Shown here piece by piece: positions 1 through 64,000 of a stretch of DNA of 64,000 nt. This stretch comes from Nitrospirota bacterium. Its GTDB lineage: Bacteria > Nitrospirota > Nitrospiria > Nitrospirales > UBA8639. Every line of letters begins with the position of its first letter. Within the stretch, counting starts at the first letter, position 1. The DNA lies in assembly GCA_029864405.1 (NCBI GenBank), contig JAOTTP010000001.1, forward strand, positions 96,909-160,908, in the 5' to 3' direction. The position numbers and the translations under genes are program-made. The notes under the pieces were generated by a model. The model had not been told where the DNA came from. It did not search any database and saw only the letters and a program-made list of their open reading frames with translations.

Positions 1-752
1 ACGACCAAAAACCATCCATCAGCCAACACAAACAACACCAACTTAAACGGCAACGAGATCATGATCGGTGGCAACATCATCATACCCATGGACATTAAAA
101 TACTGGCGACAATCATATCGATCACTAAAAATGGGACGTAAATGAGAAAGCCAATTTGAAACGCCGTGCGCAATTCACTCGTGACAAACGCCGGCACCAG
201 AAGATGGAACGGCACATCATCCGGCGTCTGAGGGTGGGGAACTTTCGCCATCTCCACAAACAAGGTTAAATCCTTTTCGCGTACTTGTTTCAGCATAAAC
301 AGTCTCAGCGGGATCTTGGCCCGTTCAAGCGCCACTTCCTGTGTCACCTTCTGTTCCAACAGCGGGTTGAGGGCCTCAACCCGAATTTGTTCCCACACCG
401 GCATCATGATAAACAGGGTCAAAAACATGGCCAAGCCAACCATCACTTGATTGGGTGGCGCATGCAGTGTCCCCAAAGCCTGTCGAAGAAGACCCAAGAC
501 AATCACGACGCGCGTAAATGCCGTCACCAGCATCAACAGGGCTGGCGCAAGCGTTAAGGCCGTCAGGAGAAAGAGGATGCGAAGCCCGAAGGTCCAGGGT
601 TCGGCCCCGTCCAATCCGGACACCTGTAAACTGATCGCCGGATCCTTGGTGGCCTGGGCAAAGGCCGAGGTCGACAGCCCCATGACTAGACTCATGCCTA
701 GCAGTCCCGAAAGGTCACGTCGTCCACGAAACCCGTAAAATGGTTTGATCAC
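1..752 (-). CDS. fliP: Flagellar biosynthesis protein FliP, 3' end truncated by window edge
   Basis: Reverse-strand translation gives ...SAFAQATKDPAISLQVSGLDGAEPWTFGLRILFLLTALTLAPALLMLVTAFTRVVIVLGLLRQALGT, typical FliP; probable GTG start at 752 overlaps the fliO stop. Confidence 0.9.
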   Translation of the reverse strand, partial: MIKPFYGFRGRRDLSGLLGMSLVMGLSTSAFAQATKDPAISLQVSGLDGAEPWTFGLRILFLLTALTLAPALLMLVTAFTRVVIVLGLLRQALGTLHAPPNQVMVGLAMFLTLFIMMPVWEQIRVEALNPLLEQKVTQEVALERAKIPLRLFMLKQVREKDLTLFVEMAKVPHPQTPDDVPFHLLVPAFVTSELRTAFQIGFLIYVPFLVIDMIVASILMSMGMMMLPPIMISLPFKLVLFVLADGWFLV

Positions 753-1183
753 GACCTCTCCTCTCCCCTCACCCGTACGACGCCTTTGGACATTCGGATG
801 GGCGGTTCGGATGTCACAGATCCCATTTCGGATTTCCCAAATGCCTGCCGGGTCCACTGGCCCCACCAGGCGCCTAACGGCCCGACGAGCGGATTCGCAA
901 TGGAGCGGAGCCGATCAATTCGATCGGCATCCGCAACTGTCGTGAGCAACGTCATCTCCCGTGCCGTCGTCCCCAACACCAACACTTCTCCGGCCACTTC
1001 AACGAGCATGATGTGCTTTCCCGTCCCGACCCGGAGTCCGCCTAAAATGCGCATCACCGGATCGCCGCTCTTTCCCGGCAATTCCCCGAATGTGCGCCGA
1101 ACCCAGGCTAATCCTCCAAGAAGGACCAGGACCACCAAGGCCAAAGTGCCCGCCATTTTGAGCGCTTCATGTGTGAGATCCAT
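749..1183 (-). CDS. fliO: Flagellar biosynthesis protein FliO
   Basis: Short protein with N-terminal TM and FliO-like GGLRVGTGKHIMLVEVAGEVLVLGTT core, between fliP and fliN. Confidence 0.85.
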   Translation of the reverse strand: MDLTHEALKMAGTLALVVLVLLGGLAWVRRTFGELPGKSGDPVMRILGGLRVGTGKHIMLVEVAGEVLVLGTTAREMTLLTTVADADRIDRLRSIANPLVGPLGAWWGQWTRQAFGKSEMGSVTSEPPIRMSKGVVRVRGEERS

Positions 1184-1313
1184 ATTGTTCTAGTTGAAAG
1201 TAAGAACTTAAAGTGAGGTGTCAGGTGTCAGGAGACAGAAAAAAGAATTGGTCGTGTACCCCGACATTTTATACGCGCCTTACTCTTCACTCCTGACGCC
1301 TCACCCCTTACGC

Positions 1314-1727
1314 CTAACGTCCCTTTCGAAGTTTATTCACACGCTCGGTCGGGCTAATCACGTCTGTGAGACGGATGCCGAATTTCTCATTCACCATCAC
1401 CACCTCACCACGCGCGACTAACCGCTCATTCACCAACACTTCCAAGGGTTCACCGGCGAGTTTATCCAATTCCACAATGGATCCCGGTCCTAACTGCAAC
1501 AAGTCCTTAATCAGCATGCGGGTGTTGCCCAGTTGGGCAGAAAGCACCAACGGAATATCTAAGATCCGATTTAAGTTCTGATCGTGAGACGTATTCAATT
1601 GTGGCGCCTGGCTGCTGCTACTCGCCTCAGCGTTCTGTTCTTTTGCCGCCGCTTCCTGCGCTAACGCCTCCATCATTTCTTTCTCAGCATCAAACGTGTC
1701 CATGTCGATGTTGTCTTCTTCACTCAT
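1314..1727 (-). CDS. fliN: Flagellar motor switch protein FliN
   Basis: C-terminal SpoA domain (LDIPLVLSAQLGNTRMLIKDLLQLGPGSIVELDKLAGEPLEVLVNERLVARGEVVMVNEKFGIRLTDV). Confidence 0.95.
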   Translation of the reverse strand: MSEEDNIDMDTFDAEKEMMEALAQEAAAKEQNAEASSSSQAPQLNTSHDQNLNRILDIPLVLSAQLGNTRMLIKDLLQLGPGSIVELDKLAGEPLEVLVNERLVARGEVVMVNEKFGIRLTDVISPTERVNKLRKGR

Positions 1728-1788
1728 CGTTCATCTCCAGGTTTCCACGGTCAGTGACTGGCCGGCGCCTTATCGCGTTCACCGGCCC

Positions 1789-2793
1789 TTACTCTCTCGC
1801 CAGAATGATGTCCTTGATCTGAAATGATTGCATGCCCTTGGTGGTTCCCGGAGAACCAAGAAACTTTGGCACCCCTTCCACTGTGGCCGTTAACAGCTGC
1901 GTGGTCCCTTGATTCAACCCGATCACATCGCCTGGAGAAAATTGCATCAATTCCTTCACCGAGATTTCCGTTTCTCCCAAACACACGGACATCGTGACAT
2001 AGGCTTCCTTCAGCCTGGCAGAAAAGCGTTTCAACCAGCCAAGATCCGTTTCAAACGAGTCTCCCTGGAAACTCACCTGCAGACGTTCTCGGATCGGCTC
2101 CAACATCGCATAGGGAAGACAGAGGTGGAGATCTCCCACAGAATTGCCTAATTCGATGCCCAAAGTGACCACAATAACGATATCCGCCGGCAACACAATG
2201 GCAGCCAACTGAGGATTCATTTCTACCCGAACCGCATTGATGAGGAGTTTTTGGACGGGGTTCCAGGCTTTTTGGAGATTCCCCAACCCCATCAGCATGA
2301 CCTTCTTCATCACGCGCTGCTCAATGATGGTAAAATCTTGCCCTTCCGGCTTAACATGAGTCTGTCCGGCTCCCCCAAAAAAATGATCAACCAGCAAATA
2401 CACCGTCGCCGCATCCGTGGCGATCATCGCTAAGCCGCGAAGAGGGTCCATGGAGATAATCTGGAGATAGGCCGGGACGGGAAGACGTTTGGTGAACTCC
2501 CCGAACTTCATCACCGTTTGGTTCGTGACCGTGACCTCAGCGGTTTTACGAAGCACGTCGCTCAGAGAGAGGCGAAAACCACGCGAGAATTGCTGGTGGA
2601 TCACATCCAGGGTCGGCATTCGCCCGCGAACAACCCATTCCTGATTCCCCAAATCATACGGAATCGTTCCGTCCTGTGGTCCGGCATCTACTGGGTCTTC
2701 AGGTTCCGTCTCCACGTCGCCATCGGAAACCCCGCGAAGAAGGGCATCAACTTCATCCTGACTAAGAATTTTTTCCATGTTGGGACGTGGCAC
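1789..2793 (-). CDS. fliM: Flagellar motor switch protein FliM
   Basis: MEKILSQDEVDALLRGVSDG start and full-length FliM architecture. Confidence 0.95.
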   Translation of the reverse strand: MPRPNMEKILSQDEVDALLRGVSDGDVETEPEDPVDAGPQDGTIPYDLGNQEWVVRGRMPTLDVIHQQFSRGFRLSLSDVLRKTAEVTVTNQTVMKFGEFTKRLPVPAYLQIISMDPLRGLAMIATDAATVYLLVDHFFGGAGQTHVKPEGQDFTIIEQRVMKKVMLMGLGNLQKAWNPVQKLLINAVRVEMNPQLAAIVLPADIVIVVTLGIELGNSVGDLHLCLPYAMLEPIRERLQVSFQGDSFETDLGWLKRFSARLKEAYVTMSVCLGETEISVKELMQFSPGDVIGLNQGTTQLLTATVEGVPKFLGSPGTTKGMQSFQIKDIILARE

Positions 2794-2885
2794 AAAGAGA
2801 CAGCCCTGCCGTCTCTTCTCTCCTCTTTCTGACTCTATACCTCTTACTCCTTACTCCTTACTCCTCACGCTTCACCCCTCACGCC

Positions 2886-3386
2886 TTACTGAATAATAAA
2901 ATCCGTAAAGTACACATTGGCGACTTTGCCTTTACTCATGACTCCATTGACCCGAGTCATGATTTCTTCTCGAACCCGACGCTTTCCGTTGACCGTTCTG
3001 AGTAATTGCGATTCTTTACTGCTCAATAACACCAGGAGCGCATCGCGAATCGCCGGGATTTTGTGTTGATAATCCGTTTTTTCTTCGGGCCGGTCTAATT
3101 CCAGCTTGATACTCACTTTTAGAAACCGCAGTTCCTCCCGATCCGCCAAATTGAGAAGAAAGGGCTCTAAGTCCATCACTGGCCCGGGCTCTTCATGACC
3201 TGCCTCGGCTTTGGCATGCTCCTCGTGCTCGGCTGGCTTGTCCTCTCCACCGCCCATGAAATACCAGGCTGCACCTCCTCCTCCAGCCAGAAGGAGCACA
3301 CCCGCGATAATAATCAGCAGCATTTTTTTCCCGGATGCGGCTTTGGCATGTGCTTCTTCTTTGGCTTGGGCATCGTCTTCAGCCAT
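2886..3386 (-). CDS. fliL: Flagellar basal body-associated protein FliL
   Basis: Single TM plus FliL domain (MDLEPFLLNLADREELRFLKVSIKLEL...IRDALLVLLSSKE). Confidence 0.92.
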   Translation of the reverse strand: MAEDDAQAKEEAHAKAASGKKMLLIIIAGVLLLAGGGGAAWYFMGGGEDKPAEHEEHAKAEAGHEEPGPVMDLEPFLLNLADREELRFLKVSIKLELDRPEEKTDYQHKIPAIRDALLVLLSSKESQLLRTVNGKRRVREEIMTRVNGVMSKGKVANVYFTDFIIQ

Positions 3387-3443
3387 ACATCAACCTCACA
3401 CGCTAAAAAGTTTTTGGGGTCATCACATTCCTCTTCCCAAATC

Positions 3444-3459
3444 AGCAACCTTTGTGCCA
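3444..3459 (-). promoter_or_regulatory. Candidate sigma-54 promoter upstream of fliL
   Basis: Reverse strand reads TGGCACAAAGGTTGCT, match to TGGCAC-N5-TTGCW with correct GG/GC spacing; ~58 nt upstream of fliL ATG. Confidence 0.75.
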
Positions 3460-3688
3460 CTCCTATGTTCTACGTAAGCGCACCGATTCCAACTCTCTCA
3501 ACCAACTGTATTTCAATATATTTCTGGCAAATGCACTCCGGACAATTCCTTTTCCCTCCCATAGACAAGGACCTTCCTTTTCGTCACTTTCCTGGCATTC
3601 CGCGGGGACCTTTGACAGGTTCGACTATGGGAAGGTGAGGGGTAAGGCGTGAGGAGTGAGGGGTGAGGAGTGGGACGGGAAAAACGTA

Positions 3689-4092
3689 GATCATACAGAA
3701 TTTATGGTTCTGGCCTTACACCTTTACCATGTGTATCCAGAATCCATCTTGGGAGTTGTCAGTCAAAAAGCGATGGAAGAAGAACGCATTTGCACTGGTG
3801 TCTTCGACTCGCGTATCAACCTGATTTTCTGTGTTACCGAGTTTCGCCCCGGCAGGCGAGGGCCTTTTGTTCCGGCAAAAGGCCCCAAAACCATTGACGC
3901 CCCGTCCGGCCCCATTAAATAGGACGGACGCCAGACATAGGAGGGCGGACCAACTCGCTCCACTCAAACAAGGCCCGCCAGTGGATAAGAGCGTCCCTCC
4001 CTTGGGCCAGACGGCAGGCGTCGGACCACAGGGGAGACGAACCTTTCAGGGACTCACATGAAAGAGCGAGAAGCCATATATTCTGTATGATC
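3689..4092. repeat. ~404-bp element bounded by 19-bp imperfect inverted repeats, MITE-like
   Basis: GATCATACAGAATTTATGG (3689-3707) versus reverse complement of CCATATATTCTGTATGATC (4074-4092), 18/19 identical. Confidence 0.5.
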
Positions 4093-4233
4093 CAAAAGCG
4101 TACGGCGTGAAGAGAAAAGATGCATTTAGCAAATTAAGTCAGGTAATCTTTTCGACCTTCTCCTTACCCCTTACTTTTCACTCCTTACTCCTTACGGTTC
4201 ACGAGGCATGTTTTTTCAACATTCCACTAAGGC

Positions 4234-4272
4234 AAAAAAAAGCCCCCAGGCAGGAACACCTGCCTGGGGGCT
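4234..4272 (-). terminator. Rho-independent terminator after flgE
   Basis: AGCCCCCAGGCAGG-AACA-CCTGCCTGGGGGCT, perfect 14-bp stem followed by T-run on the minus strand. Confidence 0.9.
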
Positions 4273-4297
4273 AAACCACCTGTTGCCAGGTGACGAA

Positions 4298-5635
4298 CTA
4301 TCTGGCCAGATTCACCAGTTCTCCGAGTAGATCATTGGTGGTGGTGATGATTCGTGAATTCGCTTGAAAGCCACGCTGCATGATAATCATGTTCACTAAT
4401 TCTTCACCCAAATCAACATTGGAGGCTTCTAAGGTACTCGCAATGACTTTTCCAAATGACCCCAAGCCTGGCGTCCCAACCAAGGGAGTGCCGGAATCAC
4501 CGGATTGAATAAACAGATTCTTTCCAATGGGTTGCAGACCATCAGGATTGATGAAACGTGTCAGAGCCACCTGCCCTAGATTGCGAGTTGTTCCGTTGGT
4601 AAACCGTCCCTGAATCAATCCATCTTCAGCAATTGACGTGCTCGCTAGAGTCCCATTGGCAAACCCATCTTGTGACAAGGTTAAGAGTACCGAGGCAGAT
4701 CCTTGCTGCAACATGCCATCAGTCCCTGTTCCACCGTCGGTGGTAATACTTGTGCCAAAATCAAAAAGGATTGGCTGTGGGACCGTAGATCCTCCGACAA
4801 ATGAAATATTCTGGGGAGAGCCGGCACCTGGAGCTTCCACATCCAATAATCCGGTGCTTGTAAATGTCAATGTTCCTTGCGCGACCAAAGCATTTCCCGT
4901 AGTTGTGTTATTAGCTATTGATGCTGTCACTTCAGAATCCTGTGCAATAACGCTATAGGTCCATTCATTTACCGCAGTCTTTGAAAAATACACGGTTAAG
5001 TCATGCCCAGCTCCTAAGGTATCAAAAACCCGAATTCCATTACTAAACTGGGAATTTGCTGAGTTAGATGGATCGGCCAGGAGTGCCGCATTTGTAAACC
5101 CTGTAAGAACTGGTTCGCTGGCTTTGAGATTACCACTCATGACGGTTTCGGTTGTGGGAATACCAATTTGTTGTACTGTCGTGAATGTTATGTTCCCAAG
5201 GCTTCCTGTATTAATATTTCCCGCAGCATCAGCCTGGTATCCTTGCAGCCGCAATCCGGCCGGGCTCACAATATTCCCGTTAGCATCAACATTGAATTGC
5301 CCTGCACGCGTGAAAAATGGAAGGCCCGAAGCATCACTCACCTGAAAAAACCCATCACCATCGATAGCCAAGTCCAATGCATTTGAGGTTGTTTGAAGCG
5401 ACCCCTGGGTAAAACTGGGATCAACGCCCAAGACCCGCACGCCCCGCCCTTCCACTAATGCAGACGATGCCCCTCCAAGGCCCAAATTCGCCCCAAACAA
5501 ATCACCGAAGGATACAGTTCGAGTCTTGAATCCAATGGTTTGCGCATTGGCAATGTTGTTTCCGATTTCAGTGAGCGCCCGGCTGGTTGCGTTAATTCCA
5601 CTCGTGGCTGAAAAAAATGCTGAGGTAATTCCCAT
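4298..5635 (-). CDS. flgE: Flagellar hook protein FlgE
   Basis: N-terminal MGITSAFFSATSGINATSRALTEIGNNIANAQTIGFKTRTVSFGDLF and C-terminal NVDLGEELVNMIIMQRGFQANSRIITTTNDLLGELVNL. Confidence 0.93.
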   Translation of the reverse strand: MGITSAFFSATSGINATSRALTEIGNNIANAQTIGFKTRTVSFGDLFGANLGLGGASSALVEGRGVRVLGVDPSFTQGSLQTTSNALDLAIDGDGFFQVSDASGLPFFTRAGQFNVDANGNIVSPAGLRLQGYQADAAGNINTGSLGNITFTTVQQIGIPTTETVMSGNLKASEPVLTGFTNAALLADPSNSANSQFSNGIRVFDTLGAGHDLTVYFSKTAVNEWTYSVIAQDSEVTASIANNTTTGNALVAQGTLTFTSTGLLDVEAPGAGSPQNISFVGGSTVPQPILFDFGTSITTDGGTGTDGMLQQGSASVLLTLSQDGFANGTLASTSIAEDGLIQGRFTNGTTRNLGQVALTRFINPDGLQPIGKNLFIQSGDSGTPLVGTPGLGSFGKVIASTLEASNVDLGEELVNMIIMQRGFQANSRIITTTNDLLGELVNLAR

Positions 5636-5694
5636 TGGTGCTTACTCCTTCCATATGCCTAAAGACCATGATTCGTCGCCCACAACCGTCCATT

Positions 5695-6360
5695 TTATAA
5701 TATGGAGATAATGTCCTCGGTGTGTAGTGTCTTCCCACTTTGAAGGACCACCGGGCTCTCCGTTCCAAAGACAATATTCGTGACCCGTTCACGCGCGAAC
5801 GTAAAGTTCGGAACCGCCTGTTTATTGGCGTCTTCGGCTTTAACCCTGAATTGATAGACGCCTTCGGGGACCCGGTCTCCCGACTCATTCAACCCATCCC
5901 ATTGAACCTGATGCGCACCCGGAGTTTCAAAGTCCGTGGATGTGAGTTTTCTGATGATTTCTTGATTCGGACCAAGGACTTCAATATTCACACGGCTGGC
6001 GGTACCACTCAGCGCATAGGCCAGAGTGACCTCATCGTCCTTTCCAAGACTCACCGTATCGCCTTCGCTGACCACCGTCCGTCCAATCAAATTCACCAGA
6101 TCCAGTTGTGTCCGTTGTGTATCCTGGTGAATCAACTTTTCCAAGAGTTTATTGGTACTCGTGGTTTGCTCCAACGTGGTGAACTGCGCCAACTGGGCGA
6201 CAAAATCCTCATTTTGAACCGGGTTGGTCGGATCCTGACTTTGCAACTGCGTGACTAACAAACGAAGAAAGACATCAGACCCGAGCGCCGAGACCGCCTC
6301 TTGGACACCGGCATTAGCTGTGACGTTCGTTCCGGATTGTGTTGACGTAATCGGATCCAT
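5695..6360 (-). CDS. flgD: Flagellar hook assembly protein FlgD
   Basis: DVFLRLLVTQLQSQDPTNPVQNEDFVAQLAQFTTLEQ motif. Confidence 0.93.
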   Translation of the reverse strand: MDPITSTQSGTNVTANAGVQEAVSALGSDVFLRLLVTQLQSQDPTNPVQNEDFVAQLAQFTTLEQTTSTNKLLEKLIHQDTQRTQLDLVNLIGRTVVSEGDTVSLGKDDEVTLAYALSGTASRVNIEVLGPNQEIIRKLTSTDFETPGAHQVQWDGLNESGDRVPEGVYQFRVKAEDANKQAVPNFTFARERVTNIVFGTESPVVLQSGKTLHTEDIISIL

Positions 6361-6414
6361 GACTCTCTACTCCTTCCTTATCGTGTCATTCTTCCACGAG
6401 ATCATTGTTCAATC

Positions 6415-7917
6415 TCATGCCACCAGGTGCAAACCAGGGTCCTCAGCACGAATCGAAACATTGGAAAGCGATCCCGTTGCCTGATGAAGGGAGGTGGTTC
6501 CCCGTGGGCTCGTTTGCGTTCCCTGCCGATCTGATTGTGTTTTTGACTCCTGCTCGCCGTGATGGTCACGGACTTCAGCGGAAAATTCCTGTAACTCCAT
6601 CTCGCCCTGGGCCAGTTGCTCCTCTAATTGTGGAACAAATTGGACAGCCAGATTTTTTAATGTCGCGTGATCCATCAGCAAACTGGCATAGACCTGACGG
6701 TGCTGCACACCCACATCAATCTGCACCCGATTGGTTTCGGAGAGTTGCACCTCCATTTGGAGGCGTTGAAGCGGTGGACCCGGAAGATCGTGCACACGCT
6801 CTTCCGCCATCCGTACACCCGGTCCTGGGGAGGGAGAAGACGAGGACTGGTGAAAGAAGCCAGACTGAGAATGGGTGGAACCGCCCATGCCCGTATTGAG
6901 CCCCTGCCCACCATTGGGATCGATCCCCACAGCTTTTCCTGTTGCCTCAAGACCATCTCTGGAACGATCCCCTGTCAGAGAGACATTGACCTCTCCAAGG
7001 AGGTCCGGTGGAATTCCGATTGCTGATTCTTTCCCACTCGCCGATGATTCACTCAGCGGGGACGACACCCCACTCACGTATTTCAATCGGTTCTGACTCA
7101 CTTGAACCGCATCGGCAAGACCCGCTGGCGTTTCTTCAAATGGCAATGGAGCATGAAAGGCCTGATTGGCCGCTGGTTTGAGTGGCCCCTGAGGAGTCTC
7201 TAGTGGTGGTGGCACACTTCTCGGGAGAGAAAGCTCTATATCTTGCGCAGGCTGTAACAGACGGTCCGGTGTTTTGACATGTGCTTGTTCAGCTACGGGC
7301 ACCGACACCTCAACAACTGATTTGTCGGCATGTTGAAGAATCTGTTTCGAATCCACATTGGTGACAAGGGGAGCCGCACTTTGATCAACGAGCGGATTCC
7401 CAACCGATGGCGTCGGACGTAATGAGGGTCCTCCCAAAACCGACTTGTCCTGAGTGAGAGAGCCGGGCAAGAGCCCGATCAGTGTACGTGAACTCTCGAT
7501 TTGGCCCACCCCACCGCTCCCCTTTCCATCTTCTGCTGGCAAGGGGAATGAAGCGGTTTCCACAGCAGCAACGTCTCCGGTGATTTGCTGTCTAGCACCG
7601 TCGTCAGTGCCTTGCGGCTCATCACCTTTTAAGGCCTTCGCCAGATACAGGTATGGGAGAAGATCACCCGGTGCAGCTTGGGTGTACGGAAACGACTCAA
7701 AAATCGCCACTCGTTCTTCATCGTTGCCTGAGATCGTGTTTGACAAACTGTTCAGAAGAACGTCAGCGGCCGACTGGTTTCGAAAAATTTTTGCAAATGG
7801 ATTATTGGCAGGATTCTCTGTGGTTTTCGCCTGATCAATTCCGACTCCCCCAGTCTGACTGGTCACTTGTGGTGAACCCCCTAGAGGTCCGAAAAAGAAT
7901 GGTAGGGCATTGATCAT
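6415..7917 (-). CDS. fliK: Flagellar hook-length control protein FliK-like
   Basis: Long low-complexity protein with C-terminal LQRLQMEVQLSETNRVQIDVGVQHRQVYASLLMDHATLKNLAVQFVPQLEEQL, upstream of flgD. Confidence 0.8.
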   Translation of the reverse strand: MINALPFFFGPLGGSPQVTSQTGGVGIDQAKTTENPANNPFAKIFRNQSAADVLLNSLSNTISGNDEERVAIFESFPYTQAAPGDLLPYLYLAKALKGDEPQGTDDGARQQITGDVAAVETASFPLPAEDGKGSGGVGQIESSRTLIGLLPGSLTQDKSVLGGPSLRPTPSVGNPLVDQSAAPLVTNVDSKQILQHADKSVVEVSVPVAEQAHVKTPDRLLQPAQDIELSLPRSVPPPLETPQGPLKPAANQAFHAPLPFEETPAGLADAVQVSQNRLKYVSGVSSPLSESSASGKESAIGIPPDLLGEVNVSLTGDRSRDGLEATGKAVGIDPNGGQGLNTGMGGSTHSQSGFFHQSSSSPSPGPGVRMAEERVHDLPGPPLQRLQMEVQLSETNRVQIDVGVQHRQVYASLLMDHATLKNLAVQFVPQLEEQLAQGEMELQEFSAEVRDHHGEQESKTQSDRQGTQTSPRGTTSLHQATGSLSNVSIRAEDPGLHLVA

Positions 7918-7920
7918 AGT

Positions 7921-8523
7921 TTATTTCCGGGGCTTGCCATCATTCCCTTGTTGTAGCTTAATGTCCCGATATCGCCGGAGGCCTTCGGACAACCTGGCCG
8001 CTTTCGCCGGTTCGACGCCGGCTAACACGCCAGCGGCTTTTTTATCTTTGATTGAAGCCAAAATATCCAAGGCTAACCCTTCTCGCATTTGTGCGATTCG
8101 CAACGCGGCTTCTTCGGGATCCATGGATTCATAGATTTTGATTAAATGGATTAACGCGGGATCCTGTTCCACATATCGACGCTGTTCTTCTTCTAGCGAA
8201 GAGGCCTCCCCCACTAACCGTTTCCCCTCTTTGGTTTGTCGTGCAGCCAACGCCTCTAAATCCTGCTGGAGTGCGGTGAGCCGCTCTTCACGTTGTTGCA
8301 AACCACGTTCCCGCTCTTCCACCACTTTCAAACGCGCTTGTAGCTGTTCCAATAATGTGGTTTCTGCACTGGGCGCTTCCTCCTCCAGTCCGGCTTCAAC
8401 TGGTTGATTTTCATGTGAATCCGGAGTTCCCACCGCCGGGGTTTCCTGAACGGATCCGACCGTGGTTGCCCATAACATCATGGCCAGCACCCACCACACA
8501 ATGAGTGATCGACTAGGCAACAT
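7921..8523 (-). CDS. MotE/MgtE-N-like flagellar accessory protein
   Basis: TM start MLPSRSLIVWWVLAMMLW, coiled coil, then LIKIYESMDPEEAALRIAQMREGLALDILASIKDKKAAGVLAGVEPAKAARLSE; the ORF track extends the N-terminus to 8799 through repeat-like DNA. Confidence 0.75.
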   Translation of the reverse strand: MLPSRSLIVWWVLAMMLWATTVGSVQETPAVGTPDSHENQPVEAGLEEEAPSAETTLLEQLQARLKVVEERERGLQQREERLTALQQDLEALAARQTKEGKRLVGEASSLEEEQRRYVEQDPALIHLIKIYESMDPEEAALRIAQMREGLALDILASIKDKKAAGVLAGVEPAKAARLSEGLRRYRDIKLQQGNDGKPRK

Positions 8524-8810
8524 GTTTCTACTGAGGGGTGTTGAAAAATCCTGCCCTGAGTCTTGCCGAAGGGGCCGCCATGCCTGCGCCGAAGGTTCGG
8601 CAGACAGAACAGCACGTTCTATCGTTCGTGAAACGTGAGGCGTAACACCTGAAGCGAAAAGATCTATTTTTTCTCCTGACACCCCCACACTCCTCACGAT
8701 CCTCGGCGGGCTCCCAACCGGAGCCTTGTCGAACACGCCGGTATTTGGTCTCTGGTCCCGGTCACGCATATGTTGATGATTCGGTGAAAATTTGGACATA
8801 TTTCCATCCC

Positions 8811-9257
8811 TTACTGGGTCATTTCTTCAAGGTGAGAGGTGGCATAGGCATGAGCCGTTACATCTTCTTGAATCTGTTGTTCCTGGTACGCAACTTTCTG
8901 CATGACCTCTTCTTCCTTTTTGGCGATGACCAATTCCACCACCCGTCTGGCATGGTGGGCCTTTTTCAATGTGTCCCGTAGGCCAACCAGCTTATCTTCC
9001 ACATCCTGAATCTGTTGGCTCTGTTGTTCTATGGCCGTACTGATCCGATCCAACCACTGATAACGTTGCTCAGCAATCATGTTGTCGATACCCACTCGTA
9101 TACGCTGTTCTAATTCAGTGGCCACCGCTTCCATTTCGACCATGAGGTCATCCCGCTTCGACAGGATCTGACTTTTTCCCCACTCCGCCAAGACGACTTC
9201 TTCACGGGCGAGGTCTTCCACTTGCTTGCGAAATCGGAGTAATGTGGTCCAATTCAT
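8811..9257 (-). CDS. fliJ: Flagellar export protein FliJ
   Basis: ~148-aa coiled-coil protein between fliI and the MotE-like gene. Confidence 0.85.
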   Translation of the reverse strand: MNWTTLLRFRKQVEDLAREEVVLAEWGKSQILSKRDDLMVEMEAVATELEQRIRVGIDNMIAEQRYQWLDRISTAIEQQSQQIQDVEDKLVGLRDTLKKAHHARRVVELVIAKKEEEVMQKVAYQEQQIQEDVTAHAYATSHLEEMTQ

Positions 9258-10597
9258 ACGGTCTTTCCCTTTCTCTCAAGAAGACGCCGGCCCTGTTGTG
9301 CCAACGCTTCAAGGCCTTGGCAACTGTCTGTGATCCCCACCCCCTCCTCACGAGTTTGCCGGAGATAGGCATCGATCGGCCCTTTCATGTGGATCGCCGC
9401 ATCAAGTCGAGGATTCGTCCCTAATTTATACGCCCCTAAATTGATCAGGTCTTCCGCATTGCGATATTCCGCCATCATCTGCACCAGGAACCGTGCAGCA
9501 TCCTGATGGGCGGTCGAGGCAATATCCGACATCACCCGACTCACGCTTTGCAGGACATCGATCGCGGGAAAGTGTCCTTGCATCGCCAAGCGCCGGGACA
9601 ACACAATATGTCCGTCTAAAATGGACCGGATGGAATCGGCAATGGGATCATTTAAATCGTCACCGTCAACGAGCACCGTATACAGACCGGTAATGGATCC
9701 TGTGCCCATCGGCCCCACCCGCTCTAAGACTTGAGGAAAGAGCGTAAAGACAGAAGGCGGATACCCTTTGGTGGTCGGCGGTTCACCGGCAGCCAGCCCC
9801 ACCTCCCGTTGCGCATGAGCCAACCGGGTTAGGGAATCGACCAGGAGCAAGACCTGATTGCCCTGATCCCGAAAAAACTCGGCAATGGCTGTGGCCACAA
9901 ACGCCGCCCGGACCCGGACTAACGGAGATTGATCGGACGTGGCCACCACGACCACCGAACGACGGAGCCCTTCCCGCCCCAAATCCCGTTCCAAAAATTC
10001 CTTCACCTCCCGCCCTCGCTCACCCACCAGCGCGATCACATTCACATCCGCAGACGTGTGACGGCACATCGTTCCCATCAAGACACTTTTCCCGACTCCG
10101 CTTCCGGCAAAAATCCCGAGTTTTTGCCCGACCCCGCAGGTCAGCAGGGCATTGATGGCTCGTACGCCCAAATCCATTGGCGTGGTAATGCGCTCCCGGA
10201 GCATGGGCGCAGGAGCGGGCGCATAGAGGGCATAGCGGCGGCTACGGGACAGCGGCCCTTTTTCATCTAACGGGTGCCCAAGTCCATCCACGACTCGTCC
10301 CAACATTTGAGGCCCGACTAATAATCGTGGAGAGGTTTGATCGTAGCGAATGAGATTTCCGGCGGCGATGCCGCGCACAGCCCCGAACGGCATGACCACC
10401 ACACGTTGCTCCCGAAACCCGATGACTTCTCCCTCCATCATCGACTGCCCTCGTGTGCTGAAGATATGGCATCGCTGACCGACCGAGGCCCCCAAGCCGG
10501 TGCCTTCCAGGGTCAGCCCCACGGCTTTGACGACGCGCCCGGTAATCGTCACAGGAGCAATGTCGTCCAAACGCTGTTGAATCGTGGCGAGGCTCAT
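9254..10597 (-). CDS. fliI: Flagellum-specific ATP synthase FliI
   Basis: Walker A GIFAGSGVGKSVL, VALVGERGREVKEFLERDLG. Confidence 0.97.
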   Translation of the reverse strand: MSLATIQQRLDDIAPVTITGRVVKAVGLTLEGTGLGASVGQRCHIFSTRGQSMMEGEVIGFREQRVVVMPFGAVRGIAAGNLIRYDQTSPRLLVGPQMLGRVVDGLGHPLDEKGPLSRSRRYALYAPAPAPMLRERITTPMDLGVRAINALLTCGVGQKLGIFAGSGVGKSVLMGTMCRHTSADVNVIALVGERGREVKEFLERDLGREGLRRSVVVVATSDQSPLVRVRAAFVATAIAEFFRDQGNQVLLLVDSLTRLAHAQREVGLAAGEPPTTKGYPPSVFTLFPQVLERVGPMGTGSITGLYTVLVDGDDLNDPIADSIRSILDGHIVLSRRLAMQGHFPAIDVLQSVSRVMSDIASTAHQDAARFLVQMMAEYRNAEDLINLGAYKLGTNPRLDAAIHMKGPIDAYLRQTREEGVGITDSCQGLEALAQQGRRLLERKGKTV

Positions 10598-11199
10598 GAC
10601 CGGGGCGCTTCCAATCCGAATTCGCTGGCCACAAGTGCCAGTTGTTGAGTCAGCCTGGCATCGAACAGGAGGCCGGCCTGTTCAACCAGGCATCCACCCG
10701 GATCCACGTCATCATAGGCTTCCAGCACCAGATGATCGCCATCGGCCCACTCCGGTCGTAATGTGTGCTGAAGGGCCTCTAAGATCGTGAAGTCTTGCGG
10801 ATGGACTTTCAGCGTCACCAACGTTTTGTCGGGGAGCAGCCCAAGAACCTGCCGCACTTGTCGAACCACGAGTTCTTTATCGATCTCACATTCCCGTAAC
10901 AGGATTTTTTTGGTAATGGCCAAGGCGACCTCCACAATATCCCGTTCATGTTCTTCTAACGCGATCACCCGAGCCCGACCAATCTGATTGGCCAACCGAA
11001 GCGCTTTTTTGACTTCCTCCTCCACTTGGGCTTTGCACTGGGCACGCCCCTCGGCGATACCGGCCTGTCGTCCCCGCTCAAACGCGTCACGTTGGAGTTC
11101 CCTGCAATCATGCGGTTGGGCCTCCTCGGCGCGCTGCTTCGCGCTTTTGTGGACTAATTCCACCATCTGAAAACGTTTGACTGTGTCATCCTGTTCCAT
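10594..11199 (-). CDS. fliH: Flagellar assembly protein FliH
   Basis: FliH C-terminal domain (ALAITKKILLRECEIDKELVVRQVRQVLGLLP); start placed at MEQDDTVKRFQM because the longer track ORF overlaps fliG. Confidence 0.85.
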   Translation of the reverse strand: MEQDDTVKRFQMVELVHKSAKQRAEEAQPHDCRELQRDAFERGRQAGIAEGRAQCKAQVEEEVKKALRLANQIGRARVIALEEHERDIVEVALAITKKILLRECEIDKELVVRQVRQVLGLLPDKTLVTLKVHPQDFTILEALQHTLRPEWADGDHLVLEAYDDVDPGGCLVEQAGLLFDARLTQQLALVASEFGLEAPRS

Positions 11200-11212
11200 A
11201 AGCGGGCCCGCC

Positions 11213-12208
11213 TTAGACCATTTGCTCCTCACCCTTTCCTCCCAGAGATACACGCCCCTCACCAGCCAGGCGTTGAACGGTTTTGATAATGTTCTGCTGT
11301 GAGGCCTCCACATCACTGAGCTTGACCGGGCCTCGAGTCTCCATATCTTCCTTGAGGGATTCCGCCGCTCGACTGGACATATTCTTGAAGAATTTATCCC
11401 GGAGCGGACCATCGATCGGCTTCAGAGCCAGGAGCAATTCTTCCTTACTCACTTCACGCAGCACTTCCTGCATCCCGCGATCATCGACATTTTCCAGATC
11501 TTCGAACACAAACATCTTCCCACGGATTTCTTCGGCGATCTCCGGGTTTTTGGTTTCCAGAGCTGTCAGGATTTCCCCTTCCACATTTCGTTTCACGGAA
11601 TTCAAGATTTCGGCTACCAGACCAGTCCCGCCGATAGCCACCGCGTTCTTGGAAGACCCCAGACGCAATTCGTCCTGAAGGACACAATTCAATTCATCCA
11701 ACATATTCGGTGACACCTCTTCCGTCGTGGCTAACCGGTAGACAATGGCATCCCGTTTCGTCGCGGGGAGCAATGACAAGATCTGCGCGGCGTGATCGGA
11801 TTCTAAATTGGCGAGAATCAGCGCTCCCGTTTGCGGATGCTCAATGGCCAGGAGATTGGCAATCGACGCCGCATCGAGCGATTTCAAGGTTTCAAACCCT
11901 GCATTTTCAGACGTATTCAAGGAACTCAGAATTCGACGGGCTTTATCCTTGCCCAAAGCGGCATTGAGGATTTTTGAGAGATAGGTTTTCCCTTCCACGG
12001 AAAGACCTGCCGTCCCAGCCAATTCCCGGAATTCCTTTAACACCAGCCGATGTTCATCCTGTCCGACATTGACCAATGCCCCCAAATACGCGCCAATCTG
12101 CCGGATATCTTTTTGGTCGAGAACTTTCAACACTTCCACCGCGGCGGTTTCCCCGATGGCCAGCAACAATATAGCGGCCTTTTCATAGCCGGATAATTGA
12201 CTGTTCAC
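11213..12208 (-). CDS. fliG: Flagellar motor switch protein FliG
   Basis: LSGYEKAAILLLAIGETAAVEVLKVLDQKDIRQIGAYL and C-terminal motor-switch region. Confidence 0.97.
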   Translation of the reverse strand: MNSQLSGYEKAAILLLAIGETAAVEVLKVLDQKDIRQIGAYLGALVNVGQDEHRLVLKEFRELAGTAGLSVEGKTYLSKILNAALGKDKARRILSSLNTSENAGFETLKSLDAASIANLLAIEHPQTGALILANLESDHAAQILSLLPATKRDAIVYRLATTEEVSPNMLDELNCVLQDELRLGSSKNAVAIGGTGLVAEILNSVKRNVEGEILTALETKNPEIAEEIRGKMFVFEDLENVDDRGMQEVLREVSKEELLLALKPIDGPLRDKFFKNMSSRAAESLKEDMETRGPVKLSDVEASQQNIIKTVQRLAGEGRVSLGGKGEEQMV

Positions 12209-12211
12209 GGA

Positions 12212-13795
12212 TTAGGCCTTTTCTCCTTGCTCTTCTTTAATCCAGGTTCGAATGACTTGGGCAGCGGAAGCCGGGTTATCTGCCGCGAGCTTAATGGCTT
12301 GCTCCTGCGGGGTTTCTGAAATTTCCGCTTCATACTGGGTCACCGTGGCTGGCAATCCTTTCTGTGGCAGGACTACACCTCCCGCTGTAGCCTTGGTGAG
12401 ATTCAGCGCGATCGGTCGAACGACAAACCACAACACCATGACCCCCAGGAGGAAAAAGAGTATCGGTTTGAGGAATCCACCCCAGGAGGCCAGGAACGAC
12501 TGCACACCTGCGGTCAGACTCTCCTCACCCTCAAGGATGGTGGGAGATTCAAATGGCACATTGATGACTTCGATTTGATCCCCACGTTCTTCGGAGAATC
12601 CGACAGCCTTTTTCACAATTTGCACCAGATTCTGAATTTCCTGTTCAGGCCGTGGCACGTATTTCTTTTCGGCCGTATCCTCAGCCGCTTTCCCCTCAGC
12701 GCCTTGAGCCGCTTCATAGGTCCCATCCACTAAGACCGCCACGCTTAACCGTTTAATGGCACCGGTCGGTTCAATGATTTTGCTCACTTTACGATTCACT
12801 TCATAATTCAACGTTTCATTTTTTCGTTTAGCTTCTTTGGGCCGCCCTCCACCTGATGCCTGTAAATCATTGGGCACATTTGTTCGTACTCCCGGCACAC
12901 CCTGGGTCGAACCGGCTTCCACCACCTTTTCTTGACTCCGGTTTTCGCTTCGCACCACCTGGCTATTGGGATCAAAGCTTTCTTCGGTGATTTCGACTTG
13001 CCGAAACTCCAACGGCGCGGTGACCCGAATGACCGACTTGTCCCTCCCCAGGACTTGATCCAACATCGTCTGCACCCGTTGCTCCAGATCCCGCTCCACC
13101 CGGCGTTGGGTTTCAATTTGAGAAGCCGTCAGTTGGGCGTCACTATCCGCAGAGTTTTGACTGAGCACCTGACCATGATTGTCTACCACCGTCACCTGGT
13201 TGGGCTCTAATCCTTCAACGCTACTGGCCACCAAATGCACGATCCCCTGGACCTGTGTACCTCCAAGAGGTGCCCCGCGTTTGAGAGTCAGAACGACGGC
13301 GGCTTGAGCCGGTTTTTGTTCGGTCGCAAACAGCCGCTTCTCGGGCATGACCAAGTGCACGCGTACCCGCTCGACTTGAGATAATTGCCCGATGGTCCGA
13401 GCCAACTCCCCTTGAAGCGCTCGGCGATAATTCATTTGCTGAGTAAAAGGCGTGACACCCAACCCCGTTCGATCGAATATTTCAAATCCCACTCCAGCCG
13501 ATTCAGGAAGTCCTAAAGAGGCCAACTGTAGTCGCAACTCATGCACCCGTTCGGCCGGTACTTTAATCGTATTCCCGCCTTCACCGACTTCATAGACAGC
13601 GCCCTGTTTGCCAAGCTCTTGGATAATCGCTCGCGTATCGTCGGGGTTGAGCTGAGAGAACAAGACCACCAATTCCGGGGCCTTACCGACCAGCATCAAC
13701 ATGGGAATGGTCGCCAGGGCTAACGCCAAGACGACGACCACGCCAATCCGCTGCGTTAACGTTAAGGCTTGAAAATTACCGAGAAGACTGTCCAT
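12212..13795 (-). CDS. fliF: Flagellar M-ring protein FliF
   Basis: Full-length FliF with YscJ-like domain and C-terminal TM. Confidence 0.97.
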   Translation of the reverse strand: MDSLLGNFQALTLTQRIGVVVVLALALATIPMLMLVGKAPELVVLFSQLNPDDTRAIIQELGKQGAVYEVGEGGNTIKVPAERVHELRLQLASLGLPESAGVGFEIFDRTGLGVTPFTQQMNYRRALQGELARTIGQLSQVERVRVHLVMPEKRLFATEQKPAQAAVVLTLKRGAPLGGTQVQGIVHLVASSVEGLEPNQVTVVDNHGQVLSQNSADSDAQLTASQIETQRRVERDLEQRVQTMLDQVLGRDKSVIRVTAPLEFRQVEITEESFDPNSQVVRSENRSQEKVVEAGSTQGVPGVRTNVPNDLQASGGGRPKEAKRKNETLNYEVNRKVSKIIEPTGAIKRLSVAVLVDGTYEAAQGAEGKAAEDTAEKKYVPRPEQEIQNLVQIVKKAVGFSEERGDQIEVINVPFESPTILEGEESLTAGVQSFLASWGGFLKPILFFLLGVMVLWFVVRPIALNLTKATAGGVVLPQKGLPATVTQYEAEISETPQEQAIKLAADNPASAAQVIRTWIKEEQGEKA

Positions 13796-13943
13796 AGGTT
13801 TAACGGGTTTCGGTTAACTCTCACGATTGAGGAAATGTGGCCATCATTCTTACGCCCTTGAACCGTACCCGATATAGCCAGTCCGGGCTGTCCCTCATTC
13901 GGTCATCCGACATGTTTGGTACCATCCTCATCTCAACCATTTC

Positions 13944-14246
13944 TTAGACTTGCATCCGCATAATTTCCTGATACGCATCAATCACCTTATTTCGCACTTG
14001 CATCAAGAGTTTGAACGATAAACCGGCTTTTTCACCGGCAATGACCGCTTGATGAATATTGACGTTTTCTCCATGGGCGACGGCTTCCTCTAAACGCCCG
14101 GCTTCATGCTGCATGGTATTGACGGACTCCACCGCCTTTTTCAAAAGATCGCCAAATCCCTTGTCCTGACTGGCTGGTCCTTTGAGCGGTGTGATGCCAA
14201 ACGGCTCCGAAACGCCCTCAATACTTTTTATCGGGAGATATTCCAT
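13944..14246 (-). CDS. fliE: Flagellar hook-basal body complex protein FliE
   Basis: FGDLLKKAVESVNTMQHEAGRL...AGLSFKLLMQVRNKVIDAYQEIMRMQV. Confidence 0.93.
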   Translation of the reverse strand: MEYLPIKSIEGVSEPFGITPLKGPASQDKGFGDLLKKAVESVNTMQHEAGRLEEAVAHGENVNIHQAVIAGEKAGLSFKLLMQVRNKVIDAYQEIMRMQV

Positions 14247-14280
14247 ATCGCATTCCTCCTTTCTTCACGATTGAATGGCC

Positions 14281-14724
14281 CTAGCGACCCATCTCTAATG
14301 CACGAAGTGTCATGGTCTTTCCGGTTTCCATCACCGCTAAATTTGCCTCGTAGGCGCGAGTCGCCGACATGAGATTGACCATTTCTTCGATGGGATTCAC
14401 ATTGGGAAGATGCAAATACCCTTGTTCATCCGCATCGGGGTGACTGGGATCGTATACGGTCCTTAACGGCCGATCGTCTTGAATCACATCTGTCACCCGG
14501 ACGCCGGATGGCTCGGACGGATCGCCAAAGGCACTGGCAAACACATTGGAAAACTGCTGCCCAGGCGCTGAGGCTTGAAACACGACATCACGTCTGATGT
14601 ACGGTCCCCCTTCCGGCGTCCTGGTGGATTCCGCATTGGCCAGATTGCTGGCAATGATATTTAGCCGCTGCCGTTGTGCATCCAAGGCAGACCCCACGAC
14701 GGCAAACACGCGATCAACATTCAT
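14281..14724 (-). CDS. flgC: Flagellar basal-body rod protein FlgC
   Basis: FlgC motifs ALDAQRQRLNIIASNLANAESTRTPEGGPYIRRDVVF, MVNLMSATRAYEANLAVMETGKTM. Confidence 0.95.
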   Translation of the reverse strand: MNVDRVFAVVGSALDAQRQRLNIIASNLANAESTRTPEGGPYIRRDVVFQASAPGQQFSNVFASAFGDPSEPSGVRVTDVIQDDRPLRTVYDPSHPDADEQGYLHLPNVNPIEEMVNLMSATRAYEANLAVMETGKTMTLRALEMGR

Positions 14725-14852
14725 CTCAGCCTCCTTCTTCCGACACCCATTTCACATTCCCCCTTCCCGCTCATCTTCACCAACTTTCCGCTTCACTCGC
14801 TCCCTCTGCTTTCCTGGGATCAGCGTAATGGCGGCCGTCAGCTCAATGTCGT

Positions 14853-15269
14853 TCACCTACCGCCACTACCTCCATCAATTGCAGCATTCCACCCATCGAA
14901 GCGACCCTTTAAGAATTGACTGACCGCCATATACATCAAGGTATTTTCGGCCATCAGAGTCATTTCTTTTTCCAAATTGACCGTATTCTCATCTAACCCT
15001 GCCCCGGCCTCCTGTTTGATGGTGTGCTGAAATACCCGAGAATCCTCTGAACCGGTACGCACATGCTTCGGATTGGTGACAACCGGCTCCAATGGTCCAT
15101 CCCCTCGAAGCACGGCATTGAACGTTTCTTGAAAGGGCAGGACCCTGGACTTGTAGCCCGGCGTTTCTTCGTTGGCCATGTTGGAGGCAATCGTTTCATG
15201 AATGCCGCTCCGGACATCCAGTGACCGCTCAAAGAGTCGCGTACCTTCATCCCAAGGGGAAATCATCAT
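14853..15269 (-). CDS. flgB: Flagellar basal-body rod protein FlgB
   Basis: IHETIASNMANEETPGYKSRVLPFQETF, TVNLEKEMTLMAENTLMYMA. Confidence 0.93.
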   Translation of the reverse strand: MMISPWDEGTRLFERSLDVRSGIHETIASNMANEETPGYKSRVLPFQETFNAVLRGDGPLEPVVTNPKHVRTGSEDSRVFQHTIKQEAGAGLDENTVNLEKEMTLMAENTLMYMAVSQFLKGRFDGWNAAIDGGSGGR

Positions 15270-15364
15270 GGCGTTCTCTCCTCTCTGGTTCCCATGTTCT
15301 CATGTGTCTTCACCTATATCCCTGCTTCCCTGGACACGAAATCCCTGACGTCGTCACTCAAGCC

Positions 15365-15380
15365 AGCAACACCAATGCCA
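15365..15380 (-). promoter_or_regulatory. Candidate sigma-54 promoter upstream of flgB
   Basis: Reverse strand TGGCATTGGTGTTGCT with correct GG-N10-GC spacing, ~96 nt upstream of flgB. Confidence 0.6.
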
Positions 15381-15597
15381 GAAATCACCAGTAAGGAGTG
15401 AACCGTAAGGAGAAAAAAGAGATCCTCACGCTTCCCCCCCTCACGTCTTCCCCCTTACGCCTCATCCCTCACGCCTTACGTCTTGTCCGGCCTTAGGGAA
15501 ACTTTTGCCCGCACCGGCATATTTTTCCGCCCTATTCCTGCCATTCCTCACAACAGGCAGAAGCGAGGCATTCAGATGTTCTCCCGATTGCATCCTC

Positions 15598-16986
15598 TTA
15601 GATACTCAGCGAAAGCCCGCCGTTTAACTGTCGATATTCCCGCAATTTATTCCGTAAGGTACGAATACTGATTCCCAAGGTCCTGGCCGCATGTGTCCGA
15701 TTGCCATCATGGCGCTCCAGGGTTCTCAAAATAAGTTCCCGTTCCATTTCCCAGATAGTCCCACTTGGCGCACTGGTATGATTGGCCGTCAACACGGGTT
15801 CCTCAAACTGAAAATGCTCCATCAGTAAAGGCCCGTTGCCGGCTAACAACACGCCCCGTTCAATCACATTTTCCAGTTCCCGCACGTTTCCTCGCCACGG
15901 CCGGCGCTTTAAGTGCAACATGGCCTCTTCAGAAATCTCGCACGGCGTGCGCTGGTTTCGCCGCAATGACCGATTGGCAAAATATTCGGCCAACAATTGA
16001 ACGTCCTCCGGACGATCACGCAACGGGGGGATGGTAAACGGCATGACACTCAGCCGGTAATACACATCCTCACGAAACCGCCCAGCCTGAACTTCCTGCG
16101 CCAGATTCCGATTCGTGGTGGCAATCACCCGCACATCCACCTGCACCGGCTGCCGGGAGCCAAGACGATCCACTTCACGTTCTTGAAGAACCCTGAGTAA
16201 TTTGGCTTGTAATCCCAAACTCATTTCCCCGATTTCATCCAACAACAAGGTCCCTTGGTGGGCCAACTCAAACTTGCCACATCGTCTCGCGAGCGCACCG
16301 GTAAAGGCCCCTTTCTCATAGCCAAACAATTCACTTTCTAAGAGTCCTTCCGGCAGGGCGGCGCAATTGATGGCCACAAAGGGTTGAGAAGCCCTGGGAC
16401 TATGACGATGGACATGCCGGGCCAGGACTTCTTTTCCCGTCCCGCTTTCGCCTTGAATCAAAATGGTCGCCGGGCTGCCCGCCACCATCTCCAGCATGCT
16501 GATGGTGTGCAGCACTTTCGGATCTCTGGTCAGGAATCCTTCACGCGGCTCTTCACGTCGGCGCTTTTCCTGTTCCCTCATCACATCCAGTCCTGAGACG
16601 GGCTGCTCATCTTTGAGCTGGTCAATTAATTTTTCAAGACGATCAAGGGGAAATGGCTTTTGAAGAAAATCGGTTGCCCCATATTTGAGCGCCTCGACGG
16701 CTGCATCCACTCCACCATAGGCCGTCATGACGACCACCGGCATATGGTAGCCCTGGCTTCGTACTTCTCGTAAAAATTCCATTCCGCCTTTGCCCGGCAA
16801 ATTCAGATCAGTCAACACCAGCCAAGGGGCCTCGCGTTCCATCCGCTCTAACCCCTCATAGCCATCCCTGGCCACCGTGACGGCATACCCATGCTGACTC
16901 AACGCGTGAGTCAGGGCCGATTGCAACTGCTCATCATCTTCAACGACCAGGATCCCCCGGCCCGCTCCACCCTCGGTGTCTATCAT
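15598..16986 (-). CDS. Sigma-54-dependent response regulator (FlrC/FleR-like)
   Basis: REC domain, AAA+ GESGTGKEV and GAFTGA motifs, Fis-type HTH. Confidence 0.92.
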   Translation of the reverse strand: MIDTEGGAGRGILVVEDDEQLQSALTHALSQHGYAVTVARDGYEGLERMEREAPWLVLTDLNLPGKGGMEFLREVRSQGYHMPVVVMTAYGGVDAAVEALKYGATDFLQKPFPLDRLEKLIDQLKDEQPVSGLDVMREQEKRRREEPREGFLTRDPKVLHTISMLEMVAGSPATILIQGESGTGKEVLARHVHRHSPRASQPFVAINCAALPEGLLESELFGYEKGAFTGALARRCGKFELAHQGTLLLDEIGEMSLGLQAKLLRVLQEREVDRLGSRQPVQVDVRVIATTNRNLAQEVQAGRFREDVYYRLSVMPFTIPPLRDRPEDVQLLAEYFANRSLRRNQRTPCEISEEAMLHLKRRPWRGNVRELENVIERGVLLAGNGPLLMEHFQFEEPVLTANHTSAPSGTIWEMERELILRTLERHDGNRTHAARTLGISIRTLRNKLREYRQLNGGLSLSI

Positions 16987-16997
16987 GCCAATCTCCT

Positions 16998-18158
16998 TTA
17001 CTGGGGAAGAAATAATTTGACGGTCGTTCCCCTGTCTGTATGACTTTCCATCTCAATCATGCCTTGATGCACGTAAACAATGTCTTTCACAATCGGGAGC
17101 CCAAGGCCGGTCCCTCCTTGACGCTTTGAATAAAATGGCTGAAATACCCTGGTGAGTTCTTCCTCGGACATCCCGCACCCTTCGTCTCGAATACTCAGTG
17201 CCACGCCATTGACTCCGGCAGAGACAGCCTCTCCGGTGCCCGGTGAAGAAGTCCGTCGGCACTGAATCTCAATATGACCATCGGGCGGAGAGGCCTGAAT
17301 CGCATTCAAGAGCAGATTCAGCAGTGCCTGCTTTAATAACTGCTCATGACCCAAGATCTCGAGAAGCGAAGATTCCCGTTGCCGATGGATGGTCAGCCGT
17401 TTTGTTCTGAGGGGATACGTGGCCAAGAGCTCCACATCATCCAACAGTCTCGAGAGGTCCACGCACTGCCGTTGTCCCTGGAGTGGCGTGCTCGACGTTA
17501 AAAGGTTTGAGACCAGCCCATCCAGTGAACGAATAGCCTGAAGTAATTGATCCGCCAGCTCCCGGCGTTCCATGCTGGACTGCTGGTCACGCCCCAAAAG
17601 TGTGGCAAACCATTCGATACTCGCCAGTGGATTGCGAATATCATGCGCAAGCCGCCCAACCTGCTCTCCTATGGCCGCTAAGCGTTGAACGTGCTCCGTC
17701 TTCCCGCTGTGCACATCCCCTTCGTATTTGAGGTATCGAACCGTGAGACTGGAGGGTTGGTCCGAACCACCTAACGGGCAATCCCAACAGGACACCCGGC
17801 CTCCTTTCCACCTCCAGTCGGTAAAGGGAACCGGAGGCCACCCCAGACATGTCCAGAGATCCTGTACCTGCCAGGCCGCCTTCTTCCAATCGACTCCTTC
17901 CATCAGCACGTGAGCCTCGTGATTGGCTGTCACAATCCGGCCTTTGCGGCTATAGAGCAAGGCGGGCAACGGAAGGCTTTTCACCAGACGATGGAGGTGA
18001 TGATGCAGTCGTTGCGTTTCCGCATATTTGGCCTCAAGCGCCAGACTGAGGGTTTCACTGGAGATCGTCGGTTCCGTGATGGGGTCGAGCGTCGGCCAGG
18101 ACGTTTCCCCGTTTCTCTTGGAACTGAGAGCGATCATCGGTTTAGGATTTAATCGGCG
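16998..18158 (-). CDS. Sensor histidine kinase (FlrB/FleS-like)
   Basis: RLAHDIRNPLASIEWFATLL H-box and HATPase DEGCGMSEEELTRVFQPFYSKRQGGTGLGLPIVKDI; start uncertain. Confidence 0.88.
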   Translation of the reverse strand, partial: RRLNPKPMIALSSKRNGETSWPTLDPITEPTISSETLSLALEAKYAETQRLHHHLHRLVKSLPLPALLYSRKGRIVTANHEAHVLMEGVDWKKAAWQVQDLWTCLGWPPVPFTDWRWKGGRVSCWDCPLGGSDQPSSLTVRYLKYEGDVHSGKTEHVQRLAAIGEQVGRLAHDIRNPLASIEWFATLLGRDQQSSMERRELADQLLQAIRSLDGLVSNLLTSSTPLQGQRQCVDLSRLLDDVELLATYPLRTKRLTIHRQRESSLLEILGHEQLLKQALLNLLLNAIQASPPDGHIEIQCRRTSSPGTGEAVSAGVNGVALSIRDEGCGMSEEELTRVFQPFYSKRQGGTGLGLPIVKDIVYVHQGMIEMESHTDRGTTVKLFLPQ

Positions 18159-20259
18159 CATTGGGTATCCTGGTTGGTGGCGTCTCTTTCGATGACATGT
18201 CATCCAACACCGCTGTGGCAGCTGAACGAATCGTATGTTCCAATTCTGGAGAACGGGTTTTTAATTCCCGGATTTCGGCGAGTAGTGTGGCGGCTTCACC
18301 GGATTTCCCCATATGTTCGAGCGAGGCCGCTAACCGGTACTTGGCCCATGTGTGCAAGGCCGCTGGCGCATCGAAGGCCAGGGCTTGATCGTACAGACGC
18401 TGGGCTTCGACATAGTCGCCTTGATCAAACATGGCATCCCCCAAGCGGAGGACATCGGAAACCTGAGTGGGTTCGATAGACACCACCTGTCGCATATCTT
18501 GAACCACTGACTCCATCTGCCCAAGCGCTCGATAGGCACGTGCCCGATTCCTGAGCACATAGCGTTGTCCCACTTCTCCGTCCACGTGCTGTAGGGCCGC
18601 CGAGAAATCCCGAATGGCTTCTGCATACCGTTTGTCAGTGAAGGCTTCCATGCCGAGGGCGGTCTCCACTTGTCCTCGCCCTTGGCCCTTGGGAAACTCC
18701 TGGAGATAGGACGCCCCCGCGTCTCGCACCAATGAACCGTTGCCCTGCTCTTGAGCGACCACAACCTGCTGAAGGCGAATGTCTTCCCGGAGCGGACTGT
18801 TGGGGTACTCCTTTAAGAGTTGGTCATACCAATGCCAGGCTTCTGCAGGAAGATGCACCTGCTGATAGGTCTGCGCCACCATCAAGAGACGCTCCCGTTC
18901 CAATGGCACCAGCTGAAACGCGTCTTGATGGTCCGCGTGAAACTTGAGTAACGGCACCCAGGCTTTCCGATCATAGAACGAGCCAATCTGATGCTGTAAC
19001 AACCGCGCGAGTCGATCTTGCCCCTCCTGACGCCTCGTATCTGACGAGGCCGCGATAATGAGGCGGGTGAAAGTCTGAACCGCATTAGCGTAGTCCCCTA
19101 ACGCCTGATAGGCTTGCCCCATCCACAGCAGGCTTTCATCAGCCACGTCGCTTTCAAGGGCATGACTTAACGCACCGGCGGTTTCCAGAACATAATCCCA
19201 CGAGAGCGAGAGGTATATTTCCAAATCATCAAATCGATGGTAAACCCTGGCCCAGTCTTCCTTGGCATGATCCTGCGAGACAAAGGCCACGACCCATCTG
19301 GTGAGTGCGGCCTGCCCGCGTCGACCGGGCTCCTGATCCGGAAATTGTTGTCGGGCGTGATCCGCAAAATACAAGGCCAGATATTCATGCCCCTCTTGCC
19401 GTAATTTTTCTGATATTTTGTTGAGGGCCATCCCAGCTGTTTCCTGATGCGGATGGAGATTGACAGTCAACAAAAATCTGGATATCGCCGTGGCGGGATT
19501 TCCCACGGCGAGTTCCGTTAATCCATACTGATACGATGACTCCGCAGACTGGCGAATGAGTTCAGGCCTTTCGGCTTCCACCACCCGATACCAATAGTAG
19601 GCTTGCTTCCAAGCCTTAGCCATGGCCGTGGCATCGGCCAACCCTAATGCACCCTTTACGCGATGGGCACTCCACTTGGGTTCTTCCACCACTCGTCTGA
19701 GGATCAGTGCTGCCTCCAAATATTGCCTATTGCTCAGATACCCTAGACCGGCTTCAACCATGACTCCTCCCGCTAACGGGTGTTCAGGATAGGACCGGAG
19801 AAATTCTTCGAATATCCCGCTGGCTTCTGAAAACCATCCAGCCTCCCAATACACATCCCCCATGGCACAAAGGGCCCATGGGGCATACACACTGTCGGGA
19901 TCACTAGTTTTCATGGCCTGTAACCGCTCAATACGTTGAAAATTTTCTCTGCCTGGTTCATCCGAATGATCAGGAAGAGAGGCCATGACCCAACGGGTCC
20001 CTTCTGCAAATTGTCCATCTTCCTGTTCATGCAAATAGGTGGCAAACATGTCTCGCGCGTCCAAGAGTTGTCCCGCGTACATCGCATCCTGTCCGTGTTG
20101 AATAATCTCCGGCATAACCATGTCGCGGGAAACGTACCAGGAAAAATCAGAACAGGGGCCTCCCATAACCGTGCTGGGCCAAATGACACACGACAGGGCA
20201 ATCCAAGTAAATTTCCTCACTTTTGGTTTGTGCTCCAACCTGCTGAACGTATTCAGCAA
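18142..20259 (-). CDS. TPR-repeat protein
   Basis: Multiple TPR-like helical repeats; adjacent to flagellar two-component genes. Confidence 0.8.
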   Translation of the reverse strand: MLNTFSRLEHKPKVRKFTWIALSCVIWPSTVMGGPCSDFSWYVSRDMVMPEIIQHGQDAMYAGQLLDARDMFATYLHEQEDGQFAEGTRWVMASLPDHSDEPGRENFQRIERLQAMKTSDPDSVYAPWALCAMGDVYWEAGWFSEASGIFEEFLRSYPEHPLAGGVMVEAGLGYLSNRQYLEAALILRRVVEEPKWSAHRVKGALGLADATAMAKAWKQAYYWYRVVEAERPELIRQSAESSYQYGLTELAVGNPATAISRFLLTVNLHPHQETAGMALNKISEKLRQEGHEYLALYFADHARQQFPDQEPGRRGQAALTRWVVAFVSQDHAKEDWARVYHRFDDLEIYLSLSWDYVLETAGALSHALESDVADESLLWMGQAYQALGDYANAVQTFTRLIIAASSDTRRQEGQDRLARLLQHQIGSFYDRKAWVPLLKFHADHQDAFQLVPLERERLLMVAQTYQQVHLPAEAWHWYDQLLKEYPNSPLREDIRLQQVVVAQEQGNGSLVRDAGASYLQEFPKGQGRGQVETALGMEAFTDKRYAEAIRDFSAALQHVDGEVGQRYVLRNRARAYRALGQMESVVQDMRQVVSIEPTQVSDVLRLGDAMFDQGDYVEAQRLYDQALAFDAPAALHTWAKYRLAASLEHMGKSGEAATLLAEIRELKTRSPELEHTIRSAATAVLDDMSSKETPPTRIPNAPIKS

Positions 20260-20458
20260 AAATTAGACCGGAGTCATTCTTGCCGAGGGCAAAAAATCGA
20301 CACCAGGGTTTTCGTTGAAAAACCAGGAAGTTTTGGGAGGACACCGACGAACGGACAATATTGCCGCCGTCAAGGAGTTGACGGAATGGTCAGAACCTCA
20401 GGCTGGTTCGGAGAGGAAATGCGAGAACAGGGTAGGAATGGCCAGGCGTCTTCGATCG

Positions 20459-21919
20459 TTATACGTCGGCCAGATCTTCCGATGGCGCCGCACGTTGTGC
20501 GACCACTTCGGCCAGGGACTTCTTTTTTAATTTTTCAATGAGGGTAGTGCGATTGATTTGCAGGAGACGCGCCGCTTTACTTTTGACCCAATTGGTTCGC
20601 TCAAGGGCCTCAAGAATCAGCCGATTTTCAAATTCCTCAACCGTTCTGGACAGATCCATCCCTGCCACTGGAATCGCCGCAGGCATGGTGGGGAGATGGG
20701 AAGGTGGTAATCGCCGGATTTTCTCCGGCAAATCTTCTGGGACAATCACCCCGCGCCGTTTTAAAATAGCAATCCGCTCAACAATATTCCCGAGTTCACG
20801 AACGTTTCCCGGCCAGGGATATTCACATAAGAGGCTCATCGCGTCATCAGCCACACCGGTGAGCTCCGCTTTCCGCCGATCATTGAACATCTTGATGAAG
20901 TGCTGGAGTAAGAGCGGGATATCTTCGACGCGTTGACGGAGAGGAGGAACAAGAACCGGCACCACATTTAACCGATAAAACAGATCTTCCCGAAATTGTT
21001 TCGCCGCGACCAGGCTTTCAAGATCCTGATTGGTGGCAGCAATGACGCGGGCATCCGATTTATAGGTTCGAGTTCCCCCCACTCGTTCAAACGTACGCTC
21101 CTGTAGGACGCGAAGAAGTTTGACCTGGAGCGGAGGACTCAGATCACCGATTTCATCAAGGAAAATTGTCCCTCCGGTCGCCAGCTCAAATCGTCCGACT
21201 CGTGACGCCACCGCTCCGGTAAACGCACCTTTCTCATGACCGAACAATTCACTTTCTAATAACGCCTCGGGAATCGCTCCGCAATTGACGGGAATCAGGC
21301 TCCCCTGGCGCCGCGTGCTATGACAATGGATGGTTTGGGCAATCAATTCTTTGCCCGTTCCACTTTCTCCTAAAATAAGCACGGTACTATCGGTATCCGC
21401 CACGCAATCGATCAGCTGAAACACCTCTTGCATCACCTGACTGGAGCTAATAAGTTTTCCTAAACTAAATTGCCCCTTGACGGTTTTCTTGAGTTCGACA
21501 TTCTCGTCCTGAAGGCACTTGACCCGCAAGGCACTGGCAATGGTGGCGCTCAGGACATCCATTGAAAAGGGTTTGGAGAGGAAATCGAAGGCGCCGGCCT
21601 TAATCGCTTTCACCGCCATCTCCACCGACCCATATCCCGTCATGACAATCGTGACAGGATGATTGGGCAGTTGCATGATACGCTGAACTAACTCAATCCC
21701 GTTGATATCGGGGATCATGACGTCGGTCAAGACAATATCGAACTGGGAGGACTCCGCCAGAGCCAAGGCGTCACTCCCCGACTCCGTGTCCACGACCTGA
21801 TGTCCTTCATCCTCCAGCTGCAACTTGATGGACTCCCGCACATCCACTTCATCTTCAACCAGCAGGATCCTGGCAACCTGAGTTGCGATAGCTGATTCAG
21901 CAGAATCGAACGCATCCAT
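20459..21919 (-). CDS. Sigma-54-dependent response regulator (second, FlrA/NtrC-like)
   Basis: REC domain, [23 protein letters not shown], Fis-type HTH. Confidence 0.92.
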
Positions 21920-22212
21920 GAATGACCTCCCTCTCAGCCCGTGTAAACACACATCCCGTTGACCCGGTTGTGCGGTGAAGGAACATAGCTACCCCATTTG
22001 ACGGGGAAGGTCAAGGGTTGTCTTCTAAATTGCACCGATCGTTGCAGAGTCCCTGCCCCTCTCTCCTTGAAAAATTCGAGGGGACCCAGCGTCCCCCATG
22101 GACGGTCACGACCGTTGCTTCCAAGGGCTCATTTAAGAAATACGCAAGACGTTCCGACAAGAATACGTAGGCGCAAACGGAAGGAACACCTAACGGAGAG
22201 TCTCGGTTTCCC

Positions 22213-22440
22213 ATGGACACACCACCGATTCCACAGCCTGCACCCATGCCGATCTTCATTCTCTTTGATACCCAAACCGGGTACCTCTATGGTCACCTCT
22301 TTGCGACCGGGCCGGAAGATCCCTTTCTGCAAGAAGTCATTGACTGGTGGAGCCACTACTGCTCAAACACGCCCATTGGGGTGGATTACCCAGGCGTGAC
22401 CAAACACCCCCAAATGGCCAGCAGTCTTTCCTCCAATTAA
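22213..22440 (+). CDS. Small hypothetical protein
   Basis: 75-aa ORF in a gap between reverse-strand genes; no recognised domain. Confidence 0.35.
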   Translation: MDTPPIPQPAPMPIFILFDTQTGYLYGHLFATGPEDPFLQEVIDWWSHYCSNTPIGVDYPGVTKHPQMASSLSSN

Positions 22441-23085
22441 TCAGGGCAACACTGCCCAAATCGCTAAGCCGGACCGAAACACCAGCAGCAGCCCTGACAA
22501 GTGAATGATCACAACATTGTCATTGACTTGTATATGTTGAATCGCATTGCCGGATGGAAGGTCTTGTGAAAAAAACCCTCCGGTCAACGCAGAAAATCCC
22601 ACTGCGCGTCGATTGGTAAGAACGACTCCCACATTTTCATCAACGACACTCTTCACCAAGGTCTCTCCCGCTCCCCACGAGTCTCGTTTCCAACGACCAA
22701 GATCACTTTGAAAACCATACACCGACTCACGGCCTTGGACAATAATCATTCGGGGGGTAACCGTCCATGTGACCACCTGCTCCGAAGAGGAAAGATTCAT
22801 CTCGACCCACCGTTGCAGCCGACCTGAAAACCCCAGCAACCGTTTGGTTGTCTCGACATATCCGGTCACCCCTTTGGTCTCCACCACCAGCACCTCTTCC
22901 CCCGACGATAACACCTGCCTGGCAATTCCCTCGCCAGAGGTGATCCCAAACAGCTGTCCCCTTGCTGACGTGATGCTGACCTGATCGGTGACGACTTCTT
23001 GCGACCAGGCATGAAGAGGCCAGACAACCAAGCTCAACAGAACCATGATCAGCACAGAGCGCATGCGCAGAGACATGATCAGCAT
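22441..23085 (-). CDS. Hypothetical exported protein
   Basis: Signal-peptide-like N-terminus and beta-rich repeats; directly downstream of lptD. Confidence 0.65.
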   Translation of the reverse strand: MLIMSLRMRSVLIMVLLSLVVWPLHAWSQEVVTDQVSITSARGQLFGITSGEGIARQVLSSGEEVLVVETKGVTGYVETTKRLLGFSGRLQRWVEMNLSSSEQVVTWTVTPRMIIVQGRESVYGFQSDLGRWKRDSWGAGETLVKSVVDENVGVVLTNRRAVGFSALTGGFFSQDLPSGNAIQHIQVNDNVVIIHLSGLLLVFRSGLAIWAVLP

Positions 23086-23091
23086 GACCGG

Positions 23092-25386
23092 TTACCGATA
23101 GTCCCAGGGGATGCCGCGTTCTCCGACCATAATGGGGCCCAAAATTAACTTCATTAATTGTGTCCCATTTCCTTGGGTCCCCCACAACCCAGTCAAGCTG
23201 ATGAGAAATTCGAATTGTGAGCGGTCAGGAAGCCGTGAATACGTCAGACCAAGTGAAAAGCATCGGCAAGGATTTTGGTACAGCCCGACAACATCCCATT
23301 CAGCCGTCGTCCCTGTCCGGAAGTCATGATACCACTTCGTGCCCAGGGTCACACCGTGCGGTAACCGCACGCCACCACCGGCCGTCAGATAAATAATTTC
23401 CGCGGCGGGCGCTAACACCTCATTAAAGGAGACGGGGTTCCAAATATCTCCCCGACGGACTCTCGCCCCCGCTTTCGTATACCGCTGGCCAATGGTCACA
23501 TACCACGTCTGTTGGCTTTGGATGAGCGCGTCGGTGTTCATTTGAGTGAAATCTTTTTTGTTCGGATCGTAGAAGGCATCCACCTTCAGATTGAATGCCG
23601 AGAGGAACCGTGTGGAATCGACCGGTGTATGGAAATGTCCTCGTGTCCATATATCCGAAAATCTAGAGGCCAACGTCGGCGGATTGGCCACATGATAGCT
23701 TTGGGCAAACAACAGATCCAACCAGGTATTGGAAGCCCCGCCGCCAATTTGGCTTAAACGATTTTTCAAGGAATACGTCACCAGACTTTTTTGAATTAAA
23801 TCATCTACCGCATCAACCTTGACTAATTCGGCCTGTTTCGTCTGCGGCACATACTCATAAATCACATTCGGTTCTATCGAATGCCGCAGCCAATTCCCCT
23901 CGCCAAGCGAAAACCGTTTTGACACATTCGTGAACAATTCAGCGCCAAGCCAGAAGGTTTCACGATGTTGTGCTGATTTCTCCGTGAGCCCACGTGTATA
24001 GCCCACTTCACGAAATTTCATCTGAGGACGAAATCCCAATGTGTGCCCCAGATGAAGCCCTTCCATCGAAAGTCCCGGCAAAAAGTCCACCCGACCGACA
24101 TCGAATCCCTTCTCCCGGAAAAAATGCACGGTGGTCGTCTCGGCCGTGAGCGATACCGGACTGCCAAAGAGGTCGGGGTTCACGAACCGATGACCGATTT
24201 CAGGTAACCGTTGGAAGGTCGTATTGCCACCTGCACTTAACGGCTGAATATATTGCCCCAACAGATAGAGCGCCCCATGATCAAGGCGTTGCAAGAGCGT
24301 GAGATTGGACTCCTGGCTGGGTAGGGCGCGTTGAGTGGCAGAAGTGCTCAAATTTTGCAGGACCGTTCGGTCAGTCGAATAATTGGCAAGAATTCGTAAA
24401 GACAAATCACGAGAGAATTGCTGGGCATGAGCCCCTCGAATTTCACCTCGACCACGATTTTGGTCGGTATCATAGAGTGACCTTACCAGCCACCTTCCCT
24501 TTGTGTGCTGATTCCAGGCATAGCGATATTCGAGATCTGCGCCTCCTCCTCGCTGCGTTAATATTTGCGGGGAAATGGTGACATCATTACTGGGATTGAT
24601 CGCCCAAAAAAACCCTTGTCTATATTTGAAACCCAGCTTCGTATCGTACCCGGTGGTGGGGAATAACAATCCGGTTTTCCGAGAGGCGCCAAGCGGATAC
24701 CGAAAGGTAGGAAGCGGGAGTACCGGCACATCGTTCACATTGAACCACACCCCTTTGCCAAATAAACTGTCCTCATATTCCACATCGATATCATCAAAGT
24801 TAAATCGCCAGGCAGGAATCTCGCCATCCTTGGCATCGCAATTGGTAAAAGAACCTTCCTTGACCCGATAATGGGTTTCGGAAAATCGCTGAAGGCGTCG
24901 CCCCGTGATAAAGGAATTCTGCTCCTTCCAGAAAATATTGCCGTCTGTGATCACGCCCGCTTCAGTATTGAGATTGAGCTCGAGGTGTTCCGACCAGATA
25001 TCAGTTTGTTCATCCCGTAAATGCACATGCCCACGTGCCGTAAGACGTCCCGTGAGCTTTTGAAGTGTGGCTTCATCCGCGTTTAAATGAATGGGGCCAC
25101 GGGTGACATCCACAGCCCCGGTGGCGTGATATTCTTCCCGATCACGATCATATTCAATCCGGTCGGCGTTTAAAGCAACGGGGATTCCCTTTGGCGTGGG
25201 TTCGGCGAGGACCTCCTGTGGTGAGGATTCGGCTGGGAGTCCCTCGGATTCCACAACAAGAGAATCCGGTTGTCCGTGCACGGTTTCGCCCACTACCAAC
25301 ATCGTCAAAAAGATGAGTCCACCGATCAGCAACCCATGAGATCGACCCGAGAGAACATGCCGTCCTCCTCCCACGCCGGCACGCGT
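23092..25386 (-). CDS. lptD: LPS-assembly protein LptD
   Basis: OstA-like N-terminus (YDRDREEYHATGAVDVTRGPIHLNADEATLQ) plus long C-terminal beta-barrel; track ORF to 25527 overlaps folC, true start uncertain. Confidence 0.88.
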   Translation of the reverse strand, partial: TRAGVGGGRHVLSGRSHGLLIGGLIFLTMLVVGETVHGQPDSLVVESEGLPAESSPQEVLAEPTPKGIPVALNADRIEYDRDREEYHATGAVDVTRGPIHLNADEATLQKLTGRLTARGHVHLRDEQTDIWSEHLELNLNTEAGVITDGNIFWKEQNSFITGRRLQRFSETHYRVKEGSFTNCDAKDGEIPAWRFNFDDIDVEYEDSLFGKGVWFNVNDVPVLPLPTFRYPLGASRKTGLLFPTTGYDTKLGFKYRQGFFWAINPSNDVTISPQILTQRGGGADLEYRYAWNQHTKGRWLVRSLYDTDQNRGRGEIRGAHAQQFSRDLSLRILANYSTDRTVLQNLSTSATQRALPSQESNLTLLQRLDHGALYLLGQYIQPLSAGGNTTFQRLPEIGHRFVNPDLFGSPVSLTAETTTVHFFREKGFDVGRVDFLPGLSMEGLHLGHTLGFRPQMKFREVGYTRGLTEKSAQHRETFWLGAELFTNVSKRFSLGEGNWLRHSIEPNVIYEYVPQTKQAELVKVDAVDDLIQKSLVTYSLKNRLSQIGGGASNTWLDLLFAQSYHVANPPTLASRFSDIWTRGHFHTPVDSTRFLSAFNLKVDAFYDPNKKDFTQMNTDALIQSQQTWYVTIGQRYTKAGARVRRGDIWNPVSFNEVLAPAAEIIYLTAGGGVRLPHGVTLGTKWYHDFRTGTTAEWDVVGLYQNPCRCFSLGLTYSRLPDRSQFEFLISLTGLWGTQGNGTQLMKLILGPIMVGERGIPWDYR

Positions 25387-26720
25387 CACGTCGGGAAACC
25401 CGACTGAGTCAGACGATTGAGCACCTCCCCAACCAGGAACAACGACCCGGTCACACAGATCACGTCTGAGGGATTCGCGATGTCTTTGGCCTGGCAAACG
25501 GCCTCCCATGAATCTGCGAGTAGACACGGAACCAGATCAACGCAATCGACGGCTTGCTTGAGCTCATCCACCGACGCAGCCCTTTCCATCCGTGGCTGGG
25601 TGAGAATCAATTGGTCAACAAGAGGGAAAAAGACACGCAAAAATCCTTGAAGATTCTTGTCGCGCATCATCCCAACCACCAAAATGAGTTTTCGTCCCGC
25701 GCCATCATGAATTTGTGAGTGGAGAAAGTCAAATAACACTTGCGCACCCGCAAGATTGTGCGCGCCATCCACAATGATAAGGGGATCTCGATACACGACT
25801 TCTAAACGGCCTCTCCATCTGACGTCTTGCAAACCGGTCCGGATGGCCGACGGCGAAATAGGGAATGGGCCATCGACGGCCGTTTCCAATACCGCCAGAG
25901 CATTCGTGGCATTGACCATCTGATGGCGGCCGAGCAAATTCGTCTGTAATCCCGGAATCGTCCATCGCAGCCCTTCATAGGTAAATGTCGTCGCGCTAGT
26001 TTCCAGAAGGGAAAACTCCTGACCCATCCGAAAGCACGGTGCCAGCCATTTCCGGGCCTGAGTCTCAAAAATCTGGAGAATATTTCTCGGCATCGGACCC
26101 AACACCACCGGAGTCTGTTGAGTAATAATTCCTGCTTTCTCCTGCGCAATCGCCTGAATGGAGTCCCCCAAATACGCTTCATGATCGAAACCAATCCCCG
26201 TAATCAGAACACCGATGGGGTTCAACACATTTGTGGCATCAAACCGCCCACCCATGCCGACTTCCACCACCGCAATGTCCACTTGCTGATTCCTAAAATG
26301 CAGAAAAGCCAGCGCGGTCGTGAATTCAAAAAAGGTGAGTGTTGTGAGCGGATTGGCCGTTCGCCGAATCTGCTCGATCAAGGCGCAGACCGCTTCTTCT
26401 GAAATGTCTGCTCCCTGAACCCGTATGCGCTCTCGGAAATCAATCAGATGTGGTGAAGTATACAGACCAACCCGATAGCCGCTTACCTGAAGGATACTGG
26501 CCAACATGGCTGAGGAAGACCCTTTTCCGTTCGTGCCGGCAACATGAAGCGTGGCATACCGACGCTGAGGATTGCCCAGCCGGTCAAGAATATCGGTAAT
26601 GGCCTCCAGGCCTAGCTTGATGCCAAATCGATGCAAGGAAAAGAGATAATCGAGGGTTTCTGGATAGGTAGCCACGGGAGTCAGGGAACTGGGCAGGAGG
26701 GAACAGGGCAAGGAGGTCAA
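25386..26720 (-). CDS. folC: Bifunctional folylpolyglutamate/dihydrofolate synthase
   Basis: VAGTNGKGSSSAML, TSPHLIDFRERIRV, MGGRFDATNVL. Confidence 0.95.
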   Translation of the reverse strand: MTSLPCSLLPSSLTPVATYPETLDYLFSLHRFGIKLGLEAITDILDRLGNPQRRYATLHVAGTNGKGSSSAMLASILQVSGYRVGLYTSPHLIDFRERIRVQGADISEEAVCALIEQIRRTANPLTTLTFFEFTTALAFLHFRNQQVDIAVVEVGMGGRFDATNVLNPIGVLITGIGFDHEAYLGDSIQAIAQEKAGIITQQTPVVLGPMPRNILQIFETQARKWLAPCFRMGQEFSLLETSATTFTYEGLRWTIPGLQTNLLGRHQMVNATNALAVLETAVDGPFPISPSAIRTGLQDVRWRGRLEVVYRDPLIIVDGAHNLAGAQVLFDFLHSQIHDGAGRKLILVVGMMRDKNLQGFLRVFFPLVDQLILTQPRMERAASVDELKQAVDCVDLVPCLLADSWEAVCQAKDIANPSDVICVTGSLFLVGEVLNRLTQSGFPT

Positions 26721-26825
26721 AGGTCAATGATCATTACAACGCATGCCTCTGGCCCTTGATGAGCTAGAGAATCGTGAATACTATTGAGGCCAGCCCAGGA
26801 AAGAGAGAGCCGAGCCTTTCAGATG

Positions 26826-27683
26826 TTATACCGAAGAAGAAACTTCTGCGCCACAATGTGCGAGCAATATTTTCAGAGTCGCCTTGAGGGTTTTTCGTTC
26901 CACGATATGATCAACCATGCCATGTTCCAACAAAAACTCGGCACGTTGGAAACCTTCCGGCAAATGCTCTTTGATCGTTTGTTCAATAACCCGTGGGCCA
27001 GCAAACCCAATCAGCGCCTTCGGTTCCGCCAGAATGATATCCCCTAACATCCCGACACTGGCGGTGACCCCTCCAAAGGTCGGATCGGTTAATAGGACAA
27101 CATATGGAATTCGAGCCTCTTGCAATTTCGCCAAGGCTGATGCCGTTTTCGCCATTTGCATGAGTGACAAGGTCCCCTCTTGCATCCGTGCCCCACCGGA
27201 AGTCGTGACCAACAAAAAGGGCATGTGCTCTGTCAGCGCATGATCGATGGCTCGACAGATTTTCTCGCCCACCACCGATCCCATGCTGCCACCCATAAAT
27301 GAAAAGTCAAAAATTCCAAGCGCAACGGGCTTCCCGGCAATTCGGCACCGCCCAGTCAGAATCGCTTCTTTTTTTCCTGTTTTTTCCTGAGCCTTTTTGA
27401 TGCGCTTGCGGTACGGCAACGTGTCGACAAACTGCAAGGGATCCCCTGGGACTAAATCTGCGTCCCATTCCTCGAAGGAACCAGGATCGGCGATCAACTC
27501 TAAGCGTTCCTCAACCGACAGTGGAAAATGGTATTGGCATTTCGGGCAGACGTTTAAATTGCGCTCAACCTCGCGTTTAAAAATAATGGCGCGACACACC
27601 GCACATTTGACCCACATCCCTTCCACTATTTTAATGGACGTACCTTCTGCGTCAGCGCTTTTATTCCGTTTAAACCATCCCAT
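26826..27683 (-). CDS. accD: Acetyl-CoA carboxylase carboxyltransferase subunit beta
   Basis: N-terminal zinc ribbon (WVKCAVCRAIIF...NVCPKCQYHF) and SGGARMQEGTLSLMQMAKT. Confidence 0.97.
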   Translation of the reverse strand: MGWFKRNKSADAEGTSIKIVEGMWVKCAVCRAIIFKREVERNLNVCPKCQYHFPLSVEERLELIADPGSFEEWDADLVPGDPLQFVDTLPYRKRIKKAQEKTGKKEAILTGRCRIAGKPVALGIFDFSFMGGSMGSVVGEKICRAIDHALTEHMPFLLVTTSGGARMQEGTLSLMQMAKTASALAKLQEARIPYVVLLTDPTFGGVTASVGMLGDIILAEPKALIGFAGPRVIEQTIKEHLPEGFQRAEFLLEHGMVDHIVERKTLKATLKILLAHCGAEVSSSV

Positions 27684-27952
27684 AGATCAGTCTATCCTTA
27701 AGCTTCTCTCATGAATGCATCGCACGCGAACCTACATCCCGGTCTGGCTGTGAGAGAGAAAATGCGAGAAAGGCAGGGAAAGGACACAACAAGAAATCAT
27801 CGACTCCGACACAGTCTTCAGTCACGACAGGACAATAGCATAGGGAGGTTGAACCGGCAAGAATCCCTTCGAGAAGAAGCCCACCCCCGCAGACTATTCT
27901 GGAGGATCAGCAGAGAGATGACGCGACACGGAACAATGAGAAACCGAGGGGA

Positions 27953-29014
27953 TCAGCCGCCCCTGGCATGCATTTCCAAATGTGGATCCTGGCGCAATCG
28001 GTCAATGTCAATATACCGCCCACGACCGGCGCTGGCTTCAAGCTCTTTGCGCTCTTCCGCACCGCGATCTTTACGCGTCTCCCAGACCGATCTGATCATG
28101 GAGACTAAATCTTCTCGTGAGCGTCTTTCCCGGATAGGCTTCAGCAAATTCAAGCCGGATTTGGCATACAGACAAAGATACCACATCCCATCTGCCGTCA
28201 ATCGGCTTCGATCACAGGTTGAGCAAAAGGGCATGGTCGTGGAAGGGATAATACCGAAGATCGTTCCGTCAGGAAGCCGAAATCGCTGCGCAGGGGCCGA
28301 ACTATTTTCATGCACCGGCTCAATGGTCCCATAATACTGGCTTAGCATGGCAAGGATTTGTTTGCGCGAAAGAACTTTTTCAGCTGACCAATCATTCGCT
28401 CCACCCACATCCATATATTCAATGAAGCGCACTTCCCCGTTCACCCGTTTGCCATATTCAAGCAACGGAATCAATTCATCATCGTTATAGCCCTTCATCG
28501 CGACGGTATCCAACTTTAATCCACTAAATCCAACACGACCAACCGATTCAATGCCTTCAAAGACCTGGGCCAAGGTATCCCGTCTGGTCAAGGCCTTAAA
28601 CCGTTCGGGCTTTAACGTATCCAGGCTCACCGTAATGCGGTGCAAGCCCGCATCAAAAAGATTCTGGGCTTGCTCAGCAAGCAACACGCCATTGGTGGTC
28701 ATGGCAATATCCTGAATTTTCGTATTCTTCTGGAGCATCCCAATCAAGGACGCCAAATCTTTCCGTAGGAGCGGCTCTCCACCCGTAATACGAACTCGAT
28801 CCACGCCTTGCTCCGAGAACAGATCCGTCAGGAAGACAATCTCTTTAAAGGTCAACAAGGTTTCACGAGGCAACCACACATAGTTTTCCTCGGGCATACA
28901 ATATTGACAGCGCAAATTACACCGATCCGTAACCGATATACGGAGCGAACGTAATGGCCGGCCCCACACATCTTTTGCCGGTTCGGGCAACCCTTGTGCG
29001 TCACTCGTCGGCAT
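27953..29014 (-). CDS. moaA: GTP 3',8-cyclase MoaA
   Basis: LRISVTDRCNLRCQYCMPEE radical SAM motif, C-terminal CSTCDRSRLTADGMWYLCLYA; start set by TAATG overlap with moaE. Confidence 0.96.
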   Translation of the reverse strand: MPTSDAQGLPEPAKDVWGRPLRSLRISVTDRCNLRCQYCMPEENYVWLPRETLLTFKEIVFLTDLFSEQGVDRVRITGGEPLLRKDLASLIGMLQKNTKIQDIAMTTNGVLLAEQAQNLFDAGLHRITVSLDTLKPERFKALTRRDTLAQVFEGIESVGRVGFSGLKLDTVAMKGYNDDELIPLLEYGKRVNGEVRFIEYMDVGGANDWSAEKVLSRKQILAMLSQYYGTIEPVHENSSAPAQRFRLPDGTIFGIIPSTTMPFCSTCDRSRLTADGMWYLCLYAKSGLNLLKPIRERRSREDLVSMIRSVWETRKDRGAEERKELEASAGRGRYIDIDRLRQDPHLEMHARGG

Positions 29015-29457
29015 TAGGGATGTTCCTCCACCCAGACGTCGCCCTGGGGAGTGTATTCCATTTTCCATATCGGCGTGATTTTTTTCAGTTCATCAATACA
29101 CCATTGGCAGGCTTTGAAGGCATCGGCCCGATGCTCAGCCCCGATAATAATCAACACGATATTTTCGCCAATCTCGATCGGACCATAGCGATGGAGGACC
29201 AAGGCTTCAATAATGTCAAAATCTTGCAAGGCACGTTCGCGGATTTCTTTCAACTTCTTTTGGGCCATCCCTTCATAATGCTCAAACGTCATGGAACTCA
29301 CATCATGGCCCTTAGAATGATCCCGGGCCGTCCCCAAGAACATCGCAATACCTCCGATTCGAGTAGAGCGCGCACGAACCCGCTCTAACTCTTGATCAAT
29401 GGAAAAGTTTTCCTGCTGAACCCGAACCAGCATGCCTTCGTCTATTTCAACGGCCAT
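29014..29457 (-). CDS. moaE: Molybdopterin synthase catalytic subunit MoaE
   Basis: MFLGTARDHSKG, HRYGPIEIGENIVLIIIGAEHRADAFKACQWCIDELKKITPIWKME. Confidence 0.94.
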   Translation of the reverse strand: MAVEIDEGMLVRVQQENFSIDQELERVRARSTRIGGIAMFLGTARDHSKGHDVSSMTFEHYEGMAQKKLKEIRERALQDFDIIEALVLHRYGPIEIGENIVLIIIGAEHRADAFKACQWCIDELKKITPIWKMEYTPQGDVWVEEHP

Positions 29458-29501
29458 CGATCACCTTCCTCAGTTCGTCGCCGACGCATAAAGGTTGTCC
29501 C

Positions 29502-29756
29502 TTATCGTGCCCCTCCCGCAAACGGGGGCAAGAGGGCAATTTCATCAGACTCAACAAGCATCGTCTCCCAATGAGCGATTTCTTGATTCACCGAGACCAA
29601 CACCTTTTTCTTATCGAGTAATTCTCCGACCTGAGGATGCTCAATTTGAATGGAGTGAACCAGATCCCTGACCCGCCCACCTTCAGAAAGGACCACTTCC
29701 AAATCCTTGCCTCCAGGAACCATGGTCTTTAACATCCCGAACAATTTGACCTTCAC
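29502..29756 (-). CDS. moaD: Molybdopterin synthase sulfur carrier MoaD
   Basis: 84-aa ThiS/MoaD fold with LLPPFAGG C-terminus. Confidence 0.88.
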   Translation of the reverse strand: MKVKLFGMLKTMVPGGKDLEVVLSEGGRVRDLVHSIQIEHPQVGELLDKKKVLVSVNQEIAHWETMLVESDEIALLPPFAGGAR

Positions 29757-29804
29757 AATATAAGGCTCCTACGACCAAATGAGAGCAATACACATTACCC
29801 CTCG

Positions 29805-30308
29805 CTACTCCGTCTTTTGACCACGGGTATACGTACCGGACTTTCCCCCGGACTTCGACACGAGGGCGATTTCTCCAAACTCCATGCCCTTATCTACCGC
29901 CTTACACATATCGTAAATGGTCAGAGCTGCCACGGTAACCGCGGTCATGGCCTCCATTTCCACGCCTGTGTTCCCGGTCGTTTTCACGGTCGCTTCAATA
30001 ATAATCGCATACCGTCCATCAGGATTAAGCTGGGAGTCTTCTTTGAAATCAACATCCACGCCGGTGAGAAGTAAAGGATGACACATCGGGATCAGATCCG
30101 GAGTCCGTTTGGCCCCCATCACCCCGGCCACTTGAGCCACGGCCAGCACATCACCCTTCGCAATCCGACCTTCATGAATTTTCTCCAGGGTTTCCGGCAA
30201 GACAAACACCTTGCCCTGGGCCACCGCCACACGCTCGGTTGGACGCTTGTCAGTCACATCCACCATTCGAGCCCGCCCCGATTCATTAAAATGCGTCAGA
30301 TTCGCCAT
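29805..30308 (-). CDS. moaC: Cyclic pyranopterin monophosphate synthase MoaC
   Basis: [57 protein letters not shown]. Confidence 0.96.
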
Positions 30309-30474
30309 AATCTTAAATAATCAAAGATGAAAAAATCGCTTGCAAATCAGTAAATTATAAAGACAGAGGAAAAACAACGTCAAGCAAAACATCCCACTGA
30401 ACACTCCCTTGACAGCCGAGCGCATTCCACCTATAAACAGTCGGTAATACCTTACTACTCAGAGATTTTTTCCC

Positions 30475-30828
30475 ATGGACCCCATCGCCATCACACCTAA
30501 TCCGGTCCTCGCCAACAAAAAATTAGGGCTCCTGCTTTCGACCTCCCCTGAGCATCCCAATGCCGAGACGGTCTACCACCTCTCCAAAACCGCGTTGGCC
30601 AATAAGGTGGATACCTATCTGTATTTCATTGATGAAGGTGTCCTCAATCTGAAGGATCCGCGCTTTGCCGAATTGGGGAAGGAAGGGTTGAAACTCTTTG
30701 TGTGCGCCTATGGATGCCAACAGCACCACATTTCCACAGACGGCTATGGCAAAGAAGTGAATTTTTGCGGCCTCGTCATCCTCTCCAACATCATCGACGG
30801 TTGCGACCGCTTCCTCGCCTTTAATTAA
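30475..30828 (+). CDS. DsrE/DsrF-like family protein
   Basis: KLGLLLSTSPEHPNAETVYHLSKTAL...VFVCAYGCQQHHI-type DsrE layout. Confidence 0.7.
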   Translation: MDPIAITPNPVLANKKLGLLLSTSPEHPNAETVYHLSKTALANKVDTYLYFIDEGVLNLKDPRFAELGKEGLKLFVCAYGCQQHHISTDGYGKEVNFCGLVILSNIIDGCDRFLAFN

Positions 30829-31110
30829 TTTCTCGCCCCCCTCGCCTGTGTCTCCACCATTCATACAAAGCCCCAGATATTCGAGCCAGTTTTACGGGGA
30901 CCAAAAAACATGGGCAAGCTTCTTTTTTACTTCATTGGCGTCAGTGTGGTGCCGGATCCGCGCATTGTGTGAACCGATTTTTGAGGGTTCTTTGCTGCGT
31001 TGCCTTTAATCCAACCCATAATCGTCATCTTTACGGACTTAATGGTTGAAATGGCTACAACCAACATTTCAAATTGCAACTAAACCAACCAGACGGTACA
31101 GTCGCAAGTA

Positions 31111-33639
31111 ATGCTTACTTCCACGCGCCATTTAATTCTTGAGACCGCCATAGACATGTTGGGACGGGACGGCGTCGGTGCGTTGACGTTAGAGCATGTC
31201 GCCCGAGAAGCTGGACTCAGTAAAGGAGGGCTACTCTATCATTTTGAGGGGAAAGAACAGTTACTCGAGGGGCTCATCGAATTGCTCATACACGATTTGG
31301 ATTGCAAGCAGGTTGGAGAATTTCTCACAAACTCCATTTATGAGGAGCATCCCAGGGCTGCTTTTAGCCCAGATGCGGTGGAGAACCCTGTCAACCATCG
31401 GTCCCTTCGAGGGCATGAAATTGCCTCCATTCTCATGGCAGCGCTTGCCATCAACCCACATCTACTGGAACCCATTCGAGAGCGGTACCAAAACTGGCAG
31501 CACCTTTTTCTGGCCAACACCGTCGATCCGACTCGTTCACTCCTGGGGCGGCTGGCTGCCGAAGGTCTGTGGTTCAGCGAGGCCTTAGGATTAGCCCCAC
31601 CAACTCGCGAGCAACGGGCCGCACTTGTTCTGGAGATCCAATCTCTCACACAATCAGGAGAACCGATGCGAGAACCATCCACGACCATCCTATTGCCCAC
31701 ACAGCCCCAAGACGCCTTCGCGGAGTTGGGCTCCCTCAGTGCCAATATACAGAAACTCGAACAGCGAGCTCACCAACCCACACAGGCGTCAGCGCGTGCA
31801 CTGCTGGCAAAACAATATCCTCAAGGGTTTTGGCAGGGCGATTTAACCGCCGACACCACACTGGAATCCGATTACGTGTTGCTCTTGCTTTGGCTCTATC
31901 CACCGGAGGCCGGTGGGTGGGAGTCCGGGATCCAGACCAAAGTGGACAAAGCCATACGCACCATCCTTGACCGGCAGCTTTCAGATGGGGGATGGAACAT
32001 TTACTCGGAAGGGCCGGCCGAAGTGAACGCAACAACTCGTGCCTACGTGGCGCTTCGGGTTGGTGGCTATGATCCCGCCCAGCCACTTATGGAGCGTGCA
32101 CGAGAATGTATTCTTGCCCTTGGTGGGCTTCAGGCCACAAATAGCTATACGAAGAACAATTTGAGCATGTTTGGTCTTTTTCCGAGAAAGTACACGCCCA
32201 GTGTTCCACCTGAACTGGTCCTCATCCCTGGAAATGTTTTGTATGAAATTTCATCGTGGAGTCGCGCTATCGTCGTCCCCCTCTCTATTCTCCAAGCTTC
32301 CGGCGTGCAGCGCCGTGTGCCTGGGAATTGGACCATTGACGAACTCTTGGTGCCCAATCGGAAGCTGACGTTTCCGAGAAAAGATCCCTTTTCTCTGATG
32401 TTTCATCAAGTGGACAAGATTTTAAAACTCTGGGAAAAGCGTGGCTTTAAGGATATCCGTGCCAAGGCGATTCGGGAAGCTGAGAAGTGGATGCTCGACC
32501 ACATGCGGTTCACAGATGGGCTGGGAGCAATCTTTCCGGGAATGATGTATGCCCTTATGGCGATGGATGCTCTTGGCTATGAACGGGACCATCCGGATTT
32601 TATTGATACACTTGGCCAGCTTGAAGGGCTTATTCTTGAGCGAGAAACTGCCCTGCAGTTTCAGCCAAGCTTGTCCCCAGTTTGGGATACCGCCATCTCG
32701 ATGTTCGCACTGGGAGAACTCGGAATTGCTGAGCCGGAAGCCATGCAGCGGGCAGCGGACTGGTTATTGAGCAAAGAGATTCGCCGCAAGGGAGACTGGT
32801 CGGTGAAGCGCCCGAACTTACAGCCCGGAGGATGGCCCTTCCAGTTTGCCAACGAACTGTACCCGGATATTGACGATACCGCCATGGTCTTATTGGCCCT
32901 AGAGCATGCGAAGGCATCAGATCCTGATCGACAGGCCCGTGCCGAAGGTCGTGCCATCAACTGGTTATTAGGCATGCAATCCTCGGATGGTGGTTGGGCG
33001 GCCTTTGATGTCGATAATGATTGGGCCTTACTGAACAAGGTCCCCTTCGCAGACCATAATGCTATGCTCGATCCAAGCTGCCCAGATATCACCGGCAGGG
33101 TGTTAGAGGCACTCTGTCGACGGGGATACACACACCAACACCTGGCGATCGCGCGCGCTGTCCAATATCTTTTGGTCCACCAACAAGCTGATGGGAGTTG
33201 GGATGGACGCTGGGGAGTGAATTATACCTATGGGACATTCCTCGCCGTGCGTGGCCTTCGCGCAAGTGGTTCCCCGACTACGAATTCCGCAATCCAGCGT
33301 GCGGCCACATGGATGCGCTCAGTCCAAAACCATGATGGCGGGTGGGGGGAAAGCTGTGCCAGCTATGAAAAGCAGAAATTTATTGCAGCATCAAGCACCC
33401 CTTCACAAACGGCCTGGGCCTTGCTCGCACTTGAAGCGGCTGATGATCGAGCCTCCACGTCTGTTCAACGTGGGATCGACTGGCTGCTGACCCATCAAAA
33501 TCAGCAGGGATGGTGGGACGAAGAACTCATGACAGGAACCGGATTCCCTAATGTTTTCTATTTGAAATATCATTTGTATGCCCACTACTTTCCCTTGTTG
33601 GCCCTTGGCACATGGCAAGCAGGCTCAAAAAACTCATGA
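31111..33639 (+). CDS. TetR-family regulator fused in frame to squalene-hopene cyclase
   Basis: aa 1-~185: TetR HTH (LEHVAREAGLSKGGLLYHFEGKEQLLEGL) and C-terminal domain; aa ~186-842: SHC with DIDD catalytic motif (ELYPDIDDTAMVLLAL) and QW repeats; one uninterrupted 842-aa ORF. Confidence 0.93.
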   Translation: MLTSTRHLILETAIDMLGRDGVGALTLEHVAREAGLSKGGLLYHFEGKEQLLEGLIELLIHDLDCKQVGEFLTNSIYEEHPRAAFSPDAVENPVNHRSLRGHEIASILMAALAINPHLLEPIRERYQNWQHLFLANTVDPTRSLLGRLAAEGLWFSEALGLAPPTREQRAALVLEIQSLTQSGEPMREPSTTILLPTQPQDAFAELGSLSANIQKLEQRAHQPTQASARALLAKQYPQGFWQGDLTADTTLESDYVLLLLWLYPPEAGGWESGIQTKVDKAIRTILDRQLSDGGWNIYSEGPAEVNATTRAYVALRVGGYDPAQPLMERARECILALGGLQATNSYTKNNLSMFGLFPRKYTPSVPPELVLIPGNVLYEISSWSRAIVVPLSILQASGVQRRVPGNWTIDELLVPNRKLTFPRKDPFSLMFHQVDKILKLWEKRGFKDIRAKAIREAEKWMLDHMRFTDGLGAIFPGMMYALMAMDALGYERDHPDFIDTLGQLEGLILERETALQFQPSLSPVWDTAISMFALGELGIAEPEAMQRAADWLLSKEIRRKGDWSVKRPNLQPGGWPFQFANELYPDIDDTAMVLLALEHAKASDPDRQARAEGRAINWLLGMQSSDGGWAAFDVDNDWALLNKVPFADHNAMLDPSCPDITGRVLEALCRRGYTHQHLAIARAVQYLLVHQQADGSWDGRWGVNYTYGTFLAVRGLRASGSPTTNSAIQRAATWMRSVQNHDGGWGESCASYEKQKFIAASSTPSQTAWALLALEAADDRASTSVQRGIDWLLTHQNQQGWWDEELMTGTGFPNVFYLKYHLYAHYFPLLALGTWQAGSKNS

Positions 33640-33960
33640 CCAAACCCTGGCACTAAACCGAATCAGACAGAGTCGGCCCTCCACAACCATACAATACTTT
33701 CCACAGGGTGATCTTCCCTCGTAGATAGACAAGTGCGGCCCAGACGCTCCAGGAAATACATCTGCGGCCTGCATGAAGAAACAAAAAGGAAAAGCGTAAA
33801 AGTCCTACACGACAAGGCCACGCATCACCTGATGCCTCCCCAGGAGGCGATAGCCATGAGTTAAATGGATCGCACAGAACAGGTGAGGACGGATCAAGGC
33901 CGAGTGCGCCAACAGCAGCCCCTTCGACTTCGCCCAGATCATGCTTTTTCGGTATTCCGT

Positions 33961-34983
33961 TTACCGCTGGCTTTCAGGTTTCCAGCTCAGTCCGATATTG
34001 AGAATGCGTTGAATCAGTGCTTCATAGGAAAGACCGGCTCGTTCAGCCGACTCGGCAAGATCTTCGCCATAGGCCAATTGGGCATTGGGATTGGCTTCCA
34101 GAATATACAGGTGTTCCTGAGGATCTAATCGAAAATCCATCCGGGCATAGCCGTTTAATCCCAAAATATGATAGGCCCGCTTCGCCGTTTGTTGAATATA
34201 CCGCACCAGCTTGGGACTAAGGCCCTCAACCTCACCCGATTGGATCCCATATTTTTTTTGATATTTCGTACTCCATTTCACCCGGGCCGTCGCAATCGGC
34301 AGGGCATCAGGAGGAAGATTGTTCAGGTGCAGCTCCCAAACCGGCAGGGCTTGCAATCGTCGATTGCCTAACACACCGACATACAGTTCCCGTCCTTCAA
34401 TGTATCGCTCAACTATGACGCTCGTGCCCACACTCTGATGTACAAATTCAACCCGTTCTTTTAATTTGTCTCCGTCGTGGACGATGGACGCTTGAGAAAT
34501 CCCCAGAGAGGCTTCTTCACTAATGGATTTGACAATGACCGGAAAAGGAAACTCTTCGGCCCACTTGATCACCCGCCCCATGGGATAGACCACAAACTCC
34601 GGGCATCGGATGCCATGATAAGCCATAATTTTTTTTGACCAGCCTTTATCGCGAGTGAGCACGAGCCCCTTGGGATTACAGCCGGTATAGGGAACTCCCA
34701 AAAGCTCCAAATAGGACACCACATTTTGATCGAACTCCGGATTGCCATTGAATTCTTCGAGCAGATTAAAGGCAATGTGCGGCTTCCAATCCGTCACCAG
34801 GTTATCAATGACACTTAAATCATCCCTGACGCCTACGGCCATCACTTCATGGCCAAGATCGCGTAGAGTGGAGACCACATCAAATTCGGTTTTCCATTCC
34901 ACCTCAGCCAAATCGGCATGCTCCACATCCTCGGGGGGCACGAGATCTTGATGCATGAGGACCATGACGCGAAGCTTTCTCAT
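33961..34983 (-). CDS. ATP-grasp protein, D-alanine-D-alanine ligase-like
   Basis: VPYTGCNPKGLVLTRDKGWSKKIM, ARMDFRLDPQEHLYILEANPNAQL; start MRKLRVMVL overlaps upstream gene stop. Confidence 0.85.
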   Translation of the reverse strand: MRKLRVMVLMHQDLVPPEDVEHADLAEVEWKTEFDVVSTLRDLGHEVMAVGVRDDLSVIDNLVTDWKPHIAFNLLEEFNGNPEFDQNVVSYLELLGVPYTGCNPKGLVLTRDKGWSKKIMAYHGIRCPEFVVYPMGRVIKWAEEFPFPVIVKSISEEASLGISQASIVHDGDKLKERVEFVHQSVGTSVIVERYIEGRELYVGVLGNRRLQALPVWELHLNNLPPDALPIATARVKWSTKYQKKYGIQSGEVEGLSPKLVRYIQQTAKRAYHILGLNGYARMDFRLDPQEHLYILEANPNAQLAYGEDLAESAERAGLSYEALIQRILNIGLSWKPESQR

Positions 34984-36035
34984 AACACCACCCGATGTCG
35001 TCCACCATGCAGATAGTTCATCGTTTGCACCGTCAGCAAAATCGTAAAGTCCACTTTTGCTTGTTCTTCTGGGACGGCTAACCGCAAATTTCGCTCGCGG
35101 CAATGCGCCATCATATCTTGCAGAACTTGATCAATGGTGTACTGATATTCTCCCGTCCATGCGGCGACCTTCCGACGAACTTCTTTGCGAAACTTCCTGA
35201 TAAAATTCTCCGCGGACGGATTCGCCGATTGACCCGGATCCCCCGAAAATAGACGCCGCAAGTCCCGATCGTAAAAGTTTGGGTAGTCCAACCCATACCG
35301 TTCCCGCTTGTCCTGGTAATGTTCCCGGAGTGTTTTGTGAAGACGCTGGATGGGGTCCACCTGTTCTCTGGTGGTCACGATTGGTGTAACTCCCGCTAAT
35401 TCCTTCATGAGCGCATCCATATATTCCAATTTTTTGAGTGCCGGCCATCCGGTGTATCGCTCACGCCAATGTGAGTGCGGCGTGAGCCAGACGGCAAAGG
35501 TTTCGGCAAAATCTTCGTCCGGATGACTCTGGGCATACCACATATCAAGATGCAAGACAAAGCTTTTACTATAGGGCTTTGGCAAATAACAATCGGGATA
35601 CGGAACCGAGGTATGCCCAAACATCTGTTGACGGCTACGCCGACGCCGTAAGCGGTAGGCATTCTCAATCGCGTGGCCTGTTTCGTGTCGAAGAATTCGC
35701 ATACACCATTCCGGGGTCCCGCCCTCCACTTCCAACATTTGATTGAGTTCCAGTTTGGCTAATCGCGGATGCCCCATATAAAACGGCACGGCAAGACCCG
35801 GCGTGCCATCAGGCGAATACCAATCGTCAGACAACCATATGTGGGGACGAAATACTAACCCTTGATCTTTCAATTCGCGGTATAACTGACGGACGCATTG
35901 ACCCAATTCAGTCCCGGAAATACGGATCTTCAAATCGGACATCCGGAGATTCAACAGCTGTTCATCAGACCAGGAAACCCATTCAGGCTCTGCGGGGACA
36001 GGGGGCTGAATATCAGGCAATAAATCCAAACTCAT
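34980..36035 (-). CDS. Putative zinc-binding metallopeptidase
   Basis: HETGH (HExxH) motif followed by HPDEDFAETFAVWLTP. Confidence 0.8.
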   Translation of the reverse strand: MSLDLLPDIQPPVPAEPEWVSWSDEQLLNLRMSDLKIRISGTELGQCVRQLYRELKDQGLVFRPHIWLSDDWYSPDGTPGLAVPFYMGHPRLAKLELNQMLEVEGGTPEWCMRILRHETGHAIENAYRLRRRRSRQQMFGHTSVPYPDCYLPKPYSKSFVLHLDMWYAQSHPDEDFAETFAVWLTPHSHWRERYTGWPALKKLEYMDALMKELAGVTPIVTTREQVDPIQRLHKTLREHYQDKRERYGLDYPNFYDRDLRRLFSGDPGQSANPSAENFIRKFRKEVRRKVAAWTGEYQYTIDQVLQDMMAHCRERNLRLAVPEEQAKVDFTILLTVQTMNYLHGGRHRVVL

Positions 36036-36455
36036 TACCTCCCATACCAGTATCGATTTTTGATCATCATCAAAACACTTTCGTTGGAATCAGACTATGC
36101 CCCTTGACAGAACATAACCCCTCAACCGGCAGATGATGTTCAAATCTTCACTCCATTCCCTCTATAAGTCAAAACCTCAACTATGCCTCACCTATTCTCA
36201 CTTGACCACTTGCATTCCATAGCTTTTACCTTTTTGCCTATGGTAGATTGCCCCTCTTTTTTGGGATTCCTTCATTCAGTACCATGCAGTTTTTTATTCA
36301 CACTCCGAGTCAGCGCGTCTGAAGAATCAGTGCTCAAGGCTTCATTCTTTTTTTTTGGTCTTCATTCATTTTCGGCCAAACGCCTGTAGGCTCTCTCCCC
36401 TGTTGATTCTGACGACTCCTTAAGCCTGACCGGTAGAACCACAGGAGATTCATCT

Positions 36456-36608
36456 ATGTATCGCTGTGAAAAATGCCAAGGAACGATGTTACTTGATCGG
36501 GAAGTCGACATGGAATCAGGAATGTCTCTTCTGGTCTTCTGGTGTATTAATTGCGGCTTACGGAAACAAGCCGAACGAGCGCCGATTCCTCTCATCGAGG
36601 TGTCCTAG
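36456..36608 (+). CDS. 50-aa zinc-ribbon-like microprotein
   Basis: MYRCEKCQGTMLLDREVDMESGMSLLVFWCINCGLRKQAERAPIPLIEVS; two CxxC motifs, AGGAG SD 8 nt upstream; below ORF-track length cutoff. Confidence 0.7.
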   Translation: MYRCEKCQGTMLLDREVDMESGMSLLVFWCINCGLRKQAERAPIPLIEVS

Positions 36609-36891
36609 CGCAACCACTTGATCGCTCAATCGTTTGATCAGGATCGGCAGATGAGACCTGAACATCATGCCTATTCGGGTCATCGGTGAAAATTTTCAGG
36701 GAACTTGGTGGGGGGAAGGGACAAATCAGTGATGACCCATCTCATCGCACAATATTCCTGCTCGGGTCCGACCATCGCGGAGGATTCGTTTCTTGTGATG
36801 GCATGAAGTTCCGCTTTATGTAGACCGTCAGCGGGAAACATCGAAAGGTGATCCCGCTGACAACCATCAGGAACCAGGAGAGCAGAAGAAT

Positions 36892-37428
36892 CTAGGAATC
36901 CGCGTCCAATTCCAAATTCCAGTATAAGTAATCCCGCCAACTTTCCGGGGCATGGCGGATACCGATCATTAAGGTGAGACGTGGAGTCCATTTAGGTTTG
37001 ACGGGCTCCTTGAGTAATTTCATCCCCGCCTCTTTAGGAGTGCGCCCGCTTTTCCGGTTATTACATCGCCAGCAGGCCGTCACAATATTTTCCCAGGTTT
37101 TCCTCCCACCTTTGGCAATAGGCACCACATGGTCAAAGGTCAATTCCTCAGTTCGAAACCGTGTATGGCAATATTGGCAGGTATAGCGATCCCGAGTAAA
37201 AATATTAATACGAGAAAATTTCACCGCATGATGATTTGACCGGAGTTTGACCATGTTGAGGAGACGCATCACGGAAGGCAATTTAAAGGAAATGGACACT
37301 CCTCGAATATCCCGATCATAAAATTCAAGGACTTCGACCTTTCCTTGCCACAATAAATTAATGGCTTTTTGCCAATGCACGACTCGCAATGGCTCATAGG
37401 TGGCATTGAGTAGGAGGGTCATTTCCAT
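36892..37428 (-). CDS. HNH endonuclease family protein
   Basis: CQYCHTRFRTEELTFDHVVPIAKGGRKTWENIVTACWRCNNRKSGRTPKEAGM. Confidence 0.93.
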   Translation of the reverse strand: MEMTLLLNATYEPLRVVHWQKAINLLWQGKVEVLEFYDRDIRGVSISFKLPSVMRLLNMVKLRSNHHAVKFSRINIFTRDRYTCQYCHTRFRTEELTFDHVVPIAKGGRKTWENIVTACWRCNNRKSGRTPKEAGMKLLKEPVKPKWTPRLTLMIGIRHAPESWRDYLYWNLELDADS

Positions 37429-37569
37429 ACAACATGACTCACGCGAATCCGCCTGGTTAGATAAAACTCTGTTCCTATATCACCGACGAATCCATAGAAT
37501 CAAGAGACCTCATACACCTGTTGTTGCACGAAGAAAAAGTTGATATATTAGGGGTTTTGGCCATTTGAG

Positions 37570-37905
37570 ATGAACATGACCTCGAACTTCTATCCGGTTG
37601 CCAAAATTGAAGACCTTCCTCCAGGCACCAGCCAGAGTATTGAACTCCAGGATCACGGCATTGCGTTATTTAATCTTGAAGGCGAAATCTATGCCCTGGA
37701 TAATACCTGTCCACATGCCGGAGGACCATTGGGAGAAGGATCCATGAAGGGAGACTTGGTCGAATGCCCCTGGCATGGATGGAAGTTTCATATCAAGACC
37801 GGGGTCTGTCAAAAACATCCTAGTCCAAGCTGGAACGTGCCGTGTTATGAGGTGCAGGTGGCAGATGGGATCATCCACGTCGCCCCACGGGATCGTGAGG
37901 AGTAA
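37570..37905 (+). CDS. Rieske [2Fe-2S] ferredoxin-like protein
   Basis: CPHAGGPLGEG...CPWHGWKFHIKTG Rieske motifs. Confidence 0.93.
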   Translation: MNMTSNFYPVAKIEDLPPGTSQSIELQDHGIALFNLEGEIYALDNTCPHAGGPLGEGSMKGDLVECPWHGWKFHIKTGVCQKHPSPSWNVPCYEVQVADGIIHVAPRDREE

Positions 37906-38039
37906 GGGGTAAGGGGTAAGGCGTAAGTAATGAGAAGTCAGGAGCAAAGAGTAAAGATACATTCAGCACATTCAGTCACGTACTTTTATTCAACCACCTA
38001 CTCCTTACGCCTTACTTTTCATTCCTCACTTTTTATCCC

Positions 38040-38615
38040 TCACGCTTCACGTATGACGGACCCGAGAACGCCGCTGGCCTGCTTGCCGAAGCACGGCGCA
38101 GGCAGGGCGGACCCTTCGAAATCGCTCAGGGCAGGCTTGATCAACATTCTGCTAGGTAGGGATGAAATTTGATCGCCATGAGGAAGAGGCGGCAAATTCT
38201 CAAACGGCATCAATTGTTGGGCCGCTAACGAGATCACTCGAATCGTTTTTTCCTTACTATCCACTCTCCAGGCATATTCCCGCTCGATCCACTCTACAGA
38301 GCCCTTCTCTCGCACAATTTTACGCACCACATATTTATCCTCGCCCTGAGCGGCTACCTGCCAGTCTCCTTCGCGAAACGGAATGCCCTTTGTCACCAAA
38401 TCATCCACCATCAGCTGAACCGCCTCGTCCAGAGTATACCCTTGCCGGGACCGGTGTTTTTTCACTAGCTCCAACGCTTCCAACGCAAGAGGATCATCAG
38501 GAAGTTGATAGCCTTTTGGCTGCACATAGCGATAGAGCAGAACAAATCCTATAACCAGACACACAACCAGAATAAATCCGGTGATTTTTTTAAATTGAGT
38601 CGACATGCCATTCAT
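38040..38615 (-). CDS. Hypothetical membrane-anchored protein
   Basis: One N-terminal TM; C-terminus probably extends into repeat-like DNA near 38060-38150. Confidence 0.55.
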   Translation of the reverse strand: MNGMSTQFKKITGFILVVCLVIGFVLLYRYVQPKGYQLPDDPLALEALELVKKHRSRQGYTLDEAVQLMVDDLVTKGIPFREGDWQVAAQGEDKYVVRKIVREKGSVEWIEREYAWRVDSKEKTIRVISLAAQQLMPFENLPPLPHGDQISSLPSRMLIKPALSDFEGSALPAPCFGKQASGVLGSVIREA

Positions 38616-38965
38616 CCATCTGTTCTATTCTGAAAATTTTCTCCACGGGGCCCTGATCATTCCCCGATCAGAGCAAACCCGTCAAGTGGCCACCCGATTA
38701 ATAGGAGTGTTATAGCACACATACTCCCTACATGCCTCTTGCGCGTTTCTTGAAATTCATGAGAACCCTCTCAGAGTAGGGCAATCAGGCGTACCAGCTC
38801 ATCATCCGTCTGGCGGCTTTTAATTTCGTAGCTCCGACAAAGCTTCCTGCAGAGCAGGAGGTACGACACCATTATTATCGCGGGGGTACCGCATGGTAAG
38901 CCAGCATGCCGGATGACAGATTCCGGAAAGCGTCTGACAAATTCAAAATAGAATCCCCTGCCGGA

Positions 38966-38992
38966 CAGCTGGGCAGCTGGGCAGCTGGGCAG
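38966..38992. repeat. Short tandem repeat (CAGCTGGG)x3 plus partial
   Basis: CAGCTGGGCAGCTGGGCAGCTGGGCAG. Confidence 0.9.
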
Positions 38993-39080
38993 CAAATCAT
39001 TCTGGCACGTATTCCGATGGTCATTCGACCACCACAAAGTGGAATTGGCTCTGAATAACTATCACAGAAAGAAGGAAATG

Positions 39081-39707
39081 CTAGGTCTTTGGTGATGTTG
39101 TCGGTTCTCGTTCCCACAAAATTTCTGCTTCTCCCTGTTTTTTTGCCACCCACCGCGCAAACACAAACAACGCGTCACTCAGCCGATTGAGAAAGGCAAC
39201 CAATTCCTTGGCGATCGTTTCTTCCTTCGACAACGTGACACAAAGCCGTTCGGCACGACGACAGATTGTACGGGCGACATGCAGCAACGCGGCAAATTGT
39301 CCGCCACCAGGCAAAATGAATTCTTTCAAGGGCATAAGATCCTTTTGGCATTCATCTATCAGATGCTCCAAGTGGGCGACGTCCTCCGAGGTTACGGTTG
39401 GCATATTCGGAAACGATTCTCCAGGAGCGGTCGCGAGAATGCCACCCAAATCAAATAATTTATTTTGCGTCCATTTCAATATGTTCCCCATATGTGCAGA
39501 AACATCTGCATTCGTTCCGGTCTGTCCATTCGAAACACGGGCCAAGCCAAGCATGGAATTCAATTCGTCCACTGTGCCGTAGGCTTCCACGCGCACGGAA
39601 TCCTTCCAGACTTCCTGCCCCCCAGCCAATCGGGTTTTCCCTGCATCACCCGTGCGTGTATACACTTTTGAGATTCGCATCAGTCCCTTCTCCTTTCCTT
39701 GCCTCAC
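39081..39707 (-). CDS. Cob(I)alamin adenosyltransferase, PduO type
   Basis: KVYTRTGDAGKTRLAGGQEVWKDSVRVEAYGTVDELNSMLG, ICRRAERLCVTL. Confidence 0.94.
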   Translation of the reverse strand: MRQGKEKGLMRISKVYTRTGDAGKTRLAGGQEVWKDSVRVEAYGTVDELNSMLGLARVSNGQTGTNADVSAHMGNILKWTQNKLFDLGGILATAPGESFPNMPTVTSEDVAHLEHLIDECQKDLMPLKEFILPGGGQFAALLHVARTICRRAERLCVTLSKEETIAKELVAFLNRLSDALFVFARWVAKKQGEAEILWEREPTTSPKT

Positions 39708-39824
39708 TCACCAATCCAATCCGACTTCGCACACGCACCTTCCCATCCTGCCCGTCTTGCGGTCGCGCTGCAGCAGACTGAGAAAAGCCATTGGCACACC
39801 TTTCAAAGTAGACTCATTCGTCGA

Positions 39825-41966
39825 TCAGTTGAGAAAATTCTCAAAACCATAGCTCAGTCCACCGAAAAACCCAATTCCGGGAGATGGAACAACAAACTGC
39901 TGGGTAGCACCTCCTCCGGTGATTCTATTCGCAGCATAGATTCCAGACGTGAAGTAATTGTGATTTAGTATGTTGCTCACAGCAAGAAACCCTTTCAGCA
40001 TTCCACCCGGCACCGAATGCTCATAGGCAACACGACCGTTTAACACGAAATAGCTAGGCAGTCGATCGCGCGTGTTGCTTTCATCCCCCTGTAAAAATTG
40101 CGTGCTGACATACAGACCACTGAGCGAAAGGCTGAATCCTTTGGCTGGATGCACCGTACCCGTCACACTCAGGCGGTTTTTAGGAACGAGCGGGAAACTA
40201 TCACCCACATCCACCACACGGGTAGACGAGATGTTAAATGAACTCCGAAATTGGGCCTCGGTATATGTATAGTTCACCACTCCATCGACAAACTCATTGG
40301 GTTTCACTTTGAGCGTCAGCTCAAACCCGCGTCGTCTGGTTTTCGGGACATTCCGGTTCTGCCCATCGTCAGGACTGAAATCACACGCAAGACAAGTAAA
40401 GAATATTTCATCTCGTATATTCGATTGGTACACCGCCATGGCTAGATTTCCCCAGGTACTGATTTGGGACTTGAACCCCAATTCAAAATTGTGGGATCGA
40501 ACCGCCTTCAGATTCGGATTGGAACCAAACGATCCCTGGGCAAACAATTCATCATTGGTCGGAACGCGAAAACCCTGAGAGTAGCTAAAATACACACTGG
40601 TTTGTGGTACCAGGAAATACGTCAGGCCTCCTCGTGGGGTGATGCGGCTATAGACCTTTCTACCATCGTTAGATGGGTCCAAGAGATCTTGGAAATCCAA
40701 TTCATTCCTGTCATATCGAAACCCGCCCACCAACACCACATCCGAAAAGAGGTGAACCGTATCCTGGGCAAAAATTCCCGTCACGTCTTCATCTGATTTT
40801 CTACGAACATTAAACGGACCAAAATCGGAAAGTGACAACATCCGATTACGAAAATCATTCCGGGTGACTTCTCCCCCTACCGAAAGGATATTCTTGAAGT
40901 CGGCAACCTCATACTCGTGTGTTAATTGGTACGTCCCCCCCCACGATTCCGTATCAACAAAGTTTTGGCTGGTGGTGTTCATCCCTCCCACCAAAAATGG
41001 CTGGCCGACCAGAAACGATTCCTGTTGCAACCGCCGATAGAATCCGTTTCCCGTGAACGTCAATCCTCCAGGAATAACCTGTCTGGCCGTCAATCGGACA
41101 AAGTTGTTCTCTCGATCCACGAAATCCCCGGGGGTAAAGTTGGCCTCGGGATGATCATCCGCCAAACTTCGAGGAAGAGAACCGGCTTGTTCCAACTTAT
41201 CTTTGACATAAGTGTACGAAACTGCCAAGTCAGTCCCATCCAAGGGACGATAGCCAACCTTCCCAAATCCCCGCCACAATTTGGCATCCGACTCGTCACG
41301 GAATCCATCTTCCTGCTCTCGGCTTAAGGACCCATAGTAGTCCAGTTTTCCAACTGGCCCACTGGTATTGAGAGAATAGCGCTGACGCCCAAAGCTCCCC
41401 CAGGCTGTTTCACCGGTCATCTGCCGTTGTTCAGAACCTCGTTTGGTGAGAATATTAATCACACCTCCCATGGCATTTTTCCCATAAACAGCAGAGGGTC
41501 CAGGGATTATTTCCATGCGTTCAACCGTTTCCAACGGAATGAGATCAAAATCCACAAAATTAAATTCCGGATCATTGACCCGTACACCATCGACAAACAC
41601 ACTGGTCGCAGGCACAGGATTTCCATTAAACCCCCGAAAATCAATTGTTTGCTGAAAGGCATTGCCCACCGAGTCATACATCACCAGCCCGGTGACTTTT
41701 TCAAGGGCTTCTTGAACGGTTTTTGCACCAGATTGCTGAATGTCTTCAGCTGATATCACCGTCATCTTAGCCGGTACGGCCAAAATATTTTCCTGGATAC
41801 TTGGTAGCCGCGTATCGGTGACAAGAATTTCTGGTAATTGTTGAACGGGAGACTGACTCTCTTCAAGCGCAACAGCCTCTTCCGCATAGGCAGGATTCAT
41901 CTGCACCACACACATGAGGAACACACAAACCTGGGCAAGAATAAAACGAAACAACTTCGTGGACAT
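39825..41966 (-). CDS. TonB-dependent receptor, probably for cobalamin
   Basis: Plug domain VISAEDIQQSGAKTVQEALEKVTGL, beta-barrel; preceded by a cobalamin riboswitch. Confidence 0.92.
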   Translation of the reverse strand: MSTKLFRFILAQVCVFLMCVVQMNPAYAEEAVALEESQSPVQQLPEILVTDTRLPSIQENILAVPAKMTVISAEDIQQSGAKTVQEALEKVTGLVMYDSVGNAFQQTIDFRGFNGNPVPATSVFVDGVRVNDPEFNFVDFDLIPLETVERMEIIPGPSAVYGKNAMGGVINILTKRGSEQRQMTGETAWGSFGRQRYSLNTSGPVGKLDYYGSLSREQEDGFRDESDAKLWRGFGKVGYRPLDGTDLAVSYTYVKDKLEQAGSLPRSLADDHPEANFTPGDFVDRENNFVRLTARQVIPGGLTFTGNGFYRRLQQESFLVGQPFLVGGMNTTSQNFVDTESWGGTYQLTHEYEVADFKNILSVGGEVTRNDFRNRMLSLSDFGPFNVRRKSDEDVTGIFAQDTVHLFSDVVLVGGFRYDRNELDFQDLLDPSNDGRKVYSRITPRGGLTYFLVPQTSVYFSYSQGFRVPTNDELFAQGSFGSNPNLKAVRSHNFELGFKSQISTWGNLAMAVYQSNIRDEIFFTCLACDFSPDDGQNRNVPKTRRRGFELTLKVKPNEFVDGVVNYTYTEAQFRSSFNISSTRVVDVGDSFPLVPKNRLSVTGTVHPAKGFSLSLSGLYVSTQFLQGDESNTRDRLPSYFVLNGRVAYEHSVPGGMLKGFLAVSNILNHNYFTSGIYAANRITGGGATQQFVVPSPGIGFFGGLSYGFENFLN

Positions 41967-42014
41967 TATCCACCTCCCTTTCGCTCGAAGGGGTTTTATG
42001 GAAGAGACTGGTTG

Positions 42015-42165
42015 TTGGGTCTCCTGACTCGCGGATCGTTGCTCCTCTGCGCCTTCTCATGGACATCATGTCCATAATGGACTCTTGCAGAATCACTCCC
42101 CGCTAACAGTGGCGGCACCGTGCTGGATTTTCACCAGCTTCCCCGTCACAACCGTCGATATTCCG
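42015..42165 (-). promoter_or_regulatory. Cobalamin riboswitch upstream of TonB receptor
   Basis: Reverse strand: ...GACGGGGAAGCTGGTGAAAATCCAGCACGGTGCCGCCACTGT...GAGAAGGCGC...GCGAGTCAGGAGACC. Confidence 0.88.
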
Positions 42166-42260
42166 CTAAAGAACCCTACTCCTTTGTTAAATGGTTAATA
42201 CTGACTAGGGACAAACAACAATTGACACCCCGCGACGACAGGCCTCTTGGCTCCACTCCC

Positions 42261-43094
42261 TCACACAGGCAAGGACACTCGGGGCAACCCTGATTGTGGG
42301 TGACGATCCACCAGAACCTGGCACCCATAGACTGTTTCCAACAGGTCAGGACGCAGGATGTCTTGAGGAGATCCCACCTCCACAATGTGTCCATGGTGTA
42401 ACAACATGAGCTGGTCACAGTATTGACTGGCCAGATTCAAATCATGAGACACCAGAATCACCGTGAGGCTACGCTCTCGATTCAACCGCCGAAGAATGCG
42501 CGCAATATCCAACTGATGATGCAGATCTAAAAAGGCCGTGGGCTCATCCAACAGCAATACCTGAGGCTCCTGCGTGAGGGCACGGGCAATCACCGCCCGC
42601 TGACGTTCCCCTCCCGACACATCCGTGACAAGCCTGGACCCCAGATGAGTGACATCCAGGTCTTCCATGGCCTTATGAGCGATTCGCCAGTCCTCAGCAT
42701 CTTCCCAATGCCAGCCCCCCCAACCCCGATGATGCGGGAACCGTCCCATCAGGACCATTTCGGCAATGGTAAAAGGAAAAACCTGCATCGTCTCTTGCGG
42801 AACCAGTGCCACCCGCCGGGCCACGTCAGCTTGGAACAAAAGCGATAAGGGATTCCCGAACAACTCAATCGTGCCGCGCTCCGGACGCAAGATCCTGGCG
42901 AGAAGCTTGAGTAAGGTGCTTTTTCCAGATCCATTAGGACCAAGAATTCCGAGGATCTTTCCAGAATCAATCGAACACGTAAGATCCTTCAGCACCGACT
43001 CGGATTGATCGTAGGCCCGAGTGGCATACCCAAAGGTCACGTCTCGAAGAGCATACGCCGGCCCGGAAAACACATTCTTTGAATCCACCATCAC
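42261..43094 (-). CDS. btuD: ABC transporter ATP-binding protein, BtuD/FecE type
   Basis: Walker A GPNGSGKSTLLKLL, signature VSGGERQRAVIARAL; operon context. Confidence 0.88.
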   Translation of the reverse strand: MMVDSKNVFSGPAYALRDVTFGYATRAYDQSESVLKDLTCSIDSGKILGILGPNGSGKSTLLKLLARILRPERGTIELFGNPLSLLFQADVARRVALVPQETMQVFPFTIAEMVLMGRFPHHRGWGGWHWEDAEDWRIAHKAMEDLDVTHLGSRLVTDVSGGERQRAVIARALTQEPQVLLLDEPTAFLDLHHQLDIARILRRLNRERSLTVILVSHDLNLASQYCDQLMLLHHGHIVEVGSPQDILRPDLLETVYGCQVLVDRHPQSGLPRVSLPV

Positions 43095-44275
43095 ATCCCC
43101 ACCCGCATACTCCGATTCGTCAGGAGGTATAAAAATACCGGGCCGCCCACAAGCGCCGTTACCACCCCGACAGGAAATTCACCGGGACTCAAGGCAGTCC
43201 GCGCCACCGTATCGGCTAACATCAGAAACATGCCTCCCACAAATCCGGCGACCGGCAGTAAAAGCCGATGATCCGCACTCACGACCAGGCGGACAGCATG
43301 CGGCACAATCAGCCCGACAAATCCAATGATCCCGCTAAAACTTACGACCGCCCCCGTTAGAAGGGCCGCCGCGATAAACACCAATTTTTTGACTCGCTCG
43401 ACTTCGACCCCTAACGACCTGGCCGTTTCTTCACCAAGGGTCAACAGATTTAAGGACTGCGCTTGTGTCGCCAATACCATCAGACCAACGCCAAGATAGA
43501 GAGCCAGAACCCCAAGGGTGAAGAAATCCGGGCCGGTTAATGATCCCATCAGCCAGGCATACATCCCGAACGCCCGATTGGGATCGGCCACACTGGTCAG
43601 AAACATAATGAACGCGGAAAAGATCGCATTCAGCACCACACCCGCTAATAACAGCGTGTAGATCGAAAAACCATGTCCCAACGATGAAATGCGATACATG
43701 ATCAGCAAAGCCAGTAAGGCCCCGGCAAATGCACACACCGGCAAAGCCGACACACTCCAGACGGAAATGCCCACGCCAAACAGCAGCGCAATAGCCGCTC
43801 CCAATGCCGCCCCGCTGGATATGCCGATGATAAACGGATCAGCCAGGGGATTGCGCAATAAGGCCTGAAGCGCGACGCCAACCATCGCCAGACTCCCGCC
43901 AACGAAAAATGCCAATAATACCCGGGGCAATCGAACCTGAAGCAGGATGACGGCTGTCGGATCCGTTCCAACATGAATGGACTCAGTTCCCAGCATGACC
44001 CCAACCAGAATGAACCAGATTCTGGAGAAGGAAATAGATTCGGTCCCAAATCCAAGACAGGTCAGAAGGGTCACGACCGCCAACACCAACGATACGCCCA
44101 CCCACCAGAACCATCGACGAATCGTGAGCGTCCGCAACGAAGAAATCGGCAATGGCCGAGGCGGAGATGGCTGGACCCACTCTCCCGATTCTTTTGACGA
44201 TGGAGAAATGGTTAGTGACGGAACGTCGGCCATGGGTTTCACAAACAGGATTCCCCTCTTGGATTCAAGAAACAC
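43091..44275 (-). CDS. btuC: FecCD/BtuC family ABC transporter permease
   Basis: Multi-TM, RLPRVLLAFFVGGSLAMVGVALQALLRNPLADPFIIGISSGAALGA. Confidence 0.9.
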   Translation of the reverse strand: MFLESKRGILFVKPMADVPSLTISPSSKESGEWVQPSPPRPLPISSLRTLTIRRWFWWVGVSLVLAVVTLLTCLGFGTESISFSRIWFILVGVMLGTESIHVGTDPTAVILLQVRLPRVLLAFFVGGSLAMVGVALQALLRNPLADPFIIGISSGAALGAAIALLFGVGISVWSVSALPVCAFAGALLALLIMYRISSLGHGFSIYTLLLAGVVLNAIFSAFIMFLTSVADPNRAFGMYAWLMGSLTGPDFFTLGVLALYLGVGLMVLATQAQSLNLLTLGEETARSLGVEVERVKKLVFIAAALLTGAVVSFSGIIGFVGLIVPHAVRLVVSADHRLLLPVAGFVGGMFLMLADTVARTALSPGEFPVGVVTALVGGPVFLYLLTNRSMRVGM

Positions 44276-44352
44276 GACTCAGCAACAGGGTCATTGAACG
44301 GAAAAGGATGGCGTTCTCGGTTGTCGGATCACCTTTTTCCGCTCCATCCATC

Positions 44353-45411
44353 TCAATTCGGCATGTCATCCAGAACCACCTCCGGATGGAGGATCTTCAC
44401 TAATTGCTTCAGCCCCTCAATGATCCGCGGGCCGGGACGATTCAGGAGATCGCTATCCACGTGAAACAGTTTGTCGTGTTGGACCGCTGACAGCGTGATC
44501 CACCGTCTCCATGAATCCTGTTCCTCCTGGGGAATCCCTTCCTGCCGCCCCACCGGGAACAGCAGGATGTCCGGATTTTGGCGTAAGACTTCTTCCATCG
44601 TCAGGCGCGGATAGGGAGCGGCCGCTTCCTCAGCCGCATTTCTGCCGCCCGCCAGCTCAATAAGTCGATGAATAAAACTCCCGGGGCCCACCGTGATCAG
44701 GGGTTCGGAGTTCAAGATATACAACAACGTGGGACGAGGCAGGTCCTTCAACCGGCTCGACAAGCTGGCCAGTTGTTTCCGCATGAGGGCCGCTTGGGCA
44801 TTGGCTTCTTGGGGACGTCCCACCATGCGCCCCAATAGCTGTATGTGTGCGAAAATGTCTTCCACCGTATGCGGATCAAAGATAAAGGTGGGAATCTTCA
44901 GTTGTTCCAGTTTATTGAGAAGGTCGACACGCAGGAACGACCTGGGGGCCAACACGAGTTGCGGTTGAAGCACCACAATCATCTCAAGATTGGGAGTGGC
45001 ATACCCCACCTTCGGCTTGGTCAAGGCCTCCGGAGGAAAATCACAGAATTCGGTGACCCCGACAATTTCCTCATTCAACCCGATCGCAAAAAGAATTTCG
45101 GTAATACTGGGAGCCAGAGAAACAATACGCTGAGGGGGCTTGGCCAGGTAAAGTTTCCGGCCGAGATCATCCACAAAGGTGCGTGGAGCGACATTGGACA
45201 TGAAGGGCATGCCGGTCAAAATACCTTGTTGACGCCGTTTCATCCCATCTCCGTCAAAGGCCAAAGCCGAAACGCTTAGAATCCCGCATAGAAAGATCGC
45301 CCCCCAGGCCACGATGGCGCAGACCAGATGGCGTACTCCCTTGCCCAAAATAAAAAATCCCCAAGGCTTGAATAACCTTGAGGATTGCACCCGATTCTTC
45401 ATCCTCACCAC
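44353..45411 (-). CDS. btuF: Periplasmic cobalamin-binding protein, BtuF-like
   Basis: PQRIVSLAPSITEILFAIGLNEEIVGVTEFCDFPPEALTKPKVGY. Confidence 0.88.
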   Translation of the reverse strand: MVRMKNRVQSSRLFKPWGFFILGKGVRHLVCAIVAWGAIFLCGILSVSALAFDGDGMKRRQQGILTGMPFMSNVAPRTFVDDLGRKLYLAKPPQRIVSLAPSITEILFAIGLNEEIVGVTEFCDFPPEALTKPKVGYATPNLEMIVVLQPQLVLAPRSFLRVDLLNKLEQLKIPTFIFDPHTVEDIFAHIQLLGRMVGRPQEANAQAALMRKQLASLSSRLKDLPRPTLLYILNSEPLITVGPGSFIHRLIELAGGRNAAEEAAAPYPRLTMEEVLRQNPDILLFPVGRQEGIPQEEQDSWRRWITLSAVQHDKLFHVDSDLLNRPGPRIIEGLKQLVKILHPEVVLDDMPN

Positions 45412-45434
45412 TTCCCCAGCCCACGAGGGAACAT

Positions 45435-45675
45435 TGGTCTTGGATCGAATGAGGTATTCTGGCTCCTGAGTGATAACCTACTATCCGCGCCTTCCCATCC
45501 GAAATCCAGTCAGGAGTGAAAAGTGAGTAGTAAGGAGGAGATTTCTCATGCTCCTCACTCCTGACTATTTACTCCTCACTAGCTTCAGGCAGTGGCTCTC
45601 GCGGGGTTCGTCCTCAGTTACAGCGGCGGGACCGCGCGGGTTTTCCACCCACTTCCCATCATTCGTTCCGCGTAT
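45435..45675 (-). promoter_or_regulatory. Cobalamin riboswitch upstream of btuF, with a large hairpin insertion
   Basis: Reverse strand: GGGAAGTGGGTGGAAAACCCGCGCGGTCCCGCCGCTGTAACTGAGGACGAACCCCGCGAGAGCCACTGCC ... GGATGGGAAGGCGCGG...GGAGCCAGAATACCTC. Confidence 0.88.
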
Positions 45676-45685
45676 GTTTTGGGAG

Positions 45686-45715
45686 AATGTAGGAGGGACG
45701 AAGCGACTTTGTCAA
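45686..45715 (-). promoter_or_regulatory. Candidate sigma-70 promoter for btuF riboswitch transcript
   Basis: Reverse strand TTGACA-18 nt-TACATT just upstream of the riboswitch. Confidence 0.5.
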
Positions 45716-45725
45716 GAAAATGGCG

Positions 45726-47069
45726 TTAATGAATGACCTGACCAGCGGCATTTTCTAAACGAAATATGGCGCGTTGGTAAGAGAATAATGCGTCAAGATA
45801 GTCTTCCTTAGTCTCATGCGCCGCTCGGGCCGCATCCACAAGTTCCAAAATTCCTAATTGTCCTTTTTCCCGTTCTTGTTGAGCCATCGTCAACAACGTC
45901 AACGCCCGATCCAGAATACCCGTCTGGTAGACTTCCACCAGGCGGCGACTTTCCAGAAAACGGTGGTAGGCCCGTTCCAACTCATTCCGGGCAGTCATTT
46001 CAGCTTGCCGATAGTCCACTTCCGCGACCTGAAAAGCCGTTTCGGCTTGAAGAATACCCCCTTGATTTCGATCAAAAATCGGAAGCGGTACACTCACCCC
46101 GACATTCCACTGTTGTTGATTATCTGGACCCTGCGGGCCTTGGAGCATGACACCGACCCCAACCATGGGATCTGGATATTGTAAGGCCCGCGCGAGCCGT
46201 ATCTCTGTTTTGCGCTGAGCCTGCAAAAGCCGCTTCGCTCGCAAATCAGGCCTGGAGTCGATCACGGAGGTGCGAATTGCTCGAATGTCAGGTTCAACAC
46301 GCCGGTAAACCAATGGAGTGGTGAGGTCTAATATGGTCTCTGGTGGTAACCCCAACAGAATGCGAAGGTCCAAGGTTGCCTCCCCAAGCTCACGAATGTC
46401 TTTAATGACTTCCCGTTCCGTCTGGACGCCCAACAATTCCAGACGAATGCGTTTGCGCGCACTGATCGCGCTTGAATGATCAGCCGAGGTCTCCTGGATA
46501 AGGTTGAGGATACGGGCCTTGATTCGTTGGTCAACCTCCAAATGATCCCGAATCACCTTGGCGCGAAAATAGGTATCTTTCACGGCAAAGCTCAATTGAC
46601 GAACCGCATCTTCAAACTCCGCCTCCGCCCCGGCCGTCCCCAGAGAGGCGCTTTCAATGCGATACCCACGTTTCCCGGCGATGAGGAACAACTGACTGAC
46701 TTGAGGCATCACGCCTCCGCATCGAGCGGGAGTACACCCTTGCGTAACCGAGCTGAACAGTCCTACGGAAAATTCAGGATTGATGAATAATCCAGCCGTC
46801 ACTTGCTGGGCTTTGGCCGCTTGGATCCCGTATTTTGCAACCAGCAACTGAAAATTATTTTCCACAAACATGCGTAAGGCGTCATCAAGACTTAGCCGGA
46901 TGGGGTTCTGATGCTCCCCCTGACCATCCTGAACAGCTTGCCCCTCAGCGTGATCCGGATGGCCGGCGGCTATACTGGCCATAAGAATTGGCACCAACAC
47001 GAGCAAACACCTGCGACGGCCTGTTTCCTTCTCCTGCCTGCTTGGGGATGACTTGAAACGTACATTCAT
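45726..47069 (-). CDS. TolC family outer membrane protein
   Basis: RLSLDDALRMFVENNFQLLVAKYGIQAAKAQ and second OEP repeat. Confidence 0.88.
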   Translation of the reverse strand: MNVRFKSSPSRQEKETGRRRCLLVLVPILMASIAAGHPDHAEGQAVQDGQGEHQNPIRLSLDDALRMFVENNFQLLVAKYGIQAAKAQQVTAGLFINPEFSVGLFSSVTQGCTPARCGGVMPQVSQLFLIAGKRGYRIESASLGTAGAEAEFEDAVRQLSFAVKDTYFRAKVIRDHLEVDQRIKARILNLIQETSADHSSAISARKRIRLELLGVQTEREVIKDIRELGEATLDLRILLGLPPETILDLTTPLVYRRVEPDIRAIRTSVIDSRPDLRAKRLLQAQRKTEIRLARALQYPDPMVGVGVMLQGPQGPDNQQQWNVGVSVPLPIFDRNQGGILQAETAFQVAEVDYRQAEMTARNELERAYHRFLESRRLVEVYQTGILDRALTLLTMAQQEREKGQLGILELVDAARAAHETKEDYLDALFSYQRAIFRLENAAGQVIH

Positions 47070-47458
47070 TATGTCTCCTCCTCAATAACACAGAACGATC
47101 GTGACCAAGTATTTCAATGCTCCATTCCAGCGTCTAAAGAAAATTCTTTCGGTTCATTATGACGGTGCATGATCGATGATCGGCCCAACGAATTGAAGGC
47201 CAGGCCCAATCTGGATGAGAGGGCTTGGAAGCGACAACCTCCGGCGGAGCCAAACCCTTTTGAACACCTACTTCATGCAACCATTCCCCTGGAATTCAGT
47301 CCGGTCAAAAACCCATGGATGTCAGGACCCCGCACCAGCCGATTCCAAGCCATTTCTCCATCGGAAAATTCTTGCAATCGGTGGGAATGACACTCGGGAG
47401 ATCATACGGCATATGTCGGAGGCTAAGGGATATGCACGCAAAATGACGGGCGCACGAT

Positions 47459-48388
47459 TCAGGTCTTGGACGACTCGGAGACATCAGGTATGCGAGGAGG
47501 ACCGTTGAGGATGAAATTGAGTTCTCCGCCTAACAAAAGCGTCAACCCGCCGACATACAGCCACATCATCAGAATAATCACCCCGGTAATGGGTCCATAG
47601 ACAACATTATAATTAATGAAATTCTCCACATAAAATTTAAGGCCCAGGGAGAGAATAATCCAAAGGAAGACGGCCAAGGCTGATCCCGGATTCACCCACT
47701 GCCATTCATGATCAATATTAGGCGCCCAATAATAGATCAGGTTAATGGCCACCAGCATGAAAAGCACGATGAGCGGCCATTGCAAGAGGGGCCAGCCAAG
47801 CGTCACCCACCAATCCATTCCAGTCACATCCGCCGCCCATTGGCTCACCTGTTCACCGGCCAGGACCAAGATCAACGACGTAATGACAAAGACCGCAGCC
47901 CCCATGGTCAGCAACACCGCTGTCGCGCCGGCTTTCCAGAAAGGTCGTGTTTCCCTCACCCCATAGACGGTATTGAGGGTATTGATAATCGCCATCATGC
48001 CCCAGGAAGCCGCCCAGAGAGAACCCAAGAGGCTCAAAGAAAACACTCCGCCTCCACTGCCCTGAATCACCTGCTCGACATAGCGTTCAACGAGAACTAA
48101 TGACTCGGCAGGAAGGACTTGCTGGGCGTAGGGCATGACAGTGGGCAACACCACCTGACTCGGCAACATGCCAATAAGGGCGGTTACCCCTAAGAGCGCT
48201 GGAAATACCGCCAACAAAAAATAAAACCCGAGCTGCGCCGACCGTCCAAACACATCGTCCTCAGATGAGGCGACCCACACCTCCTTCGTTAACGCCCACC
48301 AAGCCCTGGGCCTCCTAGACCAGCCCTGTGGACGACCACCCATCCCCGGCTCCCCCATGTTCCATAACAATTGTTGATCGTCCTTCAT
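47459..48388 (-). CDS. YihY/BrkB family membrane protein
   Basis: Multi-TM; SAQLGFYFLLAVFPALLGVTALIG, YYWAPNIDHEWQWVNPGSALAVFLWIILSLGLKFYVENF. Confidence 0.9.
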   Translation of the reverse strand: MKDDQQLLWNMGEPGMGGRPQGWSRRPRAWWALTKEVWVASSEDDVFGRSAQLGFYFLLAVFPALLGVTALIGMLPSQVVLPTVMPYAQQVLPAESLVLVERYVEQVIQGSGGGVFSLSLLGSLWAASWGMMAIINTLNTVYGVRETRPFWKAGATAVLLTMGAAVFVITSLILVLAGEQVSQWAADVTGMDWWVTLGWPLLQWPLIVLFMLVAINLIYYWAPNIDHEWQWVNPGSALAVFLWIILSLGLKFYVENFINYNVVYGPITGVIILMMWLYVGGLTLLLGGELNFILNGPPRIPDVSESSKT

Positions 48389-48451
48389 CGGTGATTATTA
48401 TACTCGGAGATGCTCTGCATATGGCAGGCTCTTGGACGAAGAATCACAGCT

Positions 48452-50137
48452 TCATTTCAACTTATGAAGATGGTCAGGGAAAAGACCACCTAGCCCCAGT
48501 GCTGAAAAAATGGGATACACATCAAGATGTGCTTCCAAATGGTCAGCCCAGCGATCCACTGCGCGCGACAATCGCTGTGAAACCACCTCTGAGATTTCCA
48601 TCTCAAGTGGTGCGAGGCCTTTACGGCCACGCACCCGGTTCAACCATTGTCGGCGAAATCCCGGTTGATCAAAGACCCCATGAATGTAGGTTCCCCAGAC
48701 GCGCCCGTCCAGGCTCATCGCCCCGTCAACTCGTGTTTCTGAATCCTCAGAAGAACGGTCCGCCTGACCCGTCAGAACCCGAAAGCAGGATGGAATTGAT
48801 TTCGCACCCTTCGTCGCCCCCATATGAATTTCATACCCTTCAACCAGACATTCATAACCCCAGGACTCCAGTAAGGAGCGGGCACGGACTTGCACCGTTT
48901 TCTTGTGAGCCAGCAATTCCGTCTTGACTTGCAGAAACCCTAATCCTTTTGACGAACCACCCGTTTCTACATGCTGTGGATCCGTGATCTCTTTCCCCAG
49001 CATCTGGAATCCCCCACATACCCCCATAATCTCGCCTCCCCGTTGGACATGCGTCAGGAGGGCTTCGTCGAATCCAGCTTTCTGGAGATATTCCAAATCG
49101 GTAATTGTTGTTTTACTTCCCGGCAGAACAACGGCATCCGCCCCATGAAGTTCTTGTGATGAAGCCACATAACGAAGCGCCACATCCGATTCTGCAGCAA
49201 GCTGATTAAAGTCCGTGAAATTGCTCATATGAGGAAGAAGCACCACAGCGATATTGACCGTCCCTTCTTCAAAAGGGGTCATCCGGAATCGCTCAATGTC
49301 CACGCTGTCTTCCTGATCCAACTCCAGATTCCGCAGATACGGCAACACGCCTAACACAGGGACACCGATGCGTTCTTCTATGATTTTGACCCCATCTTCA
49401 AACAACGTCAGATCCCCTCGAAACTTATTAATGACGACCCCGATCACCCGCCGTCGTTCCTCCGGCGCCAGGAGATCCATCGTCCCGATGACCTGGGCAA
49501 ACACCCCTCCCCGATCGATATCCGCCACCAACACCACGGCCGCATCGGCCATCTCGACCACCGGCCAGTTTACGATATCCCGATCCCGCAGATTCATTTC
49601 AGCGGCACTCCCGGCACCTTCAATCACGATCACCTCATATTGCCGGGACAACCGGTCATAACTCCCTTTCACGAATTCAAATAGCTGCGATTTCCGCTCG
49701 AAATAATCCCTGGCCTGCTGGCTTCCCCACACCTTCCCTTGAACAATCACTTGAGATTTGGCGTCGGCCTCCGGTTTCAACAAAATCGGATTCATATCCA
49801 CATGCGGGGCCAGTCCGCAGGCGTGGGCCTGGAGCACTTGCGCCCGTCCCATCTCGCCGCCGTCGGGAGTCACAAAGGAATTCAGCGACATGTTTTGGGC
49901 TTTAAACGGCGCGACACTGACTCCGGCCCGATGCAACAATCGGCACAGCCCCGCAGTGACGAGACTTTTCCCGACATCAGAACCGGTGCCTAAAATTGCA
50001 ATAGATTTTGTACGAGATGTGTTCAATTTGGCATCCCTCACAAGCGGGTAACACTGAAAGACCTGACTCTCAGGTAAAATTTGATCCACTTTCAGGCAAA
50101 AAGATTGTATGGTACATTCAAAGACCCTGTCACACAC
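48452..50137 (-). CDS. cobQ: Cobyric acid synthase
   Basis: SIAILGTGSDVGKSLVTAGLCRLLHRAGVSVAPFKAQNMSLNSFVTPDGGEMGRAQ; GATase domain GVCGGFQMLGKEI; true start may be nearer 50030. Confidence 0.95.
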   Translation of the reverse strand: MCDRVFECTIQSFCLKVDQILPESQVFQCYPLVRDAKLNTSRTKSIAILGTGSDVGKSLVTAGLCRLLHRAGVSVAPFKAQNMSLNSFVTPDGGEMGRAQVLQAHACGLAPHVDMNPILLKPEADAKSQVIVQGKVWGSQQARDYFERKSQLFEFVKGSYDRLSRQYEVIVIEGAGSAAEMNLRDRDIVNWPVVEMADAAVVLVADIDRGGVFAQVIGTMDLLAPEERRRVIGVVINKFRGDLTLFEDGVKIIEERIGVPVLGVLPYLRNLELDQEDSVDIERFRMTPFEEGTVNIAVVLLPHMSNFTDFNQLAAESDVALRYVASSQELHGADAVVLPGSKTTITDLEYLQKAGFDEALLTHVQRGGEIMGVCGGFQMLGKEITDPQHVETGGSSKGLGFLQVKTELLAHKKTVQVRARSLLESWGYECLVEGYEIHMGATKGAKSIPSCFRVLTGQADRSSEDSETRVDGAMSLDGRVWGTYIHGVFDQPGFRRQWLNRVRGRKGLAPLEMEISEVVSQRLSRAVDRWADHLEAHLDVYPIFSALGLGGLFPDHLHKLK

Positions 50138-50160
50138 TAACCATTATGATGGCGGAGATT

Positions 50161-51012
50161 ATGAACAAGCACAAACCCTTCTTTGGCCTCACTTTGATCG
50201 CGGTAGCCTTTTTTCTGCACTGGGCTCTACTCCCTATAGTAACTGCCGCAGAAGGCACGGCTTCACAATCTCTTCCCGGCACGTTGGCACATGTTTTAGA
50301 AAAAGGAACGCTACATGTGGGAGTATCCTTATTCACCCCTTGGACCATCAAACAGCCGGACGGCCAGTTGGTGGGTTACGAAATTGACGTGGCCAAGCAG
50401 CTGGCCAAAGATCTTGGGGTACAACCGGCGTTCCATGTGTTTGATTGGGAAAAAATTATCCCGGCCCTGCTAAACCGGAAAATTGACATCATCATTGCCG
50501 GCATCGTCATTACTCCCCAACGAGCCCTGAAAGTGAATTTCAGCCAGCCTTATGATTCATCGGGTATCGGTTTGGTCACCAACATGGCCTTAACAAAGAA
50601 CTTTAATGGCCCCCAGGATCTCAATAGACCAGACACCATCATCGCCACGGTGACCGGGACCATTTCCGAAGATCTGGCGCGGCGGGTCTTTTCCAAAGCC
50701 ACACTAAAAACCTTCGCCACCAGCCAGGAAGCCATAGAGGCCGTCAAAACCGGAAAAGTCCATGGCTACGTCGAGCACGAAGCCATTACCACTGTTGTGG
50801 CACTGGATCATCCAGAGATCGTTGATGAACCTCTGTCGAAACCCCTGCTCGAAACCAAATCCGGGTTCGCCGTCCACAAGGGGGATCCCGACTTTATCAA
50901 CTTCCTTAACGCGTGGATAATCAGCCATGATGCCGACACCTGGCTGGACTCCGCTCATGAATACTGGTTCGAGGGTGTCGAGTGGAGAAAGGATATGGCC
51001 ACGAACCCATGA
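50161..51012 (+). CDS. Periplasmic amino-acid-type solute-binding protein
   Basis: Signal peptide at MNKHKPFFGLTLIAVAFFLHW; GTLHVGVSLFTPWTIKQPDGQLVGYEIDVAKQLAKDLGV; track ORF starts upstream. Confidence 0.88.
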   Translation: MNKHKPFFGLTLIAVAFFLHWALLPIVTAAEGTASQSLPGTLAHVLEKGTLHVGVSLFTPWTIKQPDGQLVGYEIDVAKQLAKDLGVQPAFHVFDWEKIIPALLNRKIDIIIAGIVITPQRALKVNFSQPYDSSGIGLVTNMALTKNFNGPQDLNRPDTIIATVTGTISEDLARRVFSKATLKTFATSQEAIEAVKTGKVHGYVEHEAITTVVALDHPEIVDEPLSKPLLETKSGFAVHKGDPDFINFLNAWIISHDADTWLDSAHEYWFEGVEWRKDMATNP

Positions 51013-51416
51013 CGGCCGCAGGACATTTTCATGAAGAAAGGCAGCCGCCTACCTCTTTAGGGTTGATGGGCGTGCTCGTCCTCCTCCCGGTAATTCTCGC
51101 AGCGGCTGCCCTTGAAAAATCCGGCACCCATATGTCGCTACCAGATGAAGACTCCTACCGGTCTCCTCTCTCGAAAAATCTGCTCGAATCGAACCGATGG
51201 AGAATTCCTCAAGAAGAGAAACGGGACTGGCGATTGCCACCTCCCCCTCCTCCGGTTGGCTGGCGAACCCCACAAACCCCCGAATCCGAAGCATCCTCCT
51301 CCCAACAAACCCTTGAACTGTTCCCTCGATACCAACCCGGCAAACAATCCAACTATGATCCGATTGAACGCGAGGAAAAGCCGTTAATCAAGATGTTTGA
51401 ATTCGGCTCAAAATAA
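51009..51416 (+). CDS. Small Pro-rich membrane-anchored hypothetical protein
   Basis: ATGA overlap with upstream gene; one TM then proline-rich tail. Confidence 0.55.
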   Translation: MTAAGHFHEERQPPTSLGLMGVLVLLPVILAAAALEKSGTHMSLPDEDSYRSPLSKNLLESNRWRIPQEEKRDWRLPPPPPPVGWRTPQTPESEASSSQQTLELFPRYQPGKQSNYDPIEREEKPLIKMFEFGSK

Positions 51417-51487
51417 GTGCTGCACTACATTTCAGATTGCCCTCCTGCATTGTGGTCTCGGCAAAGCAGAAAAGACGCAATTGGCCC

Positions 51488-52930
51488 ATGAGCAAACGAA
51501 ACCCCATCCGTATTCAACAAGGCTATACCCCGGCCTCTGCGGTTCCCACGCAGGTCGTCTCCAACGAAGAATTCATCCCTCCGGCACAAACAGCCAAACA
51601 GGCGCAGGTGGAATGGCTGATTCACAGGACAAGTAAACAACTGAGCAGTACGCTCGGCATCAACCGGCGGGAATTCTTGAAAACAACCGGAGGAATGGCG
51701 CTTGGCTTTCTGGCCATGAACCAGGTGTTCGGCCAATTCTTTGACGTGCTCGATGTCGAAGCGGCAGAACCGCAAGCGGTTCAGGCACTCAAAGGGGACA
51801 TCCCGTTCATCTTCGATGTGCAGACTCATTACGTCAGTTCCTCCTTCAACCAACCGGGTTGGAAAGAAGGACTGCTGGGATTGAGGCGGCGGGCACGAGA
51901 GATGGGCCTGAATCCTAAGCTTGCCGGCGACACTGGCACCATGGCCGACTTAAGCTGGGAAAACTACATCAAAGAAGTCTTTCTGGATAGCGACACATCC
52001 CTTGGCCTCATCAGCACCCCACCCGGCCCCTATCCATGGGAAGCCGTTGTCCCGCCGAAAGAAATGACGCATATCCGGGATGAAATTAACCGCCTGACTA
52101 CCTCCCAGCGCATGCTCGCCCATGGGCTGGTCATGCCCCAGTTAGGCAAAGTCGATCTTGATTACATGGATCAACAAGCGGAGACGTTCAAGGTCGATGC
52201 GTGGAAATGTTATACCGGCTCACCGCCGAAAGGCTTCGAGCATGGCTGGTGGCTGAGCGATGAGAAGATCGCCTATCCCATGTTGGAAAAAGCGCAGACA
52301 TTAGGCATCACCAACATCTGCGCACATAAAGGGCTGCCGCTGGGTCCGGTGGCCGATTACAATCATCCCCGCGACATCCTCAAGGCTGCCGCGGATTTTC
52401 CCAAGCTGAATTTCCTGGTGTACCACTCTGGATTTGTAGGCACATCCAGGATCAATCTGGATGAAGCGAAACTAGGCGAGATTCCGTGGACCACTGAATT
52501 TTGCCGGCTAAAGAAGAAACAGCCAAAGCTCAACAACGTCTATATGGAACTGGGCTCGACCTTTGGCCAACTCGTTATCACCGAACCGTTGATGTGCGCC
52601 CACCTCCTTGGACAAATTCTCTCGGCCTTCGGAGACGATCATCTCATCTGGGGTACGGACTCCATCTGGTATGGGACGCCCCAATGGCAGATTGAAGCCT
52701 TCCGGCGGTTTCAGATTCCCGAAGAGCTTCAGGAAAAATACCGTTACCCTGCTTTAACCAAAGTTCTTAAGGCAAAAGTCTTTGGTCTGAATGCCGCTAC
52801 ACTGTTCAACGTGGATATTGAAACGAAACGGAAAGAACTCCCAAAGGACTATTTGAGCCACATCAAAATGGCCTACCTGGAAGAAGGACCATCCCCCAGC
52901 CACCACGCCTACGGCTGGATTTCCAAATAA
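51488..52930 (+). CDS. Amidohydrolase family protein with Tat-like signal
   Basis: INRREFLKTTGGMALGFLAM twin-Arg motif; FIFDVQTHYV metal motif; ICAHKGLPLG, DDHLIWGTDSIWYG. Confidence 0.85.
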   Translation: MSKRNPIRIQQGYTPASAVPTQVVSNEEFIPPAQTAKQAQVEWLIHRTSKQLSSTLGINRREFLKTTGGMALGFLAMNQVFGQFFDVLDVEAAEPQAVQALKGDIPFIFDVQTHYVSSSFNQPGWKEGLLGLRRRAREMGLNPKLAGDTGTMADLSWENYIKEVFLDSDTSLGLISTPPGPYPWEAVVPPKEMTHIRDEINRLTTSQRMLAHGLVMPQLGKVDLDYMDQQAETFKVDAWKCYTGSPPKGFEHGWWLSDEKIAYPMLEKAQTLGITNICAHKGLPLGPVADYNHPRDILKAAADFPKLNFLVYHSGFVGTSRINLDEAKLGEIPWTTEFCRLKKKQPKLNNVYMELGSTFGQLVITEPLMCAHLLGQILSAFGDDHLIWGTDSIWYGTPQWQIEAFRRFQIPEELQEKYRYPALTKVLKAKVFGLNAATLFNVDIETKRKELPKDYLSHIKMAYLEEGPSPSHHAYGWISK

Positions 52931-53137
52931 AAAAGTTTACTCCCTACTCAAAGAGACGTCTTAGACCTTCAGCCATTTCTCCATGTATATTTATTTCCCT
53001 TGAGATTCATGGCACAGTCTTCTACAATTTTCTATCTGCATTCTTAAATTCCTTCATATCCCGTTCGTGTTAAAAAACGGCCGTTTCGATTTCCATCCAT
53101 CGCAGGGTAAACCCAAGAGTTTCTTGGGATAATATAT

Positions 53138-56100
53138 ATGCTGAAACACCACTTTCTCAGTTATTCCACCATTGATGGGCTTGACTTTGCGCTCGATCTG
53201 CACGACGCCCTTGAAGGGGGATATCCTCCAATTCCTCTCTGGATGGACAAGCACAACCTGCAACCTGGGCAAGATTGGGATACCCAAATTGTTAAAGCCA
53301 TTCGAGAATGTGACAGCCTGATTTTTATCATGACCACAGATAGCCTCAGGGATAATTCGGTATGCAAAAACGAATGGACCCGGGCTCTGAAATACAAAAG
53401 ACCCATCGTCCCCATTCGACTACATGTCGATGCCGAAATGCCCTTTCGATTAGGCAATAGACAATTTATCGACTTTTCCACTGATTCTTCAGCAGGACTC
53501 GCTCAACTCCGAGCCCACCTCAAATGGTTAAGCTCTCCGGAAGGGAAAATTCAGACACTCCAGGATCAACTGGCTGATACCCAACGAGATCTCCAACGGT
53601 CGACAGGAGCCATGACCACCCATATTCAAGAAGAGATCGATCAACTTGAACTGAACATTGCCATCCAGAACACGAAACTTCAAAATCCACCCAATACGAT
53701 TCCCAGTGATCCCGCATCTCTGAAGAGAGATCTCATTCGGGAAGAAGCCAATGCACAAGGCCAGAGAACGCCCTCTTATACTCACATCATTAATGATCCC
53801 CCAGTCGTGGTTCCTACCTATTTTCAAAACCGCAAGGAAGAAATATCGCTCATTGAGGACTTCATAAAGGATGGCACCAAAAACTTACTCAACGTGGTTG
53901 GGCGTGGGGGAACTGGCCAAACCACATTAGTCTGCCGTGTTTTACAATCCCAAACAGAAAGTCAAGGCTCGACGGAGGAAGGACACCCTTCAATTGACAG
54001 AATGGTATATTTGAGCTCCACCGACTCACACGGTACCCCCTGGCTCAATCTTTTTACAGACCTCTGCCGTTTCTTGCCTGAGGAAACAGCCCGCGCTCTT
54101 CAGCAATTAGCGTCTCAACCCAATGCCAGTTCGTATGACATCATGCAAAGCCTCATAGAGGCCTTACCACAGGGCAGAACGATTGTCTTTCTCGATAATG
54201 TTCAACATATCATCGATCCCGAGACTCGGAATTTCATCGACCAAGAACTCGAGAAGGCCCTTCGTGCACTGTTAGACGATGGCCGGTCACATCTCAAGTT
54301 TATTCTGACGACCCATGTCGCCCCAAAAGCCTTAACCTTAGTACAGCCAGCACGCCAGCGATCCTTGCACATTCAAGAAGGACTCAAGCCCCCCTATACG
54401 GTGAATATTTTGCGTCAAATGGACGCCGATGGAACAGTCGGGTTGAAGACAGCCCCTGATGCCCTTCTGGAGGAAGCCGGAGAACGCACAAGAGGTTTTC
54501 CACGCGCCCTCGAAGCGCTCTATGCCATTCTGTCCGCAGATCGTGAAACCACACTGGAAGAGATTTTGGCAGACACCCGTCGGTTACTACCCGAGCATGT
54601 CTTAGAAGTCCTGGCCGGTGAGGCTTTTACCCGTCTGGATTCATTAGGCAAAAGAACTGTACAAGCTCTCGCCATCATGGACACGCCAATTTCCCCTATT
54701 GCCATTAACTACCTGCTGGAACCCTATCTCCCAGGCCTGGATTCCGAACCAATCCTCAAACGCCTGCTCAATATGCAATTCGTTCGCAAGCAGGGGGGGA
54801 ATTTTTTCCTCCATGCTGTTGACCGGGAATATGCCCTCTCACGTATTCCCCCTGACGAACAGAATGATCAGGGAATGAACAATCCCCCGTTCACACAAAG
54901 GGCACTCTTTCATCGTGCGGCAAACTTCTATCAGGACATTCGGAAACCCCAGAATGAATGGAACACGCTGGATGATCTCACCCCCCAAATGCGCGAATTT
55001 GACTTGCGATGTCATGCCAAAGAATATGAACCAGCCTTGCGCCTCTTACTGACATTCGATTTTGATTACCTCCTCCGGTGGGGACATTATCGCTTGATGG
55101 CCAACCTCCACGAACGCGTACACGGTCAAATACACGATCAGAAGTTGCAACAACGGCATCTAGCAAATTTAGGAACAGCCTATTATCGAATCGGAGACCT
55201 CTCCAAGGCCATTCATTATCATGAAGAAGCCCTCACATTGGCCCAACACAATCAGGATCCATCCGGGGAAAGCATTGCCTTGGCCAATCTGGGATTATGC
55301 TACAGGGGATTGGGGAAAACACTTGAAGCTATTGATAATTATGAGGCCGCGCTGCCCATCCTCCGTGAATTGAACCTTCGGGATGCAATCGCCACCGTAT
55401 TAATGAACTTGGGCACGGCCTATAGTGCCTTAGGGAGAATCCCACAAGCCGTCACGGTTCTTGAAGAAGCGAATGCCATTTATCTAGAAACGGGAAATCA
55501 CAACAATCGAGCTATGGCATTAGTCTGTCTTGGGGAAGTTCAGGGCCATCTCGGCAATACACAAGGTGCAACTCACTATGCCTCCGAGGGATTAGCTTTG
55601 GCGAGAACCATGTCAAATCCTTTTGTGGAAGCCGCGGCCTTGTGTACCCTCGGGGAACTCGAAAGAGATTTCCAAAACTGGGATAACGCCATTGCCAGGT
55701 ACCAGGAAGCTATCCAAAAAGCAGACTTCATTGCCAACGCCGAGATCCGAAGTATCGCGAGAATACGATTGTGCATGGTGTTTTTCTTATCTGACAATCT
55801 CCTCGATGCACGAGAAACGATTGAAGGGGCCTTGCAAATTGAAGCACCATCCGAAAAACATGTGGCGTCAGCCATGTACGGGATCGTGTTGCTTCGACAG
55901 GGAAATCCCCAACAAGCCAAACAGCAATTCCTCCAAACCATCACACAAACGGCAACGCTCCTTAACCATTGCTCCCAGGATATCTGGGCCCTTGAAAGTC
56001 AAGCACTCGCCCAATGCGGGCTGGCTATTTGCGACCAAAACTCCGAGCTGACGTCTTCCGCCACAGAGACCTTTCAAAGAATCCGTGAACTTGTCCATGA

Positions 56101-56245
56101 CAAAGGCACACTTCAACGAATGGTGAAGCTATTTGAGGCGGTATGCCTTGCCGACACTCAGGGCATTCTCACAGATGAACTACACCTGGCAGCAGACATT
56201 GAATCATGGCTGAAAAAAGCAGAGAGAGTAGAAGGGCCAATTTAA
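53138..56245 (+). CDS. TIR domain - STAND/NB-ARC-like NTPase - TPR protein
   Basis: N-terminal TIR (HFLSYSTIDGLDFALDLHDAL...SVCKNEWTRAL), P-loop-like VVGRGGTGQTTL, Walker B-like TIVFLDNVQHI, C-terminal TPRs (LGTAYYRIGDLSKAIHYHEEAL). Confidence 0.88.
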   Translation: MLKHHFLSYSTIDGLDFALDLHDALEGGYPPIPLWMDKHNLQPGQDWDTQIVKAIRECDSLIFIMTTDSLRDNSVCKNEWTRALKYKRPIVPIRLHVDAEMPFRLGNRQFIDFSTDSSAGLAQLRAHLKWLSSPEGKIQTLQDQLADTQRDLQRSTGAMTTHIQEEIDQLELNIAIQNTKLQNPPNTIPSDPASLKRDLIREEANAQGQRTPSYTHIINDPPVVVPTYFQNRKEEISLIEDFIKDGTKNLLNVVGRGGTGQTTLVCRVLQSQTESQGSTEEGHPSIDRMVYLSSTDSHGTPWLNLFTDLCRFLPEETARALQQLASQPNASSYDIMQSLIEALPQGRTIVFLDNVQHIIDPETRNFIDQELEKALRALLDDGRSHLKFILTTHVAPKALTLVQPARQRSLHIQEGLKPPYTVNILRQMDADGTVGLKTAPDALLEEAGERTRGFPRALEALYAILSADRETTLEEILADTRRLLPEHVLEVLAGEAFTRLDSLGKRTVQALAIMDTPISPIAINYLLEPYLPGLDSEPILKRLLNMQFVRKQGGNFFLHAVDREYALSRIPPDEQNDQGMNNPPFTQRALFHRAANFYQDIRKPQNEWNTLDDLTPQMREFDLRCHAKEYEPALRLLLTFDFDYLLRWGHYRLMANLHERVHGQIHDQKLQQRHLANLGTAYYRIGDLSKAIHYHEEALTLAQHNQDPSGESIALANLGLCYRGLGKTLEAIDNYEAALPILRELNLRDAIATVLMNLGTAYSALGRIPQAVTVLEEANAIYLETGNHNNRAMALVCLGEVQGHLGNTQGATHYASEGLALARTMSNPFVEAAALCTLGELERDFQNWDNAIARYQEAIQKADFIANAEIRSIARIRLCMVFFLSDNLLDARETIEGALQIEAPSEKHVASAMYGIVLLRQGNPQQAKQQFLQTITQTATLLNHCSQDIWALESQALAQCGLAICDQNSELTSSATETFQRIRELVHDKGTLQRMVKLFEAVCLADTQGILTDELHLAADIESWLKKAERVEGPI

Positions 56246-56515
56246 GTGCAGAGAGAAGACACGCGTCCTTTAGCTTTCCCATTCCTAACCGAGCAACAGA
56301 AAAAGCAGCAGTACCCCACCTTGACCAAAGATCTAAACGAAAAAATTTTTGGTCTGAATGCCGCCAAACTATTCAAAGTGGATGTCGAAGCCAAACAGAA
56401 GGATGTACCGAAGGATTATCTGAGCCACATCAAAATGGCCTATCTTGAAGAAGGCTCCTCCCCAGCCACCACGCTTATGGGTGGATTACGTACTTGCCCT
56501 TCTTTTGAAATGTGA
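56246..56515 (+). pseudogene. C-terminal fragment of a second amidohydrolase
   Basis: YPTLTKDLNEKIFGLNAAKLFKVDVEAKQKDVPKDYLSHIKMAYLEEGSSP matches the C-terminus of 51488-52930 (YPALTKVLKAKVFGLNAATLFNVDIETKRKELPKDYLSHIKMAYLEEGPSP); 1-nt deletion after SSP. Confidence 0.88.
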
Positions 56516-56599
56516 TGCGGACGGACCGCGCTATAATCAGTTTTTGCGCCTAGCATACCAATCAGCAAGCGAGGAGTAATAAGCCTACTCAATAATCGG

Positions 56600-57577
56600 T
56601 GGTTATGGCACCCTTATATATATATATATATATATATTCGTAACTTTCTAATTCACCAGAGTTATTTTTATCAGCTTCGGAAAGGACTTCTTTAAGGTCA
56701 AAAGTTTTCTCCCCTATTGCCTTAATAAAGCGGCCACCAAATATTTCATCCCCTTCCTTGTTACCCCAAATGTGTCTCTGGGGATCAACAACATCTTCGG
56801 CCAGTAACTCTTCCTTAAATATGGCCTCATTAAAATACTGAATGATTCTTTAATGCACCAAATCCACGTAGTCCTTCTCAGAATCGACACGACTAAAGTA
56901 TTCTCCATGCACCAACCTCTGCCGTAATCCAGAATTATAATCTTTACTTGTTCCATACAAATTTTCCATTAATTTCTGGTCTTCGCCAAGAATATTTTTT
57001 ATTTTTTGGTAAAATTTTCTATTGTAAGCCTTCCTATCCTTCATCCTTTCCTCATCGGAAAGTCCAACTTTTGCCACTGCCTCTAAAGCAGCACACATTA
57101 AAAGAAGCTTGGAGGAATACCAATTAGTATTAACGGCATCATTCCAATAAAAATAAAAGGCCTCAGAGATTTCTCTATCCATCAAAAGAATCTCCAGGGC
57201 CTTTTTCTCCTGATCACCAAATTGCAATCCTACACTTCCAGAATCTCTGACATACCTTAAATAAGCAGATTCTGTATCCGTTCTTTTTACCAGAAAAGGT
57301 TGAGAGTGGAACGCGATATAGCATTGAGAAATTAATGCAATTCTTGGAATTAGCTTTGCCAATTTGGCATAAAAATCGCCAATGGCAGCACCAAGATTTG
57401 ATGCTTCAACAAATCCTTTCGCTATCCAATGCTTACTCTCTCTCCAAGGAAAATGGGGCTTTCCCAGTGTGAGAACGAAATCCCATATGAGGAAAATGAA
57501 GTCGTTTCCATTTCCTCTACCATTGAAATTTGAGCAAGGGCCTCAACTCTCCACTGAATTTCGTATTTATTTTCCAT
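56600..57577 (-). pseudogene. Decayed HEPN-like hypothetical gene
   Basis: Starts MENKYEIQWRVEALAQISMVEE; frameshift near 57460; continues GFVEASNLGAAIGDFYAKLAKLIPRIAL...GLRQRLVHGEYF...DLVH, in-frame TAA at 56850, then RIIQYFNEAIFKEELLAEDVVDPQRHIWGNKEGDEIFGG. Confidence 0.65.
56615..56636. repeat. (TA)11 dinucleotide microsatellite
   Basis: TATATATATATATATATATATA. Confidence 0.95.
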
Positions 57578-57604
57578 ACTTACATTTGAGATTTAACTTC
57601 TATC

Positions 57605-58042
57605 TTACATCCGGTCTTCGTCGTGGTCGATGAGACCGGTCCAGGTGGTGATGTGTGAGAGTTCTTCTACCGACACCCCGCGTTTTTCAGCCAAGGCCGC
57701 CTTATTTCTATCGAAGGCTTGCTGCGCCATTGGGGCCTTCGGACCGAAGGTGAGCACCATGTTGTTCCACTCAGCCTTTTCTTCATCAGTCAGGGTCTTT
57801 CCGTTGGCCTTGACCCAGTTGGCAATCTCCGCGTCCGTGCCGCCTTGCAGGACACGCTTTTCAAAATCTTCTCCTTTGATTTCCAATTTATCCAACAAAT
57901 ATTTGTCTAATCCGGCCGTCAGATAATTGTAGTCTTGGATCTGTCCGGCATTGCGCATTTTAACTTTGTCGATGAGCCGCCCGAGATGGCAAAGGCCGCC
58001 GACTTGTTCTTTGGGACTACGTGGATACTGTGCTGTGGTCAT
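57605..58042 (-). CDS. DUF5069 family protein
   Basis: YPRSPKEQVGGLCHLGRLIDKVKMRNAGQIQDYNYLTAGLDKYLLDKL. Confidence 0.8.
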   Translation of the reverse strand: MTTAQYPRSPKEQVGGLCHLGRLIDKVKMRNAGQIQDYNYLTAGLDKYLLDKLEIKGEDFEKRVLQGGTDAEIANWVKANGKTLTDEEKAEWNNMVLTFGPKAPMAQQAFDRNKAALAEKRGVSVEELSHITTWTGLIDHDEDRM

Positions 58043-58186
58043 GATGCCTCCTTATGATGATTAAACATTCTTTAGGAATTTATTGTTTAATTGGTTATAC
58101 CTTGTGAAAGGGACAAAACGAAATAGCCAATGATTTTTGTCTCGGGCTCACCCGTAGTGAACAATCGGCATCTAGGCCAGTCTTTT

Positions 58187-58530
58187 TGTGAAGCTAGATG
58201 CTTCGCCGAGCTCAGCATGACAACTGAATCCGGCTGGTTTTTGGCCGGAATCTCCTGTGATGATCTGTGGGACTCCAAAGACGAGATGTCTGCCAACGAC
58301 CTGCAGGCATGACAGAAGGAAAATGACCCCTCCTCGCCAATCTCGGCCAACCCGCCAATACGGAAAGATCGGTGTCTAACTTGAGTCCATCGGCGAAGCT
58401 AGATGCTTCGCCAGGCCTGCCCTGAGCGCAGTCGAATGGGCTCAGCATGACAAGGGCGGCTAACCTGAAGGCTGGCACTTGCCTCAGCTATCTGCGTGTC
58501 ATCCTGAGAGAATCGAAGGATCTGAGTTCA
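58187..58530. repeat. Dispersed GTCATCCTGAG / GCTCAGCATGACA-type intergenic repeats
   Basis: GAAGCTAGATGCTTCGCC...CTCAGCATGACA occurs twice (near 58190-58220 and 58395-58450) plus GTGTCATCCTGAGAGAATCGAAGGATCTGAG near 58496. Confidence 0.7.
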
Positions 58531-58598
58531 ATCCACATGACAGAGATGTGTCGCCATCACTCTCTAATCTGGAAACGCCCAATGAGGTGCGAGGAACC

Positions 58599-60803
58599 TT
58601 AGGCTAACAGCAGGCCGACGACTCTTGCTTTGTGGGCAGAGGCGGACTGCCACCACTTATCGAATCCCTTGGGTCCGCCGAACGGAAAGCCTGCTCGAAC
58701 TTCTTTATAAATGGGATACCGATGTCCCCCCGGTTGATGAACCGGCACGGCGCGTTCGATCAGATTCAAAAACCATTCGCCTTGACCTTGTTGCAGTCTC
58801 ACTTCTTCATCTGTTGTTCGATTGGACAACATGATTCTATATTGCTCGCCCTTTCCCCGTTCAACATCCGGCTGCCCGCCGATCCACACGAATTTTCGTT
58901 CTAACCTGGAATGATCTTCTCGCTGTTCGCTCTCTAATACGTGCTTGACCCAGGTCCGCTTGACCTTAGGTTTGGGCACTCGCTCAGGGAACCATTCCGT
59001 AACATCCCGGGTCAATTCCAGCCCTTCTTTGTAATGCCAAAGGGCTGCGCGCAGTCCCTCCCCGACCCATTCGGGCATTGAAGCACGGGTATCCTCATGA
59101 ACCAAATCATTTTCCGCGAACCCTCCGAACTCCGGGCCGACAAGCTGAATGCCATAGGCTTTGGGATTTAAGCCGATGGGACTATGGGCGGTGGTCGCAA
59201 ACCGATGCCAGAACGCTGATTGAATCAAGTCATGGGCAAACAATTGGCGGACCCGCTCGAGACTTTCAATGGTTTCACCAATCGTCTCACTGGGAATCCC
59301 ATACATGAGATAGGCATGCACCAGGATGCCGGCTTCATGACAAGCCTGAACGACTTGAACGGTTTGGTCGACGGTAATGCCTTTTTTGACCAAGGCCAGA
59401 AGACGATCGCACGCCGCTTCCAATCCGGCGCTCAAGGCAATACAGCCGGAAGCGGCCAGCAAGCGGCAGAGATCCGGGGTAAACGCGGACTCGAACCGGA
59501 CATTGCCCCACCAGGAAATGGTGACTCCCCGCTCAAGCAACGACAGAGCGAGTTGCTTCAAACCAACCGGCGGGGCGGCCTCATCCACGAAATGAAACCC
59601 GCGTCTTCCCGTTTCGGCGATCAAGGCTTCGACTCGATCCACTAAGAGTTCGCCGGGAGAGACATCGTACCGGCCGATGTAATCCAGCCCCACATCACAG
59701 AAGGTGCATTGCTTCCAATAACACCCATGCGCCACCGTCAATTTATTCCAATGGCCATCGGACCATAGCCGATGCATCGGATTCAACGTATCCAGCACGG
59801 AAATATAGTGATCCAGATGTAATCCGTCGTAGGTTGGGGTTCCCACTTCCTTCTGCAAAACATCCGGTTCCCTGGCTCCGTTCCGCCAGACGACATGCTG
59901 ACCTGAACGGAGAAACGTCCGGCAAAGATCCGCTTCTACTCGTTTTCCTTGGAGATATTCCAACAGACAGAGGAAGGGCCGCTCGCCATCGTCAAGCGTC
60001 ACGAAATCGACGACTTCAAACAGGCGGGATTCCTGCAGTCTGCGCAACTCCGTATTGGGATACCCTCCTCCAAGGACCACTTTGATCTCCGGGGTTTGGG
60101 CGCGCAATTGCTGACCCATCCGCAATGCGCCATACAAATTGCCGGGAAAGGGCACTGAGAATCCGACGACAGAGGGTTGATGCCGGACGACATGCCGCCA
60201 GAGCGCTTCGACCATCCACTCATCGGTGAGGCTCATGGGTTGGGCCAAGGCTTCTTCAAGACGGTCATAGGTCGTCGCCTGCATCGCAATGGATTCCGCA
60301 TACCGGCTCAACGCAAATTGTGGCGCAATAGTGGCCTGAACCAGATCCGTCAGATCCTCCAGATACAACGTGGCCAGATGTTTGGCCCGGTCGGTTTGAT
60401 TGTGTGAACGATTGCTCGATTCAGAGCTATGAGAATCCAGCGCCGAGAAGCGTGGGCCTTGCGGAAGAAATGTGCCCTGACAAATCCGTGGAGCCAGCGT
60501 GGGCTCTCGGCCCTGTAAAAATCTAATCACCGGATCGATGGTCTCTACATATGCCCGTTCCAAGCTCAGCATTTGCCGGGCTTCACCCGGCAGTTCATCA
60601 ATTGGGGTCTTTCGAAGTTCGGTAAAGACCCGGCTCAAGCCGCCCCGGGAGAACAAGGCCAACACCATTTCAATGCCCACATCCGCCTGATGCGTACGAT
60701 ACCCTTGTGACCGCAAAAATCCGGTCAAATAGGCCGTGGACGGATACGGCGTATTCAGCTGCGTGAGAGGAGGAATGACGAGCAAAACAGATAATTCAGA
60801 CAT
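58599..60803 (-). CDS. B12-binding/radical SAM family protein
   Basis: N-terminal cobalamin-binding-like region; HGCYWKQCTFCDVGLDYIGRY cluster motif; AYLMYGIPSETIGETIESLERVRQLF. Confidence 0.85.
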   Translation of the reverse strand: MSELSVLLVIPPLTQLNTPYPSTAYLTGFLRSQGYRTHQADVGIEMVLALFSRGGLSRVFTELRKTPIDELPGEARQMLSLERAYVETIDPVIRFLQGREPTLAPRICQGTFLPQGPRFSALDSHSSESSNRSHNQTDRAKHLATLYLEDLTDLVQATIAPQFALSRYAESIAMQATTYDRLEEALAQPMSLTDEWMVEALWRHVVRHQPSVVGFSVPFPGNLYGALRMGQQLRAQTPEIKVVLGGGYPNTELRRLQESRLFEVVDFVTLDDGERPFLCLLEYLQGKRVEADLCRTFLRSGQHVVWRNGAREPDVLQKEVGTPTYDGLHLDHYISVLDTLNPMHRLWSDGHWNKLTVAHGCYWKQCTFCDVGLDYIGRYDVSPGELLVDRVEALIAETGRRGFHFVDEAAPPVGLKQLALSLLERGVTISWWGNVRFESAFTPDLCRLLAASGCIALSAGLEAACDRLLALVKKGITVDQTVQVVQACHEAGILVHAYLMYGIPSETIGETIESLERVRQLFAHDLIQSAFWHRFATTAHSPIGLNPKAYGIQLVGPEFGGFAENDLVHEDTRASMPEWVGEGLRAALWHYKEGLELTRDVTEWFPERVPKPKVKRTWVKHVLESEQREDHSRLERKFVWIGGQPDVERGKGEQYRIMLSNRTTDEEVRLQQGQGEWFLNLIERAVPVHQPGGHRYPIYKEVRAGFPFGGPKGFDKWWQSASAHKARVVGLLLA

Positions 60804-60999
60804 GAGGCAGTTGAAGGGTCTGGGGGAAAACCACGAAAGACCATGATTTGCACGTCGCCTGCCAATTGAGCAGACAAGATGTTTTCAAAGAAACGAGGAA
60901 AGCATACCGCAGCAGGACAAGGACTACAACTCAGAACAACGGTTCATATCTGAAGAAGTCAGGGCTTTGATAAAATATCCCCTGCCCTCATCAAAGCTT

Positions 61000-61989
61000 T
61001 TACACCGTTTGGGTTTGGGTTTGAGATTGAGAGGGGGTCGAATAGCCACTGGTGCGAAAAAATGCCAGCGCGATCAAGTTTGACAGCTGATCAAATTGTT
61101 CAAGCACCTGCGCCAGAAAAGGCGACAAGCCGGTGGAATACACCTCTTCCAGGCTGCCGAATTCCAGATCCGCCGCCAACGCTCCACTTAATCTGATCGC
61201 CTGACGGGTTTCGGCCCTTCGACTACTTCCCGCTAAGCGTTCCACGATTTTACTGATTTGCGTCGTCGAAAACCGCACCGATCGGGGAAATTTATCATGA
61301 AAGAGGAGAAACTGGACGATTCGTTTCGGCACCAATTGTGCCGAGAAAAATTTCCGATAGGCCTCGAAGGCGCTGGCTGATTTTAACGCGGCTAAACATT
61401 GATGATATTCAGAAATTCTCCGAGGTTCGGTGGTGGGATCACTGAGAACGGGAATATCGATGAGGCGGGCTGTTCGTCCCCCTCGCTCAATGTTCAATCC
61501 CAACCGGTAAAAATTCCATCCCTCATCGTGCACCATGGTGCTGCCAACCACCCCGTCCAACGTGTAACAGGTATTCCGCACATGCCTGAGCAAATGGTGT
61601 GTATCCGACCACAGATCAAATTCTGTCTTTTCCTTGAGGCTCAGATAAAAATCATTGATAAAATGCCAGACTTCGCTGGATAACTGATCCTGGATCCCGC
61701 GGGCGCTGTTTCTAGCGGCTGCAATAAGATTGGTCAAGGAATTCGGATTGTCCCGGCAGAGGGTGACAAATTCCATGACCGGCCGAGTCTGAACCTCCCC
61801 AAAAATTTTGGTATAGGCCTCAAGTTCCCCGGTGTCTTCCAAATATCGCGTCCAAATGTTGGCCTGGTCTTCCTGGGTCGCGATTTCGGTCAGCAAATGA
61901 AAATGCACATTCACGAACCTGGCGGTATATTCGGCCCGCTCCACCGAGCGCCCAATCCAGAAAAACGATTCTGCCGTTCGGCTCAACAT
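61000..61989 (-). CDS. Alpha-E domain (DUF403-type) protein
   Basis: MLSRTAESFFWIGRSVERAEYTARFVNVHFHLL. Confidence 0.9.
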   Translation of the reverse strand: MLSRTAESFFWIGRSVERAEYTARFVNVHFHLLTEIATQEDQANIWTRYLEDTGELEAYTKIFGEVQTRPVMEFVTLCRDNPNSLTNLIAAARNSARGIQDQLSSEVWHFINDFYLSLKEKTEFDLWSDTHHLLRHVRNTCYTLDGVVGSTMVHDEGWNFYRLGLNIERGGRTARLIDIPVLSDPTTEPRRISEYHQCLAALKSASAFEAYRKFFSAQLVPKRIVQFLLFHDKFPRSVRFSTTQISKIVERLAGSSRRAETRQAIRLSGALAADLEFGSLEEVYSTGLSPFLAQVLEQFDQLSNLIALAFFRTSGYSTPSQSQTQTQTV

Positions 61990-61992
61990 GGC

Positions 61993-63453
61993 TTATTCAT
62001 CTCCATAGAGCACCCACGTGTCCTTACTTCCCCCACCTTGCGAAGAATTCACCACTAAGGAGCCTTCCTTTAAGGCCACGCGGGTCAACCCTCCCAACGA
62101 CAAGGAAATCTCTTCCCCCCAGAGCACAAACGGCCGAAGATCGATATGCCGCCCGACCAATCTCATGTTCTCTTCCCCGTCCACGATACAGGGATGATGC
62201 GAAAGAGTGACTACCGGCTGGGCAATGTAGCTACGTGGATCGGTCTCGATTTTCTTCCGAAACTCCTCCTGCTCGGCTTTGGTCGAACTGGGTCCCATCA
62301 ACATCCCGTATCCACCTGATTCCGCCACGGCTTTGACAACCAACGACCCGAGATGTTCCAGCACATACTTCCGGTCGTCCGGATTCCCACACAAATAGGT
62401 CGGCACGTTTTGCAGAATGGGTTTCTCACTTAAATAATAGTCGATCATCTTCGGCACAAAGGTATAGACCGCCTTATCGTCTGCGATCCCGTTCCCGATA
62501 CCATTGGCCAGGCCCACATTCCCTGCCCGATAGGCCCGAACCAGGCCTGGAACGCCTAACACGGAATCTTTGCGAAACACTTCCGGATCGAGGAAGGCAT
62601 CATCCACCCGGCGATAAATCACATCGACCTGCTGAAGACCTTGGGTGGTTTTCATGTAGACCTTATCATCGGATTCCACCACCAGGTCCCGGCCTTCCAC
62701 CATTTGAATACCCATTTGTAAGGACAAAAAGCAATGTTCAAAGTACGCCGAGTTAAACACGCCGGGAGTCAAAAGGACGACGGTCGGATTTTCTTTGCCA
62801 AGGGGAGCCAGCCACTTGAGATTCTCTAGGAGTTGCGTCGGATATTGATCTACCGGCCGGACTTGCATGTCGGCAAACAAATTGGGAAACAGTTGCTTCA
62901 TGACCAGTCGGTTTTCCAAGACATACGACACGCCTGACGGTGTGCGAAGATTATCTTCAAGCACGTAATAGAGACCTTCATGGTTCCGAACCAAATCGAT
63001 TCCAGACACATGAATGAACACTTCTTTGGGCGGACAAAATCCCACTAAATCTTTTTGGAAATGTACGGAACTTTCAATGAGCTCGCGAGGGACCACATGA
63101 TCGTTCAGAATCCGTTGGTCGCCATACAAGTCCACTAAAAACATGTTCAAGGCCATGACTCGCTGGCGGATCCCCTCTTCAATGACTCGCCATTCGGAAT
63201 CAGGAATGATCCGTGGCATCAGATCAAACGGAAAAATTTTCTCCGTTTGTTGGAGATCGCCATAGACCGTAAAGGTGATGCCCTGCCGCAAAAAGGCCTG
63301 ATCGGCCTGACGCCGTTTTAATTCCAGATCTTTCGACGAGAAATTCCGTAACCGTTCCACGAGACGCCGATAATGACGACGCGGAACCCCTGAGGACTCG
63401 AACATTTCATCGAATCCCGACTTCATCTGATAGCGGTCAAATAACGATTTCAC
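61993..63453 (-). CDS. Circularly permuted type 2 ATP-grasp protein
   Basis: GITFTVYGDLQQTEKIFPFDLMPRIIPDSEW, VLEDNLRTPSGVSYVLENR, ESGGYGMLMGP. Confidence 0.92.
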   Translation of the reverse strand: MKSLFDRYQMKSGFDEMFESSGVPRRHYRRLVERLRNFSSKDLELKRRQADQAFLRQGITFTVYGDLQQTEKIFPFDLMPRIIPDSEWRVIEEGIRQRVMALNMFLVDLYGDQRILNDHVVPRELIESSVHFQKDLVGFCPPKEVFIHVSGIDLVRNHEGLYYVLEDNLRTPSGVSYVLENRLVMKQLFPNLFADMQVRPVDQYPTQLLENLKWLAPLGKENPTVVLLTPGVFNSAYFEHCFLSLQMGIQMVEGRDLVVESDDKVYMKTTQGLQQVDVIYRRVDDAFLDPEVFRKDSVLGVPGLVRAYRAGNVGLANGIGNGIADDKAVYTFVPKMIDYYLSEKPILQNVPTYLCGNPDDRKYVLEHLGSLVVKAVAESGGYGMLMGPSSTKAEQEEFRKKIETDPRSYIAQPVVTLSHHPCIVDGEENMRLVGRHIDLRPFVLWGEEISLSLGGLTRVALKEGSLVVNSSQGGGSKDTWVLYGDE

Positions 63454-63736
63454 AACCCTATCCTTTGATCAGTGGCCACTTGGTTATCATACGATGTCAC
63501 CGAATTTAAAGGAAGGGACTCTAGCATAGCCGACCGACACAATGGCAACTCCAGCAACAGGTAGAGATCATTCAACGCTTCTCCTGCATTAGTGATTCGA
63601 CGGTGTCCTGGGAATGGGATGATGCAAAGCCAGAAAGAGAATGCTAAAATCTTTTGATCGGTCATGTGAAGATTGTCATTATCATTCTTCCGCTTTTCTT
63701 TCACATTTACAGTATTCCATGGGCTGTTGATTCGTT

Positions 63737-64000
63737 ATGGCACTCCACGTCGCACTTAATCATCAAACTCATTATCGCTACGATCGCCTCGTTCAGATGG
63801 GGCCTCACGTCATCCGGTTGCGGCCGGCTCCCCATAGTCGGACCCCCATTCTGAGTTACGCACTTAAGATTGAGCCAACAGGTTATTTCCTGAACTGGCA
63901 ACAGGATCCTCACGGCAACTATCTAGCACGGATTGTTTACCCCGAAAAGGTTCAGGAATTTCATGTAGAAGTCGACCTTGTGGCCGACATGGTCGTCTAT
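63737..64000 (+). CDS. Transglutaminase-like protein, N-terminal part, runs off window end
   Basis: [88 protein letters not shown]. Confidence 0.88.

Follow-up and report, generated by a model that had tools for sequence, protein, structure and literature searches.

The 64,000-nucleotide stretch of Nitrospirota DNA analysed here (the window) carries a gene in which a TetR-type regulator and a complete squalene-hopene cyclase (SHC) are encoded as one polypeptide. The fusion recurs in relatives, has a single origin, retains an HTH region under purifying selection and is preceded, in its own promoter, by a conserved candidate operator. Taken whole, these comparative data are best explained by a self-regulating bifunctional triterpene cyclase, a reading that we consider probable.

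RESULTS

A TetR regulator and a squalene-hopene cyclase in one frame

The frame runs from ATG to TGA and contains no internal stops (Table 1). All four Pfam domains found in its translation exceed their curated cut-offs: TetR_N at residues 9–53 (8.7e-12, 45.1 bits versus a cut-off of 24), TetR_C_28, the C-terminal ligand-binding/dimerisation domain, at 102–180 (2.5e-19, 69.9 versus 26.4 bits), SQHop_cyclase_N at 226–512 (8.1e-88) and SQHop_cyclase_C at 521–836 (1.2e-133). The NCBIfam equivalog hopene_cyclase (TIGR01507) scores 609 bits versus a cut-off of 431.1. The original prediction of a single 842-aa ORF holding a complete TetR protein and a complete SHC with no stop between them is borne out by translation, Pfam and TIGR01507, as are the DIDD (the DXDD catalytic motif) and the QW-type repeats, of which there are seven. 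The predicted TetR C-terminal domain is also present, although it ends nearer residue 180 than 185 and is followed by a linker predicted to be disordered at residues ~182–202. The computed masses of 94.0 kDa for the whole fusion and 73.5 kDa from M186 onward agree with the sizes of ~94 and ~74 kDa proposed for the two forms.

Table 1. Features of the fusion gene and its promoter (window coordinates)
Feature	Position	Strand	Evidence or remark
Putative -35, TTGCAA (relatives TTGAAA/TTGATA/TTGACA)	31074..31079	+	TTG(A) kept in 14/14 aligned fusion promoters
Candidate TetR operator, ACTAAACCAACCAGACGGTACAGT; clade consensus ACTATACCGTCTAGACGGTATAGT	31079..31102	.	Conservation, profile matches
Putative -10, TACAGT	31097..31102	+	Overlaps right half of operator; 8 nt ahead of start codon
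TetR-SHC fusion gene, 842 aa	31111..33639	+	ORF translation, domain searches, relatives
TetR moiety, residues 1–180	31111..31650	+	Pfam, HTH dN/dS 0.053, TetR-type fold
HTH, about residues 1–60, recognition helix SKGGLLYHF; TetR_C_28, 102–180	within 31111..31650	+	
Linker, residues 181–225	31651..31785	+	AF2 pLDDT <50 at 182–202; dN/dS 0.21
Shine-Dalgarno-like AGGAG, internal	31656..31660	+	5 nt ahead of ATG
In-frame internal ATG, codon 186	31666..31668	+	Aligned to unfused SHC starts; candidate start of 73.5-kDa free cyclase
SHC moiety, residues 226–842, DIDD 586–589	31786..33636	+	Pfam, TIGR01507, alignment, AF2/Foldseek

In the AF2 model, the TetR moiety alone has the fold of multidrug-binding TetR regulators, with CgmR, EbrR and MtrR among the best PDB matches, and the SHC fold is modelled with confidence (Foldseek match 1sqc, TM 0.93 by target length). 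Alignment with the Alicyclobacillus acidocaldarius SHC shows that the positions of the DXDD motif, W169, W312, F365, W489, F601 and F605 are retained, while D at 45, Y at 129 and F at 420 mark the SHC clade of the fusion, fused and unfused members alike. A degenerate active site was considered and rejected: E93, R127, W133 and Q262 of the A. acidocaldarius enzyme are replaced, but the replacements are no sign of lost activity because the genome's canonical SHC, encoded at the hopanoid locus, shows them too; the fusion SHC is a second enzyme, separate from that one. The genome also contains a squalene/phytoene synthase family gene, which could plausibly supply squalene to the fusion cyclase; conversion of squalene to hopene/diplopterol would be the reaction expected of an SHC.

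Further SHC-like genes were seen in relatives. A third such gene with ~40% identity to the fusion SHC is present in G009 (C49:108038-109870), ~6 kb away from the canonical SHC, and in G006 (C70:19840-21633). Two open frames of exceptional length (1154 and 1211 aa; G033:C16:55632-57530 and G023:C22:47000-48883) show distant, 31–34% similarity to cyclases.

Distribution, single origin and selection

A search of related genomes for the same domain order, which the original prediction had suggested, recovered the fusion in 13 genomes besides that of the window. Twelve of these belong to the same genus, and G034 represents a different genus of the family. A stop between the halves, the outcome named beforehand as adverse, is present in none of them. 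The fusion is cut by contig ends in G003, G004 and G012. Scanning a larger collection added the Nitrospirales MAGs NPIRA01 and NPIRA04 and the Terriglobia MAG Centralia_MAG_166, bringing the distribution to 16 Nitrospirales genomes and one acidobacterium. Since the one-frame architecture recurs at 73–90% identity across the other Nitrospirales and at 62% overall in Centralia_MAG_166, it is not a product of chance or read error; the same open frame is found in 14 complete independent sequences, closed genomes included, at 62–89% identity. A sequencing error, or a stop lost as an artefact, is ruled out by these stop-free relatives. In the Terriglobia fusion (L077:4001-6685), 25 residues are inserted in the cyclase ahead of the FQPSLSPVWDT motif, and the protein has a C-terminal extension.

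In the SHC-domain tree the 14 fusions included form one clade (100/99), and a single origin is recovered in 99% of bootstrap trees. This clade adjoins acidobacterial cyclases and is distant from the canonical SHC that these Nitrospirota also encode. Median dN/dS is low in the SHC (0.046) and the HTH (0.053) and higher in TetR_C (0.125) and the linker (0.21), with 0.38 in the TetR mid region; by these comparisons both halves are under purifying selection and the HTH is constrained as strongly as the enzyme. Among relatives, the fusion gene sits in at least three gene contexts.

A candidate operator in the promoter of the fusion gene

A sequence of the type TTGAAA-ACTAWACCNNCYRGACGGTAYAGT-ATG lies within the 40 bp immediately upstream of the start codon in all fusions, the other upstream DNA being unalignable, and this arrangement travels with the gene across the three or more contexts. 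The -35 and -10 boxes are separated by 17 nt in the window and by 17 or 18 nt in relatives. The spacer is filled by a near-palindromic candidate operator of ~24 bp. The original prediction had missed it; it falls inside the region (31020–31110) earlier proposed for EMSA.

A 24-position profile (R1) was built from the fusion promoter sites of the Nitrospirota. Its best match was the fusion promoter in 13/13 fusion genomes searched (E 3e-5 to 5e-3; next match 0.29 or worse), a result mostly expected within the clade on which R1 was trained, and the real test lies in held-out matches. These comprised NPIRA01 and NPIRA04, all five unfused TetR-SHC pairs described below, and the acidobacterium G060, where the top match was its fusion promoter (E 0.22). 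R1 has no site at SHC genes of the same clade that lack a TetR. At the Terriglobia site the palindrome, TACCGTCCGGACGGTA, is perfect over 16 bp and is flanked by TTGACA and TACACT. When single upstream regions were tested for palindromes, some relatives were significant, and the window palindrome (7/12) was no better than shuffled sequence; being weak by itself, it leaves the operator call to rest on comparison. Sigma-70 promoter and terminator scans gave nothing above threshold in the window.

No second site comparable to R1 was found in the fusion genomes searched, and a 3-mismatch pattern search for a wider regulon gave extra matches only at control level. The suggestion that the fusion senses the hopanoid pathway and acts on its other genes thus found no footing, whereas that of a genuine fusion and autoregulator gained support from the single clade, the selection on the HTH and an operator with no comparable second site outside the fusion's own promoter in the genomes searched.

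In most relatives the first ATG lies 6–9 nt after the -10 box and lacks an SD. As the start codon sits at the expected transcription start, the fusion mRNA is probably leaderless.

The same operator type, ACCGTCYRGACGGT, accompanies stand-alone TetR_C_28 regulators (L111, L112, L117 and L121–L123, from Acidobacteriota and Nitrospirota), sometimes in tandem, and several of these regulators precede HlyD-type efflux genes. The recognition helix is shared with stand-alone regulators that have this operator type; ACCGTCYRGACGGT is apparently a general operator for this TetR_C_28 subfamily. A different conserved inverted-repeat block, CAAAACCTGTAGTAAAATGACGGTTTTG, was observed before the TetR-less SHC genes L156, L157, L158 and L159 of the acidobacterial sister clade, twice in the last, which suggests that another regulator took over the genes carrying it.

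Unfused pairs and the internal start

In five Acidobacteriota (L115, L116, L118, L173 and L174) an unfused TetR gene is followed by an SHC gene whose product belongs to the sister clade of the fusion cyclases. The stop and start codons form TGATG in G571, G611 and G861 and TAATG in G689, and in G749 (TAG-ATG) both ORFs share one reading frame, separated by a single stop codon. The cyclase begins with MREQF followed by 53 residues to GYW in 4/5 pairs, and the fusion has MREPS at codon 186 with the same 53 residues to GFW. Because this M-to-G[FY]W spacing aligns without a gap, the internal ATG is the counterpart of the separate SHC start, as had been supposed; the positions given for it and for the AGGAG were also confirmed. 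The survival of unfused pairs together with this correspondence makes loss of the stop in a TetR-SHC pair the likely evolutionary route to the fusion. In the TetR tree, a sister relationship of fused and paired TetRs was neither shown nor rejected (p-AU 0.463). In the G571 pair (L162:10648-11514) the operator is close to the start of a divergent GNAT acetyltransferase gene, which may share its control.

Of 19 in-frame internal ATGs in the window gene, only codon 186 has GGAG, GAGG or AGGA 4–10 nt ahead. At the junction, the SD/ATG is kept in 11 lineages, with GGA and ATG invariant across these 11 sequences. Among them, codons 177–186 have the lowest synonymous divergence of 833 10-codon windows (pS 0.24 versus a mean of 0.575), and codons 177–190 the lowest of 829 14-codon windows. 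In G004, G006 and G009, a separate lineage, the ATG has become ACA or ACG, and these show no comparable synonymous dip, in a sample of three sequences, one of them incomplete. As the internal start is missing there and in the Terriglobia fusion, dual translation is not a family-wide requirement; a second, free-cyclase product is plausible in most lineages, although the dip could also stem from RNA structure rather than initiation.

DISCUSSION

Our results point to a mechanism in which a TetR part and a complete SHC, held on one polypeptide by a flexible linker, would act on their own gene. The dimeric TetR part would bind the ~24-bp operator between the -35 and -10 boxes and thereby repress transcription. 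Repression may be lifted by a hydrophobic ligand in the TetR pocket, such as squalene, a hopanoid or some other lipophilic compound, or by a PutA-like route in which binding of the enzyme half to the membrane draws the repressor away from DNA. Conservation at the DNA level fits repression or activation alike and does not name the signal, and the simplest reading is that the fusion represses its own gene through its TetR domain. The gene would have arisen once, from a TetR-then-SHC operon whose abutting stop and start codons gave way to a single frame, and the same mRNA probably yields some free cyclase as well, from the former SHC start codon and its ribosome-binding site, which are constrained in most Nitrospirota lineages. 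A more elaborate version seems doubtful at present: the cyclase would sense its substrate, its product or its occupancy of the membrane and control its gene accordingly, as a TetR-based counterpart of PutA, while an internal start on the same leaderless mRNA gave a second cyclase free of the repressor, and the feedback would be set by the ratio of regulator-enzyme to plain enzyme.

Several alternatives bear on this interpretation. An error of sequencing or assembly, or a recent pseudogene fusion of neighbours, might be suspected from the existence of unfused pairs in other bacteria, but with the frame intact in 14 complete independent sequences and purifying selection on both halves it can practically be dismissed. 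The original prediction's tandem pair minus its stop therefore stands as evolutionary history and falls as artefact or recent decay. It is also very unlikely that the TetR part is vestigial or purely structural, serving to dimerise the protein with no role in DNA binding: the enzyme is from a membrane-associated family and the TetR mid region evolves fast, but the HTH is strongly constrained, its recognition helix is the same as in stand-alone regulators, and the operator is kept with the fusion and missing where SHC genes of the same clade have no TetR.

The remaining two readings carry more weight. Chances appear even that the gene is dual-product, its main functional products being a full-length regulator-enzyme initiated at the leaderless start and a free SHC initiated at the internal SD/ATG, in a ratio set by initiation. 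The sole SD-led in-frame ATG of the window gene coincides with the strongest synonymous constraint and with the unfused SHC start, and the first ATG of most relatives follows closely on the -10 box; yet such constraint falls short of proving initiation, and the loss of the ATG in three genomes and its absence from the Terriglobia fusion mean that it is not essential to the family, so that this part of the original prediction is plausible but not universal. Somewhat less probable, though a serious contender, is a fusion of convenience, in which TetR autoregulates locally, the cyclase half senses nothing and a translationally coupled operon was merely fixed into one chain. The disordered linker is compatible with this, as is the unfused operon, which has the same operator and layout, so that regulation came before fusion. 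However, the fused architecture has been maintained in two phyla and in three gene contexts, and retention of the internal start suggests a use for separate cyclase. Our preferred reading remains the self-regulating bifunctional cyclase.

PutA is, by analogy, the nearest functional precedent. Both proteins join a DNA-binding domain to a metabolic enzyme on one chain, both enzyme families are membrane-associated, and the fusion is likewise predicted to target its own promoter; the combination of enzyme and DNA-binding domain on a single chain is that of a trigger enzyme. The DNA-binding domain of PutA is, however, a ribbon-helix-helix and its substrate a soluble amino acid, whereas the fusion has TetR and a terpene cyclase, and no partner operon was found for it. 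Trigger enzymes are a known class that includes PutA (PMC8249747, citing Commichau & Stulke 2008). PutA associates with the membrane and keeps its own gene repressed while it is not engaged with membrane and substrate (PMC8249747).

Each half and the operon also have known counterparts. The fusion shares the full-length fold, DXDD acid motif and key aromatic positions of the A. acidocaldarius SHC (1sqc) but has an extra 185-residue TetR N-terminus and the clade-specific D45, Y129 and F420. It resembles TetR_C_28 efflux repressors (L111, L112 and L117; CgmR/EbrR/MtrR-like) in HTH, operator type and C-terminal domain, but these are separate proteins encoded ahead of HlyD-type efflux genes, whereas the fusion is joined to the lipid cyclase that it is predicted to control. 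With the acidobacterial unfused operon it has gene order, operator and SHC clade (~61% identity) in common, the difference being two genes with touching or overlapping stop and start codons. A full-text literature search, mostly outside subscription journals, found neither a TetR-SHC fusion nor a TetR regulator of hopanoid synthesis.

Hopanoids are bacterial lipids of geological importance, and the fusion occurs in a group of nitrite-oxidising bacteria. Here a cyclase seemingly comes with its own repressor and a mapped candidate operator, the unfused pairs of Acidobacteriota offer a natural comparison, and the path from operon to bifunctional protein can be traced as a series, from overlapping stop and start codons through an in-frame pair with one stop to a fusion with the old start and one without. 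Because the predicted repressor site sits in the gene's own promoter, the enzyme probably regulates its own synthesis.
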